Below, piece after piece: positions 1-64,000 of a DNA stretch of 64,000 nt (positions are counted from its first letter, which is position 1; every line of letters begins with the position of its first letter). The notes under the pieces are model-generated. The model was given only the letters and a program-made list of their open reading frames with translations, was not told where the DNA came from and made no database searches. A program made the translations under genes and the position numbers. The stretch is taken from the NCBI GenBank assembly GCA_913055695.1, contig CAJXKF010000001.1, forward strand, positions 80,354-144,353. Direction: 5' to 3'. Source of the stretch: an uncultured Methylophaga sp. Its GTDB lineage: Bacteria; Pseudomonadota; Gammaproteobacteria; Nitrosococcales; Methylophagaceae.

Positions 1-26
1 AAAAAATAACTCTCAGGTGAAAAAAC

Positions 27-620
27 TCAACTCTGTTTTTTAGGTTCTATTTCTCCTGAAATCACCCTCTGAGTTATGCTTGCACACTCTCTCAACATCT
101 CCTCAATCTCATTAAATGACAACTCATGGTATGCCGTAGAAATTCCAGCATTAGTGACCCAAACGGTTTGTTCATCCTGGGCCAACTGATGCCTGGACGT
201 ATTGTATATTTTGTTTAATCTATCAAGTGAGCTACCGTCATCAGTTTCAAACAGGTTTTGGTTAAGCTTTTTTCTAGCCGTATCAAAAGCTTGATATAGC
301 TGCGCGATTGAGGACTCCAAGTGCCCAAGAACTTTAAAGTATGACGACCATCCTGTATTACCTCTCTGAACAAATTGATCTAGTGCTTCTTTAGCAAGCC
401 GGTACTCATCGAAGCTTTTCTCAACTTTCCGAATAAATTGAATAAGGAAGGGTCTGTCAGACTCCTGAATATGGTTTCTAAAAATTACATTACCCACAAA
501 TGAAGTTAGCCATCTATCGGCATCAGGGTATTCTTTGGCCATATCAGCAATATTACTTTCAGTAAGAGCTGTGATTTTTGCTGATACGAAAGTTTCAATT
601 GCGTAACTGGTTAGAGGCAT
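27..620 (-). CDS. Unrecognised protein of integrative-element end (197 aa)
   Basis: I do not recognise this protein. It is soluble, with no signal peptide or membrane segment, and appears mostly alpha-helical and charged. The start at 620 has a GGAG about 12 bases upstream, which is a loose fit. It is the last of three genes read leftwards (1823 to 27) with gaps of 3 to 15 bases, so the three probably share one transcript. The unit is AT-rich compared with the rest of the window and lies between an att-like tRNA-Leu fragment at 2083-2105 and the left edge. That placement suggests cargo of an integrated element. A role in element defence or maintenance is only a guess. Confidence 0.6.
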   Translation of the reverse strand: MPLTSYAIETFVSAKITALTESNIADMAKEYPDADRWLTSFVGNVIFRNHIQESDRPFLIQFIRKVEKSFDEYRLAKEALDQFVQRGNTGWSSYFKVLGHLESSIAQLYQAFDTARKKLNQNLFETDDGSSLDRLNKIYNTSRHQLAQDEQTVWVTNAGISTAYHELSFNEIEEMLRECASITQRVISGEIEPKKQS

Positions 621-635
621 GACTGCTAGTTGCTC

Positions 636-1283
636 CTATGCTTTAAAATCAGTGCAAGTTTTCTGAGCCAAGGTGCTTTGACCAGATAAAAATTCCGATA
701 TGAAATCAGAATAATGAACAAGAATTGTCATTAGCAGTTGAGATAGACCAAATTCATGCTGCTTTTCATCAAAAACTTCTATGAACTTTTCAAGTTCATC
801 CAAAGTGTAATATTTTGATGAGTTGAGCCTTGATATTTCTTTCGCATCAAGATTGTCGATGAAAAGAACCTGCATATCATGCTCAGTCTCAGGTTCGCTT
901 TGTAAAATTATGTTGATAGTCTTTTCAGAAAGTGTGCTTTCAGATAAATGGATGTTGTAATTTCTCAAAAGTTTAAGAAAGTGAAATGCTGGATTTTTAG
1001 ATTTACGTATTAGGTAAGCATTCTCATCCAGTCCGTCATAAAGCTGCCGAATGCATTCTTCAATACTCGAAAATTCGGCTAGTACTGCTCGCACATAGGC
1101 GCATTGTTTAGCAGGTTTTGTAATCATATATTTTCCTGCTTTATCAGAGATCATGCTGGCCATATAAATTGCTGAGCAGAACCTGTCATAAACTTCTTTG
1201 TGCGGTATCAAGCCCTCGCAAGGTTGTGGGATGATTAGGTAGCCCTTATCCATTTTTGGAAACAACGAATAGTCAAAGATCAC
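636..1283 (-). CDS. Unrecognised protein with HEPN-like RNxxxH motif (215 aa)
   Basis: No family is recognised with confidence. The middle of the protein carries LLRNYNIHL (Arg107 to His112), which fits the R-x4-6-H signature of HEPN ribonuclease-like domains, where Asn often follows the Arg. The protein is soluble and helical. The track start at 1283 is a GTG with no strong ribosome binding site; an in-frame ATG at 1253 (MDKGYLII) is a plausible alternative. It sits 3 bases after the upstream gene and 15 bases before the downstream one, so it looks co-transcribed. HEPN proteins on mobile elements often act in toxin-antitoxin or anti-phage systems, but the motif is short and this reading is inference. 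Confidence 0.6.
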   Translation of the reverse strand: MIFDYSLFPKMDKGYLIIPQPCEGLIPHKEVYDRFCSAIYMASMISDKAGKYMITKPAKQCAYVRAVLAEFSSIEECIRQLYDGLDENAYLIRKSKNPAFHFLKLLRNYNIHLSESTLSEKTINIILQSEPETEHDMQVLFIDNLDAKEISRLNSSKYYTLDELEKFIEVFDEKQHEFGLSQLLMTILVHYSDFISEFLSGQSTLAQKTCTDFKA

Positions 1284-1286
1284 GAA

Positions 1287-1823
1287 TCAACCCACACATT
1301 CATGAGTGTTTCCAAACGTTGTTTCTTCGGGGCTTTGCTCCTCTATCTCATCCACCATTACCAATATGTCCTCTGCAAGCAGGTCTAGTACAAGGTTCAT
1401 AGTCCAAGCTTTTCGATTATGCTCAGTTCCTCGAATCTGAGTGCCTACTCTATCCTCATAATCCAAGAATCCTTTCGGATATATTGATTTTGAGAATGTA
1501 TCTGCGTGAATGATTTTGTCGCAAACCTGCTTTAAAGTCGCTGGCCTCTCAACCAGCTCCTCGTCGTAATAAAGCCATGCGCTTCTTTTCAAAGGGGTGT
1601 GAGAAGGCTTTATAGATTTTTGATAAATATTTGTTCGAATAGCTATTGCTAAATGCAGCAGAGTGCTTGATACCAAATTTTGAAGCGTAACATTCGACGC
1701 GTCAGAGAGTTTCAATGATGATGTTGATATCGTGCTTGTTGATAAATCTAGACCATGACAGATAAGACATAGGCGCCTTATTTCATTAAAGTCTTGACGG
1801 TACTTTCCAAATATTTCGTCCAT
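1287..1823 (-). CDS. Unrecognised protein, first gene of element-end operon (178 aa)
   Basis: The function is not recognised. The start at 1823 (MDEIFGKYRQ) is preferred over the longer frame to 1877 because AAAGGA lies about 6 bases upstream. The protein is soluble and helical, with a CDKIIHA segment in the second half that resembles a motif seen in small helical proteins of unknown function. It ends in an acidic stretch. It is the promoter-proximal gene of the three-gene unit and the one nearest the att-like site at 2083-2105. Its AT-rich composition differs from that of the chromosomal genes on the other side of that site. Confidence 0.6.
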   Translation of the reverse strand: MDEIFGKYRQDFNEIRRLCLICHGLDLSTSTISTSSLKLSDASNVTLQNLVSSTLLHLAIAIRTNIYQKSIKPSHTPLKRSAWLYYDEELVERPATLKQVCDKIIHADTFSKSIYPKGFLDYEDRVGTQIRGTEHNRKAWTMNLVLDLLAEDILVMVDEIEEQSPEETTFGNTHECVG

Positions 1824-1958
1824 GATCCTTTCTTGACTGTGTGATTGCGAAGTGAATGAAATTTTACAATGGAACAAGCATGCACACGACTACCCTTCCG
1901 TTTCAACATACCTAACATTCAAAAAGGACGATTAAAACTCATATCACTTATTCTGAAA

Positions 1959-2008
1959 TTGGCACTAAATTGGCACCGGTAAGTGCCAAAAAGTGCCACT
2001 AGGTGCCA
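1959..2008. repeat. Clustered TTGGCAC/GTGCCA repeats, probable integrase arm sites
   Basis: Five copies of a short motif occur in 50 bases: TTGGCAC at 1959-1965 and 1970-1976, then its complement-oriented form GTGCCA at 1983-1988, 1993-1998 and 2003-2008, spaced about 10-11 bases apart. This helical-turn spacing next to an att-like tRNA fragment is what arm-type binding sites of a tyrosine integrase or excisionase look like. The integrase itself is not in the window. Confidence 0.6.
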
Positions 2009-2082
2009 GTTTTTGAAAATGTGAAATTTGCCAGACCGCATTTTTAAAGGATTTACAGCCGATTAGGAAAACTCAGTAAGTT

Positions 2083-2105
2083 TTCGATTCCCACCCTCGG
2101 TACCA
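2083..2105 (+). other. tRNA-Leu 3'-end fragment, probable attR of an integrative element
   Basis: The 23 bases from TTCGATT to GGTACCA match the T-loop, 3' T-stem, acceptor strand and CCA of a tRNA-Leu of the GAG type (ending CCTCGGTACCA). The bases just upstream cannot form the 5' T-stem and no other tRNA part precedes it, so it is not a gene. Elements that integrate in the 3' end of a tRNA leave such a duplicate at their far end. The orientation implies that the intact tRNA-Leu and the integrase lie to the left, outside the window. Confidence 0.75.
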
Positions 2106-2133
2106 AAATTGTCTCTTTTGTCGAGCTTTTATA

Positions 2134-2508
2134 TCAATAGCGTTGGACTTTAATCGATTCCAACAGGCTCATTGGGCTGAAAGGCTTAACGAAATAAGCA
2201 TCTGCTCCAGCCTCCCCTCCTATTCGAATGTCTTCGGTCTGACCTTTAGCACTGAGCAGAATGATTTTGATGTGGGCTGTTTTGGGATTGGCTTTCAACC
2301 TGCGGCAGAGTTCTACACCGTCCATTTCACCGGGCATCATAATATCCAGAATCATGACATCCGGCTTAATCTCGGCCACCATGGCTAGTGCTTCAGCGGC
2401 ATCAGTGGCTTCGTATAAATCAAAATCACTGAATTCCAGTGTCATTTTCAATAATTCACGTAAGGTTTCATGATCGTCAACGATAAGTAATTTCTGTTTA
2501 TCAGCCAT
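2134..2508 (-). CDS. Single-domain response regulator (CheY-like)
   Basis: A 124-residue receiver domain with nothing else attached. The acidic pair is at Asp11-Asp12, the phospho-acceptor lies in MILDIMMPG near residue 55, the conserved Ser is in LLSAKG, and Lys is in VKPFSP. It has no DNA-binding or enzymatic output domain, so it must act through a partner protein. Its start overlaps the end of the upstream histidine kinase by 8 bases, which indicates translational coupling and that the two are a pair. It is the first chromosomal gene after the att-like site. Confidence 0.9.
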   Translation of the reverse strand: MADKQKLLIVDDHETLRELLKMTLEFSDFDLYEATDAAEALAMVAEIKPDVMILDIMMPGEMDGVELCRRLKANPKTAHIKIILLSAKGQTEDIRIGGEAGADAYFVKPFSPMSLLESIKVQRY

Positions 2509-4252
2509 GTGCTTTTAGCTCCACCATACTGTCAGCTGTGGGAATCCATAGCGTGACTTGTGTGCCCTGCCCCAGCTGACTGGTGATCTCCATATGACCG
2601 CTATGTAGAGAGATGATTTCACTGGTCAGCGCCATGCCCAGTCCCGTTCCCGGAATTGAGCCCGTATTATCTGCGCGATAGAACTTCTCACCGACATGAG
2701 CGAGTTGCTCTTCGCTCATGCCAATGCCCTGATCGCTTACCCGTATGCCGAACCAGCCAGTTCCCTCTTCTTCGTCCTGTTGCACCAGGGTGTCAACAAT
2801 GACAATACCGCCTTCCTGTGAATATTTGTAAGCATTGCTCAGAATATTCATCAAAGCCTGTTTCAGTTTATAAGCATCAAACCAGATTGGAGACCAGGCT
2901 GCCTCATCAGGCTGATAGATTAGCTGACATTGTTTATCACCGCCCGAGATCAAGTCGCAACACTCGTTAACCACGGCGGTGGCATCCCCTTTTTCCAGCT
3001 TTAATACGCCGTCGCTGCGAGCTTCGATTCTGGCAATATCGAGCAAATCATCCACCAGGTGTTTCAGGTTTTGCGACTGGCGGTTAATGGTCTCTGCTAC
3101 GAATCGGGTTTTTTCCTGATCGTAATCATTCATCATCAGTAATTCACTGAACCCCATCACACTTGCCAATGGTGTTCTCAGCTCATGCGCAGCGGTGGTA
3201 AGAAATTCGCTCTTCATGCGGTCAATTTCGCTTTCATGAGTGATATCACGTAAATAAAAAACCTCAGAAAAGGTTTTCCCATCCGGGCTGTCGACCTGTT
3301 TTCTGATACAACGAAGAATTTTGAACTCAGGGGTGTGAACACGAAAATCAGATAACTCAATCAGGTTATCCAAGCTTCGAATATCGGCATGTGTGCGCTT
3401 GTCCAGAATACTGACAAGCAGGGTTTCAAACTCTCTTAGAGGCTTACCACAGAGATTCCTGGCGCCAGTGCCCAGAATATTGAGCAAGGCCGGGCTTGTG
3501 AAGCTAATGCGTTTATTCGATGATACCAGCAGAATACCATCCGGGCTGAGATTGATAGCTTCATATTTTTCACGGATCTGCCACATCATCTGCTCGAAGG
3601 CGCGACCTGTGGAAGCAATTTCATCGTTCCCCTGCAAAGGCAGTACGACGTCATTTTCACCGGCGGCAAAACGGTTGGATGCATGCTCCAGCAGTTGTAT
3701 ACGGCGGGCGATTCTTCCGGCCAGAATCCAGGTAACAAGCAGAGCAATAAGGGTCATGACGATCGCTGCCGTGGCTAGTTTTCGATTCGCATCCAGCAGC
3801 AGTGCCCTCTCATCCTCAATCGAAAAACTCACCAAGGCCTTACCGACGGTGGTGCCTTCAATATCGAACCGATAAACGACATCAAAAAAGCCGTCCCTTG
3901 CTCTCATCAGATTTCTATCCGCTTTGAACTCACGCTCAGGGTAATCAGCACTGCGAAGCTCGACCAATGGATCGTCATAGGAATAAACCTGGACATAATC
4001 CACCTGTTCGATAGCGAGGATCGATGAGGCGGCATCATTCACCGCCGTCAGATTTTCAGACAGGACATTCGGTTTGAGTGTGGTCGTGATTAATTCGGTC
4101 AGACTATCGGTCTGAACCATAAATTGCTCGCTGAGTGAATTCACCAGAATCTTCTGGCTCGCGAAATAAAGCACTAAAAGGAAAGTGACAAAGAGCAGAA
4201 AGGTGAGGCTCAGTGTCTTGAGGCGGAATGAGCCTTTAACTCGTTGCTTCAT
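2501..4252 (-). CDS. Membrane sensor histidine kinase
   Basis: A 583-residue inner-membrane kinase. Membrane segments lie near residues 13-32 and 160-180, enclosing a periplasmic sensor of about 125 residues. HAMP follows (about 178-232), then a PAS-like region (about 232-340), the dimerisation/phospho-acceptor domain with AAHELRTPLASV (His356), and the ATPase domain with an N-box (ILSNAYKYS), DQGIGM and GTGLGMAL. The ATG at 4252 has AGAGG upstream and is preferred over the TTG just before it. The kinase sits between a periplasmic binding protein gene (21 bases upstream) and a receiver-only regulator (overlapping). This suggests ligand sensing through the binding protein, as in other binding-protein/kinase pairs. 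Confidence 0.92.
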   Translation of the reverse strand: MKQRVKGSFRLKTLSLTFLLFVTFLLVLYFASQKILVNSLSEQFMVQTDSLTELITTTLKPNVLSENLTAVNDAASSILAIEQVDYVQVYSYDDPLVELRSADYPEREFKADRNLMRARDGFFDVVYRFDIEGTTVGKALVSFSIEDERALLLDANRKLATAAIVMTLIALLVTWILAGRIARRIQLLEHASNRFAAGENDVVLPLQGNDEIASTGRAFEQMMWQIREKYEAINLSPDGILLVSSNKRISFTSPALLNILGTGARNLCGKPLREFETLLVSILDKRTHADIRSLDNLIELSDFRVHTPEFKILRCIRKQVDSPDGKTFSEVFYLRDITHESEIDRMKSEFLTTAAHELRTPLASVMGFSELLMMNDYDQEKTRFVAETINRQSQNLKHLVDDLLDIARIEARSDGVLKLEKGDATAVVNECCDLISGGDKQCQLIYQPDEAAWSPIWFDAYKLKQALMNILSNAYKYSQEGGIVIVDTLVQQDEEEGTGWFGIRVSDQGIGMSEEQLAHVGEKFYRADNTGSIPGTGLGMALTSEIISLHSGHMEITSQLGQGTQVTLWIPTADSMVELKAHG

Positions 4253-4273
4253 CAACCTCTCCCATGTCGAGGT

Positions 4274-5047
4274 CTAATCGCCTGCCTGAACAGGAGCTCT
4301 GACAGACTTAACATGGACCCTGGATGCATTTCCCTCTGTTTCAGCGCCTTCAGCAATTTTTTCAAGTGCCGCAGTGAGTTTATTGATATGAAGGCGAGAC
4401 GTACTCTGAGGAAACGTCATTACATAGCTGTGGTTGTTGGTGGTTCGCCAGAGAATACTGAAAAGCTTATCGCTGTTGTTCAATTCACAGACAGGAACCA
4501 AACCGGCAACGTGCAGTTTTTCAGCAATAGACTGCAGAATTTTGTCATAGGACTGTACGTTATCTCTTAAAGCAGTAACTCCATTCTCACTCAGATGTTT
4601 GTCCAGTGCGGTGATGTTACTGGCTTTTTCATCCTGTTTAACAGCGAGCAAGCCGCCCTCAATATGACTGAGCACTTTCGTCTCGCTATTTGCAACCAAA
4701 ACCATGTCTGTCGTTTTCTGGTCGTTAGTCAGCTCGGCCAGATAACTGAGCTTATGTTTTTGTCTGAAAATGGTGAATAAGTATTGGTCAGTGACCACTA
4801 AATCATACTCACCGGCTGAGAGGCGCTGATTAAATTCGAGTAAATCGGGGGCAGTAGCAAAGCGAAGCGCGACGCCACTTTCTGTTTCAAGCTGGTCCAG
4901 AAACGGTATCCAGAACTCTGCCAGAGAAACACTATTTTCACCATTAGGGGAGACACCCACTTTGAGTGGGTTGATATTGGCAGAGACAGCCGGTACTGAG
5001 AAAGCTATCAGCCCAAGAATCAGAACAAAATGTAACGGTTTTCTCAT
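4274..5047 (-). CDS. Periplasmic substrate-binding protein, PhnD-like
   Basis: A 257-residue exported protein with an N-terminal signal peptide (cleavage likely after VSA near residue 22). The mature protein begins NPLKVGVSPNGENS, and the AEFWIPFLDQLETESGVAL, QRLSAGEYDLVVTDQYLF pattern is typical of the PhnD/phosphonate-type periplasmic binding fold. The start at 5047 is chosen over 5068 because AGAGGG lies just upstream of this ATG. No ABC permease or ATPase gene is adjacent; instead it is followed by a histidine kinase and a response regulator. It therefore probably serves as the sensory binding protein of that kinase rather than in import. The ligand cannot be read from the sequence. Confidence 0.8.
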   Translation of the reverse strand: MRKPLHFVLILGLIAFSVPAVSANINPLKVGVSPNGENSVSLAEFWIPFLDQLETESGVALRFATAPDLLEFNQRLSAGEYDLVVTDQYLFTIFRQKHKLSYLAELTNDQKTTDMVLVANSETKVLSHIEGGLLAVKQDEKASNITALDKHLSENGVTALRDNVQSYDKILQSIAEKLHVAGLVPVCELNNSDKLFSILWRTTNNHSYVMTFPQSTSRLHINKLTAALEKIAEGAETEGNASRVHVKSVRAPVQAGD

Positions 5048-5332
5048 TAATCCCTCTTCAACCAGCAAATACCAGAACCATCCAGGTAGACGGGATGAGT
5101 CACTTAGTAACTGATATCTAGTCCGGTGCTTAAGAGCAGCCCGGGGCTGTCACAGCTGATTGAATAAAGAATTTCCATATCCTTTCCTTTCAAAGCATTT
5201 GCTGGTCTGAACGCTATCAGTGAGCTGGTTTCCGAATGCCCCAGCCGCACATTGAGATTCTGCTTTAAAAGTCGAAATATGACAAGTTTAAATAGCTTAA
5301 AAACCGAAATTAGTGAAACATGTCGCAGATTT

Positions 5333-5953
5333 TTATGTATGCGTACTCACATGCTCATTAACAAGACGTTGGATCCTGGCAAAAGGGATTGGTTTCTCCT
5401 CGACAATAACATTCTCAGGAAGGTCATAATCCTGATGTATTTCGTCTTTATTCAGACCGGTCACTACAACAATCTGACAGTGATCCATATCGGGATTCTG
5501 CTGAATAACATTGATCATATGGGCACCATCCATACGCGGCATACGCAGGTCAGTAATGATGATGTCCGGCTTCTTGGAACCGATTTGCAACAAGGCATCA
5601 TATCCATCATGGGCTAGAAAAACTTCCGTTTTCGGCGTTTGCCAGCTCTCGATCTGCATCTGGTAAAGCTTGAGCAGGTCTTTGTCATCATCAACTATCA
5701 TCACTCTGACCAGATCATCATCCGCACGAGCAGATGTTGGCGAAGCATCATTTGCCACATTGGCTGGTTCATCTCTTCTGCCCTTGCCCAGTTCCCGCGC
5801 TAAGCGGTCAACTTCCTGTGCGGTGATACGTCGGTGACCGCCTAATGTTTTAGTCACCTTAATCATGCCACTGTCAGCCCACATCTGAATGGTACGCGGC
5901 GTGACACCGAAAATTCTGGCGACCTTGGTTGTTGTGTAGAGTTGCTCTTCCAT
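5333..5953 (-). CDS. MerR-type helix-turn-helix fused to a receiver domain
   Basis: A 206-residue protein with an unusual order. Residues 5-52 form a MerR/excisionase-type winged helix (TTTKVARIFGVTPRTIQMW, then GGHRRIT), followed by a short polar linker and a receiver domain from about residue 82, with the acidic cluster VDDD and phospho-acceptor Asp135 in ITDLRMPRMD. Canonical response regulators carry the receiver first. The usual C-terminal Lys region reads VEEKPIP, which keeps the Lys-Pro. No kinase is immediately adjacent, but the PhnD-kinase operon lies downstream on the same strand. It is probably a phosphorylation-controlled transcription factor. Confidence 0.85.
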   Translation of the reverse strand: MEEQLYTTTKVARIFGVTPRTIQMWADSGMIKVTKTLGGHRRITAQEVDRLARELGKGRRDEPANVANDASPTSARADDDLVRVMIVDDDKDLLKLYQMQIESWQTPKTEVFLAHDGYDALLQIGSKKPDIIITDLRMPRMDGAHMINVIQQNPDMDHCQIVVVTGLNKDEIHQDYDLPENVIVEEKPIPFARIQRLVNEHVSTHT

Positions 5954-6611
5954 ATTTAATTTTCTGCCCTAAAACCTTGCACGCAACATTTTATATAACT
6001 TGCCTGCTCAATGCTTTAAAAATTATACGCCCGATGATATTGTTGTTTTCTGCTTTTTCTGAATAAACCTGAAACAGTTCACAGATTCAAATGAGATAAA
6101 AGTTTAATGATCCATCATTAAATGTCAGGAAAATGTGAATGCTCTGTCTTTATGACGATTATTCGCCGGCAGCGATCGTATTCAATCAATACGGAGAAAT
6201 TGTTTAGCGCAACTCGCGGGCAAAAGCGCTGTTACCTGAATCCCACATCCGCTCAATTTCATGCAGCAAAATCCGGTTGATCACGGCAAGTCTGCTAGAC
6301 GGCTTGATTAGGTCGCCTTTCAGTTTTCATGCCGACATGGACTACAGTCAACGTTTACTTTGCCATCTCCATCAACATCACAACAGCTATACACTAATTT
6401 TTGTCCGCGCCAGTCATCGTGATGTCGTAAAACCACACCTTTCAGCGTTTTGGCGTCAATTCTCTTACAAAGAGTAAGAGTATAGCAAATACAAAAGTTA
6501 AATCAGACAGTTGCTTTACTCTCTTAACCGCTGACCAAAGTGACTTTGCTAATCCACTCTACTCGCGTAAGCTGAAGTCAAAGAACGATTTTCTGATTGA
6601 AGGAGATGTGT
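5954..6611. other. 658-base stretch without a credible gene
   Basis: The open frame on + at 6277-6477 has no ribosome binding site and an unremarkable composition, so I do not call it. The stretch holds the inverted repeat at 6105-6120 and a small hairpin, CTCTTAC-AAAGA-GTAAGAG, at 6462-6480. It should contain the divergent promoters of the MerR-receiver gene and the DUF2789-fumC pair. I see nothing else. Confidence 0.5.
6105..6120. promoter_or_regulatory. Perfect inverted repeat upstream of the MerR-receiver gene
   Basis: TAATGAT-CC-ATCATTA is a perfect 7-bp inverted repeat with a 2-base spacer, about 150 bases upstream of the MerR-receiver start at 5953. Size and symmetry fit a dimeric regulator site. 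Assignment to any protein is inference. Confidence 0.35.
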
Positions 6612-6842
6612 ATGGAAGCGACTTTTCATTCACTGGAAAATCTGTTTCTTCAGCTTGGACTCGATAATGATCCGGCAGCCATCGATGCCTTTATCAGAGA
6701 GAACAAGCTGAAGCAGGATGAAGCATTGGTAGATGCCCCTTTCTGGACGACCAGCCAGGCCGCTTTTATTGAGGAGTGTCTGAGCGATGATTCGGACTGG
6801 GCAGAAGTCGCCGATCAACTCAACGTTCTACTGCATGAGTGA
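6612..6842 (+). CDS. DUF2789 family small protein
   Basis: A 76-residue acidic protein starting MEATFHSLENLFLQLGL, the recognisable N-terminus of the DUF2789 family, whose function is unknown. AAGGAG lies 8 bases before the ATG at 6612, which decides this start over the upstream in-frame codon. Its stop overlaps the fumC start (ATG at 6835), so the two genes are translationally coupled. There are no membrane segments or metal-binding motifs. Confidence 0.85.
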   Translation: MEATFHSLENLFLQLGLDNDPAAIDAFIRENKLKQDEALVDAPFWTTSQAAFIEECLSDDSDWAEVADQLNVLLHE

Positions 6843-8190
6843 CGCGACTCCCCGACCTGAACTGACGCTGTGGGGTCAGCAAACAGATTCTGCTCTGCAT
6901 CATTTCCGTGTCGGCCAGGAAACGCTGCCACAGGCAATGATCCATGCCTACGGCCTGGTTAAATTTTGCGCCGCTGATACCCATCAACAACATGGCAGGC
7001 TGGATCCGCTGCTAGCGCAAGCTATTAAAAAAGCAGCCCGCCAACTTTTTGAGGGTGAACTGGATAATCAGTTTCCTATTTCACTGTGGCAGTCCGGCTC
7101 AGGCACCCAGTCACATATGAATGTCAACGAGGTGCTGGCAAGTCTGGCCACCCAAATCCTGGAAGGCAAACATCAGGTTCATCCCAATGATCACTGCAAT
7201 CTAGGGCAGTCTACCAATGACAGCTTTCCGACAGCACTGCATATTGCCTGTGTTTGTTTGCTGGAGAATGCGCTGTTGCCATCACTCAAACAGCTCAGAG
7301 AACGCTTTGAGATGCAGTCCAGGCGCTGGCAAAGTGTGCTCAAGACGGGCAGAACTCACTTGCAGGATGCGACGCCGATTTCGCTGGGTCAGGAAATGTC
7401 TGCTTATGCAGCCCAACTGAATCACGCCGAACAGCAGATTGCGGCGGATTTACCGGCCTTACTGGCGTTGACCATGGGTGGCACTGCAGTCGGTACCGGT
7501 ATTAACAGCCGCCAGGAGTTTGCTGCCACATTCTGCAGCGGGCTGAATGAAATGACAGGGTTTGAATTCAGACCCAGTGATAACTTTTTTGCCACTCAGG
7601 CCAGTCATGATGCGATTGTGTCCCTCTCGGGCAGCCTTAATACACTTGCCAGCAGTCTCAACAAAATCGCCAGTGACTTACGGCTGATGGCTTCCGGGCC
7701 ACGCTGCGGACTGGCTGAACTGAGTTTGCCTGCTAATGAGCCAGGCTCTTCCATCATGCCGGGCAAGGTGAATCCCTCCCAGTGTGAAATGCTGAATATG
7801 GTCTGCGCCCAGGTAATGGGCAACCACCTGACTATCACCATTGCCAATGCCCAGGGCCAGTTTCAACTCAATACCTTTAAACCGGTGATGGCGCTCAATA
7901 TCATTCAATCTCTGGAATTGCTGGCTGATGCCATCACCAGTTTCGATCAGTTCTGTATCAGTGGCATCGAAGCAAATGAGGAAAATCTGGCAGCGACCAT
8001 GGATCAGAGCCTGATGCTGGCGACGGCATTAACGCCACATCTTGGCTACGACAAAGTAACTCAAATCGTTCACTACGCCAGCGAACAAAAATGCAGCCTG
8101 CGTCAGGCGGTGATCGACTCAGAGGCTATGAGCGCTGAAGATTACGACAGACTTATTCGTCCCCAGGCGATGATTTATCCAAGCCAGTAA
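6835..8190 (+). CDS. fumC: Class II fumarate hydratase
   Basis: A 451-residue cytosolic enzyme that interconverts fumarate and L-malate in the TCA cycle; it is the iron-free, oxidant-resistant class. The fumarase/aspartase signature GSSIMPGKVNP is intact, as are SGSGTQSHMNVNEV, STNDSFPTALH and the KTGRTHLQDATPISL segment with the catalytic His. The length is slightly under the usual 460. The start at 6835 (MSDATPRPEL) overlaps the DUF2789 stop, giving coupled translation; the longer frame from 6787 lies inside DUF2789. It fits with the malic enzyme and methylcitrate genes elsewhere in the window. Confidence 0.95.
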   Translation: MSDATPRPELTLWGQQTDSALHHFRVGQETLPQAMIHAYGLVKFCAADTHQQHGRLDPLLAQAIKKAARQLFEGELDNQFPISLWQSGSGTQSHMNVNEVLASLATQILEGKHQVHPNDHCNLGQSTNDSFPTALHIACVCLLENALLPSLKQLRERFEMQSRRWQSVLKTGRTHLQDATPISLGQEMSAYAAQLNHAEQQIAADLPALLALTMGGTAVGTGINSRQEFAATFCSGLNEMTGFEFRPSDNFFATQASHDAIVSLSGSLNTLASSLNKIASDLRLMASGPRCGLAELSLPANEPGSSIMPGKVNPSQCEMLNMVCAQVMGNHLTITIANAQGQFQLNTFKPVMALNIIQSLELLADAITSFDQFCISGIEANEENLAATMDQSLMLATALTPHLGYDKVTQIVHYASEQKCSLRQAVIDSEAMSAEDYDRLIRPQAMIYPSQ

Positions 8191-8192
8191 GC

Positions 8193-8957
8193 TCAGTCAC
8201 GCCCCTCTCTCGCACTCATGGATCGCATTGCATCCAGCAACTCGACAGGAAGTGGAAACACGATGGTCGAGGATTTATCCCCGGCGATATCAGTCAAGGT
8301 CTGCAGGTAACGCAATTGCATCGACTGAGGCTGCTTGGCCAGAATCTCGGCTGCCTGCTGCAGTTTCTCCGAGGCTTGCAATTCACCCTCAGCATGGATG
8401 ACTTTGGCGCGACGATTCCGTTCGGCTTCCGCCTGCTTGGCAATCGCCCGGATCATGCTTTCATCGAGATCGACATGTTTGATTTCGACATTGGCGACTT
8501 TGATGCCCCAGGCATCAGTCTGTGAATCCAGAATCGTCTGAATATCGTTATTCAGCTTGTCCCGTTCTGACAGCATTTCATCAAGTTCATGCTGACCCAG
8601 TACCGATCTCAGTGTTGTTTGCGCCAGTTGACTGGTCGCATCGTAATATTGCTCGACCTGAATAATCGCTTTTTGCGGATCGATCACCCGGAAATAAACA
8701 ACCGCGTTAACGTGTACAGAGACGTTGTCCTGGGAAATGACATCCTGAGTCGGTACATCCATCACAATGGTCCGCAAATCGACCTTGACCATTTGCTGGA
8801 TGAAAGGAATGATGATGATGAAACCAGGTCCTTTCACCTTATAAAATCGACCCAGCAGGAAGACCACCCCACGTTCGTATTCACGCAAAATCCGGACTGC
8901 ACTGATCAAGAGTACAATGATGGCGATTGCCACCACGGCAAGAAATTGTAATGTCAT
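8193..8957 (-). CDS. SPFH/stomatin-like protein (slipin)
   Basis: A 254-residue inner-membrane protein with one N-terminal membrane segment (about residues 4-20), followed by an SPFH/Band 7 domain that starts [14 protein letters not shown], and a charged helical region ([21 protein letters not shown]) that drives oligomerisation. It belongs to the prokaryotic stomatin type that pairs with an NfeD protease. The start overlaps the end of the NfeD gene by 4 bases. It probably organises membrane microdomains or helps membrane protein quality control. Confidence 0.92.
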
Positions 8958-10339
8958 GTTGCCTCCTCGTCTTTTGCTATCGCTTCGACTTCCAGTGTTA
9001 AGCCATCCAGCGCCTTCACCCTGGCTTTGTCACCTTTTTGCAGCGGGGTATGGGTTCTGGCGGTCCAGCGTTCACTGTGCACCAGCACTTTGCCCCTCTC
9101 ACTGAAACTTTCATCAGCCACGCAGATCGCGCCAATCATTTCCTCCTGCCCTGACACAATCGGATGATGCCGATTACGCAGCACCATACCCAGTGCCATC
9201 AGAAAGAAAGCCACCGTTGATACAGTGACACCGGCGATCACACCGATGTTAACGCCATAGCCGGGCAGTTCGGTATCAATCAGCATGACCGAGCCGGCAA
9301 CAAAAGCCGCCACCCCGCCAAGCCCGAGCACACCGAAACTGGGCTGGAAAACTTCAGCCACCATCAGCGCAATCCCCAGCAGCAGCAGAGCTAAACCGGC
9401 ATAATTAATCGGCAGGATCTGGAAAGAGAACAAAGCCAGCAACAGACAAATCGAACCGATGGTGCCGGGTACTATCGAACCGGGATTGGCAAACTCAAAG
9501 ATAAGGCCATAAATGCCAATCATCATCAGGATGTAAGCGATGTTGGGATTGGTGATGATTTCCAGCACTTTGTTGCGCCAGTCGGGCAGAATTTCATGGA
9601 GAACCACAGACTCGGTGTCCAGGGTGGTCTCATTACCGAGTACCTTCACTATTCTGCCGTCAAGTTGTTGAATTAAATCACGCTGATTCGCTGCCACAAT
9701 ATCGATGACATTTTGCTCCAGCGCCGCCTCCGCAGTCAGGCTTTTCGCCTCAACCACCGCCTTTTCTGCCCAGTCAGCGTTGCGACCACGCAGTTCCGCC
9801 AGCCCCCGAATATAAGCCACAGCGTCATTGACGACTTTACGCGTCATAGCATCACTGTTTTCAGCAGGCTCAGGACTCGCCTCCTGGTCTTTGTCTTTTT
9901 CCGCATCCGGCACAGGAGATTTCTCTTCTCCCGTGGCAAAACCGGGTGCCATCTGTACCGGCGTTGCCGCTCCGAGATTGGTAGCCGGCGTCATCGCTGC
10001 CACATGGCTGGCATAAAGCAGATAGGTACCGGCGCTGGCTGCCCGCGCTCCACCGGGGGTGACGTAAGTCACTACAGGCACAGGTGAGGAAATGATTTTT
10101 TTGATCATGTCCCGCATCGATAGATCGAGCCCGCCAGGGGTGTCGAGCCGGACCAATAGGAATGCCGCATCAGCTTCTACTGCCTGCTCAAGCGAGCGGG
10201 AAAAATAATCGGCGGTGGCGGGACTGATGACCCCGTCAATTTCAATGATATAGGCTTGCTGCGATTGTGCTGTAGCCGGGTTCAGGCTCCCTGACAGACA
10301 TAAAATCAGACTGACTGATAACAGCCATAATCGCATCAT
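8954..10339 (-). CDS. NfeD-family membrane serine protease
   Basis: A 461-residue protein. A signal peptide (1-24) is followed by a ClpP-like protease domain with [10 protein letters not shown] and the nucleophile-bearing [13 protein letters not shown], plus a Lys in MTRKVVNDA that fits the Ser-Lys dyad of this family. Four to five membrane segments follow (about 255-395), then a C-terminal OB-fold (about 400-455). This is the long form of NfeD; such proteases cleave the C-terminal tail of the partner stomatin, here the overlapping slipin gene. An acidic low-complexity insert (about 140-165, rich in Glu, Asp and Pro) interrupts the protease domain. Confidence 0.92.
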
Positions 10340-10384
10340 TATCCGGCTCCTTTACCTGACCGGTGTGGTGGCCGGTGAGGTGTT

Positions 10385-11578
10385 TCAGCGTATCGAGCGG
10401 TAAATCTGTGGTCGACTACGTTTGCTCAATACCAGTTGCCACAACTGGCCCTGCCGTGCTTTGAAAAAGCCGGCGCAGGACAAGAGATAGTATTTCCACA
10501 TCCTGTAGAAACGCTCGTCATATTTATGTGATAGTGACGGCCAGGCGGCATCGAAATTCTCCCACCAGGCCATCAGCGTGTTGTAGTAATCGTGACCGAA
10601 GTTATGCCAGTCTTCGATAATCAGGCGCTGATCCAGCACGCGGCTGAGTTGCTCGGCGGACGGCAGTTTGCCATTACGGAAAATGTATTTATCAATCCAG
10701 GGATCGACACGCTTGGTGGATTTATAGATACCGATGGTGTGCAGTAAAAACAGGCCATTGTCTTTCAACAGCCGGTTCACGGTATCGAAATATATCGGGT
10801 AATTCTTTTCACCGACATGTTCAAACATGCCAACCGAAACGATTTTGTCGTATTCACCATTAAGGTCACGGTAATCAATAAGTTCGATATTGACCGGAAG
10901 CCCTGCACAACGATCCTGAGCCAGTTTCTGCTGCTCCCTGGACACAGTGATACCCACCACTTCGACACCGTAATTCGCTGCTGCATAACGGGCCAGACCG
11001 CCCCAGCCACAACCTATCTCAAGCAACTTCTCGCCCGGTTTGAGTTCCAGCTTACGACAGATCATATCGAGTTTGTTGATCTGAGCCTGATCCAGATTGT
11101 CAGCCTGATGCCAGTAGCCGCAGGAGTAGCTCATGGTGGGGTCCAGCATCGACTCGAACACATCATTGCCGATATCGTAGTGTTGTTCGCCCACCTGGAA
11201 AGCCCGTTGGGTGGACTGCAGGTTGAACAGTCTGTGACGCATGACCTGCGTCAGCAATCGCATCCTGGCCCAGCCGCCAAGCTTTTCTTCGATATTGAAA
11301 CTGAGAATCCGGTAGAACAGCTGATCTAAACGCAGACAGTCCCACAACCCATCCATATAGCTCTCTCCGAAACCAAGCGAGCCTTTGCTTAGGATGCGTT
11401 GATAGACTTCGTCGCTGTGGACCTGGATGTCCCAGGGAGCATCACCATTGAATTGAACGCCGCACTTGGCCGCCAGATCCTGTAGTACCGAAGGTGGTGA
11501 TGGTTGAGAATCCCTGACATCACCGGCACTTGAGTAGGTTTGTTCCATTTTTTGCTGGAGTCGCGAAAATCTAGCCAT
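10385..11578 (-). CDS. cfa: Cyclopropane fatty acid synthase
   Basis: A 397-residue enzyme that transfers a methylene from S-adenosylmethionine to the double bond of unsaturated acyl chains in membrane phospholipids. The SAM motif LEIGCGWGGLARYAA is at about 186-200. The active-site features of true Cfa are present: SCGYW, GMFEHVG, LLHTIG, and the C-terminal YLLSCAGFFKARQGQLWQ. Among the three Cfa-like proteins in this region, this one looks most like the E. coli enzyme. It lies 45 bases upstream of the NfeD gene, so it may head a cfa-nfeD-slipin transcript. Confidence 0.95.
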   Translation of the reverse strand: MARFSRLQQKMEQTYSSAGDVRDSQPSPPSVLQDLAAKCGVQFNGDAPWDIQVHSDEVYQRILSKGSLGFGESYMDGLWDCLRLDQLFYRILSFNIEEKLGGWARMRLLTQVMRHRLFNLQSTQRAFQVGEQHYDIGNDVFESMLDPTMSYSCGYWHQADNLDQAQINKLDMICRKLELKPGEKLLEIGCGWGGLARYAAANYGVEVVGITVSREQQKLAQDRCAGLPVNIELIDYRDLNGEYDKIVSVGMFEHVGEKNYPIYFDTVNRLLKDNGLFLLHTIGIYKSTKRVDPWIDKYIFRNGKLPSAEQLSRVLDQRLIIEDWHNFGHDYYNTLMAWWENFDAAWPSLSHKYDERFYRMWKYYLLSCAGFFKARQGQLWQLVLSKRSRPQIYRSIR

Positions 11579-11704
11579 GCTGTTCTGTCCTTTGAGAATA
11601 GCCTGAGTAAACTGCTGAAACCTGTGGTTATTACGCTACCGCGAATTTTTAGCTATTACAATCGAAACAATGAATTATTAACTGATGTTCGTCGCCCTGA
11701 AAAC

Positions 11705-11735
11705 AAAAAACCCCGGCTGTTTTGCAGTCCGGGGT
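11705..11735 (-). terminator. Rho-independent terminator after bacterioferritin
   Basis: On the minus strand a CCCCGG...CCGGGG stem is followed by a run of six T. It lies directly after the bacterioferritin stop at 11742. Confidence 0.8.
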
Positions 11736-11741
11736 GAGTAT

Positions 11742-12221
11742 TTATTCGGCTTCTTTGACTATCTGGGCCTGATGATAATTTTCCAGGCCGACTTTCTCTA
11801 TCAGCCCCAGCTGGGTTTCCAGCCAGTCGACATGCTCTTCTTCGGAATCAAGGATTTCACGGAATAGATCCCGTGAAACATAATCTCCCACACTCTCGCA
11901 GTATTTGATTGCCTCTTTCAAATCCGGAATCGCATCCAGTTCCAGAGACAAATCGCACTGCAGCATTTCCCGGGTGTTTTCACCGATTCTCAGTGCCCCC
12001 AAATCCTGCAGGTTGGGCAAGCCCTCAAGGAATAATACCCGCTCAGTCAGCTTGTCGGCATGTTTCATTTCATCAATCGATTCATGGTATTCATGCTCGT
12101 AGAGATTATGCAGTCCCCAGTCTTTGTACATTTTGGCATGCAGAAAATACTGGTTAATCGCAATCAGTTCATTAGCCAGTACTTTATTAAGATATTCGAT
12201 AACTTTGACGTCGCCTTTCAT
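11742..12221 (-). CDS. bfr: Bacterioferritin
   Basis: A 159-residue iron-storage protein that assembles into a 24-subunit shell and oxidises Fe(II) at a di-iron site. Visible ligands are Glu in [12 protein letters not shown], the EMKHADKL segment (Glu51, haem-binding Met52, His54), Glu in LSLELDAI, and Glu/His in [12 protein letters not shown] terminator follows directly. The partner ferredoxin gene lies 317 bases upstream on the same strand and has its own Fur box, so the two may have separate promoters. Confidence 0.96.
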
Positions 12222-12538
12222 GGCCTCTCTCCTGTTTTAATCCAGCTTGAGATGATTATCGTTTTTTTAGTCAAAATGTCAAAGCTAAGCCACTGATAAT
12301 AAAATAAAATCGCAACTATTCTCATCTAGATTAGAAACGTTTTCAGATAGCTTTTCTCATTGCCGGAGCAGAGTGTCAGGCCCTAATGAAAAATTAGCTT
12401 GCTAAAGAGTGCCTTAGAATAACCCTACAAAAAGTATGAAATCGGGCTGGTTGATTTGAGCAGGCGGTTTTAAGTGAGGAAAGGGAAACTGAGCTTAACG
12501 GTGGATCAGTTTGCACCGCTTATTGTGCGCAAATAGAA
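12222..12538. other. Gene-free stretch between bfr and bfd
   Basis: No credible coding frame. It should carry the bfr promoter. A segment around 12311-12325 (GCAACTATTCTCATC) loosely resembles a Fur half-site, but the match is poor and I do not call it. No terminator is evident after bfd. Confidence 0.4.
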
Positions 12539-12745
12539 TCAGGAATAAACAGCCTGAACAGCAGGCAGCTCTGATACTTCAGACTGCTGACGCTCCTGAA
12601 GAATGCGGTTGACCTTGAACTGACATTTTCCACAACAAGCCGCAGCACCAGTTTCATTGCGAACAGAATCAATGCAGGATGCACCTTTATCAACTGCTGC
12701 ATGAATGGCGTCGGAATTAACATTGTTGCAGATACATACGATCAT
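12539..12745 (-). CDS. bfd: Bacterioferritin-associated ferredoxin
   Basis: A 68-residue [2Fe-2S] protein that reduces the bacterioferritin core so that stored iron can be released. The four cluster Cys are in MIVCICNN (C4, C6) and AACCGKC (C38 and C41), the arrangement of the BFD/Fer2_BFD domain. It has an extra C-terminal tail compared with the shortest family members. A clear Fur box lies 30 bases upstream (12775-12793), consistent with induction under iron starvation, when iron must be mobilised. Confidence 0.93.
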   Translation of the reverse strand: MIVCICNNVNSDAIHAAVDKGASCIDSVRNETGAAACCGKCQFKVNRILQERQQSEVSELPAVQAVYS

Positions 12746-12774
12746 GAATGGGTCACCTCATCAATCTTGATGTT

Positions 12775-12793
12775 AATGATAATAATTGTCATT
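12775..12793. promoter_or_regulatory. Fur box between bfd and the OmpR-type regulator
   Basis: AATGATAAT-A-ATTGTCATT is a 19-bp near-perfect palindrome (one mismatch) that fits the classical Fur consensus. It is 30 bases upstream of bfd (minus strand) and about 108 bases upstream of the response regulator start (plus strand), so it could control either direction; bfd is the expected target. Confidence 0.85.
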
Positions 12794-12900
12794 TAATTAG
12801 TCAACAAGATTTTGACTGTTCACCTTTCACTTTTTCACATGGCAATCACGCTTTATTCCGTTATGCTTTACTGTTGATAACAAACTTAAGGAGCAGCCAG

Positions 12901-13599
12901 ATGAAAATTAACCCGGCAACCGTGCTGATTGTAGAAGACCACCAGGATCTGGCTGCGAATATTGGTGATTTTCTTGAGGCCGGCGGGATGACGGTGGATT
13001 TTGCCGCCGATGGTCTGACTGCGGTTCAGCTCTGTAGTCAGCATCGCTACGATGCGCTGGTACTGGATATCATGATGCCGGGTATCGATGGCTACGAAGT
13101 CTGTCGCCGGGTGCGGGAGGATTTACAGCAGGATATGCCAATCATCATGTTGACCGCTCGCGATACGCTCGATGACAAACTTACCGGCTTTGAGCACGGC
13201 ACTGACGATTACCTGCTCAAGCCCTTCGAAATGAAAGAGCTGGAAGCACGATTGATCTCACACATCCGGCGTCACCGCGGAGAGATGGACAGCAAATCTC
13301 TGCAGGTGGCCGATATTGTGTTTGACCCCAAAACCATGCGTGTGACCCGCGCCGGTGATCCCATTAGACTCTCCCCCATCATGCTGCAAATCCTGCGGAT
13401 CTTAATGCGCGAATCGCCCAACCTGGTCACCCGGGAAAAGCTGGAAGCAGAAATCTGGGGTGAAGATACCCCGGATAGCGATACCTTGCGCAGTCATTTG
13501 TACAATCTGCGCAAGCTTATCGATAAACCTTTCCAGCAGAGCCTTTTGCATACCATTCCCGGTATCGGTTACAAGCTCTGTGAAGAAAAAGACCTGTAG
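12901..13599 (+). CDS. OmpR-family response regulator
   Basis: A 232-residue regulator with a receiver domain (VEDHQDL acidic patch, phospho-acceptor in LVLDIMMPGIDGYE, Lys in LLKPFEM) and a C-terminal winged helix (LSPIMLQILRILM, then TLRSHLYNLRKLID and IPGIGYKL). The ATG at 12901 has AAGGAG 8 bases upstream; the longer frame from 12748 runs through the Fur box region and is not credible. A histidine kinase gene ends only 6 bases away in the opposite direction. The two are probably partners although arranged tail-to-tail. Confidence 0.93.
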   Translation: MKINPATVLIVEDHQDLAANIGDFLEAGGMTVDFAADGLTAVQLCSQHRYDALVLDIMMPGIDGYEVCRRVREDLQQDMPIIMLTARDTLDDKLTGFEHGTDDYLLKPFEMKELEARLISHIRRHRGEMDSKSLQVADIVFDPKTMRVTRAGDPIRLSPIMLQILRILMRESPNLVTREKLEAEIWGEDTPDSDTLRSHLYNLRKLIDKPFQQSLLHTIPGIGYKLCEEKDL

Positions 13600-13605
13600 G
13601 CAAGA

Positions 13606-14901
13606 CTAGTTCTTGAGCAATTGTGATTTAGGGAAATGCACACTGACTTCGGTGCCCTCTCCCAGTTCACTGGTGATTCTTAAATGCCAGTTATAACGGT
13701 TACATAAACGTTTAACGATGGTCATGCCCAGACCATAACCATTACCGGAGTTCTCAGCACGGTAAAATGGTTTAAACACCTGTTTGACCTGCTCTGAATC
13801 CATGCCCACACCACTGTCTTTCACTGAAAAGCCCTGGGGCCAGACTTTGATATAAATCGTGCCCTTAGGTGTGTAATTGAAAGCATTCCTCAACAGGTTG
13901 CCTATCAGAATCTTCAGGACCCGCTCCGGTGCGCTGAGCATCAGACTGGTATTGTCGTCTATCTCAACCTGGATGGCCTTGTCCTGGAACAGCAGTTTGA
14001 GTGTATCGATTTCATCGCTGATGAGATCATTAACGTCAACCCGGCTGCTTGGCAGGGAATCCTCCTCTTCGCGGGCCAGAATAAGCAGGGTCTCAATCAG
14101 CGCCTCCATATCATAGAGCGTCCGATAGATACGTCGTATGGTCTTATCATCCTCGACATTGTAACGGCGTTCCATCAGTTCCATCGCGCTGCGAAGTACC
14201 GCAATCGGCGTTCTCAGTTCATGACTGGCATCGCGGGTAAACAAGCGTTCCCGCTCAATAAAATGTTCCAGCCGGTGAGTAAACTGATCCAGTGCTTTGA
14301 CCAGGCTGCTGACCTCCTCATCCGGCATTTGGCGCAGCTCTTCCAGATCAAGATCCGGCAGATTACCCTCACGGATTTCCGCCTCTTCCACGGCTTTTGC
14401 CAGTTTAACAATCGGCGATACGGCCTTGTGTGACTGACGATAGGTCAGCCAGGCCAACAAATATAGCGTGACCAGCACTGCTGCCAGCGGCAGAATGCCG
14501 AACACCAGGGCCAGCCTGGACACCTTCACTTCATCAAAAACCAGGTACAGTCTGTCGTTGTTACGGTCTTCGACATAGACAATCGGTTCATCACCCTGAA
14601 ACCTGGCACGTTGCAGGCCCGGTGTCAGATCGCGCAGTGCCATCGGCACCGAAGACATATCATTATCCGGCGCCAGGTAGGCAATCAGGTTCATGGTGTT
14701 GGGCAAAGGAAAATCCGGCTGTTGCTGGCGCAGATTCCAGAAATGCTCAGCTTCTCCCTCCAGTGCCTCACGCACCAGGATGTCTTCTACTGTGGTCTTG
14801 GCGGCATAAATCCCGGCCACAGTCACAATACTGATGAGCAGGATCTGTATCAGGAAAGCTCTGACCAGCTTCGCCTGCAGGTTGGTTCTGGGTTTTGCCA
14901 T
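13606..14901 (-). CDS. Membrane sensor histidine kinase coupled to the lipid operon
   Basis: A 431-residue kinase. It has a membrane segment (about 13-33), a short periplasmic domain of about 95 residues, a second membrane segment (about 130-152), a HAMP-like linker, phospho-acceptor His227 in DASHELRTPIAV, and an ATPase domain with GNLLRNAFNYT, DSGVGM and GYGLGMTI. The ATG at 14901 shares its A with the stop codon of the upstream methyltransferase gene (TAATG), so it is translated as the last member of the lipid-modification operon. The OmpR-type regulator at 12901-13599 is the likely partner. This placement suggests feedback between envelope state and lipid modification. Confidence 0.92.
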   Translation of the reverse strand: MAKPRTNLQAKLVRAFLIQILLISIVTVAGIYAAKTTVEDILVREALEGEAEHFWNLRQQQPDFPLPNTMNLIAYLAPDNDMSSVPMALRDLTPGLQRARFQGDEPIVYVEDRNNDRLYLVFDEVKVSRLALVFGILPLAAVLVTLYLLAWLTYRQSHKAVSPIVKLAKAVEEAEIREGNLPDLDLEELRQMPDEEVSSLVKALDQFTHRLEHFIERERLFTRDASHELRTPIAVLRSAMELMERRYNVEDDKTIRRIYRTLYDMEALIETLLILAREEEDSLPSSRVDVNDLISDEIDTLKLLFQDKAIQVEIDDNTSLMLSAPERVLKILIGNLLRNAFNYTPKGTIYIKVWPQGFSVKDSGVGMDSEQVKQVFKPFYRAENSGNGYGLGMTIVKRLCNRYNWHLRITSELGEGTEVSVHFPKSQLLKN

Positions 14902-15938
14902 TAATCCGCCGTTTTTTTGCTGAACAGGTAGTGACCTACCAGCCACTCAGTGCCGTCACGATAACCGAATAACTCGGCACATGCCATGAAGAACAGCCGC
15001 CAGCGTTGCCACCACACCCTAGCCTGGTCAGCACCATAGGTATGTTCAAACAGACGGATTATTTCTGCCTGGTGTTCATCGGCATTATCAAGCCAGGCTT
15101 CAGCGGTCTGCTGATAGTGTTTGCCATTGACCAGCCACTGCTGTTCAATTTGCAGCTTCTGCTGGAAATGCAGCAGGGTGTCAGCTGATGGCATCAGGCC
15201 GCCAGTGAAGAAGTAACGGCCCATCCAGTTATCGTCACCTTCGGTCTCGAAAGGATAGACTACACTGCGGTGGCAGAAGATATGCACAAACAACTTACCA
15301 TCGTCTTTCAGCCAGCGGCCAATTTTGTCGAACAGGCGCTGATAGTTGCGCATATGCTCGAACATTTCCACCGATACGATGCGATCAAACTGCTCGTCCA
15401 GAGACAGTTCGTTGACATCACAGGTGATGACACGCACATTACTGAGCCCCCGCTCCTGCAAGCGTTTTTCAATAAAGCGACGTTGCGAGCTGGAATTGGA
15501 AACCGCTGTAATACGGGCATAAGGCAAATGTTCCGCCATATGCAGGGTCAAAGATCCCCAGCCGCATCCGAGTTCAAGAATGTGCTGACCGTTTTCCAGC
15601 TGCGCCCGTTGCAGATACAAATCCAGCATAGCCCGCTCAGCATCATCCAGGGTCAGGCATTCATTGTTCCACAGACAGCCGCTGTATTTGAGGTGTTTGC
15701 CCAATACCAGCTCATAAAAAGCTGCCGGCACTTCATAGTGTTGCTCATTGGCAGCATCGGTTTCTATGGCAATCGGGCTGCTGCGCAGCATCCTGATACA
15801 GCTTTGTTTACGCAGACTGGCCTGCTCGGGGTCAAAAGCCATCTCCTCCTGCAGACGTTTTTTCAGTAATTGACGAATACCGACTCGAATGACTGAATCG
15901 GGCACCATTTTTTTCTCTGCAAATTCAATCAGACGCAT
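14901..15938 (-). CDS. SAM-dependent methyltransferase, CFA-synthase superfamily
   Basis: A 345-residue cytosolic enzyme with SAM motif LELGCGWGSLTLHMAEHLP, the EMFEHMRNY motif and the VHIFCHRS segment. It belongs to the shorter coclaurine-N-methyltransferase-like branch of the Cfa superfamily rather than to true cyclopropane synthases; the C-terminus lacks the full Cfa signature. The start at 15938 (GGAG 8 bases upstream) overlaps the end of the DUF1295 gene by 14 bases. The substrate is unknown; a modified unsaturated fatty acyl chain is plausible from context. Confidence 0.87.
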   Translation of the reverse strand: MRLIEFAEKKMVPDSVIRVGIRQLLKKRLQEEMAFDPEQASLRKQSCIRMLRSSPIAIETDAANEQHYEVPAAFYELVLGKHLKYSGCLWNNECLTLDDAERAMLDLYLQRAQLENGQHILELGCGWGSLTLHMAEHLPYARITAVSNSSSQRRFIEKRLQERGLSNVRVITCDVNELSLDEQFDRIVSVEMFEHMRNYQRLFDKIGRWLKDDGKLFVHIFCHRSVVYPFETEGDDNWMGRYFFTGGLMPSADTLLHFQQKLQIEQQWLVNGKHYQQTAEAWLDNADEHQAEIIRLFEHTYGADQARVWWQRWRLFFMACAELFGYRDGTEWLVGHYLFSKKTAD

Positions 15939-16695
15939 GTTTTTTTCTCCACGGAATAAAGACACTGGTGGTTTGCTGGTAATGTCGATAGGCATCACCA
16001 CGGCTGCGGATTGCCTGCTGCTCGGTATAGGGAATGCCGGTGATGTAATAGAGAAATGCCAGCATCACCACTGGCGCCAGCCACAGCCAACTGCCACCCG
16101 AAATGCCGATCGCCATCAACGGATAGCTGAACCAGTGCAACCATTCAAAAAAATAATTGGGATGACGCGAAAAATACCAGAGACCCTCTTCACACACTTT
16201 GCCTTTGTTGGCGGGGTTGCTGCGAAACTGTTGCAACTGACGATCTGCCAGTGTGACACCACAAATAGCTATTAAAGCCAGTAGCAATGCCAGCATAATC
16301 GTGGTCAGATTGTGACTTTCAGCCTGACTCAACCACCACACCGGCAGTGTAAAGATAAAGGCCAGCAGAGCCTGAAACTGAAAAAAGAAAAAATGGTTGC
16401 GGTGAGTTTTTTCACCCCAGTACTGTCGCAGGTAGGCATAACGGCCGTCTTCCGGTTCACTGAATACGCGCCCACTGAGATGCCAGAACAAACGCAGATA
16501 CCAGAGACTCATCAGCCCGCCGGCAGTCACTCTCAGCAGCCAGTCGCCATCACTTAAAACAGCGTAATACACCGGCAGAAAGGTCATCAGGCCGGCCCAC
16601 AACACATCCACTACGCCGGCATTACGGCTTTTGCCTTCATAGAGCCAGCCCAGAAACATAACGACTGAGGCGATTAACAAGCTATACCAGAGCAT
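15925..16695 (-). CDS. DUF1295 family integral membrane protein
   Basis: A 256-residue protein with about six membrane segments. The C-terminal part has the DUF1295/steroid 5-alpha-reductase-like signature GLWYFSRHPNYFFEWLHW and ends RGDAYRHYQQTTSVFIPW. Members of this superfamily include NAD(P)H-dependent reductases of lipids. The ATG at 16695 has GGAGG upstream. It overlaps its neighbours on both sides by 14 bases. It probably reduces a lipid intermediate made by the methyltransferases, which is inference from family and position. Confidence 0.88.
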   Translation of the reverse strand: MLWYSLLIASVVMFLGWLYEGKSRNAGVVDVLWAGLMTFLPVYYAVLSDGDWLLRVTAGGLMSLWYLRLFWHLSGRVFSEPEDGRYAYLRQYWGEKTHRNHFFFFQFQALLAFIFTLPVWWLSQAESHNLTTIMLALLLALIAICGVTLADRQLQQFRSNPANKGKVCEEGLWYFSRHPNYFFEWLHWFSYPLMAIGISGGSWLWLAPVVMLAFLYYITGIPYTEQQAIRSRGDAYRHYQQTTSVFIPWRKKHASD

Positions 16696-17215
16696 GATTT
16701 CCCTCCTCTTCCTGTTGATGCCAGAGCCTGGCAAGACACATCAGCATCGGCACCAGCAATGCCCAGCTCAGGGACAGCGACAAAACCGCCATCCCCGGCT
16801 CAAGCAAAGTCACTGCACCCAGCTTACTGCCTGCCAGGTAAGATAAGGGTGCAGCAAAAACGGTCATCATTCCGAGCAGTTTCAGCCGTGGTTGCAGCCA
16901 GCTCAATGAATGATTCAGTGTCAGCATGAAATTGACCCAGAGACAGCCGATCCACCATGGGGCCAGCCCCCCCATGTCGCCATAGACATAGCCAATCCAG
17001 CCCATGTTCAGCCAGATGGTGTCGAGCATCATGCCGCTGAGCAGCCCCAGAGCAATGAGTTTGATATCGGTATACCGCCAGCGACTGAAATAGAGCTGAA
17101 TCACGGCAAAGCTGGCTGTCGCCAGCAAAGCATAAACGACTTTGCCATTCGCGGCAGCCAGAATAACGATCAGCCATACCGCCTGAAACGCAATAAAATT
17201 GAGCACATTACGCAT
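16682..17215 (-). CDS. DUF2878 family membrane protein
   Basis: A 177-residue, very hydrophobic protein with five or more membrane segments. FQAVWLIVILAAANG at the N-terminus and DTIWLNMGWIGY with APWWIGCLWVNFMLTLNHS in the middle mark the DUF2878 family. Its function is not known; it is regularly found in clusters with Cfa-like, DUF1365 and flavin oxidase genes. It overlaps both neighbours (8 bases with the upstream methyltransferase). Confidence 0.85.
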   Translation of the reverse strand: MRNVLNFIAFQAVWLIVILAAANGKVVYALLATASFAVIQLYFSRWRYTDIKLIALGLLSGMMLDTIWLNMGWIGYVYGDMGGLAPWWIGCLWVNFMLTLNHSLSWLQPRLKLLGMMTVFAAPLSYLAGSKLGAVTLLEPGMAVLSLSLSWALLVPMLMCLARLWHQQEEEGNHALV

Positions 17216-18476
17216 CTAAAGGTACCCATTGCTCGCGTTTGTTAGCGGGCTTGCTGAACAGCAGATGCACATCGCTGATACTGCGTTCGATAAAGCCACC
17301 CTCACAGTAGCAAAGGTAAAACTCCCACATCCGGATGAAACGCTCGTCATAGCCCAGCCGGCGGACTTCATCCAGCTGACTCATAAAACGCTCGCGCCAG
17401 ACTCTGAGGGTAGTGGCATAACTGGGCCCGATATCTTCGAGGTTGGTCAGTTTCAGTTCTGATCTGGCAGCCGCATTGACCAGCACGCTGACACAGGGAA
17501 TAAAGCTGCCGGGGAAAATGTAGCGCTTGATAAAGTCGACAGATTTCACGGCTTGTTTGTAACGGTGGTCTTCCAGCGTAATCGCCTGAATGATGGCGAG
17601 ACCATTCGGTTTCAATAAGTCACTGCAATGGCGGAAATAATCATCGATGAAATGATGACCGACTGCCTCTACCATCTCAATCGAAATCAGCTTGTCATAT
17701 TGACCTTTAAGATCACGGTAATCCTGAAGCAGCACCGTGACTTTGTCTTCCAGGTCCAGTTCTGTCACCCGCTTCTGCGCATGCTCATACTGTTCACGGG
17801 AAATGGTTGTGGTAGTGACCCGGCAACCGTAATTGAGGGCAGCAAACGTCGCGCAACCGCCCCAGCCGGTACCGATTTCCAGCAGGTGGTCGTCAGGTTG
17901 CAAATCAAGCTTGTCACAGAGGCGACCGAGTTTGTTGAACTGGGCCCGCTCCAGACTCTCTTTGTCACTGTAGTAAAGTCCGGAGGAGTACATCATGAAG
18001 TCGCGGTCGAGAAATAAGGCAAACAGCTCATTGCCCAGATCGTAATGTGCCGCGATGTTCTTACGGCTGCCATCCCGGGTGTTACGACGCAGCCAGTGCA
18101 CGCCCTGCATCAACCAGCCGGTGATTCTGGCGAGACCTTTTTCCATTCCATCAACCAGATCGCGGTTTCTTACCAGAAGACGGACCAGAGCGGTCAAATC
18201 ATCGCTGTGCCATTCGCCATTCATATAGGATTCAGCAGCTCCTACCGAGCCTGCCAGAATTACCGACTCGAAAAAATGCGGGTCTGTTACGATGAGTTTC
18301 ACTTTCAGAGAATGACCAGCTTCTCCCAGCGAGATAGGCTCGCTGTCGCCAATCTGCAGTATCAGGCAACCCTGGCGGATCGCTTCAAGTTGCCTGAGCA
18401 GTAACTGCATACAGAGATTCTGAAACCGAGACAGCTTGAGTCGCTCGCTGTTAGCGGTCGAAACAGGCATATTCAT
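17208..18476 (-). CDS. Cfa-like SAM-dependent lipid methyltransferase
   Basis: A 422-residue member of the cyclopropane synthase family. It contains [14 protein letters not shown], a MMYSSGLYY segment where classical Cfa has a Cys, SAM motif [25 protein letters not shown] and the C-terminal [24 protein letters not shown]. It is the type found next to DUF1365 and flavin oxidases in many proteobacteria, in clusters that in Rhodobacter are linked to the singlet-oxygen response and to methylated/furan fatty acids. That parallel is inference. It overlaps the DUF1365 gene by 4 bases. Confidence 0.9.
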
Positions 18477-19267
18477 GGGCTGTCCTCACGATGTGTTTTA
18501 TTTCCGGAATTATTGCTGTCACCACCGTTACCGGGATGACTGTAAAAAGGCACCCGCTTGAGCCAGAGTCTCAGGGCCTGCCAGTAAATTCGGCTGATAA
18601 CGCGAAACGTCTGCAGTGGGTAGCGCCAGGGCAGCGATGCCATTTGTGTTTTGCTCAGCGTCTGTGGCTTCAGGGTCATCGAGGCGCTGAACTGTTTCTG
18701 TCCATCCTGATACAACTGCATCAGCACATGCAGTTGCTGTCCCACAAAAGCAAATCGCCATTTGTAGTGCATCTGCATCGGCATAAACGGTGAAATATGA
18801 AATGCTTTATCAAAGTCGGCCTGAAGGGTATTTGAATCGCCATCTGCCTTCAGCACATAACAATGGCGTTCATTCCATGGTGTGTTGTTGATATCGGCGA
18901 GCAGATAGTCGAGTGAGCCCTGCTCATTCACACAGAAATAGAAACTGACCGGATTGAAGACAAAGCCGAGATAGCGAGGATGGGTGAGCAAATAGACTTT
19001 TCCGCTGAACGATTCACCCAGCTGGGTTTCGATTTGCTGGATGACTGCCGACTTCAGATCAAGGCCCGCAGGTCGTATGTAATCACGTCGATAAAAACTG
19101 ATAAGGTTAAACCGCTCCAGCGACCACCAACGACTTTGTTCAAAGGTCGATTCAAGTGCATCTACGTCAAGCATCACCATCGACAGCGGGTAACTGAAGC
19201 AGTGGGTGACAGGTTGAATCCGGTGATGCGATACACTCCCCATCAACAGCGCGGGTTCAAACTTCAT
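18473..19267 (-). CDS. DUF1365 family protein
   Basis: A 264-residue protein. The N-terminal [26 protein letters not shown] and the central [18 protein letters not shown] are the hallmark stretches of DUF1365, whose biochemical role is not established. The start at 19267 ([10 protein letters not shown]) has GAGGGGGG upstream; the longer frame from 19351 lies inside the flavoprotein gene. It overlaps its neighbours by 4 bases on each side and is almost always found with a flavin oxidase and a Cfa-like enzyme. Confidence 0.9.
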
Positions 19268-20511
19268 ACTGCCCCCCTCAACTGTTCCACCACGCGCAGA
19301 GCACTGCTGACACCATCTTCGTGAAAGCCCCAGCCCCAGTAGGCACCGCAATAGTAACTGTGTTGCTTACCGGAAATATCAGACCAGCGCTGCTGAGCCG
19401 CCAGGGTCTCTTCGGTATAAACCGGATGGGCATAGCGTCGCTCGACAAACACCTTGTTCGGATCAACACGATCCGCGCTGTTCAGTGACACAATAAATTC
19501 AAGCGGTGCATTGAGATTCTGCAAGGTATTCATGTGATAGGACACGGTACAGCGTTCCGTCAGCGCCTCAGCGATATGTACATTCCAGCTGGCCCAGGCC
19601 TGCGGATTTGCCGGTAACACGGATTCATCGGCATGCAACTGCATCAGATTCTGCTGATAGCGTATACCGCCCAGCACCTCGGTTTCTGCCTGACTCGGGT
19701 CTGACAATAATGTCAAAGCCTGGTCCGAATGACAGGCAAGCACCACCGCATCGAAAGGCATTGTCTCACCGCCTGCGGTCACGGTGACGCCATTGTAGAC
19801 ACGACGGATGCTTGCTACAGGCATGGACGTATAGATCTTACCGGGAAACCGTTTCAACAGCGCTTCAACATACTGCCTGGAGCCGCCTTTGACCACTCGC
19901 CATTGAGGACGCTGACTCAGTGACAGCATTTTATGATTATTCATGAACGACACCAGGTATCGGACCGGCATGTCGATCAAGCTGTCACTGGGACCGGACC
20001 AGAGCGCACAGGCCATTGGCAGCAGATGGTCATTGATAAAGATATCGCTGTAGTGGTTCGCTTTCAGGTAATCACCCAGAGTCTGGTGATTATCGGCCTG
20101 ATCTAGCACAGCCGGTGCCTGACGATAAAAACGCACCAGGTCGCTGAGCATGCGATAAAAACGCGGGCTCAATAGGTTTTTGCGCTGACAGAACAGTTTG
20201 TTGAGACTGCTTGCGTTGTACTCAAGGCCGCTGCTGCTGTCATGCACACTGAAACTCATCTCAGTCGGCTGGGACTCGACACCCAGTTCTTCCAGCAGGT
20301 CGCAGAAATGCGGGTAATTGAGGCGGTTGAACACAATAAAACCACTATCAACAGCCCAGTTTTTTCCCAGCACTTCAAGCTGATGGGTATCAGTATGGCC
20401 ACCGATATAATCGTTGGCTTCAAATACAGTGACTTCAGCCTGCTCACGACTGGCGAGATACCAGGCAGCGGTTAATCCGGAGATCCCCGCGCCGACCACA
20501 GCAATTTTCAT
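19264..20511 (-). CDS. FAD-dependent oxidoreductase (amine oxidase family)
   Basis: A 415-residue flavoprotein with an N-terminal dinucleotide-binding motif ([17 protein letters not shown]) and the [12 protein letters not shown] segment that follows the Rossmann fold in this family. The C-terminal FAD-contacting region reads [26 protein letters not shown]. It belongs to the NAD(P)-binding flavin amine-oxidase group that accompanies DUF1365 and Cfa-like genes; the likely substrate is a fatty acyl chain rather than an amine. It overlaps the desaturase gene by 4 bases. Confidence 0.9.
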
Positions 20512-21431
20512 TGAACAGACTCCCGGCGGAACGCGCGGGCATCACGCTTTTGTTTGGAGATGCTCCGTACATCCCAGATCAATCCCAGTTTCTGCATACA
20601 CCAGAGCAGGTAATAACTGATATCGATTTCCCACCAGTAGAACCCCTGTCTGGCGGAGGCAGCATGATAGTGATGATTGTTATGCCAGCCTTCACCCAGT
20701 GTCAGTAAAGCCAGCCAGAAATTATTACGGCTGTCATCCTGAGTCTGATAGCGGCGGCTGCCGATACGATGCGCCAGGGAATTGATCAACAGCGTTGCAT
20801 GGATCAGTACCACGGTAGAAATGAAATATCCCCAGGTGACCAGCTGCCAGCCGCTGGTATTGAGTGCTGGTTGCCATGCCGCCAGACCTTCACCGGTCAT
20901 ATAGAGGATAACGGCCAGCAATACCGGTACCGCAATATCAAAGCGATCCAGCCAGCGTAGTTCAGGGAAACGGGTGAGTTCGGGTACCAGGCTCAGATCA
21001 GCCCTGAAGTGTTTCCTGCTCAGGAACCAGCCCATATGACTCCAGATAAAGCCCTGTTTGGGTGAATGCGGGTCTCTGTGCTGATCAGCATGACGGTGGT
21101 GCTGACGGTGATGTGCCGCCCACCACAATGGCCCGCGCTGGGTGGCACTGGCACCGATAAATGCAAACAGGAATTGCACCGGACGTGAGGTCTTGAAGGA
21201 CTTGTGAGCAAAATAGCGATGATAGAAAGCCGTGATCGCAAACATGCGCAGCAGATACAGACCAACCGCGATGGCCACGGCCACGGTTGAAACGCCAACC
21301 CAGAAAACCGCCAGGCAACCAAGATGAAGTCCGATAAAGGGGATGATTCTCAGCCAGTCGATGCCTGCCTGTTCAGCATAATTATCATGCTGCTGCAGAT
21401 TGCTGTCGAACCAGTAACGTAACGCTCGCAT
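20508..21431 (-). CDS. Acyl-CoA/acyl-lipid desaturase
   Basis: A 307-residue integral membrane di-iron desaturase. It has three His boxes: HRYFAH, HRQHH (within AAHHRQHHRHAD) and HNNHHYH. Hydrophobic segments lie between them, as in delta-9 fatty acid desaturases. The ATG at 21431 (MRALRYWF) is chosen because GAG sits at a suitable distance; an upstream ATG at 21455 is possible. It is the first gene of an eight-gene overlapping operon (21431 down to 13606) and would supply the double bond that the Cfa-like enzymes methylate. Confidence 0.9.
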   Translation of the reverse strand: MRALRYWFDSNLQQHDNYAEQAGIDWLRIIPFIGLHLGCLAVFWVGVSTVAVAIAVGLYLLRMFAITAFYHRYFAHKSFKTSRPVQFLFAFIGASATQRGPLWWAAHHRQHHRHADQHRDPHSPKQGFIWSHMGWFLSRKHFRADLSLVPELTRFPELRWLDRFDIAVPVLLAVILYMTGEGLAAWQPALNTSGWQLVTWGYFISTVVLIHATLLINSLAHRIGSRRYQTQDDSRNNFWLALLTLGEGWHNNHHYHAASARQGFYWWEIDISYYLLWCMQKLGLIWDVRSISKQKRDARAFRRESVQ

Positions 21432-21613
21432 AGCCACTCTCAAAGTGTTTGGCACAGACTAGAGCGCAAAATGTGAATTTGATGTGAAAGCAGTAATAAT
21501 GCGGCTTCACCCGTATTTCACGGTCATTGGCGACACAATTTGCCGTACCTGAAAAATAATAATAAACAAGGTAAGTTGCACACCATACAATTTTGAATTG
21601 CCGGAGACCAGTT

Positions 21614-22147
21614 ATGATCCGAATTGCCTGTTTTTTACTGACGACAGTGTTTGCCTCAAACAGTGTGGCCGATGCTTTTTCCAGCCATGTTGAGACCGAC
21701 TTCGGTCAGCTGTCCAAATGCAGCCAGACCGAAATTTCGGTGATGAAGTTTATCCACGTGGCAGATGCTGCTCTTTACAGCAGCGACTGCTCCCGATTGC
21801 CCGGCCTGACCAACGAGCTCCAGCTGTCTTTCATTTATCACCGTGAAATTGCTGCCGAGGATTTTATTGAAGCCGCTGAAACCCTGCTCAAGCGGAACCT
21901 GTCGGCAGCCGAATTTGAACAGATTGAGACGGATCTTGAAGAGTTCAATGCAGCTTATGAGTCGGTGGCCGAGGGTGATCGCTACGATATCCGCAGGAAT
22001 CAAAACGAACTGCTACTGTTCAAGAATAACCGCCTTGTTGGCCAGCATGCCTCATCTGCGCTTGGGCAATATTACTATCAGATCTGGTTTGGCGATAAAC
22101 CCTTCAACGACAAGCTCAAATCGTCACTGCTCGAGCCCGAAGCCTAA
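21614..22147 (+). CDS. Exported chalcone isomerase-like protein
   Basis: A 177-residue protein with a signal peptide (cleavage near VADA, residue 21). SFIYHREIAAEDFIEAAETLLKR and the C-terminal YYYQIWFGDKPFNDKLKSSLL match the chalcone isomerase-like (Chalcone_3) family of proteobacteria; no chalcone chemistry is implied, and the fold can bind fatty acids. The ATG at 21614 has GGAG upstream. It is divergent from the desaturase-led operon, and homologues are usual members of such clusters, so it probably acts in the same lipid pathway from the periplasm. Its stop overlaps that of the convergent symporter gene by 4 bases. Confidence 0.82.
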   Translation: MIRIACFLLTTVFASNSVADAFSSHVETDFGQLSKCSQTEISVMKFIHVADAALYSSDCSRLPGLTNELQLSFIYHREIAAEDFIEAAETLLKRNLSAAEFEQIETDLEEFNAAYESVAEGDRYDIRRNQNELLLFKNNRLVGQHASSALGQYYYQIWFGDKPFNDKLKSSLLEPEA

Positions 22148-23511
22148 TCCGGCTGTTTTTGTGAGACAAAATCGCGGGCTGCCTGATTGACCCTCGGTGC
22201 CAGAATCAACGCTGCCATCATGGTGGGGATAGCCATCAGCGCATACATGGAATCGATCAGGCCCACTACCATCTGCAATGAGGCGACAGCGCCCAGCACG
22301 ACCAGGACAATATAAAACCAGATATAGCGGTGCTGATACTCAGCACCAATCAGAAAGCCCAGACACTTGCTGCCGTAGTACCAGAAAGTAAACACCGTAC
22401 TCATGCTGAGCATGGTAACGACAAGTGCCAGCATGACCGCACTGCCATGCGGGAACAGATCCTTAAAAGCCATGGCCGTCATGGTAATGCCGTCATGCTC
22501 GCCACTCTGCCAGACACCACTGATTAAAATCACCAGTGCCGTGCAGGTGCAGACGATGAGGGTGTCAATGACCGGCCCGAGCATCGCCACCATGCCCTCA
22601 CGAACCGGTTCGCGGGTTTTGGCTGCGCCGTGAGCCATCGCTTCAGTACCGATACCGGCCTCATTGGAAAACGCCGCCCGCTGGATACCGGTCACAATCA
22701 CCGCGCCTACCACCCCGCCGGCCATCGCATTACCAGTGAAAGCATCGTTAACGATAAGTGCCAGTGCTGCCGGCACGGCCTCGGCATGGCTTAGCAATAC
22801 AAAGCCGGTTAACAGCATATAAATCACGACCATGCTCGGTACCAGCATACCGGTAACTTGTCCCAGCCGCGGCAGACGCCCAAGACCGACAATCAGAACC
22901 AAGCCAGCCAGCAACATGCCGAGGCCGAGGTCAAAGCCGAAATGCGCCCCTTCCTCAGTCATCCCGGCTGGAATCGCCATCGTGTCACGCACCACCTGAA
23001 CCAGCTGGTTGACCTGAAAAATCGGCATCGTCCCCAGCAGCCCCGCCACGGCAAAAAAATAGGCCAGAGGCCACCAGCGTTTGCCCATGCCCTCGCGGAT
23101 GACATACATTGGTCCACCCTGCCATTGGCCCTCGCTGTCACGGCCGCGATACATCACTGCCAGTGTGCAGGTATAAAACTTGGTCGCAATGCCGACCAGG
23201 GCACTGATCCACATCCAGAACACGGCGCCGGGCCCCCCTATCGCGATAGCTATCGCCACACCGGACACATTGCCCATGCCCAGCGTGCCGGATAGCGCCG
23301 TGCTCAGGGACTGGAAATGAGACAGTTGTCCCGGATCGTCATCATCAATGCGCCTGAACAATAAACGCAGGCTATGGCCCAGATATCTATAGGGAAGAAA
23401 TCGCGAATACAGCAGAAAGAACAGCCCGCCGCCGACCAGCAGTACAACCAGAGGCAAGCTCCACAGAAAGGCAGCCAGTTGTTGCAGGAATTGCTCAATC
23501 TGGACAAGCAT
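22144..23511 (-). CDS. AGCS-family sodium:amino acid symporter
   Basis: A 455-residue inner-membrane transporter with about ten membrane segments. The family signature is visible as LGMGNVSGVAIAIAIGGPG, along with AFSNEAGIGTEAMAHGAAKT. AGCS members import alanine or glycine with Na+. It lies 7 bases after the PutP-like gene on the same strand, so the two are probably co-transcribed. Close to the ectoine operon, uptake of compatible solutes or their precursors is plausible but not shown. Confidence 0.92.
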   Translation of the reverse strand: MLVQIEQFLQQLAAFLWSLPLVVLLVGGGLFFLLYSRFLPYRYLGHSLRLLFRRIDDDDPGQLSHFQSLSTALSGTLGMGNVSGVAIAIAIGGPGAVFWMWISALVGIATKFYTCTLAVMYRGRDSEGQWQGGPMYVIREGMGKRWWPLAYFFAVAGLLGTMPIFQVNQLVQVVRDTMAIPAGMTEEGAHFGFDLGLGMLLAGLVLIVGLGRLPRLGQVTGMLVPSMVVIYMLLTGFVLLSHAEAVPAALALIVNDAFTGNAMAGGVVGAVIVTGIQRAAFSNEAGIGTEAMAHGAAKTREPVREGMVAMLGPVIDTLIVCTCTALVILISGVWQSGEHDGITMTAMAFKDLFPHGSAVMLALVVTMLSMSTVFTFWYYGSKCLGFLIGAEYQHRYIWFYIVLVVLGAVASLQMVVGLIDSMYALMAIPTMMAALILAPRVNQAARDFVSQKQPD

Positions 23512-23518
23512 GGTCTGT

Positions 23519-24940
23519 CTAGCGGCCTTTCACGGCGAGTCCCTGGCTGGCCCGCCACCACAGTCCTGCGCTGAGAATGATGAGCCCACTCAAAATACCC
23601 GGCAGCCCCTCATAGACCGCGTTATGCCAGCCGGCAAAGCGCCAGCTCAAGGCCACGGCAAGCCCGACCAGCATCGCAATGACACTCAAACGCTGACCAG
23701 GCCTGAAATTCAACGATAAGACAATCAGCAGTGGCGCAAAGGCACTGGCCAGCCCGGACCAGGCGAAAATGACCAGACTGAAAACACTATCACTGGCCAT
23801 CAGCGCCCAAAGCAGCGCGAGGAAGACAATCACAATTGTCGTCATTTTGAGATAAAGGGTGTTATCGATATCACGTGGCAACAGATCATGGGTGATGGCA
23901 GCAGAACAATTCAGAACCAGTGAATCCGCAGTCGACATGGTCGCGGCAAAAATACCAGCCAGCACCAGCCCGACGAATACGGGTGACAGTAATTCCATCG
24001 CCATCGTCGGTAATGCCAGCTCAGCATCAAAGCCTGCCGGATCGCCGCCGAGATACACCCTGGAAAGCAGCCCCACCCCGGTCGACATGCAATAGAAGGC
24101 AGTAAACCAGACGTAGTACCAGACGCGGGCACGCACCATGCGACCGGTTTCTGCCAGAGCCATAAACCGGATCATGACATGCGGCTGACCTATGACCGAA
24201 AAACCGGCAAACATCCAGCCCAGCGCAAACATCACACCGCCAGCAATCCCAGGCAGAATCAGATCATCAGGAAACAGGTCGAGAAAACCATCGACCTTGT
24301 TCATCTCGGAGATAGCGCCATCGATGCCGCCGAGAGACACCGTCGCTATCACCAGCATCACGGCCATCGCGATAATCATAACTACTGACTGTGCGGCATC
24401 AGTCCAGATAGAAGCGCGAATCCCCCCGGCCATGCAATACAAGGCCACCATAATCGCCCCCATTACGGCGCCAGCATAATAAGGCCAGTCGAGTAAAACA
24501 TGCAGTGCCTTGCTGCCAGCGACCAGCTGGGCACCGGCATAAGCCATCAGAAATACCAGTGAAATCAGGGCGATCAGTCTTTGTAGCGTCTGATCATGTT
24601 GACCGTGCCAGTTACTGAGCACACCAGCGTAACTGGGCTGAGAAGTATCCTGGGTTGCCTGGCGCAGGCGTGAATGAATGAAAGTAGAGGCAATGAAGTC
24701 ACCGAGAATCCATGCCACCATCAGCCATACCGCGGCAAAACCAGTCGCATAGGTGTAACCGATGACCCCGATAAACATGTAGCCGCTGTTATTGGTGGCA
24801 ACGGCTGACAGGCCAACCAGGCTGGGCGGGACGTCGCTACTGGCAAGATAATAGTCTTTTTTGGTGCCACGGCTGCGCAGCATCGAACTGACACCAATAG
24901 CGACAAATATCCCCAGAAAAGCAAGAAAACTCCAGACCAT
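23519..24940 (-). CDS. SSS-family sodium:solute symporter, PutP-like
   Basis: A 473-residue transporter with about 13 membrane segments. The N-terminal YYLASSDVPPSLVGLSAVATNNSGYMF region and the VIGQPHVMIRFMA segment resemble Na+/proline symporters (PutP), and FAATMSTADSLVLNCS carries the conserved Ser residues of the Na+ site. Proline is the most likely substrate, which would serve as an osmolyte or nutrient. It is followed by the AGCS gene and preceded by the TPR gene of the ectoine region. Confidence 0.88.
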   Translation of the reverse strand: MVWSFLAFLGIFVAIGVSSMLRSRGTKKDYYLASSDVPPSLVGLSAVATNNSGYMFIGVIGYTYATGFAAVWLMVAWILGDFIASTFIHSRLRQATQDTSQPSYAGVLSNWHGQHDQTLQRLIALISLVFLMAYAGAQLVAGSKALHVLLDWPYYAGAVMGAIMVALYCMAGGIRASIWTDAAQSVVMIIAMAVMLVIATVSLGGIDGAISEMNKVDGFLDLFPDDLILPGIAGGVMFALGWMFAGFSVIGQPHVMIRFMALAETGRMVRARVWYYVWFTAFYCMSTGVGLLSRVYLGGDPAGFDAELALPTMAMELLSPVFVGLVLAGIFAATMSTADSLVLNCSAAITHDLLPRDIDNTLYLKMTTIVIVFLALLWALMASDSVFSLVIFAWSGLASAFAPLLIVLSLNFRPGQRLSVIAMLVGLAVALSWRFAGWHNAVYEGLPGILSGLIILSAGLWWRASQGLAVKGR

Positions 24941-24977
24941 GATTTACCTTCCTTTCAAACCAGTCCAGAGCGCGGCT

Positions 24978-25856
24978 TCAGCTGTCTCCGCCTGGTTTGA
25001 GTATGTCGTCGAGTCCGGGATAGGATTGCAGCGGTGATAGAGCCGGGTCGTTGTGACTCTGCTCGCGGTAGGTTTCACTGCAGTTCACCGCACGCTGCAG
25101 ATAATGTACGGCTTCATCCAACTGCCCCAGCGCGGTATGCGCACAGGCGAGCTGGTAGAAAGCATGACCGTTTTCTGGATCCGACTCCAGCGCCTGATGA
25201 CAGAGATTGATCGCCCATTGCGGCTCTGAAATCTCCAGCACAGCATCGGCTTTATAGGTCAAAGCCTCAGTATCGTAGGGACGGATCGCCATGATCTGGT
25301 CATATACAGCGATCTTATTTGACGGATTCGTCTCCTGCCCTGCCCGTAACCACAGCGACTGAACTTCCTGGGTGCGCTCGATTTTCTCGCGGTTCTCTTC
25401 GATCTGCTGCGTTTCTTTGCTCAACTGCTGCTCGATAGCATGCAGCCGTTGCTCATATTCAGTGATAAGGCTGTTGATTTCCTGGTCAGCCAGCGTATGA
25501 ACCCGCTCCTTGATTTCACGGATGGAAGACCAGCCCACCAGCACCAGAATTGAAGACGCGGCGGCAATCAGATAGAAGAAATAGGTCACCGTATTAGTAG
25601 CGTAACTGACCGCTTTATCAACCGCGGACAATTCGCGATCAACCATCATCTGGATTAATTCCGCGCGGTTGGCGGCCATATCGGTACGCAAGGATTTTAA
25701 TTCATCAAGCACATAACGCTCGATAAAAGGACTATAAAGCGGCTCTTCAAGCTGCTCTATCTGAGCTTCGATTCTCGCCTCTTCTGCCTTTTCAGGTGCT
25801 GCAAACAACTGAAACGACAGCAGGCTCAGACATATCGCTATCAGGATGCGAGACAT
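24978..25856 (-). CDS. Membrane-anchored TPR protein overlapping the ectoine aspartate kinase gene
   Basis: A 292-residue protein. A signal peptide (1-19) is followed by a helical periplasmic region, one membrane segment (about 88-108, YFFYLIAAASSILVLVGW), a coiled coil (about 115-165, rich in Glu, Gln and Lys), and TPR repeats (about 175-265, e.g. GHAFYQLACAHTALGQLDEAVHYLQRA). I do not know the family. Its start lies 16 bases inside the end of the ask gene, so it is translationally coupled to the ectoine operon, which is not part of the known ectABC-ask set. It may scaffold or sense at the membrane; this is inference. Confidence 0.82.
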   Translation of the reverse strand: MSRILIAICLSLLSFQLFAAPEKAEEARIEAQIEQLEEPLYSPFIERYVLDELKSLRTDMAANRAELIQMMVDRELSAVDKAVSYATNTVTYFFYLIAAASSILVLVGWSSIREIKERVHTLADQEINSLITEYEQRLHAIEQQLSKETQQIEENREKIERTQEVQSLWLRAGQETNPSNKIAVYDQIMAIRPYDTEALTYKADAVLEISEPQWAINLCHQALESDPENGHAFYQLACAHTALGQLDEAVHYLQRAVNCSETYREQSHNDPALSPLQSYPGLDDILKPGGDS

Positions 25857-27283
25857 ATCGCTTTACCGTGATCATGAATTTCAACCAGTACACTATGCAG
25901 ACTTTTGATGGCGTTGTCATAATCGCCTTCATCAATAATAAACTGCATATCGACCTGACGCATAGACTGATGCATCGCCAGCACGGAGATATTCTCCTTG
26001 GCCAGAGAGGCAACCGTTTTCGCCAGGATACCCGGAATTTTCATGTCACTGCCAATCGCCGAGACGATGGCGACCTTCTGCTGATTGATTTCAGCATCGG
26101 CAAAGCGTTGTTCCAGCGCATTGCGAATACGCTTGATGGTTTTCAGGTTGGTCGACAGGTAATGGGTGATGGTGTTGGCATTGATATCCTTGGAGATGAT
26201 GTGCGCCTTGAAACGGCGAATCGTCGCCAGGATCTCACGATCATAATCATCGATATTGCCTGCCATGTCCTGATCAAACAGTTCAAAGGCATACACACCC
26301 TTACAGCCGGCAATGATCTCAACACAGGGGTCGACACTGACATAATCGCCTGTGATTAAAGTACCGGCATGTTCAGGCTCAAAGGTGTTACGAACCCGAA
26401 GCGGGATATCGTTCCGACGCAGGCCTTTGGCAGCTTTGGGGTGAATCGCCTCCATCCCCAGATTGGCGAGCTGATCGGCTACATCATAGTTGGTACGTCC
26501 GATAGGCACCGCGTTGTCTTCACCGACCAGACGCGGATCTGCACTGCTCAGGTGGAATTCTTTGTGAATGATGGCTTCATTGGCTTCGGTCAGCACCGCA
26601 ATACGGCTGAACGTCATCTCACTGTAGCCGCGATCGAATGTCGACATCAGACCATCGTCACTATGGGCGTAACCGGTAACGATAGGCAGCTGTTTGTTCA
26701 GATCAATTTCGGCAAAAGCGCGCTTGATACGTTCATCCAGCGGCACGTGCTTATCAGTCTGCCAGGCGGTCAGATCAACAAATTTGGCGTCAATACCATC
26801 GCGCTGAAGTAACTGCGCCGTATTCCAGGCACTATGGGCCTCACCGATACTGGCCAGCATTTCACGCACTGTTTCCAGATGCATATCCAGTTCAAAGTGG
26901 CCGTGCTGACACAAACGATGCAGATCAGCCAGGCAGCGTTCAGCGTCATCCAGGCGCTCACCGATAAAGTTATCAGCGCGCTCAAGATTGGCCTTTTTCT
27001 TATAAAAGCCTTTGTTGATATCAAACATTTTCTGCTTGAGTTCATGCAGCGCATCACGCCAGCTGTCATCTTCCTCACCGTTGGCAAACAAGCCATAGAC
27101 ACCGGGTTGGCCTGACTTTTTGTGCTCAAGCAGTAAATCGGTCATGCCGCCATAGGCGGAGACCACAAAAATTCGGTTGTAAATTGAGTCGTTATGTACC
27201 GGTTTGAGAATAATATTATCGCGCACCGCCTCGTAGTCACTCATGGACGTGCCGCCGATTTTTTCTACCGTGTGAAAACTCAT
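25841..27283 (-). CDS. ask: Aspartate kinase, ectoine-operon type
   Basis: A 480-residue enzyme that phosphorylates L-aspartate, feeding aspartate semialdehyde to ectoine synthesis. The N-terminus VEKIGGTSMSDYEAV is the kinase motif; the nucleotide region has FVVSAYGGMTDLL; two ACT domains lie at the C-terminus (VAIVSAIGSDMKIPGILAK). The long insert after residue 60 is typical of the specialised Ask_Ect form, which is thought to escape the feedback inhibition affecting the housekeeping enzyme. It is the fourth gene of ectABC-ask and is separated from ectC by a 106-base gap with two hairpins. Confidence 0.93.
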   Translation of the reverse strand: MSFHTVEKIGGTSMSDYEAVRDNIILKPVHNDSIYNRIFVVSAYGGMTDLLLEHKKSGQPGVYGLFANGEEDDSWRDALHELKQKMFDINKGFYKKKANLERADNFIGERLDDAERCLADLHRLCQHGHFELDMHLETVREMLASIGEAHSAWNTAQLLQRDGIDAKFVDLTAWQTDKHVPLDERIKRAFAEIDLNKQLPIVTGYAHSDDGLMSTFDRGYSEMTFSRIAVLTEANEAIIHKEFHLSSADPRLVGEDNAVPIGRTNYDVADQLANLGMEAIHPKAAKGLRRNDIPLRVRNTFEPEHAGTLITGDYVSVDPCVEIIAGCKGVYAFELFDQDMAGNIDDYDREILATIRRFKAHIISKDINANTITHYLSTNLKTIKRIRNALEQRFADAEINQQKVAIVSAIGSDMKIPGILAKTVASLAKENISVLAMHQSMRQVDMQFIIDEGDYDNAIKSLHSVLVEIHDHGKAICLAS

Positions 27284-27312
27284 TGTGTTCTCTCTAGTTG
27301 TCCTTTTGCTGA

Positions 27313-27360
27313 TGACCTGAAAAGGTCAGGCGACCGGTCTGCATCATTGCAGGCCGGTCG
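27313..27360. promoter_or_regulatory. Tandem hairpins in the ectC-ask intercistronic gap
   Basis: Two hairpins lie between ectC and ask: TGACCT/AGGTCA with a 4-base loop (27313-27328) and a strong 13-bp stem with a 4-base loop (27331-27360). No T-run follows in the minus direction, so they do not look like terminators. They may mark an RNA processing or stabilisation point. Confidence 0.6.
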
Positions 27361-27389
27361 TCGGGATTAGCCCGTTTGGATACTTATGC

Positions 27390-27794
27390 TCAGTCGGCAA
27401 TAGCGTCGGCTGTCAGTTCATAAGCACCATCTTTGTTGTGGACTTCATTGCCAATTAGTGGCGGATTGAAGACACAAGCCAGTTTCAACTCTTTGAAAGC
27501 ACGCAGCATGTGACGATCGTGCTTGTTGAGGTTATAAAGCGTGCCGGGCGTGATGGGATACTTCTTACCGTCATCCAGGGTTTCGACTTCGCCTTCACCA
27601 CTGATGCAGTAAACGGATTCCAGGTGATTCTGGTAATGCATCTGGAAATCAGCACCTTCGTAGATAGTCGTAATATGGAATGAATAGCCCATATTGTCGT
27701 CTTTCAGTAGCAGGCGGGTGCTGTCCCAGTTACCTTTGGGATCATAGATCTTGCGGGTGGTTTGTTCTGCTTCCTGAAGTTGTCTGACGAGCAT
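27390..27794 (-). CDS. ectC: L-ectoine synthase
   Basis: A 134-residue cupin enzyme that cyclises N-gamma-acetyl-diaminobutyrate to ectoine. The sequence [16 protein letters not shown] at the N-terminus, [19 protein letters not shown] (metal-binding cupin motif) and [14 protein letters not shown] are characteristic. The ATG at 27794 has AGGAA 7 bases upstream and gives the standard length; the longer frame to 27848 is not credible. Hairpins lie on both sides of the gene (27331-27360 and 27837-27857). Confidence 0.97.
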
Positions 27795-27836
27795 GTTAGT
27801 TCCTCTGTGATGAATAAATCTGTTTGCCGAGTGAAT

Positions 27837-27857
27837 GACCGGCGCCAAGCGCCGGTC
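27837..27857. promoter_or_regulatory. Perfect hairpin in the ectB-ectC gap
   Basis: GACCGGCGC-CAA-GCGCCGGTC forms a perfect 9-bp GC-rich stem with a 3-base loop, 14 bases after the ectB stop in the direction of transcription. No T-run follows. It may protect or separate transcript segments. Confidence 0.6.
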
Positions 27858-27870
27858 TCAAAATGATCGC

Positions 27871-29205
27871 TTAAGAGCGGGCCATTTTTTCCACTTCTTC
27901 GCTGACCGAATAATCGCCTTCGAAGTAGTCTTTTTCTTCCGGAATCGAATCCGCTTTGTCACAGACTTCACGAATAGACTCTTCCAGAATATTGATGCCT
28001 TTCTCCAGGCTTTCCTGAGAGATTGTCAATGGACACAGGAATTTGACCACATGGTCTTCGGTGCCACTGGTTTCGATGATCAAGCCTTTCTGGAAAGCTT
28101 TATGGGTGATGGCACTGGCCAGTTCACCACTGACACAGTTGATGCCACGGAACATGCCGCGACCGTGGGAGTTGAAGTTACCTTCACCGTATTTCTCAAC
28201 GATCTTGTCGACACGTTCGGCGATGTAATCCCCTTTGGCCTGCACTTCCTTGGCGAATTTGTCATCTTTCCAGTAGTTATCGATCGCGGCCTTTGCTGTA
28301 ACAAAGGCCGGGTTGTTACCACGGAAAGTACCGTTGTGTTCACCCGGTTTCCACTGGTCCAGTTCAGGCTTCATCAGCAGGATGGCAAAAGGCAGACCAT
28401 AGCCACTCAAGGATTTGGAAACGGTCACGATATCCGGATAAATGCCGGCTTCTTCGAAGCTGAAGAAAGTACCGGTACGGCCGCAACCAGCCTGGATATC
28501 ATCAATAATCAGCAGCACATCGTGTTTCTTACAGACTTCTGACAGGCTCTTCAGCCAAGTCATGGAACAGGCGTTGATACCGCCCTCGCCCTGTACGGTT
28601 TCGACAATAACGGCAGCCGGCTTATCCACACCACTGCTTGAGTCAGATAGCACTTTATCCAGGTAATTAGTGGTATCCACATCGTCACCCATATAGCCGT
28701 CATAAGGCATACGGGTGGCACCATGCAGGCTGATGCCGGCACCACCACGGTGATGACCATTACCGGTGATAGCCAGTGAGCCCAATGTCTGACCATGCCA
28801 GCCATTAGTGAATGAAATGACATTCTCACGGCCGGTATATTTACGGGCTGTTTTCAGCGCCGCTTCCACGGCGTTAGTGCCTGTCGGGCCGGTGAACATG
28901 ACGATATAGTCAAGATCACGTGGCTTTAGAATGTATTCGTTGAAGCTTTCCAGGAACTCACCTTTAGCACGGGTGTGCAGGTCCAAGCCCTGTGTAATGC
29001 CATCTTCTTCGATGTATTTAATCAGTTCCTTTTTGAACAGCGCGTTATTATGACCATAGTTGAGTGAACCGGCACCGGCCAGAAAGTCTAAATAGACATT
29101 GCCTTCTTCGTCATAAACGAACTCATCTTTTGCACGGTTGAAAATGCGTGGGAAAGAGCGCGCATATGAGCGAACTTCCGATTCAATTTCCTCAAAAATT
29201 TTCAT
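27871..29205 (-). CDS. ectB: Diaminobutyrate-2-oxoglutarate transaminase
   Basis: A 444-residue PLP enzyme that converts aspartate semialdehyde to L-2,4-diaminobutyrate with glutamate as amino donor. Typical EctB stretches are [50 protein letters not shown], and the PLP-Lys in [10 protein letters not shown]. The length is slightly over the usual 420-430. It is the second gene of the operon, 56 bases after ectA. Confidence 0.97.
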
Positions 29206-29261
29206 GGTTTTGTTGTCTCCTGATAATGGTTTTTCGGTGCCCGATTGCGATCATGCAAGTC

Positions 29262-29768
29262 TTATTGGAGGGGACCGATTCTGACCAGCATTTCCGTTTC
29301 ATGCTGGCCGGCAAAGTGTTGCTGGCGGTCAAACATCACAGAGTGATTCAACTCTGCACCCAGTTTATTTGCCAGACTTTCAAACAGTGCCCATGACGCC
29401 CGGTTATCCGGGGTAATGGTGGTTTCGATGAATTTGATCTGGCCTTGCGGCTGCCGCGACAGGATGTCGCGTAACATGCGGCCGGCCAGGCCCTGCCCGC
29501 GGGCTTTTTCGCCGACTGCGACCTGCCAGATAAAGAGGGTGTCGGGGTTATCCGGCTGAATGTAGCCGGAGATAAAGCCGACAATGTCACCTTCTTTTTC
29601 TGCAGCCACCGAGGTCGCGGAAAAATGGGTGCACTGAAGCAGGTTGCAATACATGGAATTGGTATCCAGTGGCGGGCACTGGGCGATGAGTTCGTACACC
29701 GCTGAACCGTCCTCGGCCGCGGGGGCTCGCAAGGTAATCGGAGCAGCGTCAGCTTGTGCGAGATTCAT
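29262..29768 (-). CDS. ectA: Diaminobutyrate acetyltransferase
   Basis: A 168-residue GNAT enzyme that acetylates diaminobutyrate at the gamma nitrogen. APAAEDGSAVYELIAQCPPLDTNSMY is the EctA N-terminal signature, and VGEKARGQGLAGRML is the acetyl-CoA loop. It heads ectABC-ask. The upstream 162 bases, shared with the divergent cheW-ectR pair, are strongly AT-rich and carry a perfect palindrome at 29893-29906 near the far side. Confidence 0.96.
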   Translation of the reverse strand: MNLAQADAAPITLRAPAAEDGSAVYELIAQCPPLDTNSMYCNLLQCTHFSATSVAAEKEGDIVGFISGYIQPDNPDTLFIWQVAVGEKARGQGLAGRMLRDILSRQPQGQIKFIETTITPDNRASWALFESLANKLGAELNHSVMFDRQQHFAGQHETEMLVRIGPLQ

Positions 29769-29892
29769 TTTATAAATAACTCTATTATTTATACATCTAT
29801 TGATTTAAATACAGAAATAATACGAATAAACAAACTCAAGCCATTGATATTGAAATTTATTCCAATAACTTCGCTATTTTATTAACGAGTTG

Positions 29893-29906
29893 TTTAGACG
29901 TCTAAA
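29893..29906. promoter_or_regulatory. Perfect palindrome TTTAGACGTCTAAA, candidate EctR operator
   Basis: A 14-bp perfect palindrome sits 25 bases upstream of the cheW start and 125 bases upstream of ectA, in the divergent promoter region. A wider inverted repeat TGTTTAG (29891-29897) / CTAAACA (29918-29924) encloses the cheW-proximal side. MarR-type EctR regulators bind palindromes in ectoine promoters, so autoregulation is likely. The assignment is inference. Confidence 0.55.
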
Positions 29907-29930
29907 TATATAGTACACTAAACAAATAAA

Positions 29931-30404
29931 ATGTCCAGCCCCCTCAACGAATCCTATTTATTACAGATGTCAGAACAATTACACGACCAACAATGGCTTT
30001 GCTTCCAGATAGAAGATGAGACCTATGCCCATCCGGTGAATCAGGTCAGGGAAATTCTCGATTATCTGGCGCCGGTGCCGGTGCCCGGTGCGCAATCCTG
30101 TGTCGAGGGCGTGCTGAATGTCAGAGGTGAAATCGTCACCATCGTATCGAGCAAGGAATTGCTGGGACTGAATCAGTCAGCCAGAGACAGTGAACACATT
30201 ATTGTTCTGGAAACCTCTTCCGGTCTGGTAGGCATCACCGTGGATGAAGTGGAAAAGATCAGTGTACTGGCTGATGACGACATGATGCCTGTCGAGCGCA
30301 GTCACGACAGCAGCCCGGTCAAAGGCACGATCAATCATGACAATCAGCTGCTGATTCTGACTGACTTTGAGCGTTGCATTAACGAATTGGAAAATTATGA
30401 GTAA
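29931..30404 (+). CDS. CheW-domain protein coupled to ectR
   Basis: A 157-residue protein made of a single CheW domain: WLCFQIEDETYAHPVNQVREIL, VEGVLNVRGEIVTIVSSKELLG, and HIIVLETSSGLVGITVDEVEKI are the classic elements. CheW normally couples chemoreceptors to the kinase CheA. No cheA or receptor gene is nearby. Its stop overlaps the ectR start (ATGAGTAA), so the two are made together. The ribosome binding site at 29931 is weak. A role in osmotic signalling to or alongside EctR, or a stand-alone adaptor, is conjecture; this pairing is not the described ectoine operon layout. Confidence 0.9.
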   Translation: MSSPLNESYLLQMSEQLHDQQWLCFQIEDETYAHPVNQVREILDYLAPVPVPGAQSCVEGVLNVRGEIVTIVSSKELLGLNQSARDSEHIIVLETSSGLVGITVDEVEKISVLADDDMMPVERSHDSSPVKGTINHDNQLLILTDFERCINELENYE

Positions 30405-30987
30405 AACTATCGGTTTAAATCTGGACGCAGTTTATAATCTCGATCTGAACAAAGAACAAAAGGATCAGCTGTTGAACCAGATTGAAGAAGTGTTGATCGC
30501 CCTGCGCCGGGTTATCCGGGCTACCGATCTGCACTCCAAATACCTTGCCAAAACCACCGGTTTGACCGCACCTCAGATCCTGCTGCTACAGACGCTGCGT
30601 GATAAAGGTCAGATCACTATCGGCGAACTGGCCCAGGAAGTGAGTTTAAGTCAGGCCACAGTAACCACGATCCTGGACCGGCTGGAAAAGCGCAAACTGG
30701 TCTACCGGCAGCGTTCCGAAACCGATAAACGTAAAGTGCATGCCTATCCCACGGATGAAGCACTGGAAATTCTCAAAAATGCCCCGATTCCCTTGCAGGA
30801 GCAGTTCACCCGTCAGTTCGGGGATTTGCAGGAATGGGAACAGACCATGATTATTTCGGCCCTGAAACGTGTCGCGCAGATGATGGATGCCCAGCATATC
30901 GACGCCTCTCCAGTGCTTGATATCGGTTTGCTGGATCGTCAGGATACCCTGGTTGATAAGCCGGCTGCTTACGCTGAAGATGAGTGA
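30397..30987 (+). CDS. ectR: MarR-family regulator of ectoine synthesis
   Basis: A 196-residue winged-helix repressor: TGLTAPQILLLQTLRDKGQITIGELAQEVSLSQATVTTILDRLEKRKLVYRQRSETDKRKVHAY is the MarR DNA-binding core with wing (two pieces shown are contiguous). The long N-terminus (LDAVYNLDLNKEQKDQLL) matches the EctR subgroup known from halotolerant methanotrophs and methylotrophs, where it represses ectABC-ask. The start at 30397 is the ATG overlapping the cheW stop; the longer frame lies within cheW. It is divergent from ectA with a palindrome in the shared promoter region. Confidence 0.9.
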   Translation: MSKTIGLNLDAVYNLDLNKEQKDQLLNQIEEVLIALRRVIRATDLHSKYLAKTTGLTAPQILLLQTLRDKGQITIGELAQEVSLSQATVTTILDRLEKRKLVYRQRSETDKRKVHAYPTDEALEILKNAPIPLQEQFTRQFGDLQEWEQTMIISALKRVAQMMDAQHIDASPVLDIGLLDRQDTLVDKPAAYAEDE

Positions 30988-30993
30988 GCCTGT

Positions 30994-33093
30994 CTAGTCA
31001 TGTTTGAGTAAGTCACTGAGTTCTTCTACCGCCATCGGCTTATTGAAATAAAAGCCCTGAAACTCCTCACAGCCCATATCTAGTAACATCTGGGCCTGCG
31101 CTTCTGTTTCCACACCCTCGGCGATTGTCGATAAATTGAGATTGTGGGCCAGTTGCACAATGGTTTGAGCAATCGCCGCATCCTTGCGATTAAACACAAT
31201 CTCCTCAACAAAGGATTTATCAATTTTCAGCGTGTCTATCGGGAAGTTCTTCAGATAGCTCATCGAAGAATAGCCGGTACCAAAATCGTCAATCGCCAGC
31301 CGAACCCCGGTTTTCTTGAGCGCAAACAGCAATGGAATGGTTTCTGCCACATCATGCAGCATCGCCGTTTCAGTGATTTCCAGTTCCAGTGTTTCTGCCG
31401 GTAGCCGGGTTTGCTCCAGGGTTTGCCTGACCCGCTCTGGCAGATAGTTCTGGTTAAACTGTAATGCAGACAGGTTAATCGCCACCCGGTAAGCACAGCC
31501 CAGCTCCTGCTGCCATTGATACACCTGCTGGCAGGCCTGCATCAACACCCAGTCACCTATCGGCAGTATCAGTCCGGTCGACTCGGCAATATCAATAAAA
31601 CTGTCCGGTGTCAGCAGACCTTTTACAGGATGCCGCCAGCGCAGCAGCGCCTCGAAACCGACAATCGTCTCGCTGCGGGCATGATACTGGGGCTGATAAT
31701 AAAGCTCGAACTGCTCTTCTCTGAGGGCAATCCGAAGATCATGCTCCATCTCCATTCTGAGCTTGAGATAGTTATTCATGCTCTCGGAGAAGAACTGGTA
31801 ATTATTGCGACCGACCTGCTTGGCGTGATACATCGCCACATCGGCATGCTGCAGCAGCACCTGAACATTGTGACCGTCGGTCGGAAATACCGTGATACCA
31901 ATACTCACGGTGACATAAAGTGGTGCACCGCCAATCACAAATGGTTCTGAGAAACTCTCGATCAGGCGGTTGGCGATTTCCGCAATATCATCGACATGAT
32001 CCACATCATCAAGCAGCACGGTGAACTCATCACCGGCGAGTCGCGCTACCCGGTTATCACTTTCCAGCGTAATTTTGGCTACAAGGTCCGAGTCCCGCAC
32101 ACACTCGCGGATTCTGGTTGCGGCCTGACATAACAGCTCATCACCGACATGATGACCATAGGTATCATTCACATGCTTGAAACGGTCTAGGTCAAGAAAC
32201 ATCAGGGTGAAACGCCGCTGGTGTCTCCGGGCGCTGGCGATAGTGGTTTCCAGCTGCTCGATAAACAGTCGCCGGTTGGGCAACTCAGTGAGCGTATCGT
32301 AGTAAGCGTAGTAGGTGATTTCCTGCTCAGATTGTTTCAACGCAGTAATGTCATGCAGAGTACCGACAATACGCCACTGACCGTATTCGAAATTGATATC
32401 CGTGCGCTCATTCACAAACAGCATGTGGCCGTCCGGCCGCTGCACCCGGTATTCAATGTCATAAGGCTTTTTATCTTTGATCGCCAGTCGTACGGTGCGC
32501 ATGAAACGGTTGCGATCATCGGGATGGATCACCGTCAGCAGACGTTTCAGCGTCAGTTTTTTCTCCCGCGTGAGTCCCAGCATATCGAACATATCCGCTG
32601 AGCACTCAATGCTGTCTGCCTGGTAATCCCACTCCCAGTAAACCAGGTGCGCAATCGACTGCGCCTTGGCCAGTTTATTTTTATTGAGACTGAGCTCCTG
32701 CAGGGTCCGGTTGGCCTTGAGCACATATTTGACACGGTGATTAAACAACGGCCATTTAAGCGGCTTGGTCATGAAATCGGTGGCCCCGACCTGGAAAGCG
32801 CGCTCAATATCTTCAACTTCATCCAGCGATGTCACCATAACGATGGCGCATTCCTGGCCGCGCGGCAGTTGCCGCAATTTCTCACAACAGTCAAAACCGT
32901 CCATGCCCGGCATCGAGACATCAAGCAGCGTCATATCCGGTTTGTACAGGTTGAAGGCAGCAATGGCTTCCAGCCCGTTGCTGGCTTCGTGAATATCAAG
33001 ATCAATCGTTTTCAGTGATTGCCGCATCAGCATCCGGGTGACCGGATCATCATCCACGATCAAAACAACCGACTTTCTCCCCGTTTCCTCCAC
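30994..33093 (-). CDS. Receiver-PAS-GGDEF-EAL cyclic-di-GMP regulator
   Basis: A 699-residue cytosolic protein: receiver (about 8-125, phospho-acceptor Asp58), PAS/PAC (about 145-255), GGDEF (about 260-430), EAL (about 445-695). The GGDEF signature reads AGDEF (353-357) in RLAGDEF, a substitution tolerated in some active cyclases. The EAL domain keeps EALLRW (481-486), and DDFGTGYSS and KIDKSFV carry phosphodiesterase residues, so c-di-GMP hydrolysis is likely. It directly follows the hybrid kinase gene (no gap), which should phosphorylate it. It is the output of the TonB receptor-YfiR-kinase operon. Confidence 0.93.
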   Translation of the reverse strand: MEETGRKSVVLIVDDDPVTRMLMRQSLKTIDLDIHEASNGLEAIAAFNLYKPDMTLLDVSMPGMDGFDCCEKLRQLPRGQECAIVMVTSLDEVEDIERAFQVGATDFMTKPLKWPLFNHRVKYVLKANRTLQELSLNKNKLAKAQSIAHLVYWEWDYQADSIECSADMFDMLGLTREKKLTLKRLLTVIHPDDRNRFMRTVRLAIKDKKPYDIEYRVQRPDGHMLFVNERTDINFEYGQWRIVGTLHDITALKQSEQEITYYAYYDTLTELPNRRLFIEQLETTIASARRHQRRFTLMFLDLDRFKHVNDTYGHHVGDELLCQAATRIRECVRDSDLVAKITLESDNRVARLAGDEFTVLLDDVDHVDDIAEIANRLIESFSEPFVIGGAPLYVTVSIGITVFPTDGHNVQVLLQHADVAMYHAKQVGRNNYQFFSESMNNYLKLRMEMEHDLRIALREEQFELYYQPQYHARSETIVGFEALLRWRHPVKGLLTPDSFIDIAESTGLILPIGDWVLMQACQQVYQWQQELGCAYRVAINLSALQFNQNYLPERVRQTLEQTRLPAETLELEITETAMLHDVAETIPLLFALKKTGVRLAIDDFGTGYSSMSYLKNFPIDTLKIDKSFVEEIVFNRKDAAIAQTIVQLAHNLNLSTIAEGVETEAQAQMLLDMGCEEFQGFYFNKPMAVEELSDLLKHD

Positions 33094-35397
33094 CTAATTC
33101 TCTCCCAGCCGGCCTTTGAGATTGAGCCTGGCCTGTTCATAACATTCCAGCAGTGCATCCAGATGTGGCGAAACATGTTCAACCTGGTTGTGACGACCAA
33201 GCTTTTCCACCTGATGAGCCACTTCACTGACTTTGACTGCGCCGATATTGGCAGAACTGGATTTGAGGGCATGGGCAGCTCTGAATACTCTTTCGGCATC
33301 GCCATTCTGAGCGCCGTGCTGAATATCATCAATTAAAGCCGGTGTTTGCTCCAGATACAACTCGACAATATTGTTGATGAGCGCCGGCGCCTGCTCACCC
33401 GACATCCGCCGGATCTCATCCAGCACCGCCTCATCAATCACGGGTGCATTGTTTATTTCATCACCGCTTTTAATCAGCCAGCGGCCCACCATGCTGCTCA
33501 GTTGTTCGATGCTGAAGGGTTTAATCAGAAAATCATCTGCGCCAGCGTGACGAAATTCCGCTTCAACGCCATCCTGAATATCGGCGGTCAAAGCGACGAT
33601 AGGCGTCTCGGTGTTAAGTCCCTGCCCTCTGCTGTTTCGTATCAGCGCCGTGGCCTCCAGACCGCCCATTTGCGGCATGTGATAATCCATCAGAATCAGA
33701 TCGTAATGTCTTTTATCACACGCATTGACGGCTTCCAGCCCATTACTGACAATCTTGACCTGATAGCCGAAGTTTTCGAGCATGCCGGCAGCGACGGACT
33801 GATTGATTTCATTATCTTCGGCCAGCAGGATCAAATTACCATTGGCTTTGGCCTGTCTGACCGGTGCCTGGCGGGGTTTGCTGGCCGGCTGAAGACTGTC
33901 CAGTCGCTGCATCGGAATCCTGAACCAGAATAAACTACCCTGATTTTCCCGACTTTGGACGCCATAAAAGCCTTTCATCAGTTTGATCAACTGGGCACAG
34001 ATCGCAAGTCCCAGACCCGTGCCGCCATATTGCCGGGTCACTGAACTGTCCGCTTGGGCAAAGGGTGAGAATATCGTCTCCAATTTGTTCTCGGGAATGC
34101 CGGCACCGGTATCTTCAATTTCAAAATTGAGCCAGTGCTCCCTGTCGTTCTGTTCAGCCAGCAAACTGACTTTAACATGACCTTTGTGGGTGAATTTAAT
34201 GGCATTGTCGATGAGGTTATTTAGCACTTGCCGTAATCGCAAGGGATCGCCGAGATAATCGGCGTCACAGTCATATAAAGCAAGCTCAAGCTCAAGGCCC
34301 TTTCGCTCTGCCTTGGCACGATTGGTTTCCACCACTGATTTCATGAAAGCCGGCAGGTTGATACGCTGTTTTTCCAGCTCGACCTTGTCAGCATCCAGTT
34401 TGGAGAAGTCCAGGATCTGATTCAGTAAAGCCAGGAGCGACTGGGCGGAATCATTAAGCAGTTGTACATTCTCCCGGGCTTCATCATCCAGATCATTGAG
34501 TTTCAGCAATTCGGCAAAGCCAATAACGCCGTTGAGCGGAGTTCTCACTTCATGGCTCATCATCGCCAGGAACTGAGCCTTGGCCCGGTTCGCCTCGTTA
34601 GCCAGTTCCAGGGCAGTTTCCAGTGCTTCAGTTCTGGCCTGTACCCGCTGTTCCAGTTCGACGTTCATGGTTTCTAGCTGCTGTCCACGCTGCTGCACCT
34701 CGCTGATCATCAGGTTGAAACTGTCAGACAGCTGATTAAATTCCACCGTTGCCGCTTTCGGTGCCCGCCGTTTGTAATCGCGATGTATGGTGATATCCCG
34801 AATTGTCGCCAGCATTTCGTTCATCGGCTTGGTAAACAGCGACACCAGCCATAACACCGCCACCAGACTGGCAAAAAAGGCCAGCAGCGCTGTCAGGGTG
34901 ACCACGCGATAAAAGTCTGACAACTGTGATCTCAGAGAAGCCAGATTATCCAGCAGATAGAGCACACCGATACTGTCACCGTGACTCGTCATCGGTATCA
35001 TCAGTTGCAAGCCCTGGTCATTTTCGATAAGAAGGGGAGCATGCGTACGCAACACGCGTCGCAGTAGATCATTATCCGGCAGCGTGTCAATGCCATTATT
35101 CTTGTAACTGGCAAACAGGCGGGCCTCATCATCAAAAATCATGACCTGGCTGATATCAGATCTCACCCGTACAGCTTCCAGAGATTGTCTGGCTGAGGCG
35201 GCATCATCGAATAACAACGCAGAGAGCGTATTGGTGACCAGCAGTTCCGCCAGTGCAGTCGAATCCTGCAGAGCCTGTCTCTCGATGGCCTGACGTTGAT
35301 TACTGACAATCGAGATTGAGATGATAAGAATGGTCAGCAAAACCAGTCCCATCATCGTCATCATTAAACGGAATTTGAGCGTCTTAATCCATTTCAT
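33094..35397 (-). CDS. Hybrid sensor kinase with receiver and Hpt domains
   Basis: A 767-residue inner-membrane kinase: membrane segments at about 10-30 and 163-187 flank a periplasmic sensor (CHASE8-like in length). HAMP (about 188-240) is followed by a coiled coil, phospho-acceptor His282 in MMSHEVRTPLNG, ATPase domain with N-box Asn398 and GTGLGLAI, a receiver domain with Asp571, and a C-terminal Hpt with His709 in AAHALKSSSANIG. This is a complete BarA-type phosphorelay ending in an Hpt that can pass phosphate to the downstream receiver-GGDEF-EAL protein. It overlaps the YfiR-like gene by 4 bases. Confidence 0.93.
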   Translation of the reverse strand: MKWIKTLKFRLMMTMMGLVLLTILIISISIVSNQRQAIERQALQDSTALAELLVTNTLSALLFDDAASARQSLEAVRVRSDISQVMIFDDEARLFASYKNNGIDTLPDNDLLRRVLRTHAPLLIENDQGLQLMIPMTSHGDSIGVLYLLDNLASLRSQLSDFYRVVTLTALLAFFASLVAVLWLVSLFTKPMNEMLATIRDITIHRDYKRRAPKAATVEFNQLSDSFNLMISEVQQRGQQLETMNVELEQRVQARTEALETALELANEANRAKAQFLAMMSHEVRTPLNGVIGFAELLKLNDLDDEARENVQLLNDSAQSLLALLNQILDFSKLDADKVELEKQRINLPAFMKSVVETNRAKAERKGLELELALYDCDADYLGDPLRLRQVLNNLIDNAIKFTHKGHVKVSLLAEQNDREHWLNFEIEDTGAGIPENKLETIFSPFAQADSSVTRQYGGTGLGLAICAQLIKLMKGFYGVQSRENQGSLFWFRIPMQRLDSLQPASKPRQAPVRQAKANGNLILLAEDNEINQSVAAGMLENFGYQVKIVSNGLEAVNACDKRHYDLILMDYHMPQMGGLEATALIRNSRGQGLNTETPIVALTADIQDGVEAEFRHAGADDFLIKPFSIEQLSSMVGRWLIKSGDEINNAPVIDEAVLDEIRRMSGEQAPALINNIVELYLEQTPALIDDIQHGAQNGDAERVFRAAHALKSSSANIGAVKVSEVAHQVEKLGRHNQVEHVSPHLDALLECYEQARLNLKGRLGEN

Positions 35398-35924
35398 TTG
35401 ACTTCCACTGCCAGCTTCAGCACCTGAGAGCTCATTTTCAGATTGGACGATTCCATTCTCGACATATTCACTTTGAAACGGAATTTGTTGTTTACCCGCA
35501 CAATTTCTATCATGCCACCGTCATCTACAAATCCGGCAATATCGGAGACCGTCAGCACCGGCTTGTCTCGCAGGTAAATAAATAATCGCTGCAGAATGTC
35601 GCGTTCACTGCGGTCAATGTACACCAGGTGACAATGGCTTGTCTGCTCAACATCATTGATCTGGCGCGTGCTGACCGGCTTGTCGAAAATCGCTTTGTCG
35701 TGAAGTTCGGTAAAGCTGTTTTTGAAGGAGTCAGTGAAATAACACAAACGAATTGAATCGGCCTGTTCCTCTCCCGGCCAGTCCGCATATTTGGCAAAGT
35801 TATAGTTCAGCGCGGCGATGAGCGAGCGTGAATCCGGCGGTTCTGCGATAGCAACCGCAGTCTGGGCACTGTGCATTAGCAACAGAGCCAGCAAACTGCA
35901 TGTTTTCAGCCCGCGCCAGGTCAT
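35394..35924 (-). CDS. YfiR-like periplasmic protein (DUF4154)
   Basis: A 176-residue exported protein: signal peptide (1-26), then KYADWPGE and LCYFTDSF, and the C-terminal DDGGMIEIVRVNNKFRFKVNMSRMESSNLKMSSQVLKLA, which is the DUF4154 hallmark (two overlapping motifs, residues about 133-171). YfiR of Pseudomonas represses a c-di-GMP cyclase from the periplasm. Here it sits between a TonB-dependent receptor and a hybrid kinase, with 4-base overlap to the kinase. It probably relays a periplasmic signal to the kinase sensor domain. Confidence 0.88.
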   Translation of the reverse strand: MTWRGLKTCSLLALLLMHSAQTAVAIAEPPDSRSLIAALNYNFAKYADWPGEEQADSIRLCYFTDSFKNSFTELHDKAIFDKPVSTRQINDVEQTSHCHLVYIDRSERDILQRLFIYLRDKPVLTVSDIAGFVDDGGMIEIVRVNNKFRFKVNMSRMESSNLKMSSQVLKLAVEVK

Positions 35925-35928
35925 TTCG

Positions 35929-37983
35929 CTAGTACTCCAGAGTCAGCCTGCCGAAGAAACTGGGCTCCACCCGGTAAGGAATGGAAAACAGCTCGGCTTT
36001 GTATTCAACATGGGAGCCGTAAAACAGATTACGCGCGAAAGCAGATAATCTCAGCTTGGGGGTTAACTGCCAGTTCAATCCCAAATCCACACCGTGATAG
36101 GCATCGACTGTCTGGTTATCCACCTGAACCGGGTCAATCAACTGACTGCGATCGACATATCGCCAGTTTGCAGTCAGATCGATATCGCGACTGATACGCC
36201 AGTTCGCGAGCAGCGAAACCATTTGTTCGGGTGAATCCGTATTCTGCGGTTGTCCGTCACTGAAATCACTGTCGATAAAGCTGTAGTTTAGTCTCAGTTT
36301 AAATGCCTGGTTCAGTACCCAGTTCGCGGACAATTCCAGACCGTAGTTATGGCCGCTGGCATCATTATCAAAATTCGACGTCACCGTCAGATAAGCAGGC
36401 AGGGTTGAAACATCGGTTTCAGCTATCCTGTTGCTTCTCAGATCATCATAGTCATTGTAGAAAAGCGCTGTATCCAGGCTGAACTGATTGCCGCTGGCGA
36501 AACGGTAACCGGCCTCTAAGCTCTGAACCACCTCGGAATCGTAGTTTGAATTGCCCTGCAGTATCAGTCGACTGACAAACGGCGTCGGATTAAAATCCGA
36601 CATCGGCGCCAGATTGCCGACATTGATCATATATTCATGCTCAGCCTGTGATGGTGTTCTGACTGCACGTGATAAAGCGGTCCAGAATCGATGCTGCTCA
36701 TCAGGCTGCCAGCTCAGTCTGACGGTGGGTTGCCATTCAAAATCGGTGTAGGAATGATGCTCGACACGGGTGGCCAGGGTCAGCCACAACGTATCCGGTT
36801 TCAGGGTAATCTGATCCTGAACAAACAGGCTCCAGAGATTGGTACTTTCATTGTCACCCTGGGTATTGATCACTGACTGATTGGCATCCAGTTCATTGTT
36901 AATGTGCCGGTAGCCCATTCCCCACAACAGTTCATGACGTTCGCCAATCTCAAAATGATGGGACATTTCCAGATCAACGGTATCGCGACTGAAGCCGAAC
37001 AGTGATTCATCACGCTTGGCGTGATCAAAATAGGCTTGCAGGTTCAGTTGTGAGTCTGCTGACAAGGCACGGCTGTAATCTCCCAGCAGATGCCAGCCGC
37101 GAGACGCTGTATCGATGTTGGGATAGTCGATATAGGGGGCTGTAAGCGTGGGTATGGTGACAGTCTGGTCCATCATGCTGTCATAGGCTGCAGCGCTGAG
37201 GGTTAAGCTTGAAGCCGCACCCAGGCTCATGTCCAGACGACCGCCCATTTGTTGCTGCCACCAGCTGTTATCTGTATCAGACTGGCTGATAAGCGCCGCT
37301 GCTGAAGGATTCACATCAGCAGGATCAAAATCCAAATCATCACGCTTGAATGCTTTCACATAAGCCCGGCCGGTGAGACCCGGTGCCAACCGACCGCCAT
37401 AGCGAAAACCGGCAAAAGCCTGCTGATAATCGCCCGCCCCTAATTCCGCATAACCGCCGAGTGTGTCGGCACTGTGTCTGGTGATGATGTTGATGACACC
37501 ATTGACCGCATTAGCCCCCCAGATGGCTGCGCCGGGGCCGCGTATCACCTCGATCCGATCGATATCGGCCATCAGCGTATCCTGCACTTCCCAGTAAACG
37601 CCGGAAAACTCGGGAGAGTAAACACTGCGACCGTCTATCAGCACCAGCATCTTGTTGTTATAGCGGCCGTTGAAACCACGACTGCTGACAGCCCATTTCT
37701 GGGAATCAATCTGGGCCACATGCAATCCAGGCACATCTCTCAGCGCCTCGGGAATGGACTGGAAACCACGCTGGTGGATTTCTTCGCCGGTGATGACGTA
37801 TATGGCCGCCGCCGCACTGGAGAGGGACTCTGCCTGGCGGGATACCGAGGTGACTTCAATCTCCAGCAGCTCCTGCAGGCTGAGATCGAGTGGTGATGAG
37901 GGTTCGGAGTCAGCACGGACAACGGTGAAACATGACAGCAGAACGCCAAAAATACAGAGTCTGGCCTTGTCTGGCTTCTGCAT
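35929..37983 (-). CDS. TonB-dependent outer membrane receptor
   Basis: A 684-residue protein with signal peptide (1-24), a TonB box region (LQELLEIEVTSVSRQ), a plug domain (VITGEEIHQRGFQSIPEAL, then VIRGPGAAIWGANAVNGVINIIT), and a long beta-barrel ending in an aromatic residue (LTLEY). Its plug resembles those of the receptors that precede YfiR-like and hybrid-kinase genes. The substrate cannot be read; no siderophore transport gene is nearby. It heads the signalling operon (37983 down to 30994, gaps of 4 bases or fewer), so it may sense as well as import. Confidence 0.92.
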   Translation of the reverse strand: MQKPDKARLCIFGVLLSCFTVVRADSEPSSPLDLSLQELLEIEVTSVSRQAESLSSAAAAIYVITGEEIHQRGFQSIPEALRDVPGLHVAQIDSQKWAVSSRGFNGRYNNKMLVLIDGRSVYSPEFSGVYWEVQDTLMADIDRIEVIRGPGAAIWGANAVNGVINIITRHSADTLGGYAELGAGDYQQAFAGFRYGGRLAPGLTGRAYVKAFKRDDLDFDPADVNPSAAALISQSDTDNSWWQQQMGGRLDMSLGAASSLTLSAAAYDSMMDQTVTIPTLTAPYIDYPNIDTASRGWHLLGDYSRALSADSQLNLQAYFDHAKRDESLFGFSRDTVDLEMSHHFEIGERHELLWGMGYRHINNELDANQSVINTQGDNESTNLWSLFVQDQITLKPDTLWLTLATRVEHHSYTDFEWQPTVRLSWQPDEQHRFWTALSRAVRTPSQAEHEYMINVGNLAPMSDFNPTPFVSRLILQGNSNYDSEVVQSLEAGYRFASGNQFSLDTALFYNDYDDLRSNRIAETDVSTLPAYLTVTSNFDNDASGHNYGLELSANWVLNQAFKLRLNYSFIDSDFSDGQPQNTDSPEQMVSLLANWRISRDIDLTANWRYVDRSQLIDPVQVDNQTVDAYHGVDLGLNWQLTPKLRLSAFARNLFYGSHVEYKAELFSIPYRVEPSFFGRLTLEY

Positions 37984-38121
37984 GCAGCTCCTCCCTCGTT
38001 GAATCCTGCTTTGGCCTGTGTTCCTTGTTCAGACCGTTTTAAGCAAGAAATACAGGAATCGCTATAAAAATGCCAGCCTGATCACAGTTTTTCTTGTTAT
38101 GAAACGCGTGGGTTCATTCTG

Positions 38122-39165
38122 TCAGGGCGAAGGATTGGGGTGGCGACGATGAATCGCCTCGATCTCATCCAATATTTCTTCACTGAGTTCAAGCTCAATG
38201 CTGGCAATATTGTTTTTGAGCTGCTGCATGTCAGTGGCGCCGATAATATTGGCAGTCAGAAATGGCCGACTATTAACAAACGCCAGTGCCATTTGTGAGG
38301 GGTCCAACTGATGACGTCGCGCCATTGCCACATACTCACGGGTAGCTGCCACTGCCTGTTCATTACTGTAACGCGCATAATGCGGCCAGCGGGTGAGTCT
38401 GGCGCCCGCGGGTTCGGCATCCAGATATTTTCCGCTCAATACACCAAAACCGAGCGGAGAATAAGCCATCAGACCAACACCCTCGCGGTGGCTGATTTCA
38501 GCACAGCCTACTTCATAAGTCCGGTTCAACAGACTGTAAGGGTTCTGAACTGTGGCCACTGCCGGTAAATTAAGCACACGTGCAGTCCACAGGAACTGCA
38601 TCATGCCCCACGGCGTTTCATTGGATAAACCTATATAGCGGATTTTGCCGGCACGTATTTCTTTTTCCAGCGCCTGCAGCGTTTCGTAAACCGGCGTCAG
38701 TTCGGCTTCGCTGTCATCGGCCTGATAACCCAGCTTACCGAAGTAATTGGTCTTACGCTCCGGCCAGTGCAACTGGTATAAATCAACATAATCCGTCTGT
38801 AAACGGTGCAGGCTGTCATCGAGCGCCTGGCGAATATGACTGGAATCAAAACGGCTATGACCGCCGCGGATATGTGACACCCAGTCCGGTCCCGGCCCGG
38901 CCATTTTACTGGCAAGCACAATATCATCCCGGCGACCGCGTTTTTTCAGCCAGCTGCCGATCACCCGCTCGGTAGCGCCATAGGTCTCAGCTTTGGGTGG
39001 GATCGCATACAGCTCGGCGGTATCAATGAAATTCACGCCCTGATCAACGGCATAATCGAGCTGCTGATGTCCTTCCTGTTCACTATTCTGCTCGCCAAAG
39101 GTCATAGTGCCGAGACATATCCGGCTGACATCGATATCAGTGTTTCCTAACTTGTTATATTTCAT
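38122..39165 (-). CDS. Aldo-keto reductase, Tas-like
   Basis: A 347-residue NADP(H)-dependent cytosolic reductase. KLGNTDIDVSRICLGTMTFG at the start, FIDTAELYAIPPKAETYGATE (catalytic Asp and Tyr), VLASKMAGP (Lys) and YQLHWPER (His) form the AKR tetrad. The long insert after the first Tyr and the length match the Tas/YajO-type group, which reduces aldehydes of unclear identity. It stands alone: a terminator precedes it on the same strand and the TonB-led operon lies downstream. Confidence 0.9.
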   Translation of the reverse strand: MKYNKLGNTDIDVSRICLGTMTFGEQNSEQEGHQQLDYAVDQGVNFIDTAELYAIPPKAETYGATERVIGSWLKKRGRRDDIVLASKMAGPGPDWVSHIRGGHSRFDSSHIRQALDDSLHRLQTDYVDLYQLHWPERKTNYFGKLGYQADDSEAELTPVYETLQALEKEIRAGKIRYIGLSNETPWGMMQFLWTARVLNLPAVATVQNPYSLLNRTYEVGCAEISHREGVGLMAYSPLGFGVLSGKYLDAEPAGARLTRWPHYARYSNEQAVAATREYVAMARRHQLDPSQMALAFVNSRPFLTANIIGATDMQQLKNNIASIELELSEEILDEIEAIHRRHPNPSP

Positions 39166-39182
39166 TAGTCCCGTCCGTCAAT

Positions 39183-39206
39183 AAAAAGCCCGCATCAAAG
39201 CGGGCT
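39183..39206 (-). terminator. Rho-independent terminator after ccoG
   Basis: On the minus strand GCCCGC-TTTGAT-GCGGGC is followed by five T. It terminates the ccoG transcript and separates it from the aldo-keto reductase gene. Confidence 0.85.
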
Positions 39207-39259
39207 CTACCCTAGCAAGCTCTGCTGATCTCAGGCAAGCCGGAATTTTGTGGCACTGA

Positions 39260-40684
39260 TTATTCCTCCGGCGTCATAAACATACTGTTATAAGTGGTAT
39301 CCAGTTGCGGCTGCTCCAGCACCCTCGCCTCAAAGGTAATCGGCGCCAGACCGTCCTCTGTCACATCCGCAGGCGCCCGCACCAGTGCGGTTACAGGCAC
39401 CACCCGCCCAGGCTCGACGATGACTTCGTCTTCCATCCCGTGCAGACTCGCCCCTTCAAGACCGCTCACACTGTAACGCACGGTTATCGGCTGCTGGGTT
39501 TTATTCAGCAGCTTCAGGGTGTATTTGTTCTGTATCGAACCGTCACTGAGTCTGACATACAAAGGCTGACGGTCGTGAATCACTTTGAACTCGGTCGGTG
39601 ACAGCGTGGTAAAGCCATAGATAATCCCGCTCAAAGCCAGCAGCAGTATCAAACTGTAGATAATCACCCGCGGCCGTCTGTACATCGGTAAGACGTTCTG
39701 GTCATGGTGCAGTTCCTTGTAGCTCGCATAGCGAATCAAACCCCGCGGCTGGTCGGTTTTGTCCATGATGCTGTCACAGGCGTCGATGCACAGTCCGCAG
39801 GTGATACAGCCTTCCTGCTGGCCTTTACGGATATCGATGCCGGTGGGACAGACGGCGACGCAGACTTTACAGTCAATACAGCTGCCCTTGCTGCCATCGA
39901 CGGCGCCTTTTTTGAGTTTGCCACGGGGTTCACCGCGCTCGGCGTCATAGGCCGGCAGCACGGTGTCCTGGTCGTACATGACACCCTGCAGACGGGCATA
40001 GGGGCAGAGCCAGAAGCAGACCTGTTCACGCATAAAGCCGGCAAAGCCGTAGGTGAAGATGCCGAAGGTGGCAAGTGCGACCCAGACCGGCATCGGTGCC
40101 TGCAGGGTGAAGATGTCTCCCCATAGCTGGTAGGCGTCGGTAAACCAGGCGCAGAATGAGAGACCGGTGAGCAGCGCTATCGCAATCCACAGGCTGTGTT
40201 TGGTCAATACCCGCCAGGTTTTATCAAAGGTCCAGGGGGCTTGTTTGAATTTATGCGCTTTTTGCGGGGTGTCACCTTCCAGTTTGGTTTCGATAAAGGT
40301 GTAGATGTCGGTCCAGACGGTCTGGAAGCAGAAGTAGCCGCAGAAAACGCGGCCGGCGACGCTGGTGACGGCGGCCAGCAGTATGGCGAAAAACAGCAGG
40401 GTCAGGGATAGCATCCAGATATCCTGCGGGAAGACGGTCAGGTCAAAAAAGCGGAACTGGCGGTCGGGAATGTCAAACAGAATGGCCTGCTGCCCGTCCC
40501 AGCGCAGGTAAGGCACCAAAAAGAATAGAGACCAGACTGACATGCCCATCCATTTACGCAGACGGAAACGCCCTTTCAGCCGCTTTGCCACCACCTTTTC
40601 TTCACCGGTGTTGATGTGCCAGTCGGCGACTTCTTCGTAAATATTCGAGGCGTTCTCGACATCATGCATATCATTCACGGACAT
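39260..40684 (-). CDS. ccoG: Cytochrome oxidase accessory protein CcoG
   Basis: A 474-residue inner-membrane iron-sulphur protein (RdxA/FixG family) that helps copper reach the cbb3 oxidase by reducing Cu(II). It has five or so membrane segments in the first 350 residues, including CGYFCFQTVWTD and EQVCFWLCPYARLQGVMYD with metal-binding Cys, two 4Fe-4S motifs in CIDCKVCVAVCPTGIDIR and CITCGLCIDACDSI, and a C-terminal Ig-like domain. The usual ccoNOPQ neighbours are absent in this window, so it is detached from the oxidase operon here. Confidence 0.95.
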   Translation of the reverse strand: MSVNDMHDVENASNIYEEVADWHINTGEEKVVAKRLKGRFRLRKWMGMSVWSLFFLVPYLRWDGQQAILFDIPDRQFRFFDLTVFPQDIWMLSLTLLFFAILLAAVTSVAGRVFCGYFCFQTVWTDIYTFIETKLEGDTPQKAHKFKQAPWTFDKTWRVLTKHSLWIAIALLTGLSFCAWFTDAYQLWGDIFTLQAPMPVWVALATFGIFTYGFAGFMREQVCFWLCPYARLQGVMYDQDTVLPAYDAERGEPRGKLKKGAVDGSKGSCIDCKVCVAVCPTGIDIRKGQQEGCITCGLCIDACDSIMDKTDQPRGLIRYASYKELHHDQNVLPMYRRPRVIIYSLILLLALSGIIYGFTTLSPTEFKVIHDRQPLYVRLSDGSIQNKYTLKLLNKTQQPITVRYSVSGLEGASLHGMEDEVIVEPGRVVPVTALVRAPADVTEDGLAPITFEARVLEQPQLDTTYNSMFMTPEE

Positions 40685-40720
40685 AGATTTACCTGTTAGC
40701 TATTTAGTCGATGCGGGTCA

Positions 40721-42103
40721 TTAAACGACCACCCGCTGAGGTTGCTCGGTCTGGCTCAATAAGCCAGCCAGAATAGTCATTGCCTGTTTGAGTGCATCGC
40801 TGTCCGTAGCGATGCCCAGGGAGACTCTGACGGCGTCGATAGGTGTCTGCGTGATCGCAAACTGCCGGGCCGGCACAATGGTGACGCCCTGGCTGTAAGC
40901 GGCCTTGGCATAGTTATCCGCCTGCCAGTGAGCAGGCAGATTGAGCCAGAGATGATGGCCGTCGATATCGGCGGCAAATTTGTACCCGGCCAGCAGTTCG
41001 GCCGCCAACTGCTGACGCTGGTTATTTTCAATCCTGATAGCAGTGGCAATTTCATCCAGCGTGCCGTCATAAATCCACCGCGTCACCAGCGCACACATTA
41101 ACGGGGGGGCCATCAAATTGGTTGCACGCAGAACCGCAGCTAATTGAATGGCGGCCTGTTTATCAGGCGTAATCACAAAAGCGACCCGCAGCGCCGGAGT
41201 GGCACACTTCGACAGGGTCGCAATATGCCATGTCTGTTTGGGTAATAAAGTGCTGAAGGCTGGCGCCGGATTTTTCTGCAGAGCGGAATAGGGATCATCT
41301 TCGATAATAAACATCTGATAGCGCCGGGCAATCTCAGCCAGCACCTGCCGACGTTGCAGCGGCATCGTGATTGTCGTCGGGTTATCCAGAGCCGGTATTA
41401 AGTACAGTGCCTTGACTTGACGCGCCTGACAGGCTGTCTCAAGTGCTTCGGGGACGATGCCCTCAGCATCACAGATGACCGCCTGTAAGCGGATGCCCAG
41501 TTGTTCGGCAACTGCTTTGAGACCGGGATAGCTGTATTCCGGCGTTAACAAGGTCGCTCCGGCGGGAATCAGATTTTTACAGATGGCATATAAAGCGCTC
41601 TGTGCCCCTGCAGCGATCAGCACACGTTCGGCATCGGCTTCTATTTTGTGTTGCCGAAACCAGTGGAGTGCCGCCTCACGATCAGCCGGATTACCTGCAC
41701 TATCCTGATACTGCAGCTGCAGCATTCTGCGCTCATCCGCAATCAAGCCGGCAATACCATCTGGCAGGCGCTGCTGTAATTGCGCGCTCGCAGGCTGGGG
41801 AGGGTTATTCATGCTGAGGTCCAGCATCGAATGCTTATCAGCGCTTAACTGTTGTTGAACAGAATCTCTAATATAAGTGCCGCTGCCTTTGTTTCCCTCT
41901 ACCAGGCCCCGACATTTCGCCTCATTGAAGGCGCGGGTTACGGTAGTGAGGTCCACCTGCAAGGCTTCGGCGATGGCGCGTTGCGATGGCAGCCGGTCAC
42001 CAGGCTTGATCCGTCCGGCATAAATATCCGTCTCCAGCGCTCTGACAATGCCGAGATATTTTTTTCCTGCTTCAGTCTGAAGATGTGGTTGCCAGATTGC
42101 CAT
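40721..42103 (-). CDS. MocR-type transcription regulator (GntR helix fused to aminotransferase fold)
   Basis: A 460-residue PLP-dependent regulator. Residues 13-80 form a GntR-type winged helix (GRIKPGDRLPSQRAIAEALQVDLTTVTRAF). Residues about 110-450 form a class I aminotransferase fold with TLLTPEYSYPGLKAVAEQLG, IEDDPYS and the PLP-Lys in ATLSKCATPALRVAF. Proteins of this kind sense PLP or amino-group metabolites. An inverted repeat (42109-42135) abuts the start codon and is a likely autoregulatory site. No metabolic partner gene is adjacent, so the target is unknown. Confidence 0.9.
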   Translation of the reverse strand: MAIWQPHLQTEAGKKYLGIVRALETDIYAGRIKPGDRLPSQRAIAEALQVDLTTVTRAFNEAKCRGLVEGNKGSGTYIRDSVQQQLSADKHSMLDLSMNNPPQPASAQLQQRLPDGIAGLIADERRMLQLQYQDSAGNPADREAALHWFRQHKIEADAERVLIAAGAQSALYAICKNLIPAGATLLTPEYSYPGLKAVAEQLGIRLQAVICDAEGIVPEALETACQARQVKALYLIPALDNPTTITMPLQRRQVLAEIARRYQMFIIEDDPYSALQKNPAPAFSTLLPKQTWHIATLSKCATPALRVAFVITPDKQAAIQLAAVLRATNLMAPPLMCALVTRWIYDGTLDEIATAIRIENNQRQQLAAELLAGYKFAADIDGHHLWLNLPAHWQADNYAKAAYSQGVTIVPARQFAITQTPIDAVRVSLGIATDSDALKQAMTILAGLLSQTEQPQRVVV

Positions 42104-42108
42104 CGTCT

Positions 42109-42135
42109 AATGTATGTATAAAATATGCATACATT
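42109..42135. promoter_or_regulatory. Inverted repeat at the MocR gene start, probable operator
   Basis: AATGTATG (42109-42116) and CATACATT (42128-42135) form an 8-bp inverted repeat with an 11-base AT-rich spacer that could hold the -10 region. It lies 5 bases upstream of the ATG at 42103. Direct or inverted repeats here are typical of MocR autoregulation. Confidence 0.55.
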
Positions 42136-42289
42136 TTACCGAAATCATTCTGAAGAACCAATCATTTTTTCTGATTAATGTTTATCCAGTTAGTATTTGG
42201 TGACTTTACTTCTCCAAACCGTAAGCAGCACAGCAATGATCATTACAGGGCTATTTGTATGCGATACGACGCCATACATTTAAAAACAT

Positions 42290-42320
42290 AAAAAAAGGGC
42301 GGCATCCGAAGATGCCGCCC
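42290..42320 (-). terminator. Strong terminator ending the sRNA candidate
   Basis: On the minus strand GGGCGGCATC-TTCG-GATGCCGCCC, a 10-bp stem closed by a stable UUCG tetraloop, is followed by seven T. No coding gene ends here: the next one upstream already has its own terminator at 42524-42556. Confidence 0.9.
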
Positions 42321-42400
42321 CATCTCCTCATGGAGGAGATTCGCGCAGATAGGATGCTGACGACAGGTCAGTGACCGTCAGCACAATGTCAGACTGGGAA
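42290..42400 (-). ncRNA. Candidate small RNA with three hairpins
   Basis: Between two minus-strand terminators lies a compact structured segment with no open frame. From its 5' side it has a GCTGACG/CGTCAGC stem (42356-42382), a perfect ATCTCCTC-CAT-GAGGAGAT hairpin (42322-42340) in which the strands include an anti-Shine-Dalgarno-like CUCCUC, and the UUCG terminator (42297-42320). A weak promoter with TAGAAC as -10 (42408-42413, minus) and TTTTGT (42431-42436) as -35 would start a transcript of about 110 bases near 42400. I cannot match it to a named RNA family. Confidence 0.55.
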
Positions 42401-42523
42401 TATTCCGGTTCTATCCATTGAAAAAAATGAACAAAAAACGCTCGACGATTCATACAGTGATATAGCCGACCTGATTCACGAGTGATGCTGGCAAGCTTTT
42501 ATGTGCAGGATGAATATAAGGGC

Positions 42524-42556
42524 AAAAAAAACCAGTTCACCGGGAATGAACTGGTT
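42524..42556 (-). terminator. Terminator after the 99-aa orphan gene
   Basis: A 10-bp stem AACCAGTTCA/TGAACTGGTT with a 7-base loop is followed on the minus strand by a run of T (complement of A at 42524-42530). It lies 111 bases past the stop of the gene at 42668. Confidence 0.85.
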
Positions 42557-42667
42557 CGGAAGGTGGAGTGAACTGTCATTGATAGTTCGAATACGAGCAT
42601 ATCAGTTTGATGCGAAATTTACGTGAAATGCATCAAGCTGCTCGAATAAATCAGCAGCGGCTCAAAC

Positions 42668-42967
42668 TCAGACTTTCAGTACTCTGATACTGCAGATATG
42701 AACCTTAACGAATTCCCTGAGTTGCTGATGCCCTTTCACACCGAACTTAAGCGGCTTGCCCTGTAAGTGATACAGAATACCGGTTTTGGTGACTGCGACA
42801 CCGGTTTTGGTTTTGGCGTTAAAGTCGAAATGAGCCAGTTCCTGAGTAATGACATCAAAGCCATAGGCGCTGGCATGACCAATAATGTGTCTCTCGCCGC
42901 TTTCGATGACCTCAAATAAGCCCCAGCTCATCAGTTGGCCACATTCAGACTCGGCTCTTGCTTCCAT
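42668..42967 (-). CDS. Small orphan protein of unknown function (99 aa)
   Basis: I do not recognise a family. The ATG at 42967 has GAGGA 8 bases upstream and decides this start. The protein begins with an acidic stretch and contains a Gly-rich beta-type middle (HIIGHASAYGFDVI, then TGVAVTKTGILYHLQGKPLKFGVKGH) and a hydrophobic basic end; there is no signal peptide or membrane segment. It stands alone between tRNA-Pro and a terminator, so it is a single-gene transcript. Confidence 0.7.
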   Translation of the reverse strand: MEARAESECGQLMSWGLFEVIESGERHIIGHASAYGFDVITQELAHFDFNAKTKTGVAVTKTGILYHLQGKPLKFGVKGHQQLREFVKVHICSIRVLKV

Positions 42968-43115
42968 ACAAATCCTCACTAGATGCGGGCGGTTTCCCTA
43001 CCTGATTGATCGAGTTGTCTGATGCAAACTTAACCGATTACAGAGTGTGAAACAAGTCACATTTTCCTGCAGAGAAAAGATTATTTGTAATGAAAGACTT
43101 ACAAAGTATTGAGAA

Positions 43116-43192
43116 TGGTCGGGACAGTAGGATTTGAACCTACGACCCCCTGCACCCCATGCAGGTGCGCTACCAGGCTGCGCCATGCCCCG
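43116..43192 (-). tRNA. tRNA-Pro (anticodon GGG)
   Basis: A full 77-base cloverleaf: acceptor stem CGGGGCA pairing with TGTCCCG (one mismatch or wobble), D-arm with AGCCTGGTAGC, anticodon stem CCTGC/GCAGG with loop ATGGGGT (anticodon GGG), T-arm with GTAGGTTCAAATCCTAC, and an encoded CCA end (complement at 43116-43118). Confidence 0.95.
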
Positions 43193-43258
43193 ACTGTATG
43201 AGTGTTAACGTTTGGGATTGTCCGGGAGGACTTGGTTAACGACGGCGTGTATCTTAGC

Positions 43259-43290
43259 AAAACCCGGCCTGAAAAGGTAGACCGGGCTTT
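43259..43290 (-). terminator. Probable terminator after ppsA
   Basis: On the minus strand AAAGCCCGG pairs with CCGGGTTTT around a loop of about 14 bases, followed by a short T-run. It lies 15 bases past the ppsA stop. The T-run is short, so confidence is moderate. Confidence 0.5.
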
Positions 43291-43304
43291 GCCAAATATC
43301 GCTT

Positions 43305-45674
43305 TTATTTTTTCTGGCTGATGTCTGCCAAGCGCTGCCAGGTGCTGACCACGGTATCCGGGTTCAGCGAGATACTGCTGATACCGCGTTCCAGCAGCCA
43401 TTCTGCCAGATCCGGATGATCTGACGGACCCTGACCACAGATACCGACGTATTTACCGGCATCGCGGCAGGCTTTAATCGCCATATCCAGCATCTTGAGG
43501 ACAGCAGGATTACGTTCATCGAAAGATTCAGCCACCAGCGCAGAGTCACGATCCAGCCCCAGCGTCAGCTGCGTCATATCATTGGAGCCGATTGAGAAGC
43601 CGTCGAAGTACTCAAGGAAATCTTCAGCTAGAACGGCATTGGATGGCAATTCGCACATCATGATCAGGCGAAGGCCGTTCTTGCCGCGCTCCAGACCGTT
43701 TTCTTTGAGAATATCAATGACTGATTGTGCTTCCTTGGTGGTGCGCACGAAAGGAATCATCAATTCGACATTAGTCAGTCCCATTTCATCACGGACACGC
43801 TTCATAGCCTCGGCTTCCAGCTTGAAGCACTCAGCGAAGTCTTCAGAGCTGTAACGTGAGGCACCGCGGAAACCAATCATCGGGTTTTCTTCATGCGGTT
43901 CAAACAGTGGACCACCGATGAGGTTGGCGTATTCATTGGATTTGAAGTCAGACATCCGAACGATCACGGTTTCCGGATAGAAAGCCGCCGCAATGGTCGA
44001 CACGCCTTCCGCAATACGGCTGATGTAGAACTCAACGGGATCCCCATAGGCAGTGGTACGTTCCACAATCGCCTGTTTGACTTCACCTTCCATTTCATCA
44101 GCGTTCATCAGGGCTTTCGGATGGATGCCGATCATGTTGTTGATGATGAATTCGAGCCGCGCCAGCCCCACCCCTTTGTTTGGCAACTGGGCGAAGCTGA
44201 ACGCACGATCCGGGTTACCGACATTCATCATGATCTTGACCGGCAGTTCAGGCATATTGTCGAGTTCTTCCACGCGATGCTCGAATTCCAGCAAACCGTT
44301 GTAGATGTTGCCTTCGTCACCTTCGGCACAGGACACGGTGACCTGGCTCCCTTCAGCGACTTTTTCGGTGGCATCACCGCAACCGACTACGGCAGGAATG
44401 CCCAGTTCGCGGGCGATAATGGCCGCGTGACAGGTACGGCCACCTCGGTTAGTGACAATCGCAGAAGCCCGTTTCATGATTGGTTCCCAGTCAGGGTCAG
44501 TCATGTCGGTCAGCAATACATCGCCAGCTTCAAATTTGTCCATTTGGTCCAGGCTGTTGAGCAGGCGCACTTTACCCTGGCCGATCTTGCTGCCGATAGC
44601 ACGACCGACTGACAGCAGTTCGCCCTTCTCTTTCAGCAGATAGGATTCACGGATATTTTTGCTGCGGCTCTGAACGGTTTCAGGACGGGCCTGAACGATA
44701 TAGATGCGGCCGTCGTTGCCATCTTTAGCCCACTCAACGTCCATCGGACGCTGGTAATGCTTCTCAATGGTCACAACCATTTTCGACAGTTCTTCTACTT
44801 CTTTGTCAGTCAGACAGAAGTGCAGGCGGTCATCAGCATCGACATCGACAGTTTTGACAGGCGCGGCTTTATCGCCTGAATAAACCATCTTGATGGCTTT
44901 CTGGCCCACGGTGCGGCGCAGTACGGCCGGGCGACCAGCGGCGAGCGTTTCTTTATGAACGTAGAATTCATCCGGGTTAACCGCGCCCTGAACGACCATT
45001 TCACCCAGACCATAGCTGCCGGTCACAAACACGACATCACGGAAACCGCTTTCCGTGTCGAGCGAGAATGCAACACCGGCACTGGCGATATCAGAGCGAA
45101 CCATTTTCTGAACACCGGCTGATAGCGCCACTTCGCTGTGGTCAAAGCCCTGGTGGTCACGGTAGGCAATAGCACGATCATTAAACAGCGACGCGAAAAC
45201 TTCGCGGATCTGTTTCTTGATGTTATCGAGGCCGGAAACATTAAGGAAAGTTTCCTGCTGGCCGGCAAAGGAAGCATCCGGCAGATCTTCAGCGGTGGCA
45301 GAAGAACGTACCGCATAACTGGTTTCAGCACCGTATTCTTTTTCCAGTGCGGCATAGGCTTCATCGATCGCCTTTTCCATCGCAGCCGGATAAGGAATGG
45401 TCATGATCCAGTCACGGATTTGGCGACCGGTTTTCTGCAAGGCAGTGACGTCATCGACATCCAGATCACGCAGCAGATCATTGATTTGATCCTGCAGGCC
45501 ATCATGGGCGAGAAATTCTCTGTAAGCATCAGCGGTTGTCGCAAAACCACTTGGAACAGAGACACCCAAAGGTGCCAGGTTTTGCAGCATTTCCCCCAAA
45601 GAGGCGTTCTTGCCACCGACTCTGCCTACATCCTCCATGCACAGCTGTTCCAACGGGACAACGTATTCGGTCAT
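43305..45674 (-). CDS. ppsA: Phosphoenolpyruvate synthase
   Basis: A 789-residue gluconeogenic enzyme that makes PEP from pyruvate and ATP. The order is an N-terminal ATP-grasp domain ([35 protein letters not shown]), a swivelling domain with catalytic His in [21 protein letters not shown], and a C-terminal PEP-binding TIM barrel ([37 protein letters not shown] with the conserved Cys). The length is normal. It lies 8 bases after its regulator gene ppsR on the same strand. It would draw pyruvate from the methylcitrate cycle and malic enzyme into sugar synthesis. Confidence 0.96.
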
Positions 45675-45682
45675 AGTAATAA

Positions 45683-46573
45683 CTACCTTGCTTTCTTTAA
45701 TTTATTAAATTTTAAAACTGATTCACGCACCCGCTCCCGTCCGAGCCCGAGGGCACGAACAACGCGGCTGGAGATTTCTTCGATTGAAGTATTCGTGGTC
45801 TCGAAAACCGGTATGCCGACTTTGTCGAACATAAGCTGAGCTTTTTCCAGTTCTGCCTGACAGATTTCCAGTGACGAATAATTACTATCCGGCCTGCGCT
45901 GCCGTCTTATACGACTCAGCGGCACCGGCTTAATCGTTAATCCGACTAGCTTGTGGGCATTATCCTGCAGACACTGTGGCAACTCATCCGAATTCAAATC
46001 CTCCGGCGTCAGCGGATAGTTCGCCACTTTAAGCGAAAAGTTCATCGCAAGATACAAACTAGTCGGTGTTTTGCCGCAACGGGAAACACCGGCCAGAATC
46101 ACGTCCGCTTCCTGATACTGATCAGGACGAACACCATCGTCATGCATCAGCGAAAAATCAATCGCATCCAGTCTGCGCTGGTAGGTCGTATCGCTCAGTT
46201 TAATCCTCGAGACCCCAGCTTTTTGCGAGGATTCTACACCAAAATAACCTTCAAGGGAGCCTATAAAGCTGTGAAACAGGCTGATCACGCAGGCATCTGC
46301 ACTTTCTATAATGTACTGCTGCTGATCCTGAACCAGGGTACTGAAGACCACCGGCTTTAAATCTGCCTCTTTACTGGCTTCATTGATCTGATCGCGCGCG
46401 AGTTCCGCTTTTTCAACGGTATCGACGAAAGCGAGCGTGATGGTTTCGAATTCCAAATCCGGGAACTGTGCCAACAGGCATTTTCCGTAGGATTCAGCGG
46501 TGAGTCCTGTTCTGTCAGAGACGAAAAAAACTTTCCGACCGTGCTCAGGTTGATGGTTTTCGTTGTCTTTCAT
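45683..46573 (-). CDS. ppsR: PEP synthase regulatory kinase/phosphorylase
   Basis: A 296-residue DUF299 protein that inactivates PEP synthase by ADP-dependent phosphorylation and reactivates it by phosphorolysis. [22 protein letters not shown]-type N-terminus (here [17 protein letters not shown]), the P-loop [15 protein letters not shown], and [19 protein letters not shown] are characteristic. In enterobacteria it is divergent from ppsA; here it is directly upstream in the same direction, so both are co-expressed. Confidence 0.94.
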
Positions 46574-46616
46574 GCGCTAATCATGTGCTGAAAAGCATCG
46601 ATTGATCAACAAAAAT

Positions 46617-48248
46617 TTAACTGCTGGACTGTGCCACCGATATCTGTCGACTGACCTCACGACGCAGAATTTTACCGTTTTTGGTCCGCGGAAACTGACG
46701 GGCAATATAAACCTTTTTCGGCGCTTTATAAGCCGCCAGATGTTGCTGACCGAAAGCATGCAGTTCGTCGGCAGTGATTGAGGCATCGTCATGCAGGATC
46801 ACATAGGCCACTACCAGCACTTTATCTTTGGCGATTTCCTCAGCGATTGCCGCACAATCACTGACCGCCGGATGCGATTTATAGACCCGCTCTATTTCAT
46901 AAGGCGAGACCCGGTAGCCGAAACTTTTGATGATGTCGTCCTTACGCCCCAGGAACCAGACATAGCCATCTTTATCGTAACGGGCGTAATCGCCGGTCAG
47001 GAACCAGCCGTCATGGCGCAACCTGGCGGTTTCTTCCGGCAGATTCCAGTACTCGATAAACAAGCCCGGGTCCGAGTCCGGTACACAGATCATGCCCTCC
47101 TCCCCAACTGGCACCGGTTTAAGCGTGTCGGGATCGAGTAGCCGGATATCGTGTCCGGGTTGCGGAAATCCAGCCGAGCCTGGTCTGATGGGGCGTAATT
47201 TAGTCTCGCACAGATAATAGGAAAACTCGGACATGCCTACTGCTTCATAAATGTCGATGCCGAACCGTTGCTTCCATTGGGTCAAGACTTCATCAGACAA
47301 ATGCTCACCCGCGCTCATGCAGTGTCTAAGGCTCGGCACATCTTCTCTGCTGAAATCAGTTTTCTGCAGTACCTGCCGGTAAATTGTGGGTACGCCGATA
47401 AAAATCGTTGCTTCGTGCTTGGCAATCAGTCTTGGCCAAAGGGCCGCGTCATTCTTGCCTTCATGCACAATCACAGTTTTGCCCAGGTAAAGCGGGTCCA
47501 TCAGGCCGGAGCCCAATACATAAGTCCAGTTGAACTTGCCCGAATGCAGAATTCTGTCCTGCTGATTGTCGGCAAAATCAAACCAGTAGGTCGACGCCGG
47601 CGTTCGACCTATCATCGCCCGGTGGGCATGTAATACGCCCTTGGGATAACCGGTTGTTCCCGAGGTATAGACCAGATAAGCCGGATCTTCAGCCAGCGTT
47701 TCTTTGGGTGGCAACCATTTATCTATGCCTGAGACAGACACATCCATATCCAGTACTTTTACGCCCTTTGCCTGTTCGCAGTCGCCACGGCCGGATAACA
47801 ATACCAGTTCAATCTGCGGGCACTGCGCGATTTCTTGTTTCAGTTCTCCCCAGAATGCTTTATCGGTGACGAGGACCTTTGCGCCTGAGTCCTTGGCTAG
47901 ATAAATCACCTCTTCCACTGTCAGCAGGGTGGATGTGGGTACCGAGATTGCCCCTAGCTTCATGGCGCCCAGGAAAGCAGTCGGATAATTGAGGCAGTTG
48001 GGCAGACGAATCAGCACCCGTTCACCAGGCTCAATACCCTCGTTTCGCAACAACTGGGCAAACTGGTTGGTACGTCGAGATAACTGGGCATAGCTGATTT
48101 GTTCGGTACCGAGTTCATCATCCTCGACAATCATCGCTGTGGTTCTGCCCAACGTGCTGGCGAGATGCTTGTCGGTACAGGCGACACCGATATTGAAATG
48201 GGTCGGCACTTGCCAGTGCCAGTGCGGAAAAGCAGGCAGGTTTCTCAT
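46617..48248 (-). CDS. Acyl-CoA synthetase (AMP-forming)
   Basis: A 543-residue ligase of the ANL family. The ATP motif is YTSGTTGYPKGVLHAHR, the hinge region is TGDYARYDKDGYVWFLGRKDD, and the catalytic Lys lies in RTKNGKILRRE. Its layout resembles benzoate- and medium-chain-type CoA ligases rather than PrpE. It overlaps the CitE-type lyase gene by 4 bases, so both probably act on the same compound: it may activate a dicarboxylic acid to the CoA ester that the lyase cleaves. The substrate is not evident from the sequence. Confidence 0.88.
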   Translation of the reverse strand: MRNLPAFPHWHWQVPTHFNIGVACTDKHLASTLGRTTAMIVEDDELGTEQISYAQLSRRTNQFAQLLRNEGIEPGERVLIRLPNCLNYPTAFLGAMKLGAISVPTSTLLTVEEVIYLAKDSGAKVLVTDKAFWGELKQEIAQCPQIELVLLSGRGDCEQAKGVKVLDMDVSVSGIDKWLPPKETLAEDPAYLVYTSGTTGYPKGVLHAHRAMIGRTPASTYWFDFADNQQDRILHSGKFNWTYVLGSGLMDPLYLGKTVIVHEGKNDAALWPRLIAKHEATIFIGVPTIYRQVLQKTDFSREDVPSLRHCMSAGEHLSDEVLTQWKQRFGIDIYEAVGMSEFSYYLCETKLRPIRPGSAGFPQPGHDIRLLDPDTLKPVPVGEEGMICVPDSDPGLFIEYWNLPEETARLRHDGWFLTGDYARYDKDGYVWFLGRKDDIIKSFGYRVSPYEIERVYKSHPAVSDCAAIAEEIAKDKVLVVAYVILHDDASITADELHAFGQQHLAAYKAPKKVYIARQFPRTKNGKILRREVSRQISVAQSSS

Positions 48249-49402
48249 AAAATCGCTCCGTATGGCCAGTTCTCACGAATTACCTGGGCCGGCATCAGTT
48301 GCAGTACTTCGATGGCAAACTGCCGGTCTTGCGGTTTCAGGGCTTTGAGGGCATTGGCCCGTAACAGGGTTTGCAGGGCTTTACCGAACATCGGCGGGTC
48401 CAGCATTTCCCCTTCAAACTTGATTGCGCCCCCTAACAGGGCGTCCGCTTCGATAGCCGCTTTGAGAATGGCAATTTTCTGATTGATATCGGTGGGTGAT
48501 GGCGTATAGGCAACCTTGCACAGATGAATGTGACCGGGATGAATCACCTGCTTGCCGGTCAGGCCCATCGCCGTTTCCTCACAGGCATGCTTGTAGACGA
48601 TTCGTGACTCTTCTTCGCCATGTAAATCTAGCCAGCGACGGACATCATGCGGTTCAACAAATTTTTCCGGCATGCTGGAAGAGCCAATCAGGGTCTCTAC
48701 CCCGCCGATTACGCCTTTGCCGGCAATCCGGGCTTCAAACATAATCTGATACATAAAATGTTTGAGTTCTTCAGTCCAGTTTTCCGGGGTGATATGAATG
48801 CCCATGGCCTTGGAAAAGTCATGGATACCAAATACCACATGCTTGACGGTGCTGTACTGCATCAAATCCGGCGCAATTTTGAGCGATTTGGGGTGCTCGA
48901 TAATCGGCTGAATGGTGATCTTGTTGTTGATACTGACCAATAGATTGGAAAGGTCACGGACTTCCGCTGCGCCATAGGCTTCACCGGCCTTGGCCAGCAT
49001 CACCACATCAATGCAGTCGCCCATATCGCGGACCAGATCCATATCCTGTTCATACTCAGTGGTCCGGAACGGATTCACTCTTACCGCGATGGTCACATCT
49101 TTATTGTGTTGACGAAGCCCGGCTAACTCCTGCCTTAATAAAGTCCGGCTCATTTCTTTCTGCCGGCAGCCGTCTTCCAGGTCGAAGATCAGGGTATGGG
49201 CACGGGTTTCATAAGCGTGTTTTTTAATCCGCTGCGAAGCCTGCGCCAGATCTTCATAAATACCGAGTGAGGGCGCATATTTGACCGGCGGGTAGTAAAG
49301 CTGGATACCGGGCCAGTAATCACCCAGCACTGTATTATTGAAAACCCGGCAGAAATCCACATCTGCAAACGGTTCGGCGTAGTGTTTGTTGGGATATTCC
49401 AT
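48245..49402 (-). CDS. HpcH/HpaI aldolase, long CitE-type CoA-ester lyase
   Basis: A 385-residue TIM-barrel lyase, longer than the usual 290-320 residues. The canonical LIFDLEDGC motif, Arg in IAVRVNPFR-type stretch (VAIRVNPFR), metal-ligand Glu in IQPIIEHPKS and Asp in VVFGIHDFSKAMG, and GKQVIHPGHI are all present, so it should be active. The reaction class is reversible cleavage of a malyl-, citramalyl- or methylmalyl-type CoA ester to an acyl-CoA and glyoxylate or pyruvate. It sits between malic enzyme and the acyl-CoA ligase (4-base overlap). Confidence 0.85.
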   Translation of the reverse strand: MEYPNKHYAEPFADVDFCRVFNNTVLGDYWPGIQLYYPPVKYAPSLGIYEDLAQASQRIKKHAYETRAHTLIFDLEDGCRQKEMSRTLLRQELAGLRQHNKDVTIAVRVNPFRTTEYEQDMDLVRDMGDCIDVVMLAKAGEAYGAAEVRDLSNLLVSINNKITIQPIIEHPKSLKIAPDLMQYSTVKHVVFGIHDFSKAMGIHITPENWTEELKHFMYQIMFEARIAGKGVIGGVETLIGSSSMPEKFVEPHDVRRWLDLHGEEESRIVYKHACEETAMGLTGKQVIHPGHIHLCKVAYTPSPTDINQKIAILKAAIEADALLGGAIKFEGEMLDPPMFGKALQTLLRANALKALKPQDRQFAIEVLQLMPAQVIRENWPYGAIL

Positions 49403-49430
49403 CAGGTTCCCCCTTCAGTGTGCGGGCAGG

Positions 49431-50669
49431 CTAGGAGCCTGTTTTTTGTACCAGCATGGCCTGTTCCTGCAGGCTGGCCTCACAAACCGCTTCGGAAACA
49501 CGCTTTAATAGCCGTGGGTCAAACGGTTTGGGGATAATGTAGTCAGGGCCGTATGCCAGAGCGTCCAGATCGTAGGCTTTCAGTACCGAATCCGGTACCG
49601 GTTCCCGGGCAATATCCGCCAGTGCACGCGCTGCGGCAATCTGCATGGTTTCACTGACCTGAGGGGCCTTGGCATCAAGCGCACCGCGAAACAGATAAGG
49701 GAAGCACAGCGCGTTATTCACCTGATTTGGAAAATCCGAACGGCCGGTCGCCATCACCAGATCGTCACGCACAGCCATCGCTTCATCAGGCAGAATTTCA
49801 GGATCGGGATTGGCCAGGGCGAAAACCACCGGTTTTGGCGCCATGGTTTTGATGAGCTCTGCCGGCAAAGCGTTGGCTGCCGAGACACCGATAAAAACAT
49901 CAGCGTCTTTGATCGCATCGGCCAGGCTTCTGTCCGGCGTGTCTCTGAGCAAGTCGTTCACTTCCTCACTGACGCCGCTAATGCCTCTAAATAAAACACC
50001 GGATTTATTGACCAGTGTGATATCGCTGGCGCCCATCGCTTTGAGCAGTCTCGCTGTGGCCATGCCGGCCGCGCCGGCGCCGAGAAAAACGATTTTGGCA
50101 TTGGCCAGCGTTTTTTCCTGCAAAGCCAGCGCGTTAATGAGGGCGGCGCAGATCACCACCGCGGTGCCGTGCTGATCATCATGAAATACCGGAATGTTCA
50201 GCCGCTGTCGCAGCTCACGTTCAATGCGAAAACAATGTGGCGCAGCGATATCTTCCAGATTAATGCCGCCAAAAGTCGGCGCGATATTGACCACGGTCTC
50301 AATAAAACTCTCGACCGATGGGGCATCAACCTCAATATCAAATACATCGATATCGGCAAAGCGTTTAAACAGCACGGCTTTACCCTCCATCACCGGTTTA
50401 CTCGCCAGAGGACCAACATTTCCCAACCCCAGCACAGCAGTACCATCGGTAATAACCGCAACCAGGTTGCCTTTATTGGTGTAGCGATAGGCGGTTTCCG
50501 GATCACGCTGAATTTCACGCACCGGCTCGGCCACACCCGGCGTGTAGGCTAATGACAACTCGGCCCCGGTAGTGCAGGCTTTGCTCGATTCCACGCTGAG
50601 CTTGCCGGGCCTTGGAAACTCATGATAATCAAGCGCACGCTGTTTATAGCTGGGCTGGTTGTCTGTCAT
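49431..50669 (-). CDS. Malic enzyme, short form
   Basis: A 412-residue oxidative decarboxylase of malate to pyruvate. [32 protein letters not shown] (catalytic Lys), [15 protein letters not shown] (metal ligands), [11 protein letters not shown] and the Rossmann motif [15 protein letters not shown] are all present. It lacks the C-terminal phosphotransacetylase-like domain of MaeB. NAD or NADP preference is not clear from sequence. It lies 5 bases after the GntR regulator gene, so it is in the regulator's own transcript, and it supplies pyruvate for ppsA. Confidence 0.93.
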
Positions 50670-50674
50670 CGGAC

Positions 50675-51409
50675 TTACTCCAGTTCGTTCATATAATGAT
50701 GTTCATCGGTCACGCAAAGACCGACACGCCACTCCATCGGCTTGTCGCCATAGGTGTAAGCCACACGCTCTACTTTAAGCAGCGGGAAGCCGGACTGTAC
50801 CTTGAGTAATCTGCTGTCTTCGCTACTGGCAGCGACGGCAGTCAGTTTTTCCTCTGCACGCACCATCGGAATGCCGTAAACCGTCTCGTACATGCTGTAG
50901 AGAGAGCCGTTATGGTCATTGATCCGGCTGCTGTTGAGCCCACGGAAGAACTTGGCCTGAACGATGATGTAATCGAGGATTTTGGGCTCGCTGGAAAAAG
51001 TCAGTAGCCGCTGAATTTCAATGACGGCTGTGCCTTTCTTCAAGCCGGTCATTTGAGCGATTTCAGCCGTAGCTTTGAGGCGTTTGCATAACAGCAGTTC
51101 GTTATTCAGCGGTTGCTTATGACCATCGGCGGCAGTCAGGCGCAGGAAACGCAGTTTGCTCTGCTCTTCCTTATGGGTCGCGACAAAGGTGCCTTTGCCC
51201 TGACGACGAATCAGAATATTCTCCATCGCCAGTGCATCTATCGCTTTTCTGACCGTGCCCTGACTGACATTGAAACGGGCAGCTAATTCGATTTCACTGG
51301 GGATGCTCTCGCCGGGCTTCCACTCTCCCGCAATCAGGCTCTGAGTCAGAAATACCTTGATCTGCTCATAGAGTGGTTTGAAAACCGGCGCACTCGCTGA
51401 TTTGCTCAT
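50675..51409 (-). CDS. GntR/HutC-family transcription regulator
   Basis: A 244-residue regulator with an N-terminal GntR winged helix (PLYEQIKVFLTQSLIAGEWKPGESIPSEIELA, shown here only as its start and end: PLYEQIKVFL...IPSEIELAARF, then SQGTVRKAIDAL) and a C-terminal UTRA effector domain (about 90-240). The ATG at 51409 has AGGA 7 bases upstream and is preferred over 51442. It is divergent from the CitE-MaoC-prp operon. Two identical palindromes (51458-51469 and 51621-51632) in the shared region are its probable operators. The effector may be a CoA ester or dicarboxylate of the pathway. Confidence 0.92.
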   Translation of the reverse strand: MSKSASAPVFKPLYEQIKVFLTQSLIAGEWKPGESIPSEIELAARFNVSQGTVRKAIDALAMENILIRRQGKGTFVATHKEEQSKLRFLRLTAADGHKQPLNNELLLCKRLKATAEIAQMTGLKKGTAVIEIQRLLTFSSEPKILDYIIVQAKFFRGLNSSRINDHNGSLYSMYETVYGIPMVRAEEKLTAVAASSEDSRLLKVQSGFPLLKVERVAYTYGDKPMEWRVGLCVTDEHHYMNELE

Positions 51410-51457
51410 TATCATTCCTGTTTGGTTATCGAACATAGTCATAGCCTACCAAACCAC

Positions 51458-51471
51458 TCTTATATAAGACA
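51458..51471. promoter_or_regulatory. GntR operator copy 1 (TCTTATATAAGACA)
   Basis: The palindrome TCTTATATAAGA (51458-51469) followed by CA occurs 49 bases upstream of the GntR start. An identical copy lies at 51621-51632. The position suits autoregulation of the leftward operon. Confidence 0.8.
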
Positions 51472-51620
51472 CAAGTAATTCGTGCCGCCTTTACAGTCAT
51501 ATCATGGCTTTTTCTATTGAAACTGTTTGTTTCAGAAGCTGATTACCGGTTTTGCAATCAGGCGCCATCACTGTGATTGTCAATCTATACCAGATATTTT
51601 AACTTGTCTAGTGTTTTATA

Positions 51621-51634
51621 TCTTATATAAGACA
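51621..51634. promoter_or_regulatory. GntR operator copy 2 (TCTTATATAAGACA)
   Basis: A second, identical 12-bp palindrome plus CA, 13 bases upstream of the -35 box of the rightward promoter. The two copies are 163 bases apart (start to start). Repression or activation of the rightward operon by the GntR/HutC regulator is inferred. Confidence 0.8.
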
Positions 51635-51645
51635 TAAGATAAATA

Positions 51646-51675
51646 TTGACACTCTCAAAATAACGGGGATAGAAT
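51646..51675 (+). promoter_or_regulatory. Sigma-70 promoter of the CitE-MaoC-prp operon
   Basis: TTGACA (51646-51651) and TAGAAT (51670-51675) are separated by 18 bases, a good housekeeping promoter. It lies 43 bases before the first start codon and just downstream of the second GntR operator. Confidence 0.8.
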
Positions 51676-51718
51676 CAAATCACGCTCAGCAGACGCTGAT
51701 ACAGAAGGTATGATTTAT

Positions 51719-52600
51719 ATGACTGATTATTACCGGCCTCGACGCTCGATGCTGTATGTGCCGGGCTGCAACCCGCATTACCTGGAGAAGGCCCGCAGTC
51801 TGCAGGTCGATTCGATTATTCTGGATCTGGGTGCTCCGATACTGCTTTCAGCCAAGGAAGAGTCACGCGCCAATGTCGTCAACGAATTGGAAAAAGGCGG
51901 CTATGGCAATCGTGAAGTGGTCGTCCGTGTTAATGATCTGGACTCCGACTGGGGTTATGACGATGTCAATGCAGTCGCTAATTTGGGTGCAGACGCTATC
52001 CTGTTTTCCAGTATTGAGAGTCAGGACGATGTCATGGCCGCCATTAATGCGATGGAAGAAACCGGTAATACCACAACGCCTATCATGGTCATGATAGAGA
52101 GCCCACTGGCGGTGCTACATGCCGAAGAAATCGCCCGGGCTTCGGAGCGTATCGCTTGCATGGTGCTGGCAACATCGGATCTGATTTCCGATCTGCATGC
52201 CAGACCCACACTGGAACGCACCGCTATTCGTACCAGTCTGTCATGGGTTGTACTTGCAGCACGTGCCTATGGCCGTGCTGTGGTTGATGGCATACATAGT
52301 GATCTGAAAGATATGCAGGCCTTCGAATATGCCTGTCGTATCGGAAGAGATATGGGCTTTGACGGCAAGTCTCTGGTTCATCCCTTTCAGCTCCCGTATG
52401 CCAATGATGCCTACACGCCCAAACCTGCTGAAGTGGAAATGGCCAAGGAAATTATCCAAGCCCTGAGCGAGGCGAATAAGGCTGGGCGTGGCACCGTTCT
52501 GGTCAACGGAAAACTCGTTGAACACCATCATGTCACCGCAGCCAAACGTTTCCTGTTGCTGAGCGACATGATCAACGAACTGGAGCTTGATAATGACTAA
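51719..52600 (+). CDS. CitE-like CoA-ester lyase with altered DLED motif
   Basis: A 293-residue TIM-barrel protein of the HpcH/HpaI/CitE family. RPRRSMLYVPGCNPHYLEKA at the start, Arg in VVVRVND, metal-ligand Glu in VMIESPLAV and Asp in LATSDLISDL are kept. The usual DLEDAV strand end is replaced by DLGAPILLSAKEESR, an unusual loss of the acidic pair. It may still be active as a lyase or thioesterase with altered specificity. The ATG at 51719 has GAAGG 10 bases upstream; 51710 is too close to that site. It is the first gene of the rightward operon and overlaps the MaoC gene by 8 bases. Confidence 0.85.
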   Translation: MTDYYRPRRSMLYVPGCNPHYLEKARSLQVDSIILDLGAPILLSAKEESRANVVNELEKGGYGNREVVVRVNDLDSDWGYDDVNAVANLGADAILFSSIESQDDVMAAINAMEETGNTTTPIMVMIESPLAVLHAEEIARASERIACMVLATSDLISDLHARPTLERTAIRTSLSWVVLAARAYGRAVVDGIHSDLKDMQAFEYACRIGRDMGFDGKSLVHPFQLPYANDAYTPKPAEVEMAKEIIQALSEANKAGRGTVLVNGKLVEHHHVTAAKRFLLLSDMINELELDND

Positions 52601-53666
52601 GCCTCAATTCAAGCAGGGCCGGTTTTTCGAAGACTTCAAACTGGGCGAGACGATTGTGCATGCCACGCCCCGCACGATTACCGAGGGCGATGCTTCCCTT
52701 TATCTCGCTTTAACCGGTTCCCGTCATATTGCGCACTGCGCGCAGCCGCTCGCCCATGCACTGGGCTTTGCCGATAAAACCATTGATGATCTGCTGACTT
52801 TCCATATTGCCTTTGGCAAAAGCGTACCGGATATCTCAGTCAATGCCGTCGCCAATCTCGGTTATGCCGAAGTCAAATTTATGCATCCTGTGTATGCCGG
52901 CGATACGTTGACCACCAAAACCGAAGTCATTGGCCTCAAGCAAAATTCCAGCGGTAAGAACGGTATCGTGTTTGTCCGTTCCACCAGTTTTAATCAGAAT
53001 AATAAAGCGGTGCTGTCCTGGGTTCGCTGGGTCATGGTGCACAAAAACAATCTGGATGCGCCTGCCCCTGAGACAGTGGTGCCGGACTTGGCTCAGGTCG
53101 TTAATGCAGAAGATTTAATGATCCCCGATGAACTGGATGCGAGTGATTTTGAAGCCAGCGTCACTGGCTCTAACCGTTTCTGGGAAGACTTTGAAACTGG
53201 CGAACGTCTTAACCATCCGGCCGGGATGACCGTGGATGACAGCGATCACACCCTCGCCACCAAGCTGTATCAGAATAATGCCCGACTGCACTTTGATGAT
53301 TTGATGATGCAGCAAAGTGCGTTTGGCAAACGACTGATGTATGGCGGCCATGTGATTTCAATCTGCCGGGCGCTCAGCTATGACGGCCTGGAGAATGCTC
53401 TGTTTATCGCCGCAATCAACGCTGGCACCCATGCCAACCCCAGTTTCGGCGGCGATACTTTTTATAGCTGGACCGACGTGCTGGAAAAATGGTCTCTGCC
53501 CGGTCGCTCTGATCTGGGCGCACTTCGGCTGAGAATGGTCGGTCTCAAGAATCAGACGGCTGACAGTCTCGATTCCACCCATATCGATATTGATGGCAAA
53601 CGTCAGTATCACCCCAATGTCGTGCTTGATCTCGACTACACCGTATTAATGCCGCGTAAGGCTTGA
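52593..53666 (+). CDS. MaoC-type dehydratase, mesaconyl-CoA hydratase family
   Basis: A 357-residue double hot-dog protein. Its N-terminal half (GRFFEDFKLGETIVHATPRT, TEGDASLYLALTGSR, FGKSVPDISVNAVANLGYAE, VYAGDTL, VRWVMVHK) closely follows the pattern I know for mesaconyl-CoA hydratase (beta-methylmalyl-CoA dehydratase) of Rhodobacter; the C-terminal half is a second MaoC domain (NPSFGGDTFYSW). It would interconvert mesaconyl-CoA and beta-methylmalyl-CoA. The ATG at 52593 has GGAG 7 bases upstream. The overlap with the first CitE-like gene and the short gap to the next one support a joint pathway. Confidence 0.87.
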   Translation: MTKPQFKQGRFFEDFKLGETIVHATPRTITEGDASLYLALTGSRHIAHCAQPLAHALGFADKTIDDLLTFHIAFGKSVPDISVNAVANLGYAEVKFMHPVYAGDTLTTKTEVIGLKQNSSGKNGIVFVRSTSFNQNNKAVLSWVRWVMVHKNNLDAPAPETVVPDLAQVVNAEDLMIPDELDASDFEASVTGSNRFWEDFETGERLNHPAGMTVDDSDHTLATKLYQNNARLHFDDLMMQQSAFGKRLMYGGHVISICRALSYDGLENALFIAAINAGTHANPSFGGDTFYSWTDVLEKWSLPGRSDLGALRLRMVGLKNQTADSLDSTHIDIDGKRQYHPNVVLDLDYTVLMPRKA

Positions 53667-53680
53667 GGAAATAACAGGCT

Positions 53681-54676
53681 ATGAATATGACCAAACTGAC
53701 GCATCCCAGCGAAACCCTGTTCGAAGGCGAGTGCGCTTTTCCGATTATTCCCAGCTGTGAGCATTTTGCCGGCAGTGAAAAACTGATCAGCAAGGCGCTG
53801 GGACTTCAGGACAGTATCGGGCCGGTGTTTGATATTACCTGTGACTGTGAGGATGGCGCTGTCGCCGGAACTGAAAAAGAACATGCCGAGATGATTGTGC
53901 GTGTGCTCAACTCGGACATCAATAAACACAGAATGGCCGGTGCTCGTATCCATGACTACACCCATCCCTGCTGGCAGCAGGATATTGAGATTCTGGTGCC
54001 GGGGGCCGGACAACTGCTGAGCTATATTACGATTCCCAAAGCGACTTCCGTCAATCAGGTTGGTGAGATGATTGGCTTTATCCAGAAAGTCGCCCGTCAA
54101 CATGGTATTGAACGCGACATTCCGGTGCATGTATTGATTGAAACCCACGGCGCATTGAGAGATGTGCATGAAATTGCGGCACTGGACTGGGTACAGGTGC
54201 TGGATTTCGGTCTGATGGATTTTGTCAGTGCGCATCACGGTGCCATTCCTGCCAGTGCCATGCGCAGTCCCGGTCAATTCGATCATCGTCTGCTCGCCAG
54301 GGCCAAGGCGGAAGTCGTGGCTGCTGCACTTGCCAATGGCGTGGTTCCCGCCCATAACGTCACACTGGATCTGAAAAACGACGCAGTGACCCGTTCGGAT
54401 GCCTCCCGCGCCCGAGATGAATTCGGCTTCCTGCGGATGTGGAGCATTTATCCGACCCAGATCACAGCGATAGTCGATGCGATGAAACCCGATTACAGCG
54501 AAGTCATTGCCGCTGCCAATATTCTGCTGAGCGCCCAACAAGCTGACTGGGGCCCGATTCAGTATGAAGGTGAACTGCACGATCGCGCGACCTATCGCTA
54601 TTTCTGGGAATTACTGCAGCGCGCCAAACAGACCGGTGTGGAACTGCCCGCTGAAGCGGACAAAGCCTTTTTCTGA
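53681..54676 (+). CDS. CitE-type CoA-ester lyase (malyl-/beta-methylmalyl-CoA type)
   Basis: A 331-residue HpcH/HpaI-family lyase. CDCEDGAVAGTEKEHA replaces DLED with CED, Arg is in GARIHD, Glu in VLIETHGAL and Asp in LDFGLMDFVSAHHG, so the metal site is intact. It lies between the mesaconyl-CoA hydratase and prpB genes. Cleavage of beta-methylmalyl-CoA to propionyl-CoA and glyoxylate would link the hydratase to the methylcitrate genes downstream; that assignment is inference. Similar proteins occur beside TCA genes in betaproteobacteria. Confidence 0.85.
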   Translation: MNMTKLTHPSETLFEGECAFPIIPSCEHFAGSEKLISKALGLQDSIGPVFDITCDCEDGAVAGTEKEHAEMIVRVLNSDINKHRMAGARIHDYTHPCWQQDIEILVPGAGQLLSYITIPKATSVNQVGEMIGFIQKVARQHGIERDIPVHVLIETHGALRDVHEIAALDWVQVLDFGLMDFVSAHHGAIPASAMRSPGQFDHRLLARAKAEVVAAALANGVVPAHNVTLDLKNDAVTRSDASRARDEFGFLRMWSIYPTQITAIVDAMKPDYSEVIAAANILLSAQQADWGPIQYEGELHDRATYRYFWELLQRAKQTGVELPAEADKAFF

Positions 54677-54688
54677 TAAGGACGGAAC

Positions 54689-55570
54689 ATGACAAACTTT
54701 TCAGCCGGTGCCCGCTTCAGACAGGCGGTCGCCGAAGAACATCCCCTGCAGGTCATCGGTGCTATTAATGCCTATCACGCCCGCATGGCAGACAAAGTCG
54801 GTTACCGCGCCCTCTATGTCTCCGGTGGCGGCGTGGCGGCCGGCTCGCTGGGTCTGCCTGATCTGGGTATCTCAACCATGGATGATGTGGCGACAGATGT
54901 CGAGCGCATCACTAATGTGACTGACAAGCCGGTGCTGGTTGATATTGATACCGGCTTCGGCGGCGCCTTCAATATTGCCCGCACAGTGAAAACCATGCTT
55001 CGTGCCGGCGCCGGTGCCGTGCATATTGAAGATCAGGTACAGAATAAACGCTGTGGTCATCGTCCCAACAAGTCCATAGTCAGCCAGCAGGAAATGGTCG
55101 ATCGCATCAAGGCCGCGGTTGACGCCAGAACCGATGATGATTTTGTCATTATGGCCCGCACCGATGCGCTGGCCGTGGAAGGACTGCAATCGGCCATTGA
55201 TCGCGCCTGTGCCTGTGTTGAGGCCGGCGCGGATATGATTTTTCCTGAAGCGATGACAGAACTCAGTATGTATCAGCAGTTCGCTGAGGCAGTGAAAGTA
55301 CCGGTACTGGCCAACATCACCGAATTCGGCAGCACGCCTTTATTTACTGTCGATGAACTGGCCGCCCACGATGTCAGCATTGTGCTTTACCCCCTGTCCG
55401 CCTTCCGTGCGATGAATGCCGCCGCGCTTAAGGTCTACCAATCAGTGCGTGAGCACGGCACGCAGCAGCATGTTGTCAATCTGATGCAGACCCGCAGTGA
55501 ACTCTACGACTACCTCGACTACCACGCTTATGAACAGAAGCTGGATGAACTCTTTAATAATGATAAATAA
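54689..55570 (+). CDS. prpB: 2-methylisocitrate lyase
   Basis: A 293-residue isocitrate-lyase superfamily enzyme that cleaves 2-methylisocitrate to pyruvate and succinate. The catalytic KRCGH loop is present in [15 protein letters not shown], with metal ligands in [12 protein letters not shown] and [10 protein letters not shown], and [17 protein letters not shown] at the substrate site. The length matches PrpB. It lies 12 bases after the CitE-type lyase gene with AAGGA before the ATG. Confidence 0.93.
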
Positions 55571-55617
55571 ATGCAAGCAATGATTTAACTGGCAGCCGGG
55601 CTGCCCGGGAGAAGACC

Positions 55618-56760
55618 ATGACTCAGGTTCAGAAAAAGAAAAAAGGTGTTGCGCTGGCTGGTGTCTCAGCCGGTACTACGGCAGTCTGTACCGTTGGCCA
55701 CAGCGGTAACGATCTGCATTACCGCGGCTATGACATTCTGGATTTGGCAGCCAAGGCCAGCTTTGAAGAAATCGCCTTTCTATTGATTCATGGTCATCTA
55801 CCCGATCAGGCTGAGCTTGATGCCTATCACGCTAAACTGAAAAAACTCAGAAATATTCCGGATGCGCTGAAAGTCGTGCTGGAACAATTGCCGCCATCAG
55901 CGCATCCCATGGACGTGATGCGCACAGCAACCTCCATGCTGGGTACGCTGGAACCGGAAGCGGCCGATCACAGTGCCGAAGGCGCCAGGAATATCGCTGA
56001 TCGTCTGATTGCCTGTCTCGGCTCTGCCCTGCTCTACTGGCATCATTTCAGTCTGCATGGCGAACGGATTGAACTCGAGACCGATGATGATTCAATTGCC
56101 GCCCACTTCCTGCATTTATTGCATGGTAAAACACCATCTGACCTACACAAGGCGGCAATGAATGAATCTTTGGTGCTCTATGCCGAACATGAATTTAATG
56201 CCTCGACTTTTACTGCCCGGGTGATTGCCGGCACATTGGCGGATTTTTACTCTTCTATCACCGGGGCTATTGGTGCGCTGAGCGGGCCAAAGCATGGCGG
56301 TGCCAATGAGGCCGCGATGGAAATCATTCAACGGTATGCCAGCCCGGATGAGGCAGAAACCGACATCATGCGACGCATGGCCAACAAGGAAATCATTATC
56401 GGTTTCGGCCATCCGGTTTATACCATTTCCGATCCGCGCAATGTCGCTATCAAAGAGGTCTCCAGAAGGCTGTGTGCGGACGGCGGCAATATGAATCTAT
56501 TCGATATCTCCGAAAGGATAGAACAGGTCATGTGGCGGGAGAAAAACATGTTCCCTAATCTGGACTGGTACAGTGCCTCCAGTTATCACATGATGGGCAT
56601 TCCCACAGCGTTATTCACCCCGATATTTGTGATTTCACGGGTGACCGGCTGGGCCGCTCATATTATCGAACAACGGAACGATAACAAGATTATCCGTCCC
56701 AATGCTGAATACACCGGCCCGGCCAACCGGCCGTTTACCCCTATTAGCGAACGCGGCTGA
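55618..56760 (+). CDS. prpC: 2-methylcitrate synthase
   Basis: A 380-residue citrate synthase-family enzyme that condenses propionyl-CoA with oxaloacetate. [32 protein letters not shown] (His), GFGHPVY (His) and the C-terminal [20 protein letters not shown] are standard. PrpC-type length and the prpB/prpD context favour methylcitrate over citrate, though many such enzymes do both. GGGAGAAG precedes the ATG. Confidence 0.93.
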
Positions 56761-56786
56761 GTCCGTTATTCTCTGAGGAAGATTTT

Positions 56787-58244
56787 ATGACCGCTGCTTT
56801 TTCCAATGTTCGTCCGGCACCTGACAAGGTACTGGTTGAGATTGCCGATTATGTCAGTGACTATCTGGTCACCAGCAAAGAGGCTCTGGATACCGCCCGT
56901 TATTGTCTGATGGATACCCTGGGCTGTGGCTTTGAGGCCCTGTCCTACCCTGCCTGTACTAAATTACTGGGTCCTATTGTGCCGGGCACGATTGTCCCCA
57001 ATGGCAGTAAAGTTCCGGGCACCCAGTTTCAGCTGGACCCGGTTCAGGCCGCGTTTAATATCGGCAGCATGGTTCGTTGGCTGGACTTTAACGACACCTG
57101 GCTGGCCGCTGAATGGGGTCACCCTTCTGATAATCTGGGTGGTATTCTGGCTGTTGCTGACTTTGTGTCTCGTAATCGCAGCGATGAGCAGCCCTTAATC
57201 ACCATGCGTGATGTGTTGATTGCGATGATTAAGGCCCATGAAATTCAGGGCGTGCTGGCGCTGGAAAACAGTTTTAACCGGGTCGGCCTCGATCATGTCG
57301 TGCTGGTGAAAATTGCTTCTACTGCTGTCGTCACCGGTCTGCTCGGTGGCAGCAAAGACGATATTATCAATGCCGTTTCCAATGCCTGGGTCGATGGCCA
57401 GAGTCTGCGTAGCTATCGCCACAGTCCCAATACCGGTTCACGTAAATCCTGGGCGGCGGGTGATGCGACCAGTCGCGCTGTACGCCTCGCTCTAATGACC
57501 ATGAAAGGAGAAATGGGCTATCCCACGGCACTCACCGCCAAAACCTGGGGCTTTTATGATGTCTTTTTCAAAGGACAGCCATTCAAATTCCAACGCCCCT
57601 ACGGCAGTTATGTGATGGAGAATGTCCTGTTCAAAATCTCCTTCCCCGCTGAGTTCCATGCCCAGACCGCGGTAGAGTGTGCCTTCCAGTTACACCCCGA
57701 AGTCGCGGGCAAAATTGATACACTGAAAAAAATCGATCAAATCGACAAGATTGTGCTGACCACCCATGAATCAGCGATCCGCATTATCGATAAGCAGGGG
57801 CCCCTCAATAACCCGGCCGATCGGGATCATTGTCTGCAATATATGACGGCGGTAGGACTACTCAAAGGCAGTCTCACAGCAGCGGATTATGAAGATGCGG
57901 TCGCCGCTGATCCGCGTATTGATGCCCTGCGCGACAAGATGCTCTGTATTGAAAACCCGGCATATACCAAGGATTATCTCGATCCGGAGAAACGCTCGAT
58001 TGCCAATGCGGTGCAGGTGTTCTTCAAGGATGGTTCACATTCGGAGCAAATCGCGGTGGAATATCCTATTGGCCATCGCCGTCGCCGTGCTGAAGGCATT
58101 CCGGAACTGGTCCGGAAATATAAAACCAACCTGGCCCGCCGTTTCCCCGAGCGTCAGCAGAAAGCGATTCTGGATGTGTGCATGGATGAAGCCAAGCTGT
58201 CAGCGATGCCGGTCAATGAGTTTGTTGATCTGTTTGTAATCTGA
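56787..58244 (+). CDS. prpD: 2-methylcitrate dehydratase (MmgE/PrpD family)
   Basis: A 485-residue enzyme that dehydrates 2-methylcitrate to 2-methyl-cis-aconitate without an iron-sulphur cluster. [32 protein letters not shown] (shown as its ends only: [13 protein letters not shown]...[12 protein letters not shown]), [19 protein letters not shown] and [12 protein letters not shown] are family hallmarks. It is the last gene of the rightward operon, followed by a strong bidirectional terminator. Neither acnD nor prpF is present, so hydration to 2-methylisocitrate probably relies on an aconitase elsewhere. Confidence 0.93.
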
Positions 58245-58253
58245 AGCGCAAAT

Positions 58254-58283
58254 AAAAAGGCCAGCTTTGAAGCTGGCCTTTTT
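58254..58283. terminator. Bidirectional terminator between prpD and the MerR-like gene
   Basis: AAAAAGGCCAGCT-TTGA-AGCTGGCCTTTTT is a perfect 13-bp stem with A- and T-tracts on both sides. It ends the prp operon on + and the thrS-to-merR cluster on -. Confidence 0.93.
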
Positions 58284-58293
58284 GTGTCTGCAA

Positions 58294-58659
58294 TCAGTTA
58301 AGCAAGGTCCGCAGATCTTCCAGTTCTCTGAGAAGCTCACGCACCAGATCTTTCTGATCCTGCTTATTGGTGGTGACCGTTTTTACTTCACCTGACGGCG
58401 TCAGTTGCTGACGGGCACCGCCGATGGTGAAGCCCTGCTCATACAACAAGGCCCGGATTTCACGGATCAGAACCACATCATGACGCTGATAGTAACGGCG
58501 GTTACCACGCCGCTTGACCGGTTTGAGTTGGGTAAATTCCTGTTCCCAGTAACGCAGCACATGCGGCTTCACACCACAGAGTTCACTGACCTCACCGATA
58601 GTGAAATAGCGCTTACTCGGAATGGGCGGTAATTCGTTGTTGTTACTCGCTTCCAGCAT
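58294..58659 (-). CDS. MerR-family regulator downstream of ihfA
   Basis: A 121-residue protein with an N-terminal MerR winged helix ([25 protein letters not shown], shown in part: [20 protein letters not shown], then [13 protein letters not shown]) and a short helical dimerisation tail. No effector-binding Cys. It occupies the conserved position right after ihfA in gammaproteobacteria; its targets are unknown. Its start overlaps the ihfA end by 17 bases. Confidence 0.9.
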
Positions 58660-58939
58660 AACTGTCCACCCTCGCTTTCAGTTTTTGGCCGGGTCTGAAA
58701 GTCACCACACGACGGGCTGAAATGGGGATTTCTTCACCGGTTTTCGGATTACGACCAGGCCGTTCACTCTTGTCTCTGAGTTCAAAGTTACCGAAGCCGG
58801 ATAATTTAACCTGCTCACCTTTTTCCAGCGCGGTACGAATCTCTTCGAAAAACATTTCAACCAGCTCTTTGGCTTCACGCTTGTTAAAACCCAGCTCATC
58901 ATAGAGTTGTTCCGTCATATCGGCCTTAGTCAGTGCCAT
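58643..58939 (-). CDS. ihfA: Integration host factor alpha subunit
   Basis: A 98-residue HU/IHF-family DNA-bending protein. [20 protein letters not shown] at the start, [23 protein letters not shown] with the intercalating Pro in RPGRNPKTG, and [16 protein letters not shown] match IhfA. It bends DNA with IhfB in recombination, transcription and replication. It follows pheT by 35 bases, the normal gammaproteobacterial order. Confidence 0.97.
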
Positions 58940-58974
58940 GTATACCTCTAAATTCTTCTTTTAATAATGTCTAA

Positions 58975-61350
58975 TCAGGATCTTATCGTTGCACCGACCG
59001 ACTGTTCCAGGCTGTCAGTCACAGTTTTTATCAGCGCATCGACTTCGTCATCTTTGAGCGTACGTTCACCGTGCTGGAGGTGGAAAGCCATGGCGAGACT
59101 TTTCTTGCCGAGCTCGACTCCATCTCCAGTATAGACGTCAAATAGTTGAAATGACTTAAGAATATCAGAATCAATTGCGCTCAGGCAATTTTCTATTTGA
59201 CCGGCAGTAACGGCCTCATCCACCACCAGTGCCAAATCACGGCGAATTGCCGGATATTTGGATAAGGCAGTAAATTCAGGAATTTGGGCCAGCAATACCG
59301 CAGGCAGACTCAATTCGAACAGATAAACCCGGCCATTCACATCGAGTGGCTTCTGTAGTTTTGGATGCAGGGCACCGAGCCAGCCAATGGCCTCTCCGTT
59401 CTTGTAGATTCTGGCCGTCTGGCCCGGATGCAATGCAGGGTGGGGTTCTGCCTGGAAGCGAATGTCGCCACCGGTGATATCGAGTAATGCTTCAACATCG
59501 CCCTTTGCATCGAAAAAGTCGACTTCACGAGCTTTTTCAGACCATTGTTCAGCATTTTGATCACCATAGATTAGGCCGCCGATCCGGCGCTCCTGCTCGA
59601 TGTTGTCGAGTTCACCTTTGAACACGCGCCCCACTTCAAACAAACGTACCCGCTCATGCTGGCGATTGGCATTATAGACCAGCGCCTGTACCAGGCCCGG
59701 CCACAATGAGGTCCGCATCACCGATAAATCCGCTGAAATCGGATTGGCCAGCTTAATCGGTGCCAGATCATCTTCAGCCAGTAAGGACTGCAGCTTGGGT
59801 TCGACAAAGCTGTAGGTCACCGCCTCAAAATAACCGCGATCAACCAGCAGGTTCTGCAATCGTTCAAGCTGCGTGAGGCGCTCTGTAATATTACTGGTCA
59901 GTACCGTCCCCTGCGGACGAGTTTCCGGCAGTCTGTCATAACCATAAAGGCGACCCAGCTCTTCAATCAGATCCACTTCAATGGCCAGATCAAACCGGAA
60001 GCTTGGCACTTTCACCTGCCAGCCGTCTTCAACACGGGTTAAAGACAGTCCCAGTCGACTCAGTTGATCGCTGACTTCAGCGGCTTCGAGGCTGATTCCC
60101 AATACCCGCTCAATCCGGTCTTCACGTAAATGAATGGATGCTGTTGACGGTAAATCCTTATCACTAAGCACTTCTGTCACCGGGCCTGCTTCACCACCGA
60201 CAATGTCCAACAGCAAAGCTGTTGCCCGCTGCATGGCTTGTTGGGCCAGTGCCGGATCGACACCACGCTCAAAACGGTGTGATGAATCGGTATGCAGCCC
60301 ATAAGCACGCGCTTTACCGGCAATCACATCAGGGCTGAAAAATGCGGCTTCGAGGAACAGGTTATGGGTTGTTTCAGTCACACCGGACTGTTCGCCGCCC
60401 ATAATACCGGCCAGTGCCAGTGGGCCGTTATCATCAGTGATCAGCAGTGTGTCTGGCTGGACATCAATTTCCTGACCGTCAAGCAGGGTCAGCTTATCGC
60501 CGTCCTGTGACAATCTGACGCTGATGCCATTGTTAAGCTTATCCAGATCAAAGGCATGCATGGGCTGACCCAGTTCCAGCATGACGTAGTTGGTTACATC
60601 GACAACCGGACCCAGACTGCGCAGACCACTGCGACGCAGTTTCTCCTGCATCCATACCGGGGTTTCGGCTTGCGGATTAATATTTTCAATCACCCGGCCC
60701 AGATAGCGCGGGCATCCCGCCGTGGCATTGACTTTCACAGGGAAAGTTTTATCGCTGCTTGCTTTCACCTCTTCACAGTTGACCTGGCAGACATCGGTAG
60801 AAGTCAGCACACCGACCTCGCGGGCGACACCTGCCACACCGAGGCAGTCGCTGCGGTTTGGGGTCAAATCGATATCAATCGAGACATCATCCAACTCCAG
60901 ATAAGCGCGGAAGTCCTCTCCTACCGGCGCTTCATCGGCCAGTTCCATCAGACCGTCAGCAGATTCGGTCAGGCCCAGTTCTTTAGAAGAACATAGCATG
61001 CCGAAAGAAGGCACACCGCGCAGCTTGGCTTTCTTGATTTTAAAATCGCCCGGCAGCACAGCACCCACCACGGCGACGGGCACTTTCAAGCCTTCACGTA
61101 CATTACTGGCACCGCAGACGATTTCCAGCAGTTCTGCCTCACCGACATCCACTTTAGTCAGGCGCAGTTTATCGGCATCAGGATGCGGTTCGACCGATTT
61201 CACCTGGCCGACACGCACACCGCTGAAATCACCGGCGACCGGCTCAACTGCATCGACTTCCAGACCGGCATTGGTCAGCTTTTCTACCAGCGCAGCAGTG
61301 TCCAGATCCGGGTTCACCCACTCACGTAACCATTTTTCACTAAACTTCAT
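58975..61350 (-). CDS. pheT: Phenylalanyl-tRNA synthetase beta chain
   Basis: A 791-residue subunit of the alpha2-beta2 enzyme charging tRNA-Phe. It starts MKFSEKWLREWVNPDLD and holds the EMAP-like tRNA-binding domain (about 40-150), the B3/B4 editing domain, B5, the catalytic-like core and the C-terminal anticodon-binding domain (FTALSKYPAIRRDLALVVD). The length is normal. The start at 61350 is the family start; the longer frame to 61602 overlaps pheS. It lies 16 bases after pheS. Confidence 0.97.
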   Translation of the reverse strand: MKFSEKWLREWVNPDLDTAALVEKLTNAGLEVDAVEPVAGDFSGVRVGQVKSVEPHPDADKLRLTKVDVGEAELLEIVCGASNVREGLKVPVAVVGAVLPGDFKIKKAKLRGVPSFGMLCSSKELGLTESADGLMELADEAPVGEDFRAYLELDDVSIDIDLTPNRSDCLGVAGVAREVGVLTSTDVCQVNCEEVKASSDKTFPVKVNATAGCPRYLGRVIENINPQAETPVWMQEKLRRSGLRSLGPVVDVTNYVMLELGQPMHAFDLDKLNNGISVRLSQDGDKLTLLDGQEIDVQPDTLLITDDNGPLALAGIMGGEQSGVTETTHNLFLEAAFFSPDVIAGKARAYGLHTDSSHRFERGVDPALAQQAMQRATALLLDIVGGEAGPVTEVLSDKDLPSTASIHLREDRIERVLGISLEAAEVSDQLSRLGLSLTRVEDGWQVKVPSFRFDLAIEVDLIEELGRLYGYDRLPETRPQGTVLTSNITERLTQLERLQNLLVDRGYFEAVTYSFVEPKLQSLLAEDDLAPIKLANPISADLSVMRTSLWPGLVQALVYNANRQHERVRLFEVGRVFKGELDNIEQERRIGGLIYGDQNAEQWSEKAREVDFFDAKGDVEALLDITGGDIRFQAEPHPALHPGQTARIYKNGEAIGWLGALHPKLQKPLDVNGRVYLFELSLPAVLLAQIPEFTALSKYPAIRRDLALVVDEAVTAGQIENCLSAIDSDILKSFQLFDVYTGDGVELGKKSLAMAFHLQHGERTLKDDEVDALIKTVTDSLEQSVGATIRS

Positions 61351-61366
61351 TGTTGTATCCCGCCGA

Positions 61367-62413
<1,047 letters not shown>

Positions 62414-62424
62414 TCATCAGAAAC

Positions 62425-62454
62425 AAAAAAGGGCCGTGGTTGCGGCCCTTTTTT
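62425..62454 (-). terminator. Terminator/attenuator between rplT and pheS
   Basis: AAAAAAGGGCCG-TGGTTG-CGGCCCTTTTTT is a perfect 12-bp stem with T-run on the minus strand, 21 bases upstream of the pheS start. In E. coli an attenuator with the Phe-rich pheM leader peptide sits here. I see no Phe-rich leader frame in the short gap, so it may be a partial terminator that lowers synthetase expression relative to ribosomal proteins. Confidence 0.85.
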
Positions 62455-62494
62455 AGTCACTACAGCACTTAGGCTATCGCTCTTTGCAGGCGAT

Positions 62495-62854
62495 TTACTT
62501 AGCCAAAGCTGCTTTTGCTTTTTCCGCGATAGCTGCGAAAGCCGCTTCATCATGCACGGCGATATCAGCCAGTACTTTACGATCGATTTCAATTGACGCT
62601 TTTTTCAGGCCATCGATCAGACGGCTGTAAGACAAACCGCAATCACGGGCAGCCGCGTTAATACGCGCAATCCACAGGGTACGGAAGTTACGTTTTTTCT
62701 GACGACGGTCACGGTAGGCATATTGACCGGCTTTGGTGACAGCCTGGACGGCAACACGATAGACGTTTTTACGACGACCGTAATAACCTTTCGCTTGATC
62801 CAGAACTTTTTTATGGCGTGCGTGTGCAGTTACGCCGCGTTTTACTCTAGGCAT
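62495..62854 (-). CDS. rplT: 50S ribosomal protein L20
   Basis: A 119-residue basic protein, [28 protein letters not shown] at the start (first 20 residues suffice: [20 protein letters not shown]). It is an early 50S assembly protein and, in enterobacteria, represses rpmI-rplT translation by binding the mRNA. It lies 15 bases after rpmI. Confidence 0.98.
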
Positions 62855-62869
62855 CGGAAAACTCCTTAA

Positions 62870-63067
62870 TTACAGATTCGGCAGCATTTTACGGACTGAC
62901 ATGTGATCTGCTTTGCAGACTGTCAGGGTAGAACGCAGCTGGCGTTTACGCTTGGTGCTTTTCTTGGTCAGGATATGACTGGTAAAAGCTTGTGAACGCT
63001 TGAATTTTCCGCTGCCAGTGCGTTTGAAACGCTTGGCGGCACCACTGTGGTTTTTTAACTTAGGCAT
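62870..63067 (-). CDS. rpmI: 50S ribosomal protein L35
   Basis: A 65-residue basic protein: [20 protein letters not shown], then [16 protein letters not shown]. The standard length and position between infC and rplT leave no doubt. Confidence 0.98.
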
Positions 63068-63100
63068 TGTATTTACAACTCCGCATTCAAATTTATGTAG

Positions 63101-63619
63101 TTATTTTTTACTGATTGGCGACAAAACCATGATCATCTGCCGACCCTCTTTCTTGGGACGCTGCTCGACACTGGAAATCTCGTCCAAATCTGCCGCCACT
63201 CGTTCGAGTAATTTCAGACCCAGATCCTGATGTGCCATTTCACGTCCGCGGAAGCGGAGGCTGACTTTGGTTTTGTTACCGCTTTCAAGGAAACGTATCA
63301 GGTTGCGTAGTTTTACCTGATAATCCCCTTCTTCTGTGCCAGGCCGGAATTTCACTTCCTTGACCTGAATTTGTTTTTGTTTTTTACGAGCTTCGGCTTT
63401 TTTCTTGCCTTCCTCAAACAAAAACTTGCCGTAATCCATGATACGGCAAACCGGTGGTTTTGCCTGCGGGGCAATTTCCACCAAATCCAAATCGGCATCC
63501 TCGGCTTTCTGTAATGCTTCCTTCAAGGAAACAATGCCAAGTTGCTCACCGTTAGAATCCGTCAATCGTACTTCTTTGGCTGTGATTTCACCATTCAGCC
63601 GTTTCTGATCTGTAGCGAT
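63101..63619 (-). CDS. infC: Translation initiation factor IF-3, AUC start codon
   Basis: A 172-residue factor that prevents 30S-50S joining and checks the initiator tRNA and start codon. Reading from an ATC at 63619 gives (M)[20 protein letters not shown], the family N-terminus, with GAGG 8 bases upstream; no ATG, GTG or TTG lies at this place. The first conventional codon is a TTG at 63565, which would cut 18 conserved residues. E. coli infC uses AUU, and IF-3 represses its own non-canonical start. The start is 3 bases after the thrS stop. Confidence 0.9.
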
Positions 63620-63622
63620 GTT

Positions 63623-64000
63623 CTAGTCCTCTAATATAATTCGACCGCGGCGAGCGACGTCTTCCTTCAGCAAGCTGACGAAGTCAGAGACCGGCATAGC
63701 GCCGAGATCTTCACCCTTGCGTGTACGTACCGCCACGGCTTGATTCTGTTCTTCGCGTTCACCAACAACGAGCAAATACGGAACGCGGCGAAGTGTATGC
63801 TCGCGTATTTTAAAGCCAATTTTCTCGTTTCTCAAGTCTGTATCGACTCTAAAGCCTTGTTTCTGCAAATCTTGAGCAACTTGTTTGACATAATCGGCCT
63901 GTTTGTCACTGATACCCATCACCATGGCCTGCTTGGGTGCAAGCCAGGTCGGGAAGGCGCCGGCATACTCTTCAATCAGGATGCCGATAAAGCGTTCCAG
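63623..64000 (-). CDS. thrS: Threonyl-tRNA synthetase, C-terminal part
   Basis: The last 125 residues of the enzyme that charges tRNA-Thr; the gene runs off the right edge. [22 protein letters not shown] and the anticodon-binding domain ([38 protein letters not shown]) are visible. It is the first gene of the conserved cluster down to the MerR-like gene. Confidence 0.97.

Follow-up and report, generated by a model that had tools for sequence, protein, structure and literature searches.

An accessory cheW gene overlapping the ectoine regulator gene ectR in Methylophaga appears to represent a distinct CheW lineage

Introduction

The closest described counterparts of the locus analyzed here are the ectR loci of Methylomicrobium alcaliphilum and Methylophaga, in which a gene for a MarR-family regulator is divergent from ectABC-ask and an A/T-rich 8+2+8 pseudo-palindrome lies nearby. 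According to the accessible sections of a 2018 review (PMC5924519), osmotic upshock raises the level of the ectR transcript in both M. alcaliphilum and M. thalassica, EctR autoregulation is present in M. alcaliphilum and none was found in M. thalassica, and the cue sensed by EctR is unknown. An EctR-like repressor of the ectoine genes, CosR, occurs in Vibrio, and this homologue is said, by the title of a cited paper, to control motility in V. cholerae. The locus examined in this study shares the gene order of the described ectR loci and has a candidate box with the 8+2+8 layout. It differs from them in carrying a cheW gene, as the accessible parts of the published accounts of ectR loci name no such partner; the same is true of the accessible part of the account of CosR.

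The reference points for the CheW protein are the CheW proteins of Escherichia coli and Thermotoga maritima, the latter in the CheA P4-P5 complex 2ch4. In E. coli CheW, the alignment of the receptor and kinase sites is maintained by an E38-R62 salt bridge (PMC3828127, accessible part). The accessible part of a second study reports that the substitutions R117D and F122S impaired array formation and CheW-P5 cross-linking and that the signaling complexes were still functional (PMC5181776). The protein described here resembles these proteins in its predicted fold and in the equivalents of E38, G57, N60, R62, G63, and G99. It is unlike them in being encoded in the ectR unit and not in a che operon, in lacking D70 and a P-x-hydrophobic loop motif, and in its separation from 42 other CheWs in a phylogenetic tree.

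Results

The window, a 64,000-nucleotide stretch of DNA from an uncultured Methylophaga sp., contained an open reading frame on the plus strand (29931-30404) in which PF01584 detected a CheW domain (E = 1.2e-29; 103.1 bits against a cutoff of 23.5). The match spanned residues 21 to 152 of this 157-residue frame, with the CheW-like domain making up most of a small single-domain protein. Although the frame is open from the ATG at 29931, translation probably begins at the ATG at 29967, giving a cheW gene (29967-30404, plus strand) of 145 codons, because in relatives the frame ahead of the conserved start meets a stop codon or lacks an ATG within a few codons. The assignment drew on the domain match, on this comparison of starts, and on the selection and fold analyses presented below. 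The adjoining ectR gene (30397-30987, plus strand) encodes a 196-amino-acid MarR-family regulator of the ectoine genes (PF01047, E = 1.3e-18), which aligned over its full length with 20 other Methylophaga EctRs and, as is characteristic of EctR proteins, was clustered with ectABC. A first-pass annotation had described a lone cheW gene that overlaps ectR by 8 bases within the divergent ectoine promoter region. Exactly 8 bases were found to be shared between the stop of cheW and the start of ectR (30397-30404, plus strand; ATGAGTAA), and cheW and ectR lay on the plus strand with ectABC-ask diverging from them on the minus strand. An SD-like GGA was present inside cheW ahead of the ectR start (TTGGAAAATTATG).

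The divergent genes consisted of ectA (29262-29768; TIGR02406, E = 3.9e-64), which is the first ectoine gene, ectB (27871-29205; TIGR02407, E = 3.8e-200), ectC (27390-27848; PF06339, E = 8.9e-58), and an ectoine-type aspartate kinase gene, ask (25841-27283; NF006614, E = 3.4e-232), all on the minus strand. The ectC frame is listed from a TTG, but the PF06339 match starts from residue 19, whose ATG at 27794 is the probable true start. Genes for an SSF-family sodium:solute symporter and a TPR protein followed ask on the same strand (23519-25856) and could be part of the ectoine operon. On the other side, genes for a response regulator-PAS-GGDEF-EAL protein and a hybrid histidine kinase, as judged by sequence, were convergent to ectR (30994-35397); the GGDEF-EAL gene adjoins ectR in many Methylophaga loci, both those with and those without cheW.

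The annotation had also placed neither CheA nor a receptor nearby, and this was borne out over the entire contig, in which, across 600,623 bases and at E ≤ 0.001, the CheW domain was matched by no other protein, so that neither CheA nor CheV was present, and MCP signal domains were likewise missing. At the same threshold, the whole genome contained 14 CheW-domain matches, further CheA and CheW proteins among them, and 15 MCP (receptor-domain) matches.

A putative EctR operator, TATATAGT-AC-ACTAAACA, was located at 29907-29924 (plus strand), overlapping a TATAGT -10-like hexamer and with its center 51 bp before the start of cheW. Its 8+2+8 arrangement fits the description of the EctR footprint in the accessible part of PMC5924519, the comparison being one of layout and not of the published operator sequence. 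The consensus of the box comprised two 8-bp half-sites separated by a 2-bp spacer, TATATAGT-AC-ACTAAATA. Boxes with 0 to 2 mismatches were detected at all ten Methylophaga loci scanned, whether cheW was present or absent, and at L136, L143, L187, L188, L103, L107, L121, and L168; weaker matches, with 3 to 6 mismatches, were detected at L117, L118, L131, L146, L156, L169, L233, L266, and L332. The 16-base core of the box occurred once in the genome of the window when up to 2 mismatches were allowed, and a reversed control pattern likewise occurred once. The box center lay 50 to 51 bp upstream of cheW in the four cheW-positive Methylophaga loci scanned and in L136 and L143, and 65 to 66 bp upstream in L187 and L188, whereas in five Methylophaga loci lacking cheW it lay 142 to 165 bp upstream of ectR. 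These spacings indicated that cheW occupies the place of the ectR leader.

Matches to named genomes identified the genus of the window as Methylophaga. The distribution of the pairing was determined in 24 Methylophaga genomes, 22 of which contained EctR at E ≤ 1e-15; the other two were 68% and 55% complete. Directly before ectR, cheW was present in 11 of the 22 genomes, with an identical 8-bp overlap in every one; M. aminisulfidivorans MP carries cheW. Conservation in relatives, on which the first-pass annotation had made its proposal depend, was hence observed, half of the ectR-containing Methylophaga genomes having cheW at ectR, and the lineage was also found at ectR in other genera. One of the 22, the metagenome assembly L017 (labelled Methylophaga aminisulfidivorans, L098), had lost most of cheW to a deletion that left both ends of the gene in place. 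The ribosome site and start of ectR were exactly preserved (2073, minus strand). As L017 fell within the cheW-positive group in the EctR tree, this scar is most simply read as a loss of cheW. The remaining 10 genomes lacked any CheW match in the ectA-ectR interval and retained the same promoter-like stretch. In nine of these ectR was intact; in the tenth, the draft genome G038, it was split by a frameshift (L033, 1510-2051), which may be an assembly error.

To look beyond the genus, the 80 best-matching of 142 EctR loci from named genomes were examined. An intact cheW preceded ectR in ten of them, eight in Methylophaga and one each in MAGs of Bermanella (L136) and of a gammaproteobacterium (L143). 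The latter two had an 8-bp overlap, ATGAATGA. A chance overlap was ruled out by its recurrence in all 11 cheW-positive Methylophaga loci and in these two loci. A second ectR lay directly downstream in both (tandem genes at 2912 to ~4522 in L136 and 2900 to ~4501 in L143), with the copy that overlaps cheW differing from the second copy. Decayed copies of cheW were detected in a Pseudohongiella MAG (L117), a gammaproteobacterial MAG (L118), and an uncultured Microbulbifer (L131), with ectR retained beside each. An origin by arrival in Methylophaga alone was considered and rejected, since the same arrangement was present outside the genus.

The order of Bermanella was represented by 390 genomes, 221 of which contained EctR at E ≤ 1e-40. 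Scanning of the upstream stretch at 148 of their EctR loci detected CheW at four (G057, which is L136, G075, G080, and G106) and a decayed copy at one (G061, which is L131). A CheW profile that had been built irrespective of gene position was applied to the 390 genomes. The top two matches outside the training set, from G220 and G138, scored 144.7 and 143.4 bits, with the next at 125.8 bits, and both of these profile-derived genes were located between ectA and ectR. The second EctR of G138 and of G220 was on another contig. No overlap between cheW and ectR was present in G075, G080, G106, G138, or G220. Overall, seven gammaproteobacterial genomes outside Methylophaga carried a cheW in the ectA-ectR interval, two of them with the 8-bp overlap and four with a second EctR copy, and three more had a decayed gene. 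Broader samples were searched with stricter cutoffs, at which divergent members such as those of G075, G080, and G106 would be missed and absence is not proven. These searches yielded 1 of 369 genomes in the class sample (that of the window), 11 of 63 in the order sample (all Methylophaga), and 3 of 398 in the phylum sample, consisting of that of the window and two matches at 127 bits, an ordinary-CheW level, with no ectR within 1.5 kb. At these cutoffs, the class and phylum samples contained no further ectR-linked CheW. A plasmid search returned 8 records, all with <60% identity, and a full-text literature search, which reached few subscription papers, found no title on the cheW-ectR pair, its one hit for ectoine, ectR, and cheW in combination being a Devosia genomics paper.

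The assertion that no partner of this kind occurs at known ectR loci was too strong, as an intact or decayed cheW is present at ectR in several other gammaproteobacteria. At the same time, cheW is accessory to ectR loci, given that the pairing was missing from most of the loci examined (4 intact genes at 148 loci), and it is dispensable, being absent from most ectR loci and decayed in several. These patterns bear on whether CheW could serve as an adaptor for EctR, binding it or bringing it to a chemoreceptor complex and so conveying the cue on which EctR leaves the ect promoter. Such a role would suit the repeated pairing with ectR, the stop/start overlap in 13 loci, the description of the EctR cue as unknown (PMC5924519, accessible part), and the loss of an array-linking motif from a protein with a retained predicted fold (see below); the second EctR in four of the seven non-Methylophaga genomes would free the cheW-linked copy to specialize. 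However, ectR is kept without an intact cheW in nine of the ten cheW-negative Methylophaga genomes and in L017, L117, L118, and L131, which indicates that EctR does not need CheW. Retention of the residues that set receptor and kinase geometry and the existence of a related CheW (L186) with no ectR within 1.5 kb also count against this role, and we regard it as unlikely.

Pairwise comparisons gave dN/dS values of 0.05 to 0.23 for cheW (10 of 11 pairs computable) and 0.0 to 0.04 for ectR (9 of 11 pairs). While evolving faster than ectR, cheW is a real gene under purifying selection, as judged from its dN/dS values. The faster evolution, the recurrent decay (L017, L117, L118, and L131), and the preserved overlap could be accommodated if cheW were a passenger or a translational leader, encoding an inert protein and setting the level of EctR by the act of its translation alone. 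A dN/dS of 0.05 to 0.23 and an intact predicted fold argue instead that the amino acid sequence is selected, making an inert protein highly improbable.

An AlphaFold2 model based on a 42-row alignment had a pLDDT of 85, compared to 49.7 with a 13-row alignment. The best Foldseek match of this model was the CheW chain 2ch4_Y (TM scores of 0.82 and 0.85; E = 3.9e-13), and the model matched the CheW of solved CheA and core-unit structures. The window protein is thus predicted to have a CheW fold. The equivalent of E38 was present in 17 of 18 ectR-linked CheWs and that of R62 in all 18 (E29 and R53 in the window protein), as were the equivalents of G57, N60, G63, and G99. D70 was lost in 17 of 18 ectR-linked CheWs and changed in 2 of 78 other CheWs. 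In the loop to which F122 of E. coli CheW belongs, a P-x-[VFLIM] motif was found in 0 of 18 ectR-linked proteins versus 78 of 78 others (near copies included), whatever the exact residue pairing. The array-linking (interface 2) loop was 16 to 18 residues long in 15 of the 18 ectR-linked CheWs versus 20 to 22 residues elsewhere. As the loop motif is not needed for the core signaling unit, according to the accessible part of PMC5181776, the ectR-linked protein was classed as a CheW variant.

The set of other CheWs was thinned of near copies ahead of tree construction. The 18 ectR-linked CheWs and an orphan CheW, L186, were set apart from 42 other CheWs with support of 100/95 in a tree that had several long branches and from which the CheA and CheV rows of an earlier tree were left out. 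In that earlier tree, the 17 ectR-linked rows alone had support of 82/49 and the 18 rows including L186 had support of 100/98. On addition of L332, the CheW of G106, L186 fell inside the group and the 18 ectR-linked CheWs alone were not split from all other rows by a single branch of the best tree, although a single clade of the 18 was not rejected (p-AU = 0.128). L332 was the weakest member, as its nearest rows by both path and identity were ordinary CheWs and D70 was kept. The EctR partners of cheW were scattered in a weakly resolved EctR tree. As the deep part of this tree is weak, both an old pair with many losses and a horizontal spread of the pair remain as histories of the arrangement. 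From these sequence comparisons, the window cheW appears to be a member of a small, distinct CheW lineage living in the ectR transcription unit.

The orphan L186 (1498-1941) grouped with the ectR-linked lineage, had no ectR within 1.5 kb, and was flanked by unrelated housekeeping-type genes, read as sufE/T-like and ndk/rlmN-like. It retained D70 and had P-T-M in the loop. A lineage member of this kind, away from ectR and with D70 and a loop P-x-M, is what might be anticipated if the window gene supplied a chemosensory system of the genome with a spare CheW of the ordinary kind, placed before ectR for historical reasons and with no link to osmolytes; the normal predicted fold and the other chemosensory parts elsewhere in the genome point in the same direction. 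Generic spares, however, would not be expected to lack the loop motif in all 18 ectR-linked copies and D70 in 17 of them, or to be retained at ectR with the same promoter spacing and overlap in Methylophaga, L136, and L143. An ordinary spare CheW is accordingly a doubtful explanation.

Discussion

This series of analyses led us to read the pairing as a lineage of CheW paralogues associated with an osmolyte regulator. What is seen in the sequence is a cheW gene placed between a conserved EctR-like operator/promoter and ectR, with no chemosensory partner encoded nearby. The explanation that we tentatively favor, while giving it somewhat less than an even chance, is that this gene encodes a dedicated CheW paralogue under osmolyte-regulator control that acts in trans on chemosensory complexes. 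This reading draws on the promoter spacing, the overlap, the separate lineage, the location of the two best profile matches, the selection on cheW, the retained coupling residues and the missing loop motif, the other chemosensory parts of the genome, and the control of motility attributed to CosR. We infer the mechanism as follows. cheW and ectR would be transcribed on one mRNA, the output of which would follow the osmotic state, and part of the translation of ectR would depend on its coupling to cheW. The CheW protein would act in trans on the chemoreceptor-CheA complexes of the cell. With the receptor- and kinase-coupling residues kept and the loop motif missing at the interface that links core units, it could replace ordinary CheW when its level rises, and the array, loosened or capped by the substituted CheW, would be retuned for taxis as ectoine synthesis changes.

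Several observations weigh against this trans-acting role. The missing loop motif could just as well reflect a protein that has ceased to function in arrays, and D70, almost always present in other CheWs, is lost from 17 of the 18. M. thalassica, which may or may not carry cheW, showed no EctR autoregulation, though its ectR transcript rose on upshock (PMC5924519, accessible part). Moreover, cheW is missing from most ectR loci and is decaying in several, L332 lies near ordinary CheWs and keeps D70, and the operator box is weak in L332, L233, and L266. Control of CheW as an output was nevertheless preferred, not strongly, over a required partnership with EctR, as ectR is kept where cheW has been lost.

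A more specific possibility, which we hold to be unlikely as it stands, is that a natural CheW without the array-linking motif, placed under the ectoine repressor, replaces ordinary CheW on osmotic change, uncouples the array, and alters the gain of chemotaxis; in a mirror version, chemoreceptor complexes would act through CheW on EctR. If the array-uncoupling version is true, this would represent a regulated adaptor swap that alters array cooperativity. The presence of an adaptor gene directly before the ectoine repressor gene, in some Methylophaga and a small number of other marine bacteria, hints at a possible link between salt stress and chemical sensing, and this conserved signaling-adaptor gene in the ectR unit offers a definite candidate for something that either feeds into the osmolyte regulator or is controlled by it.
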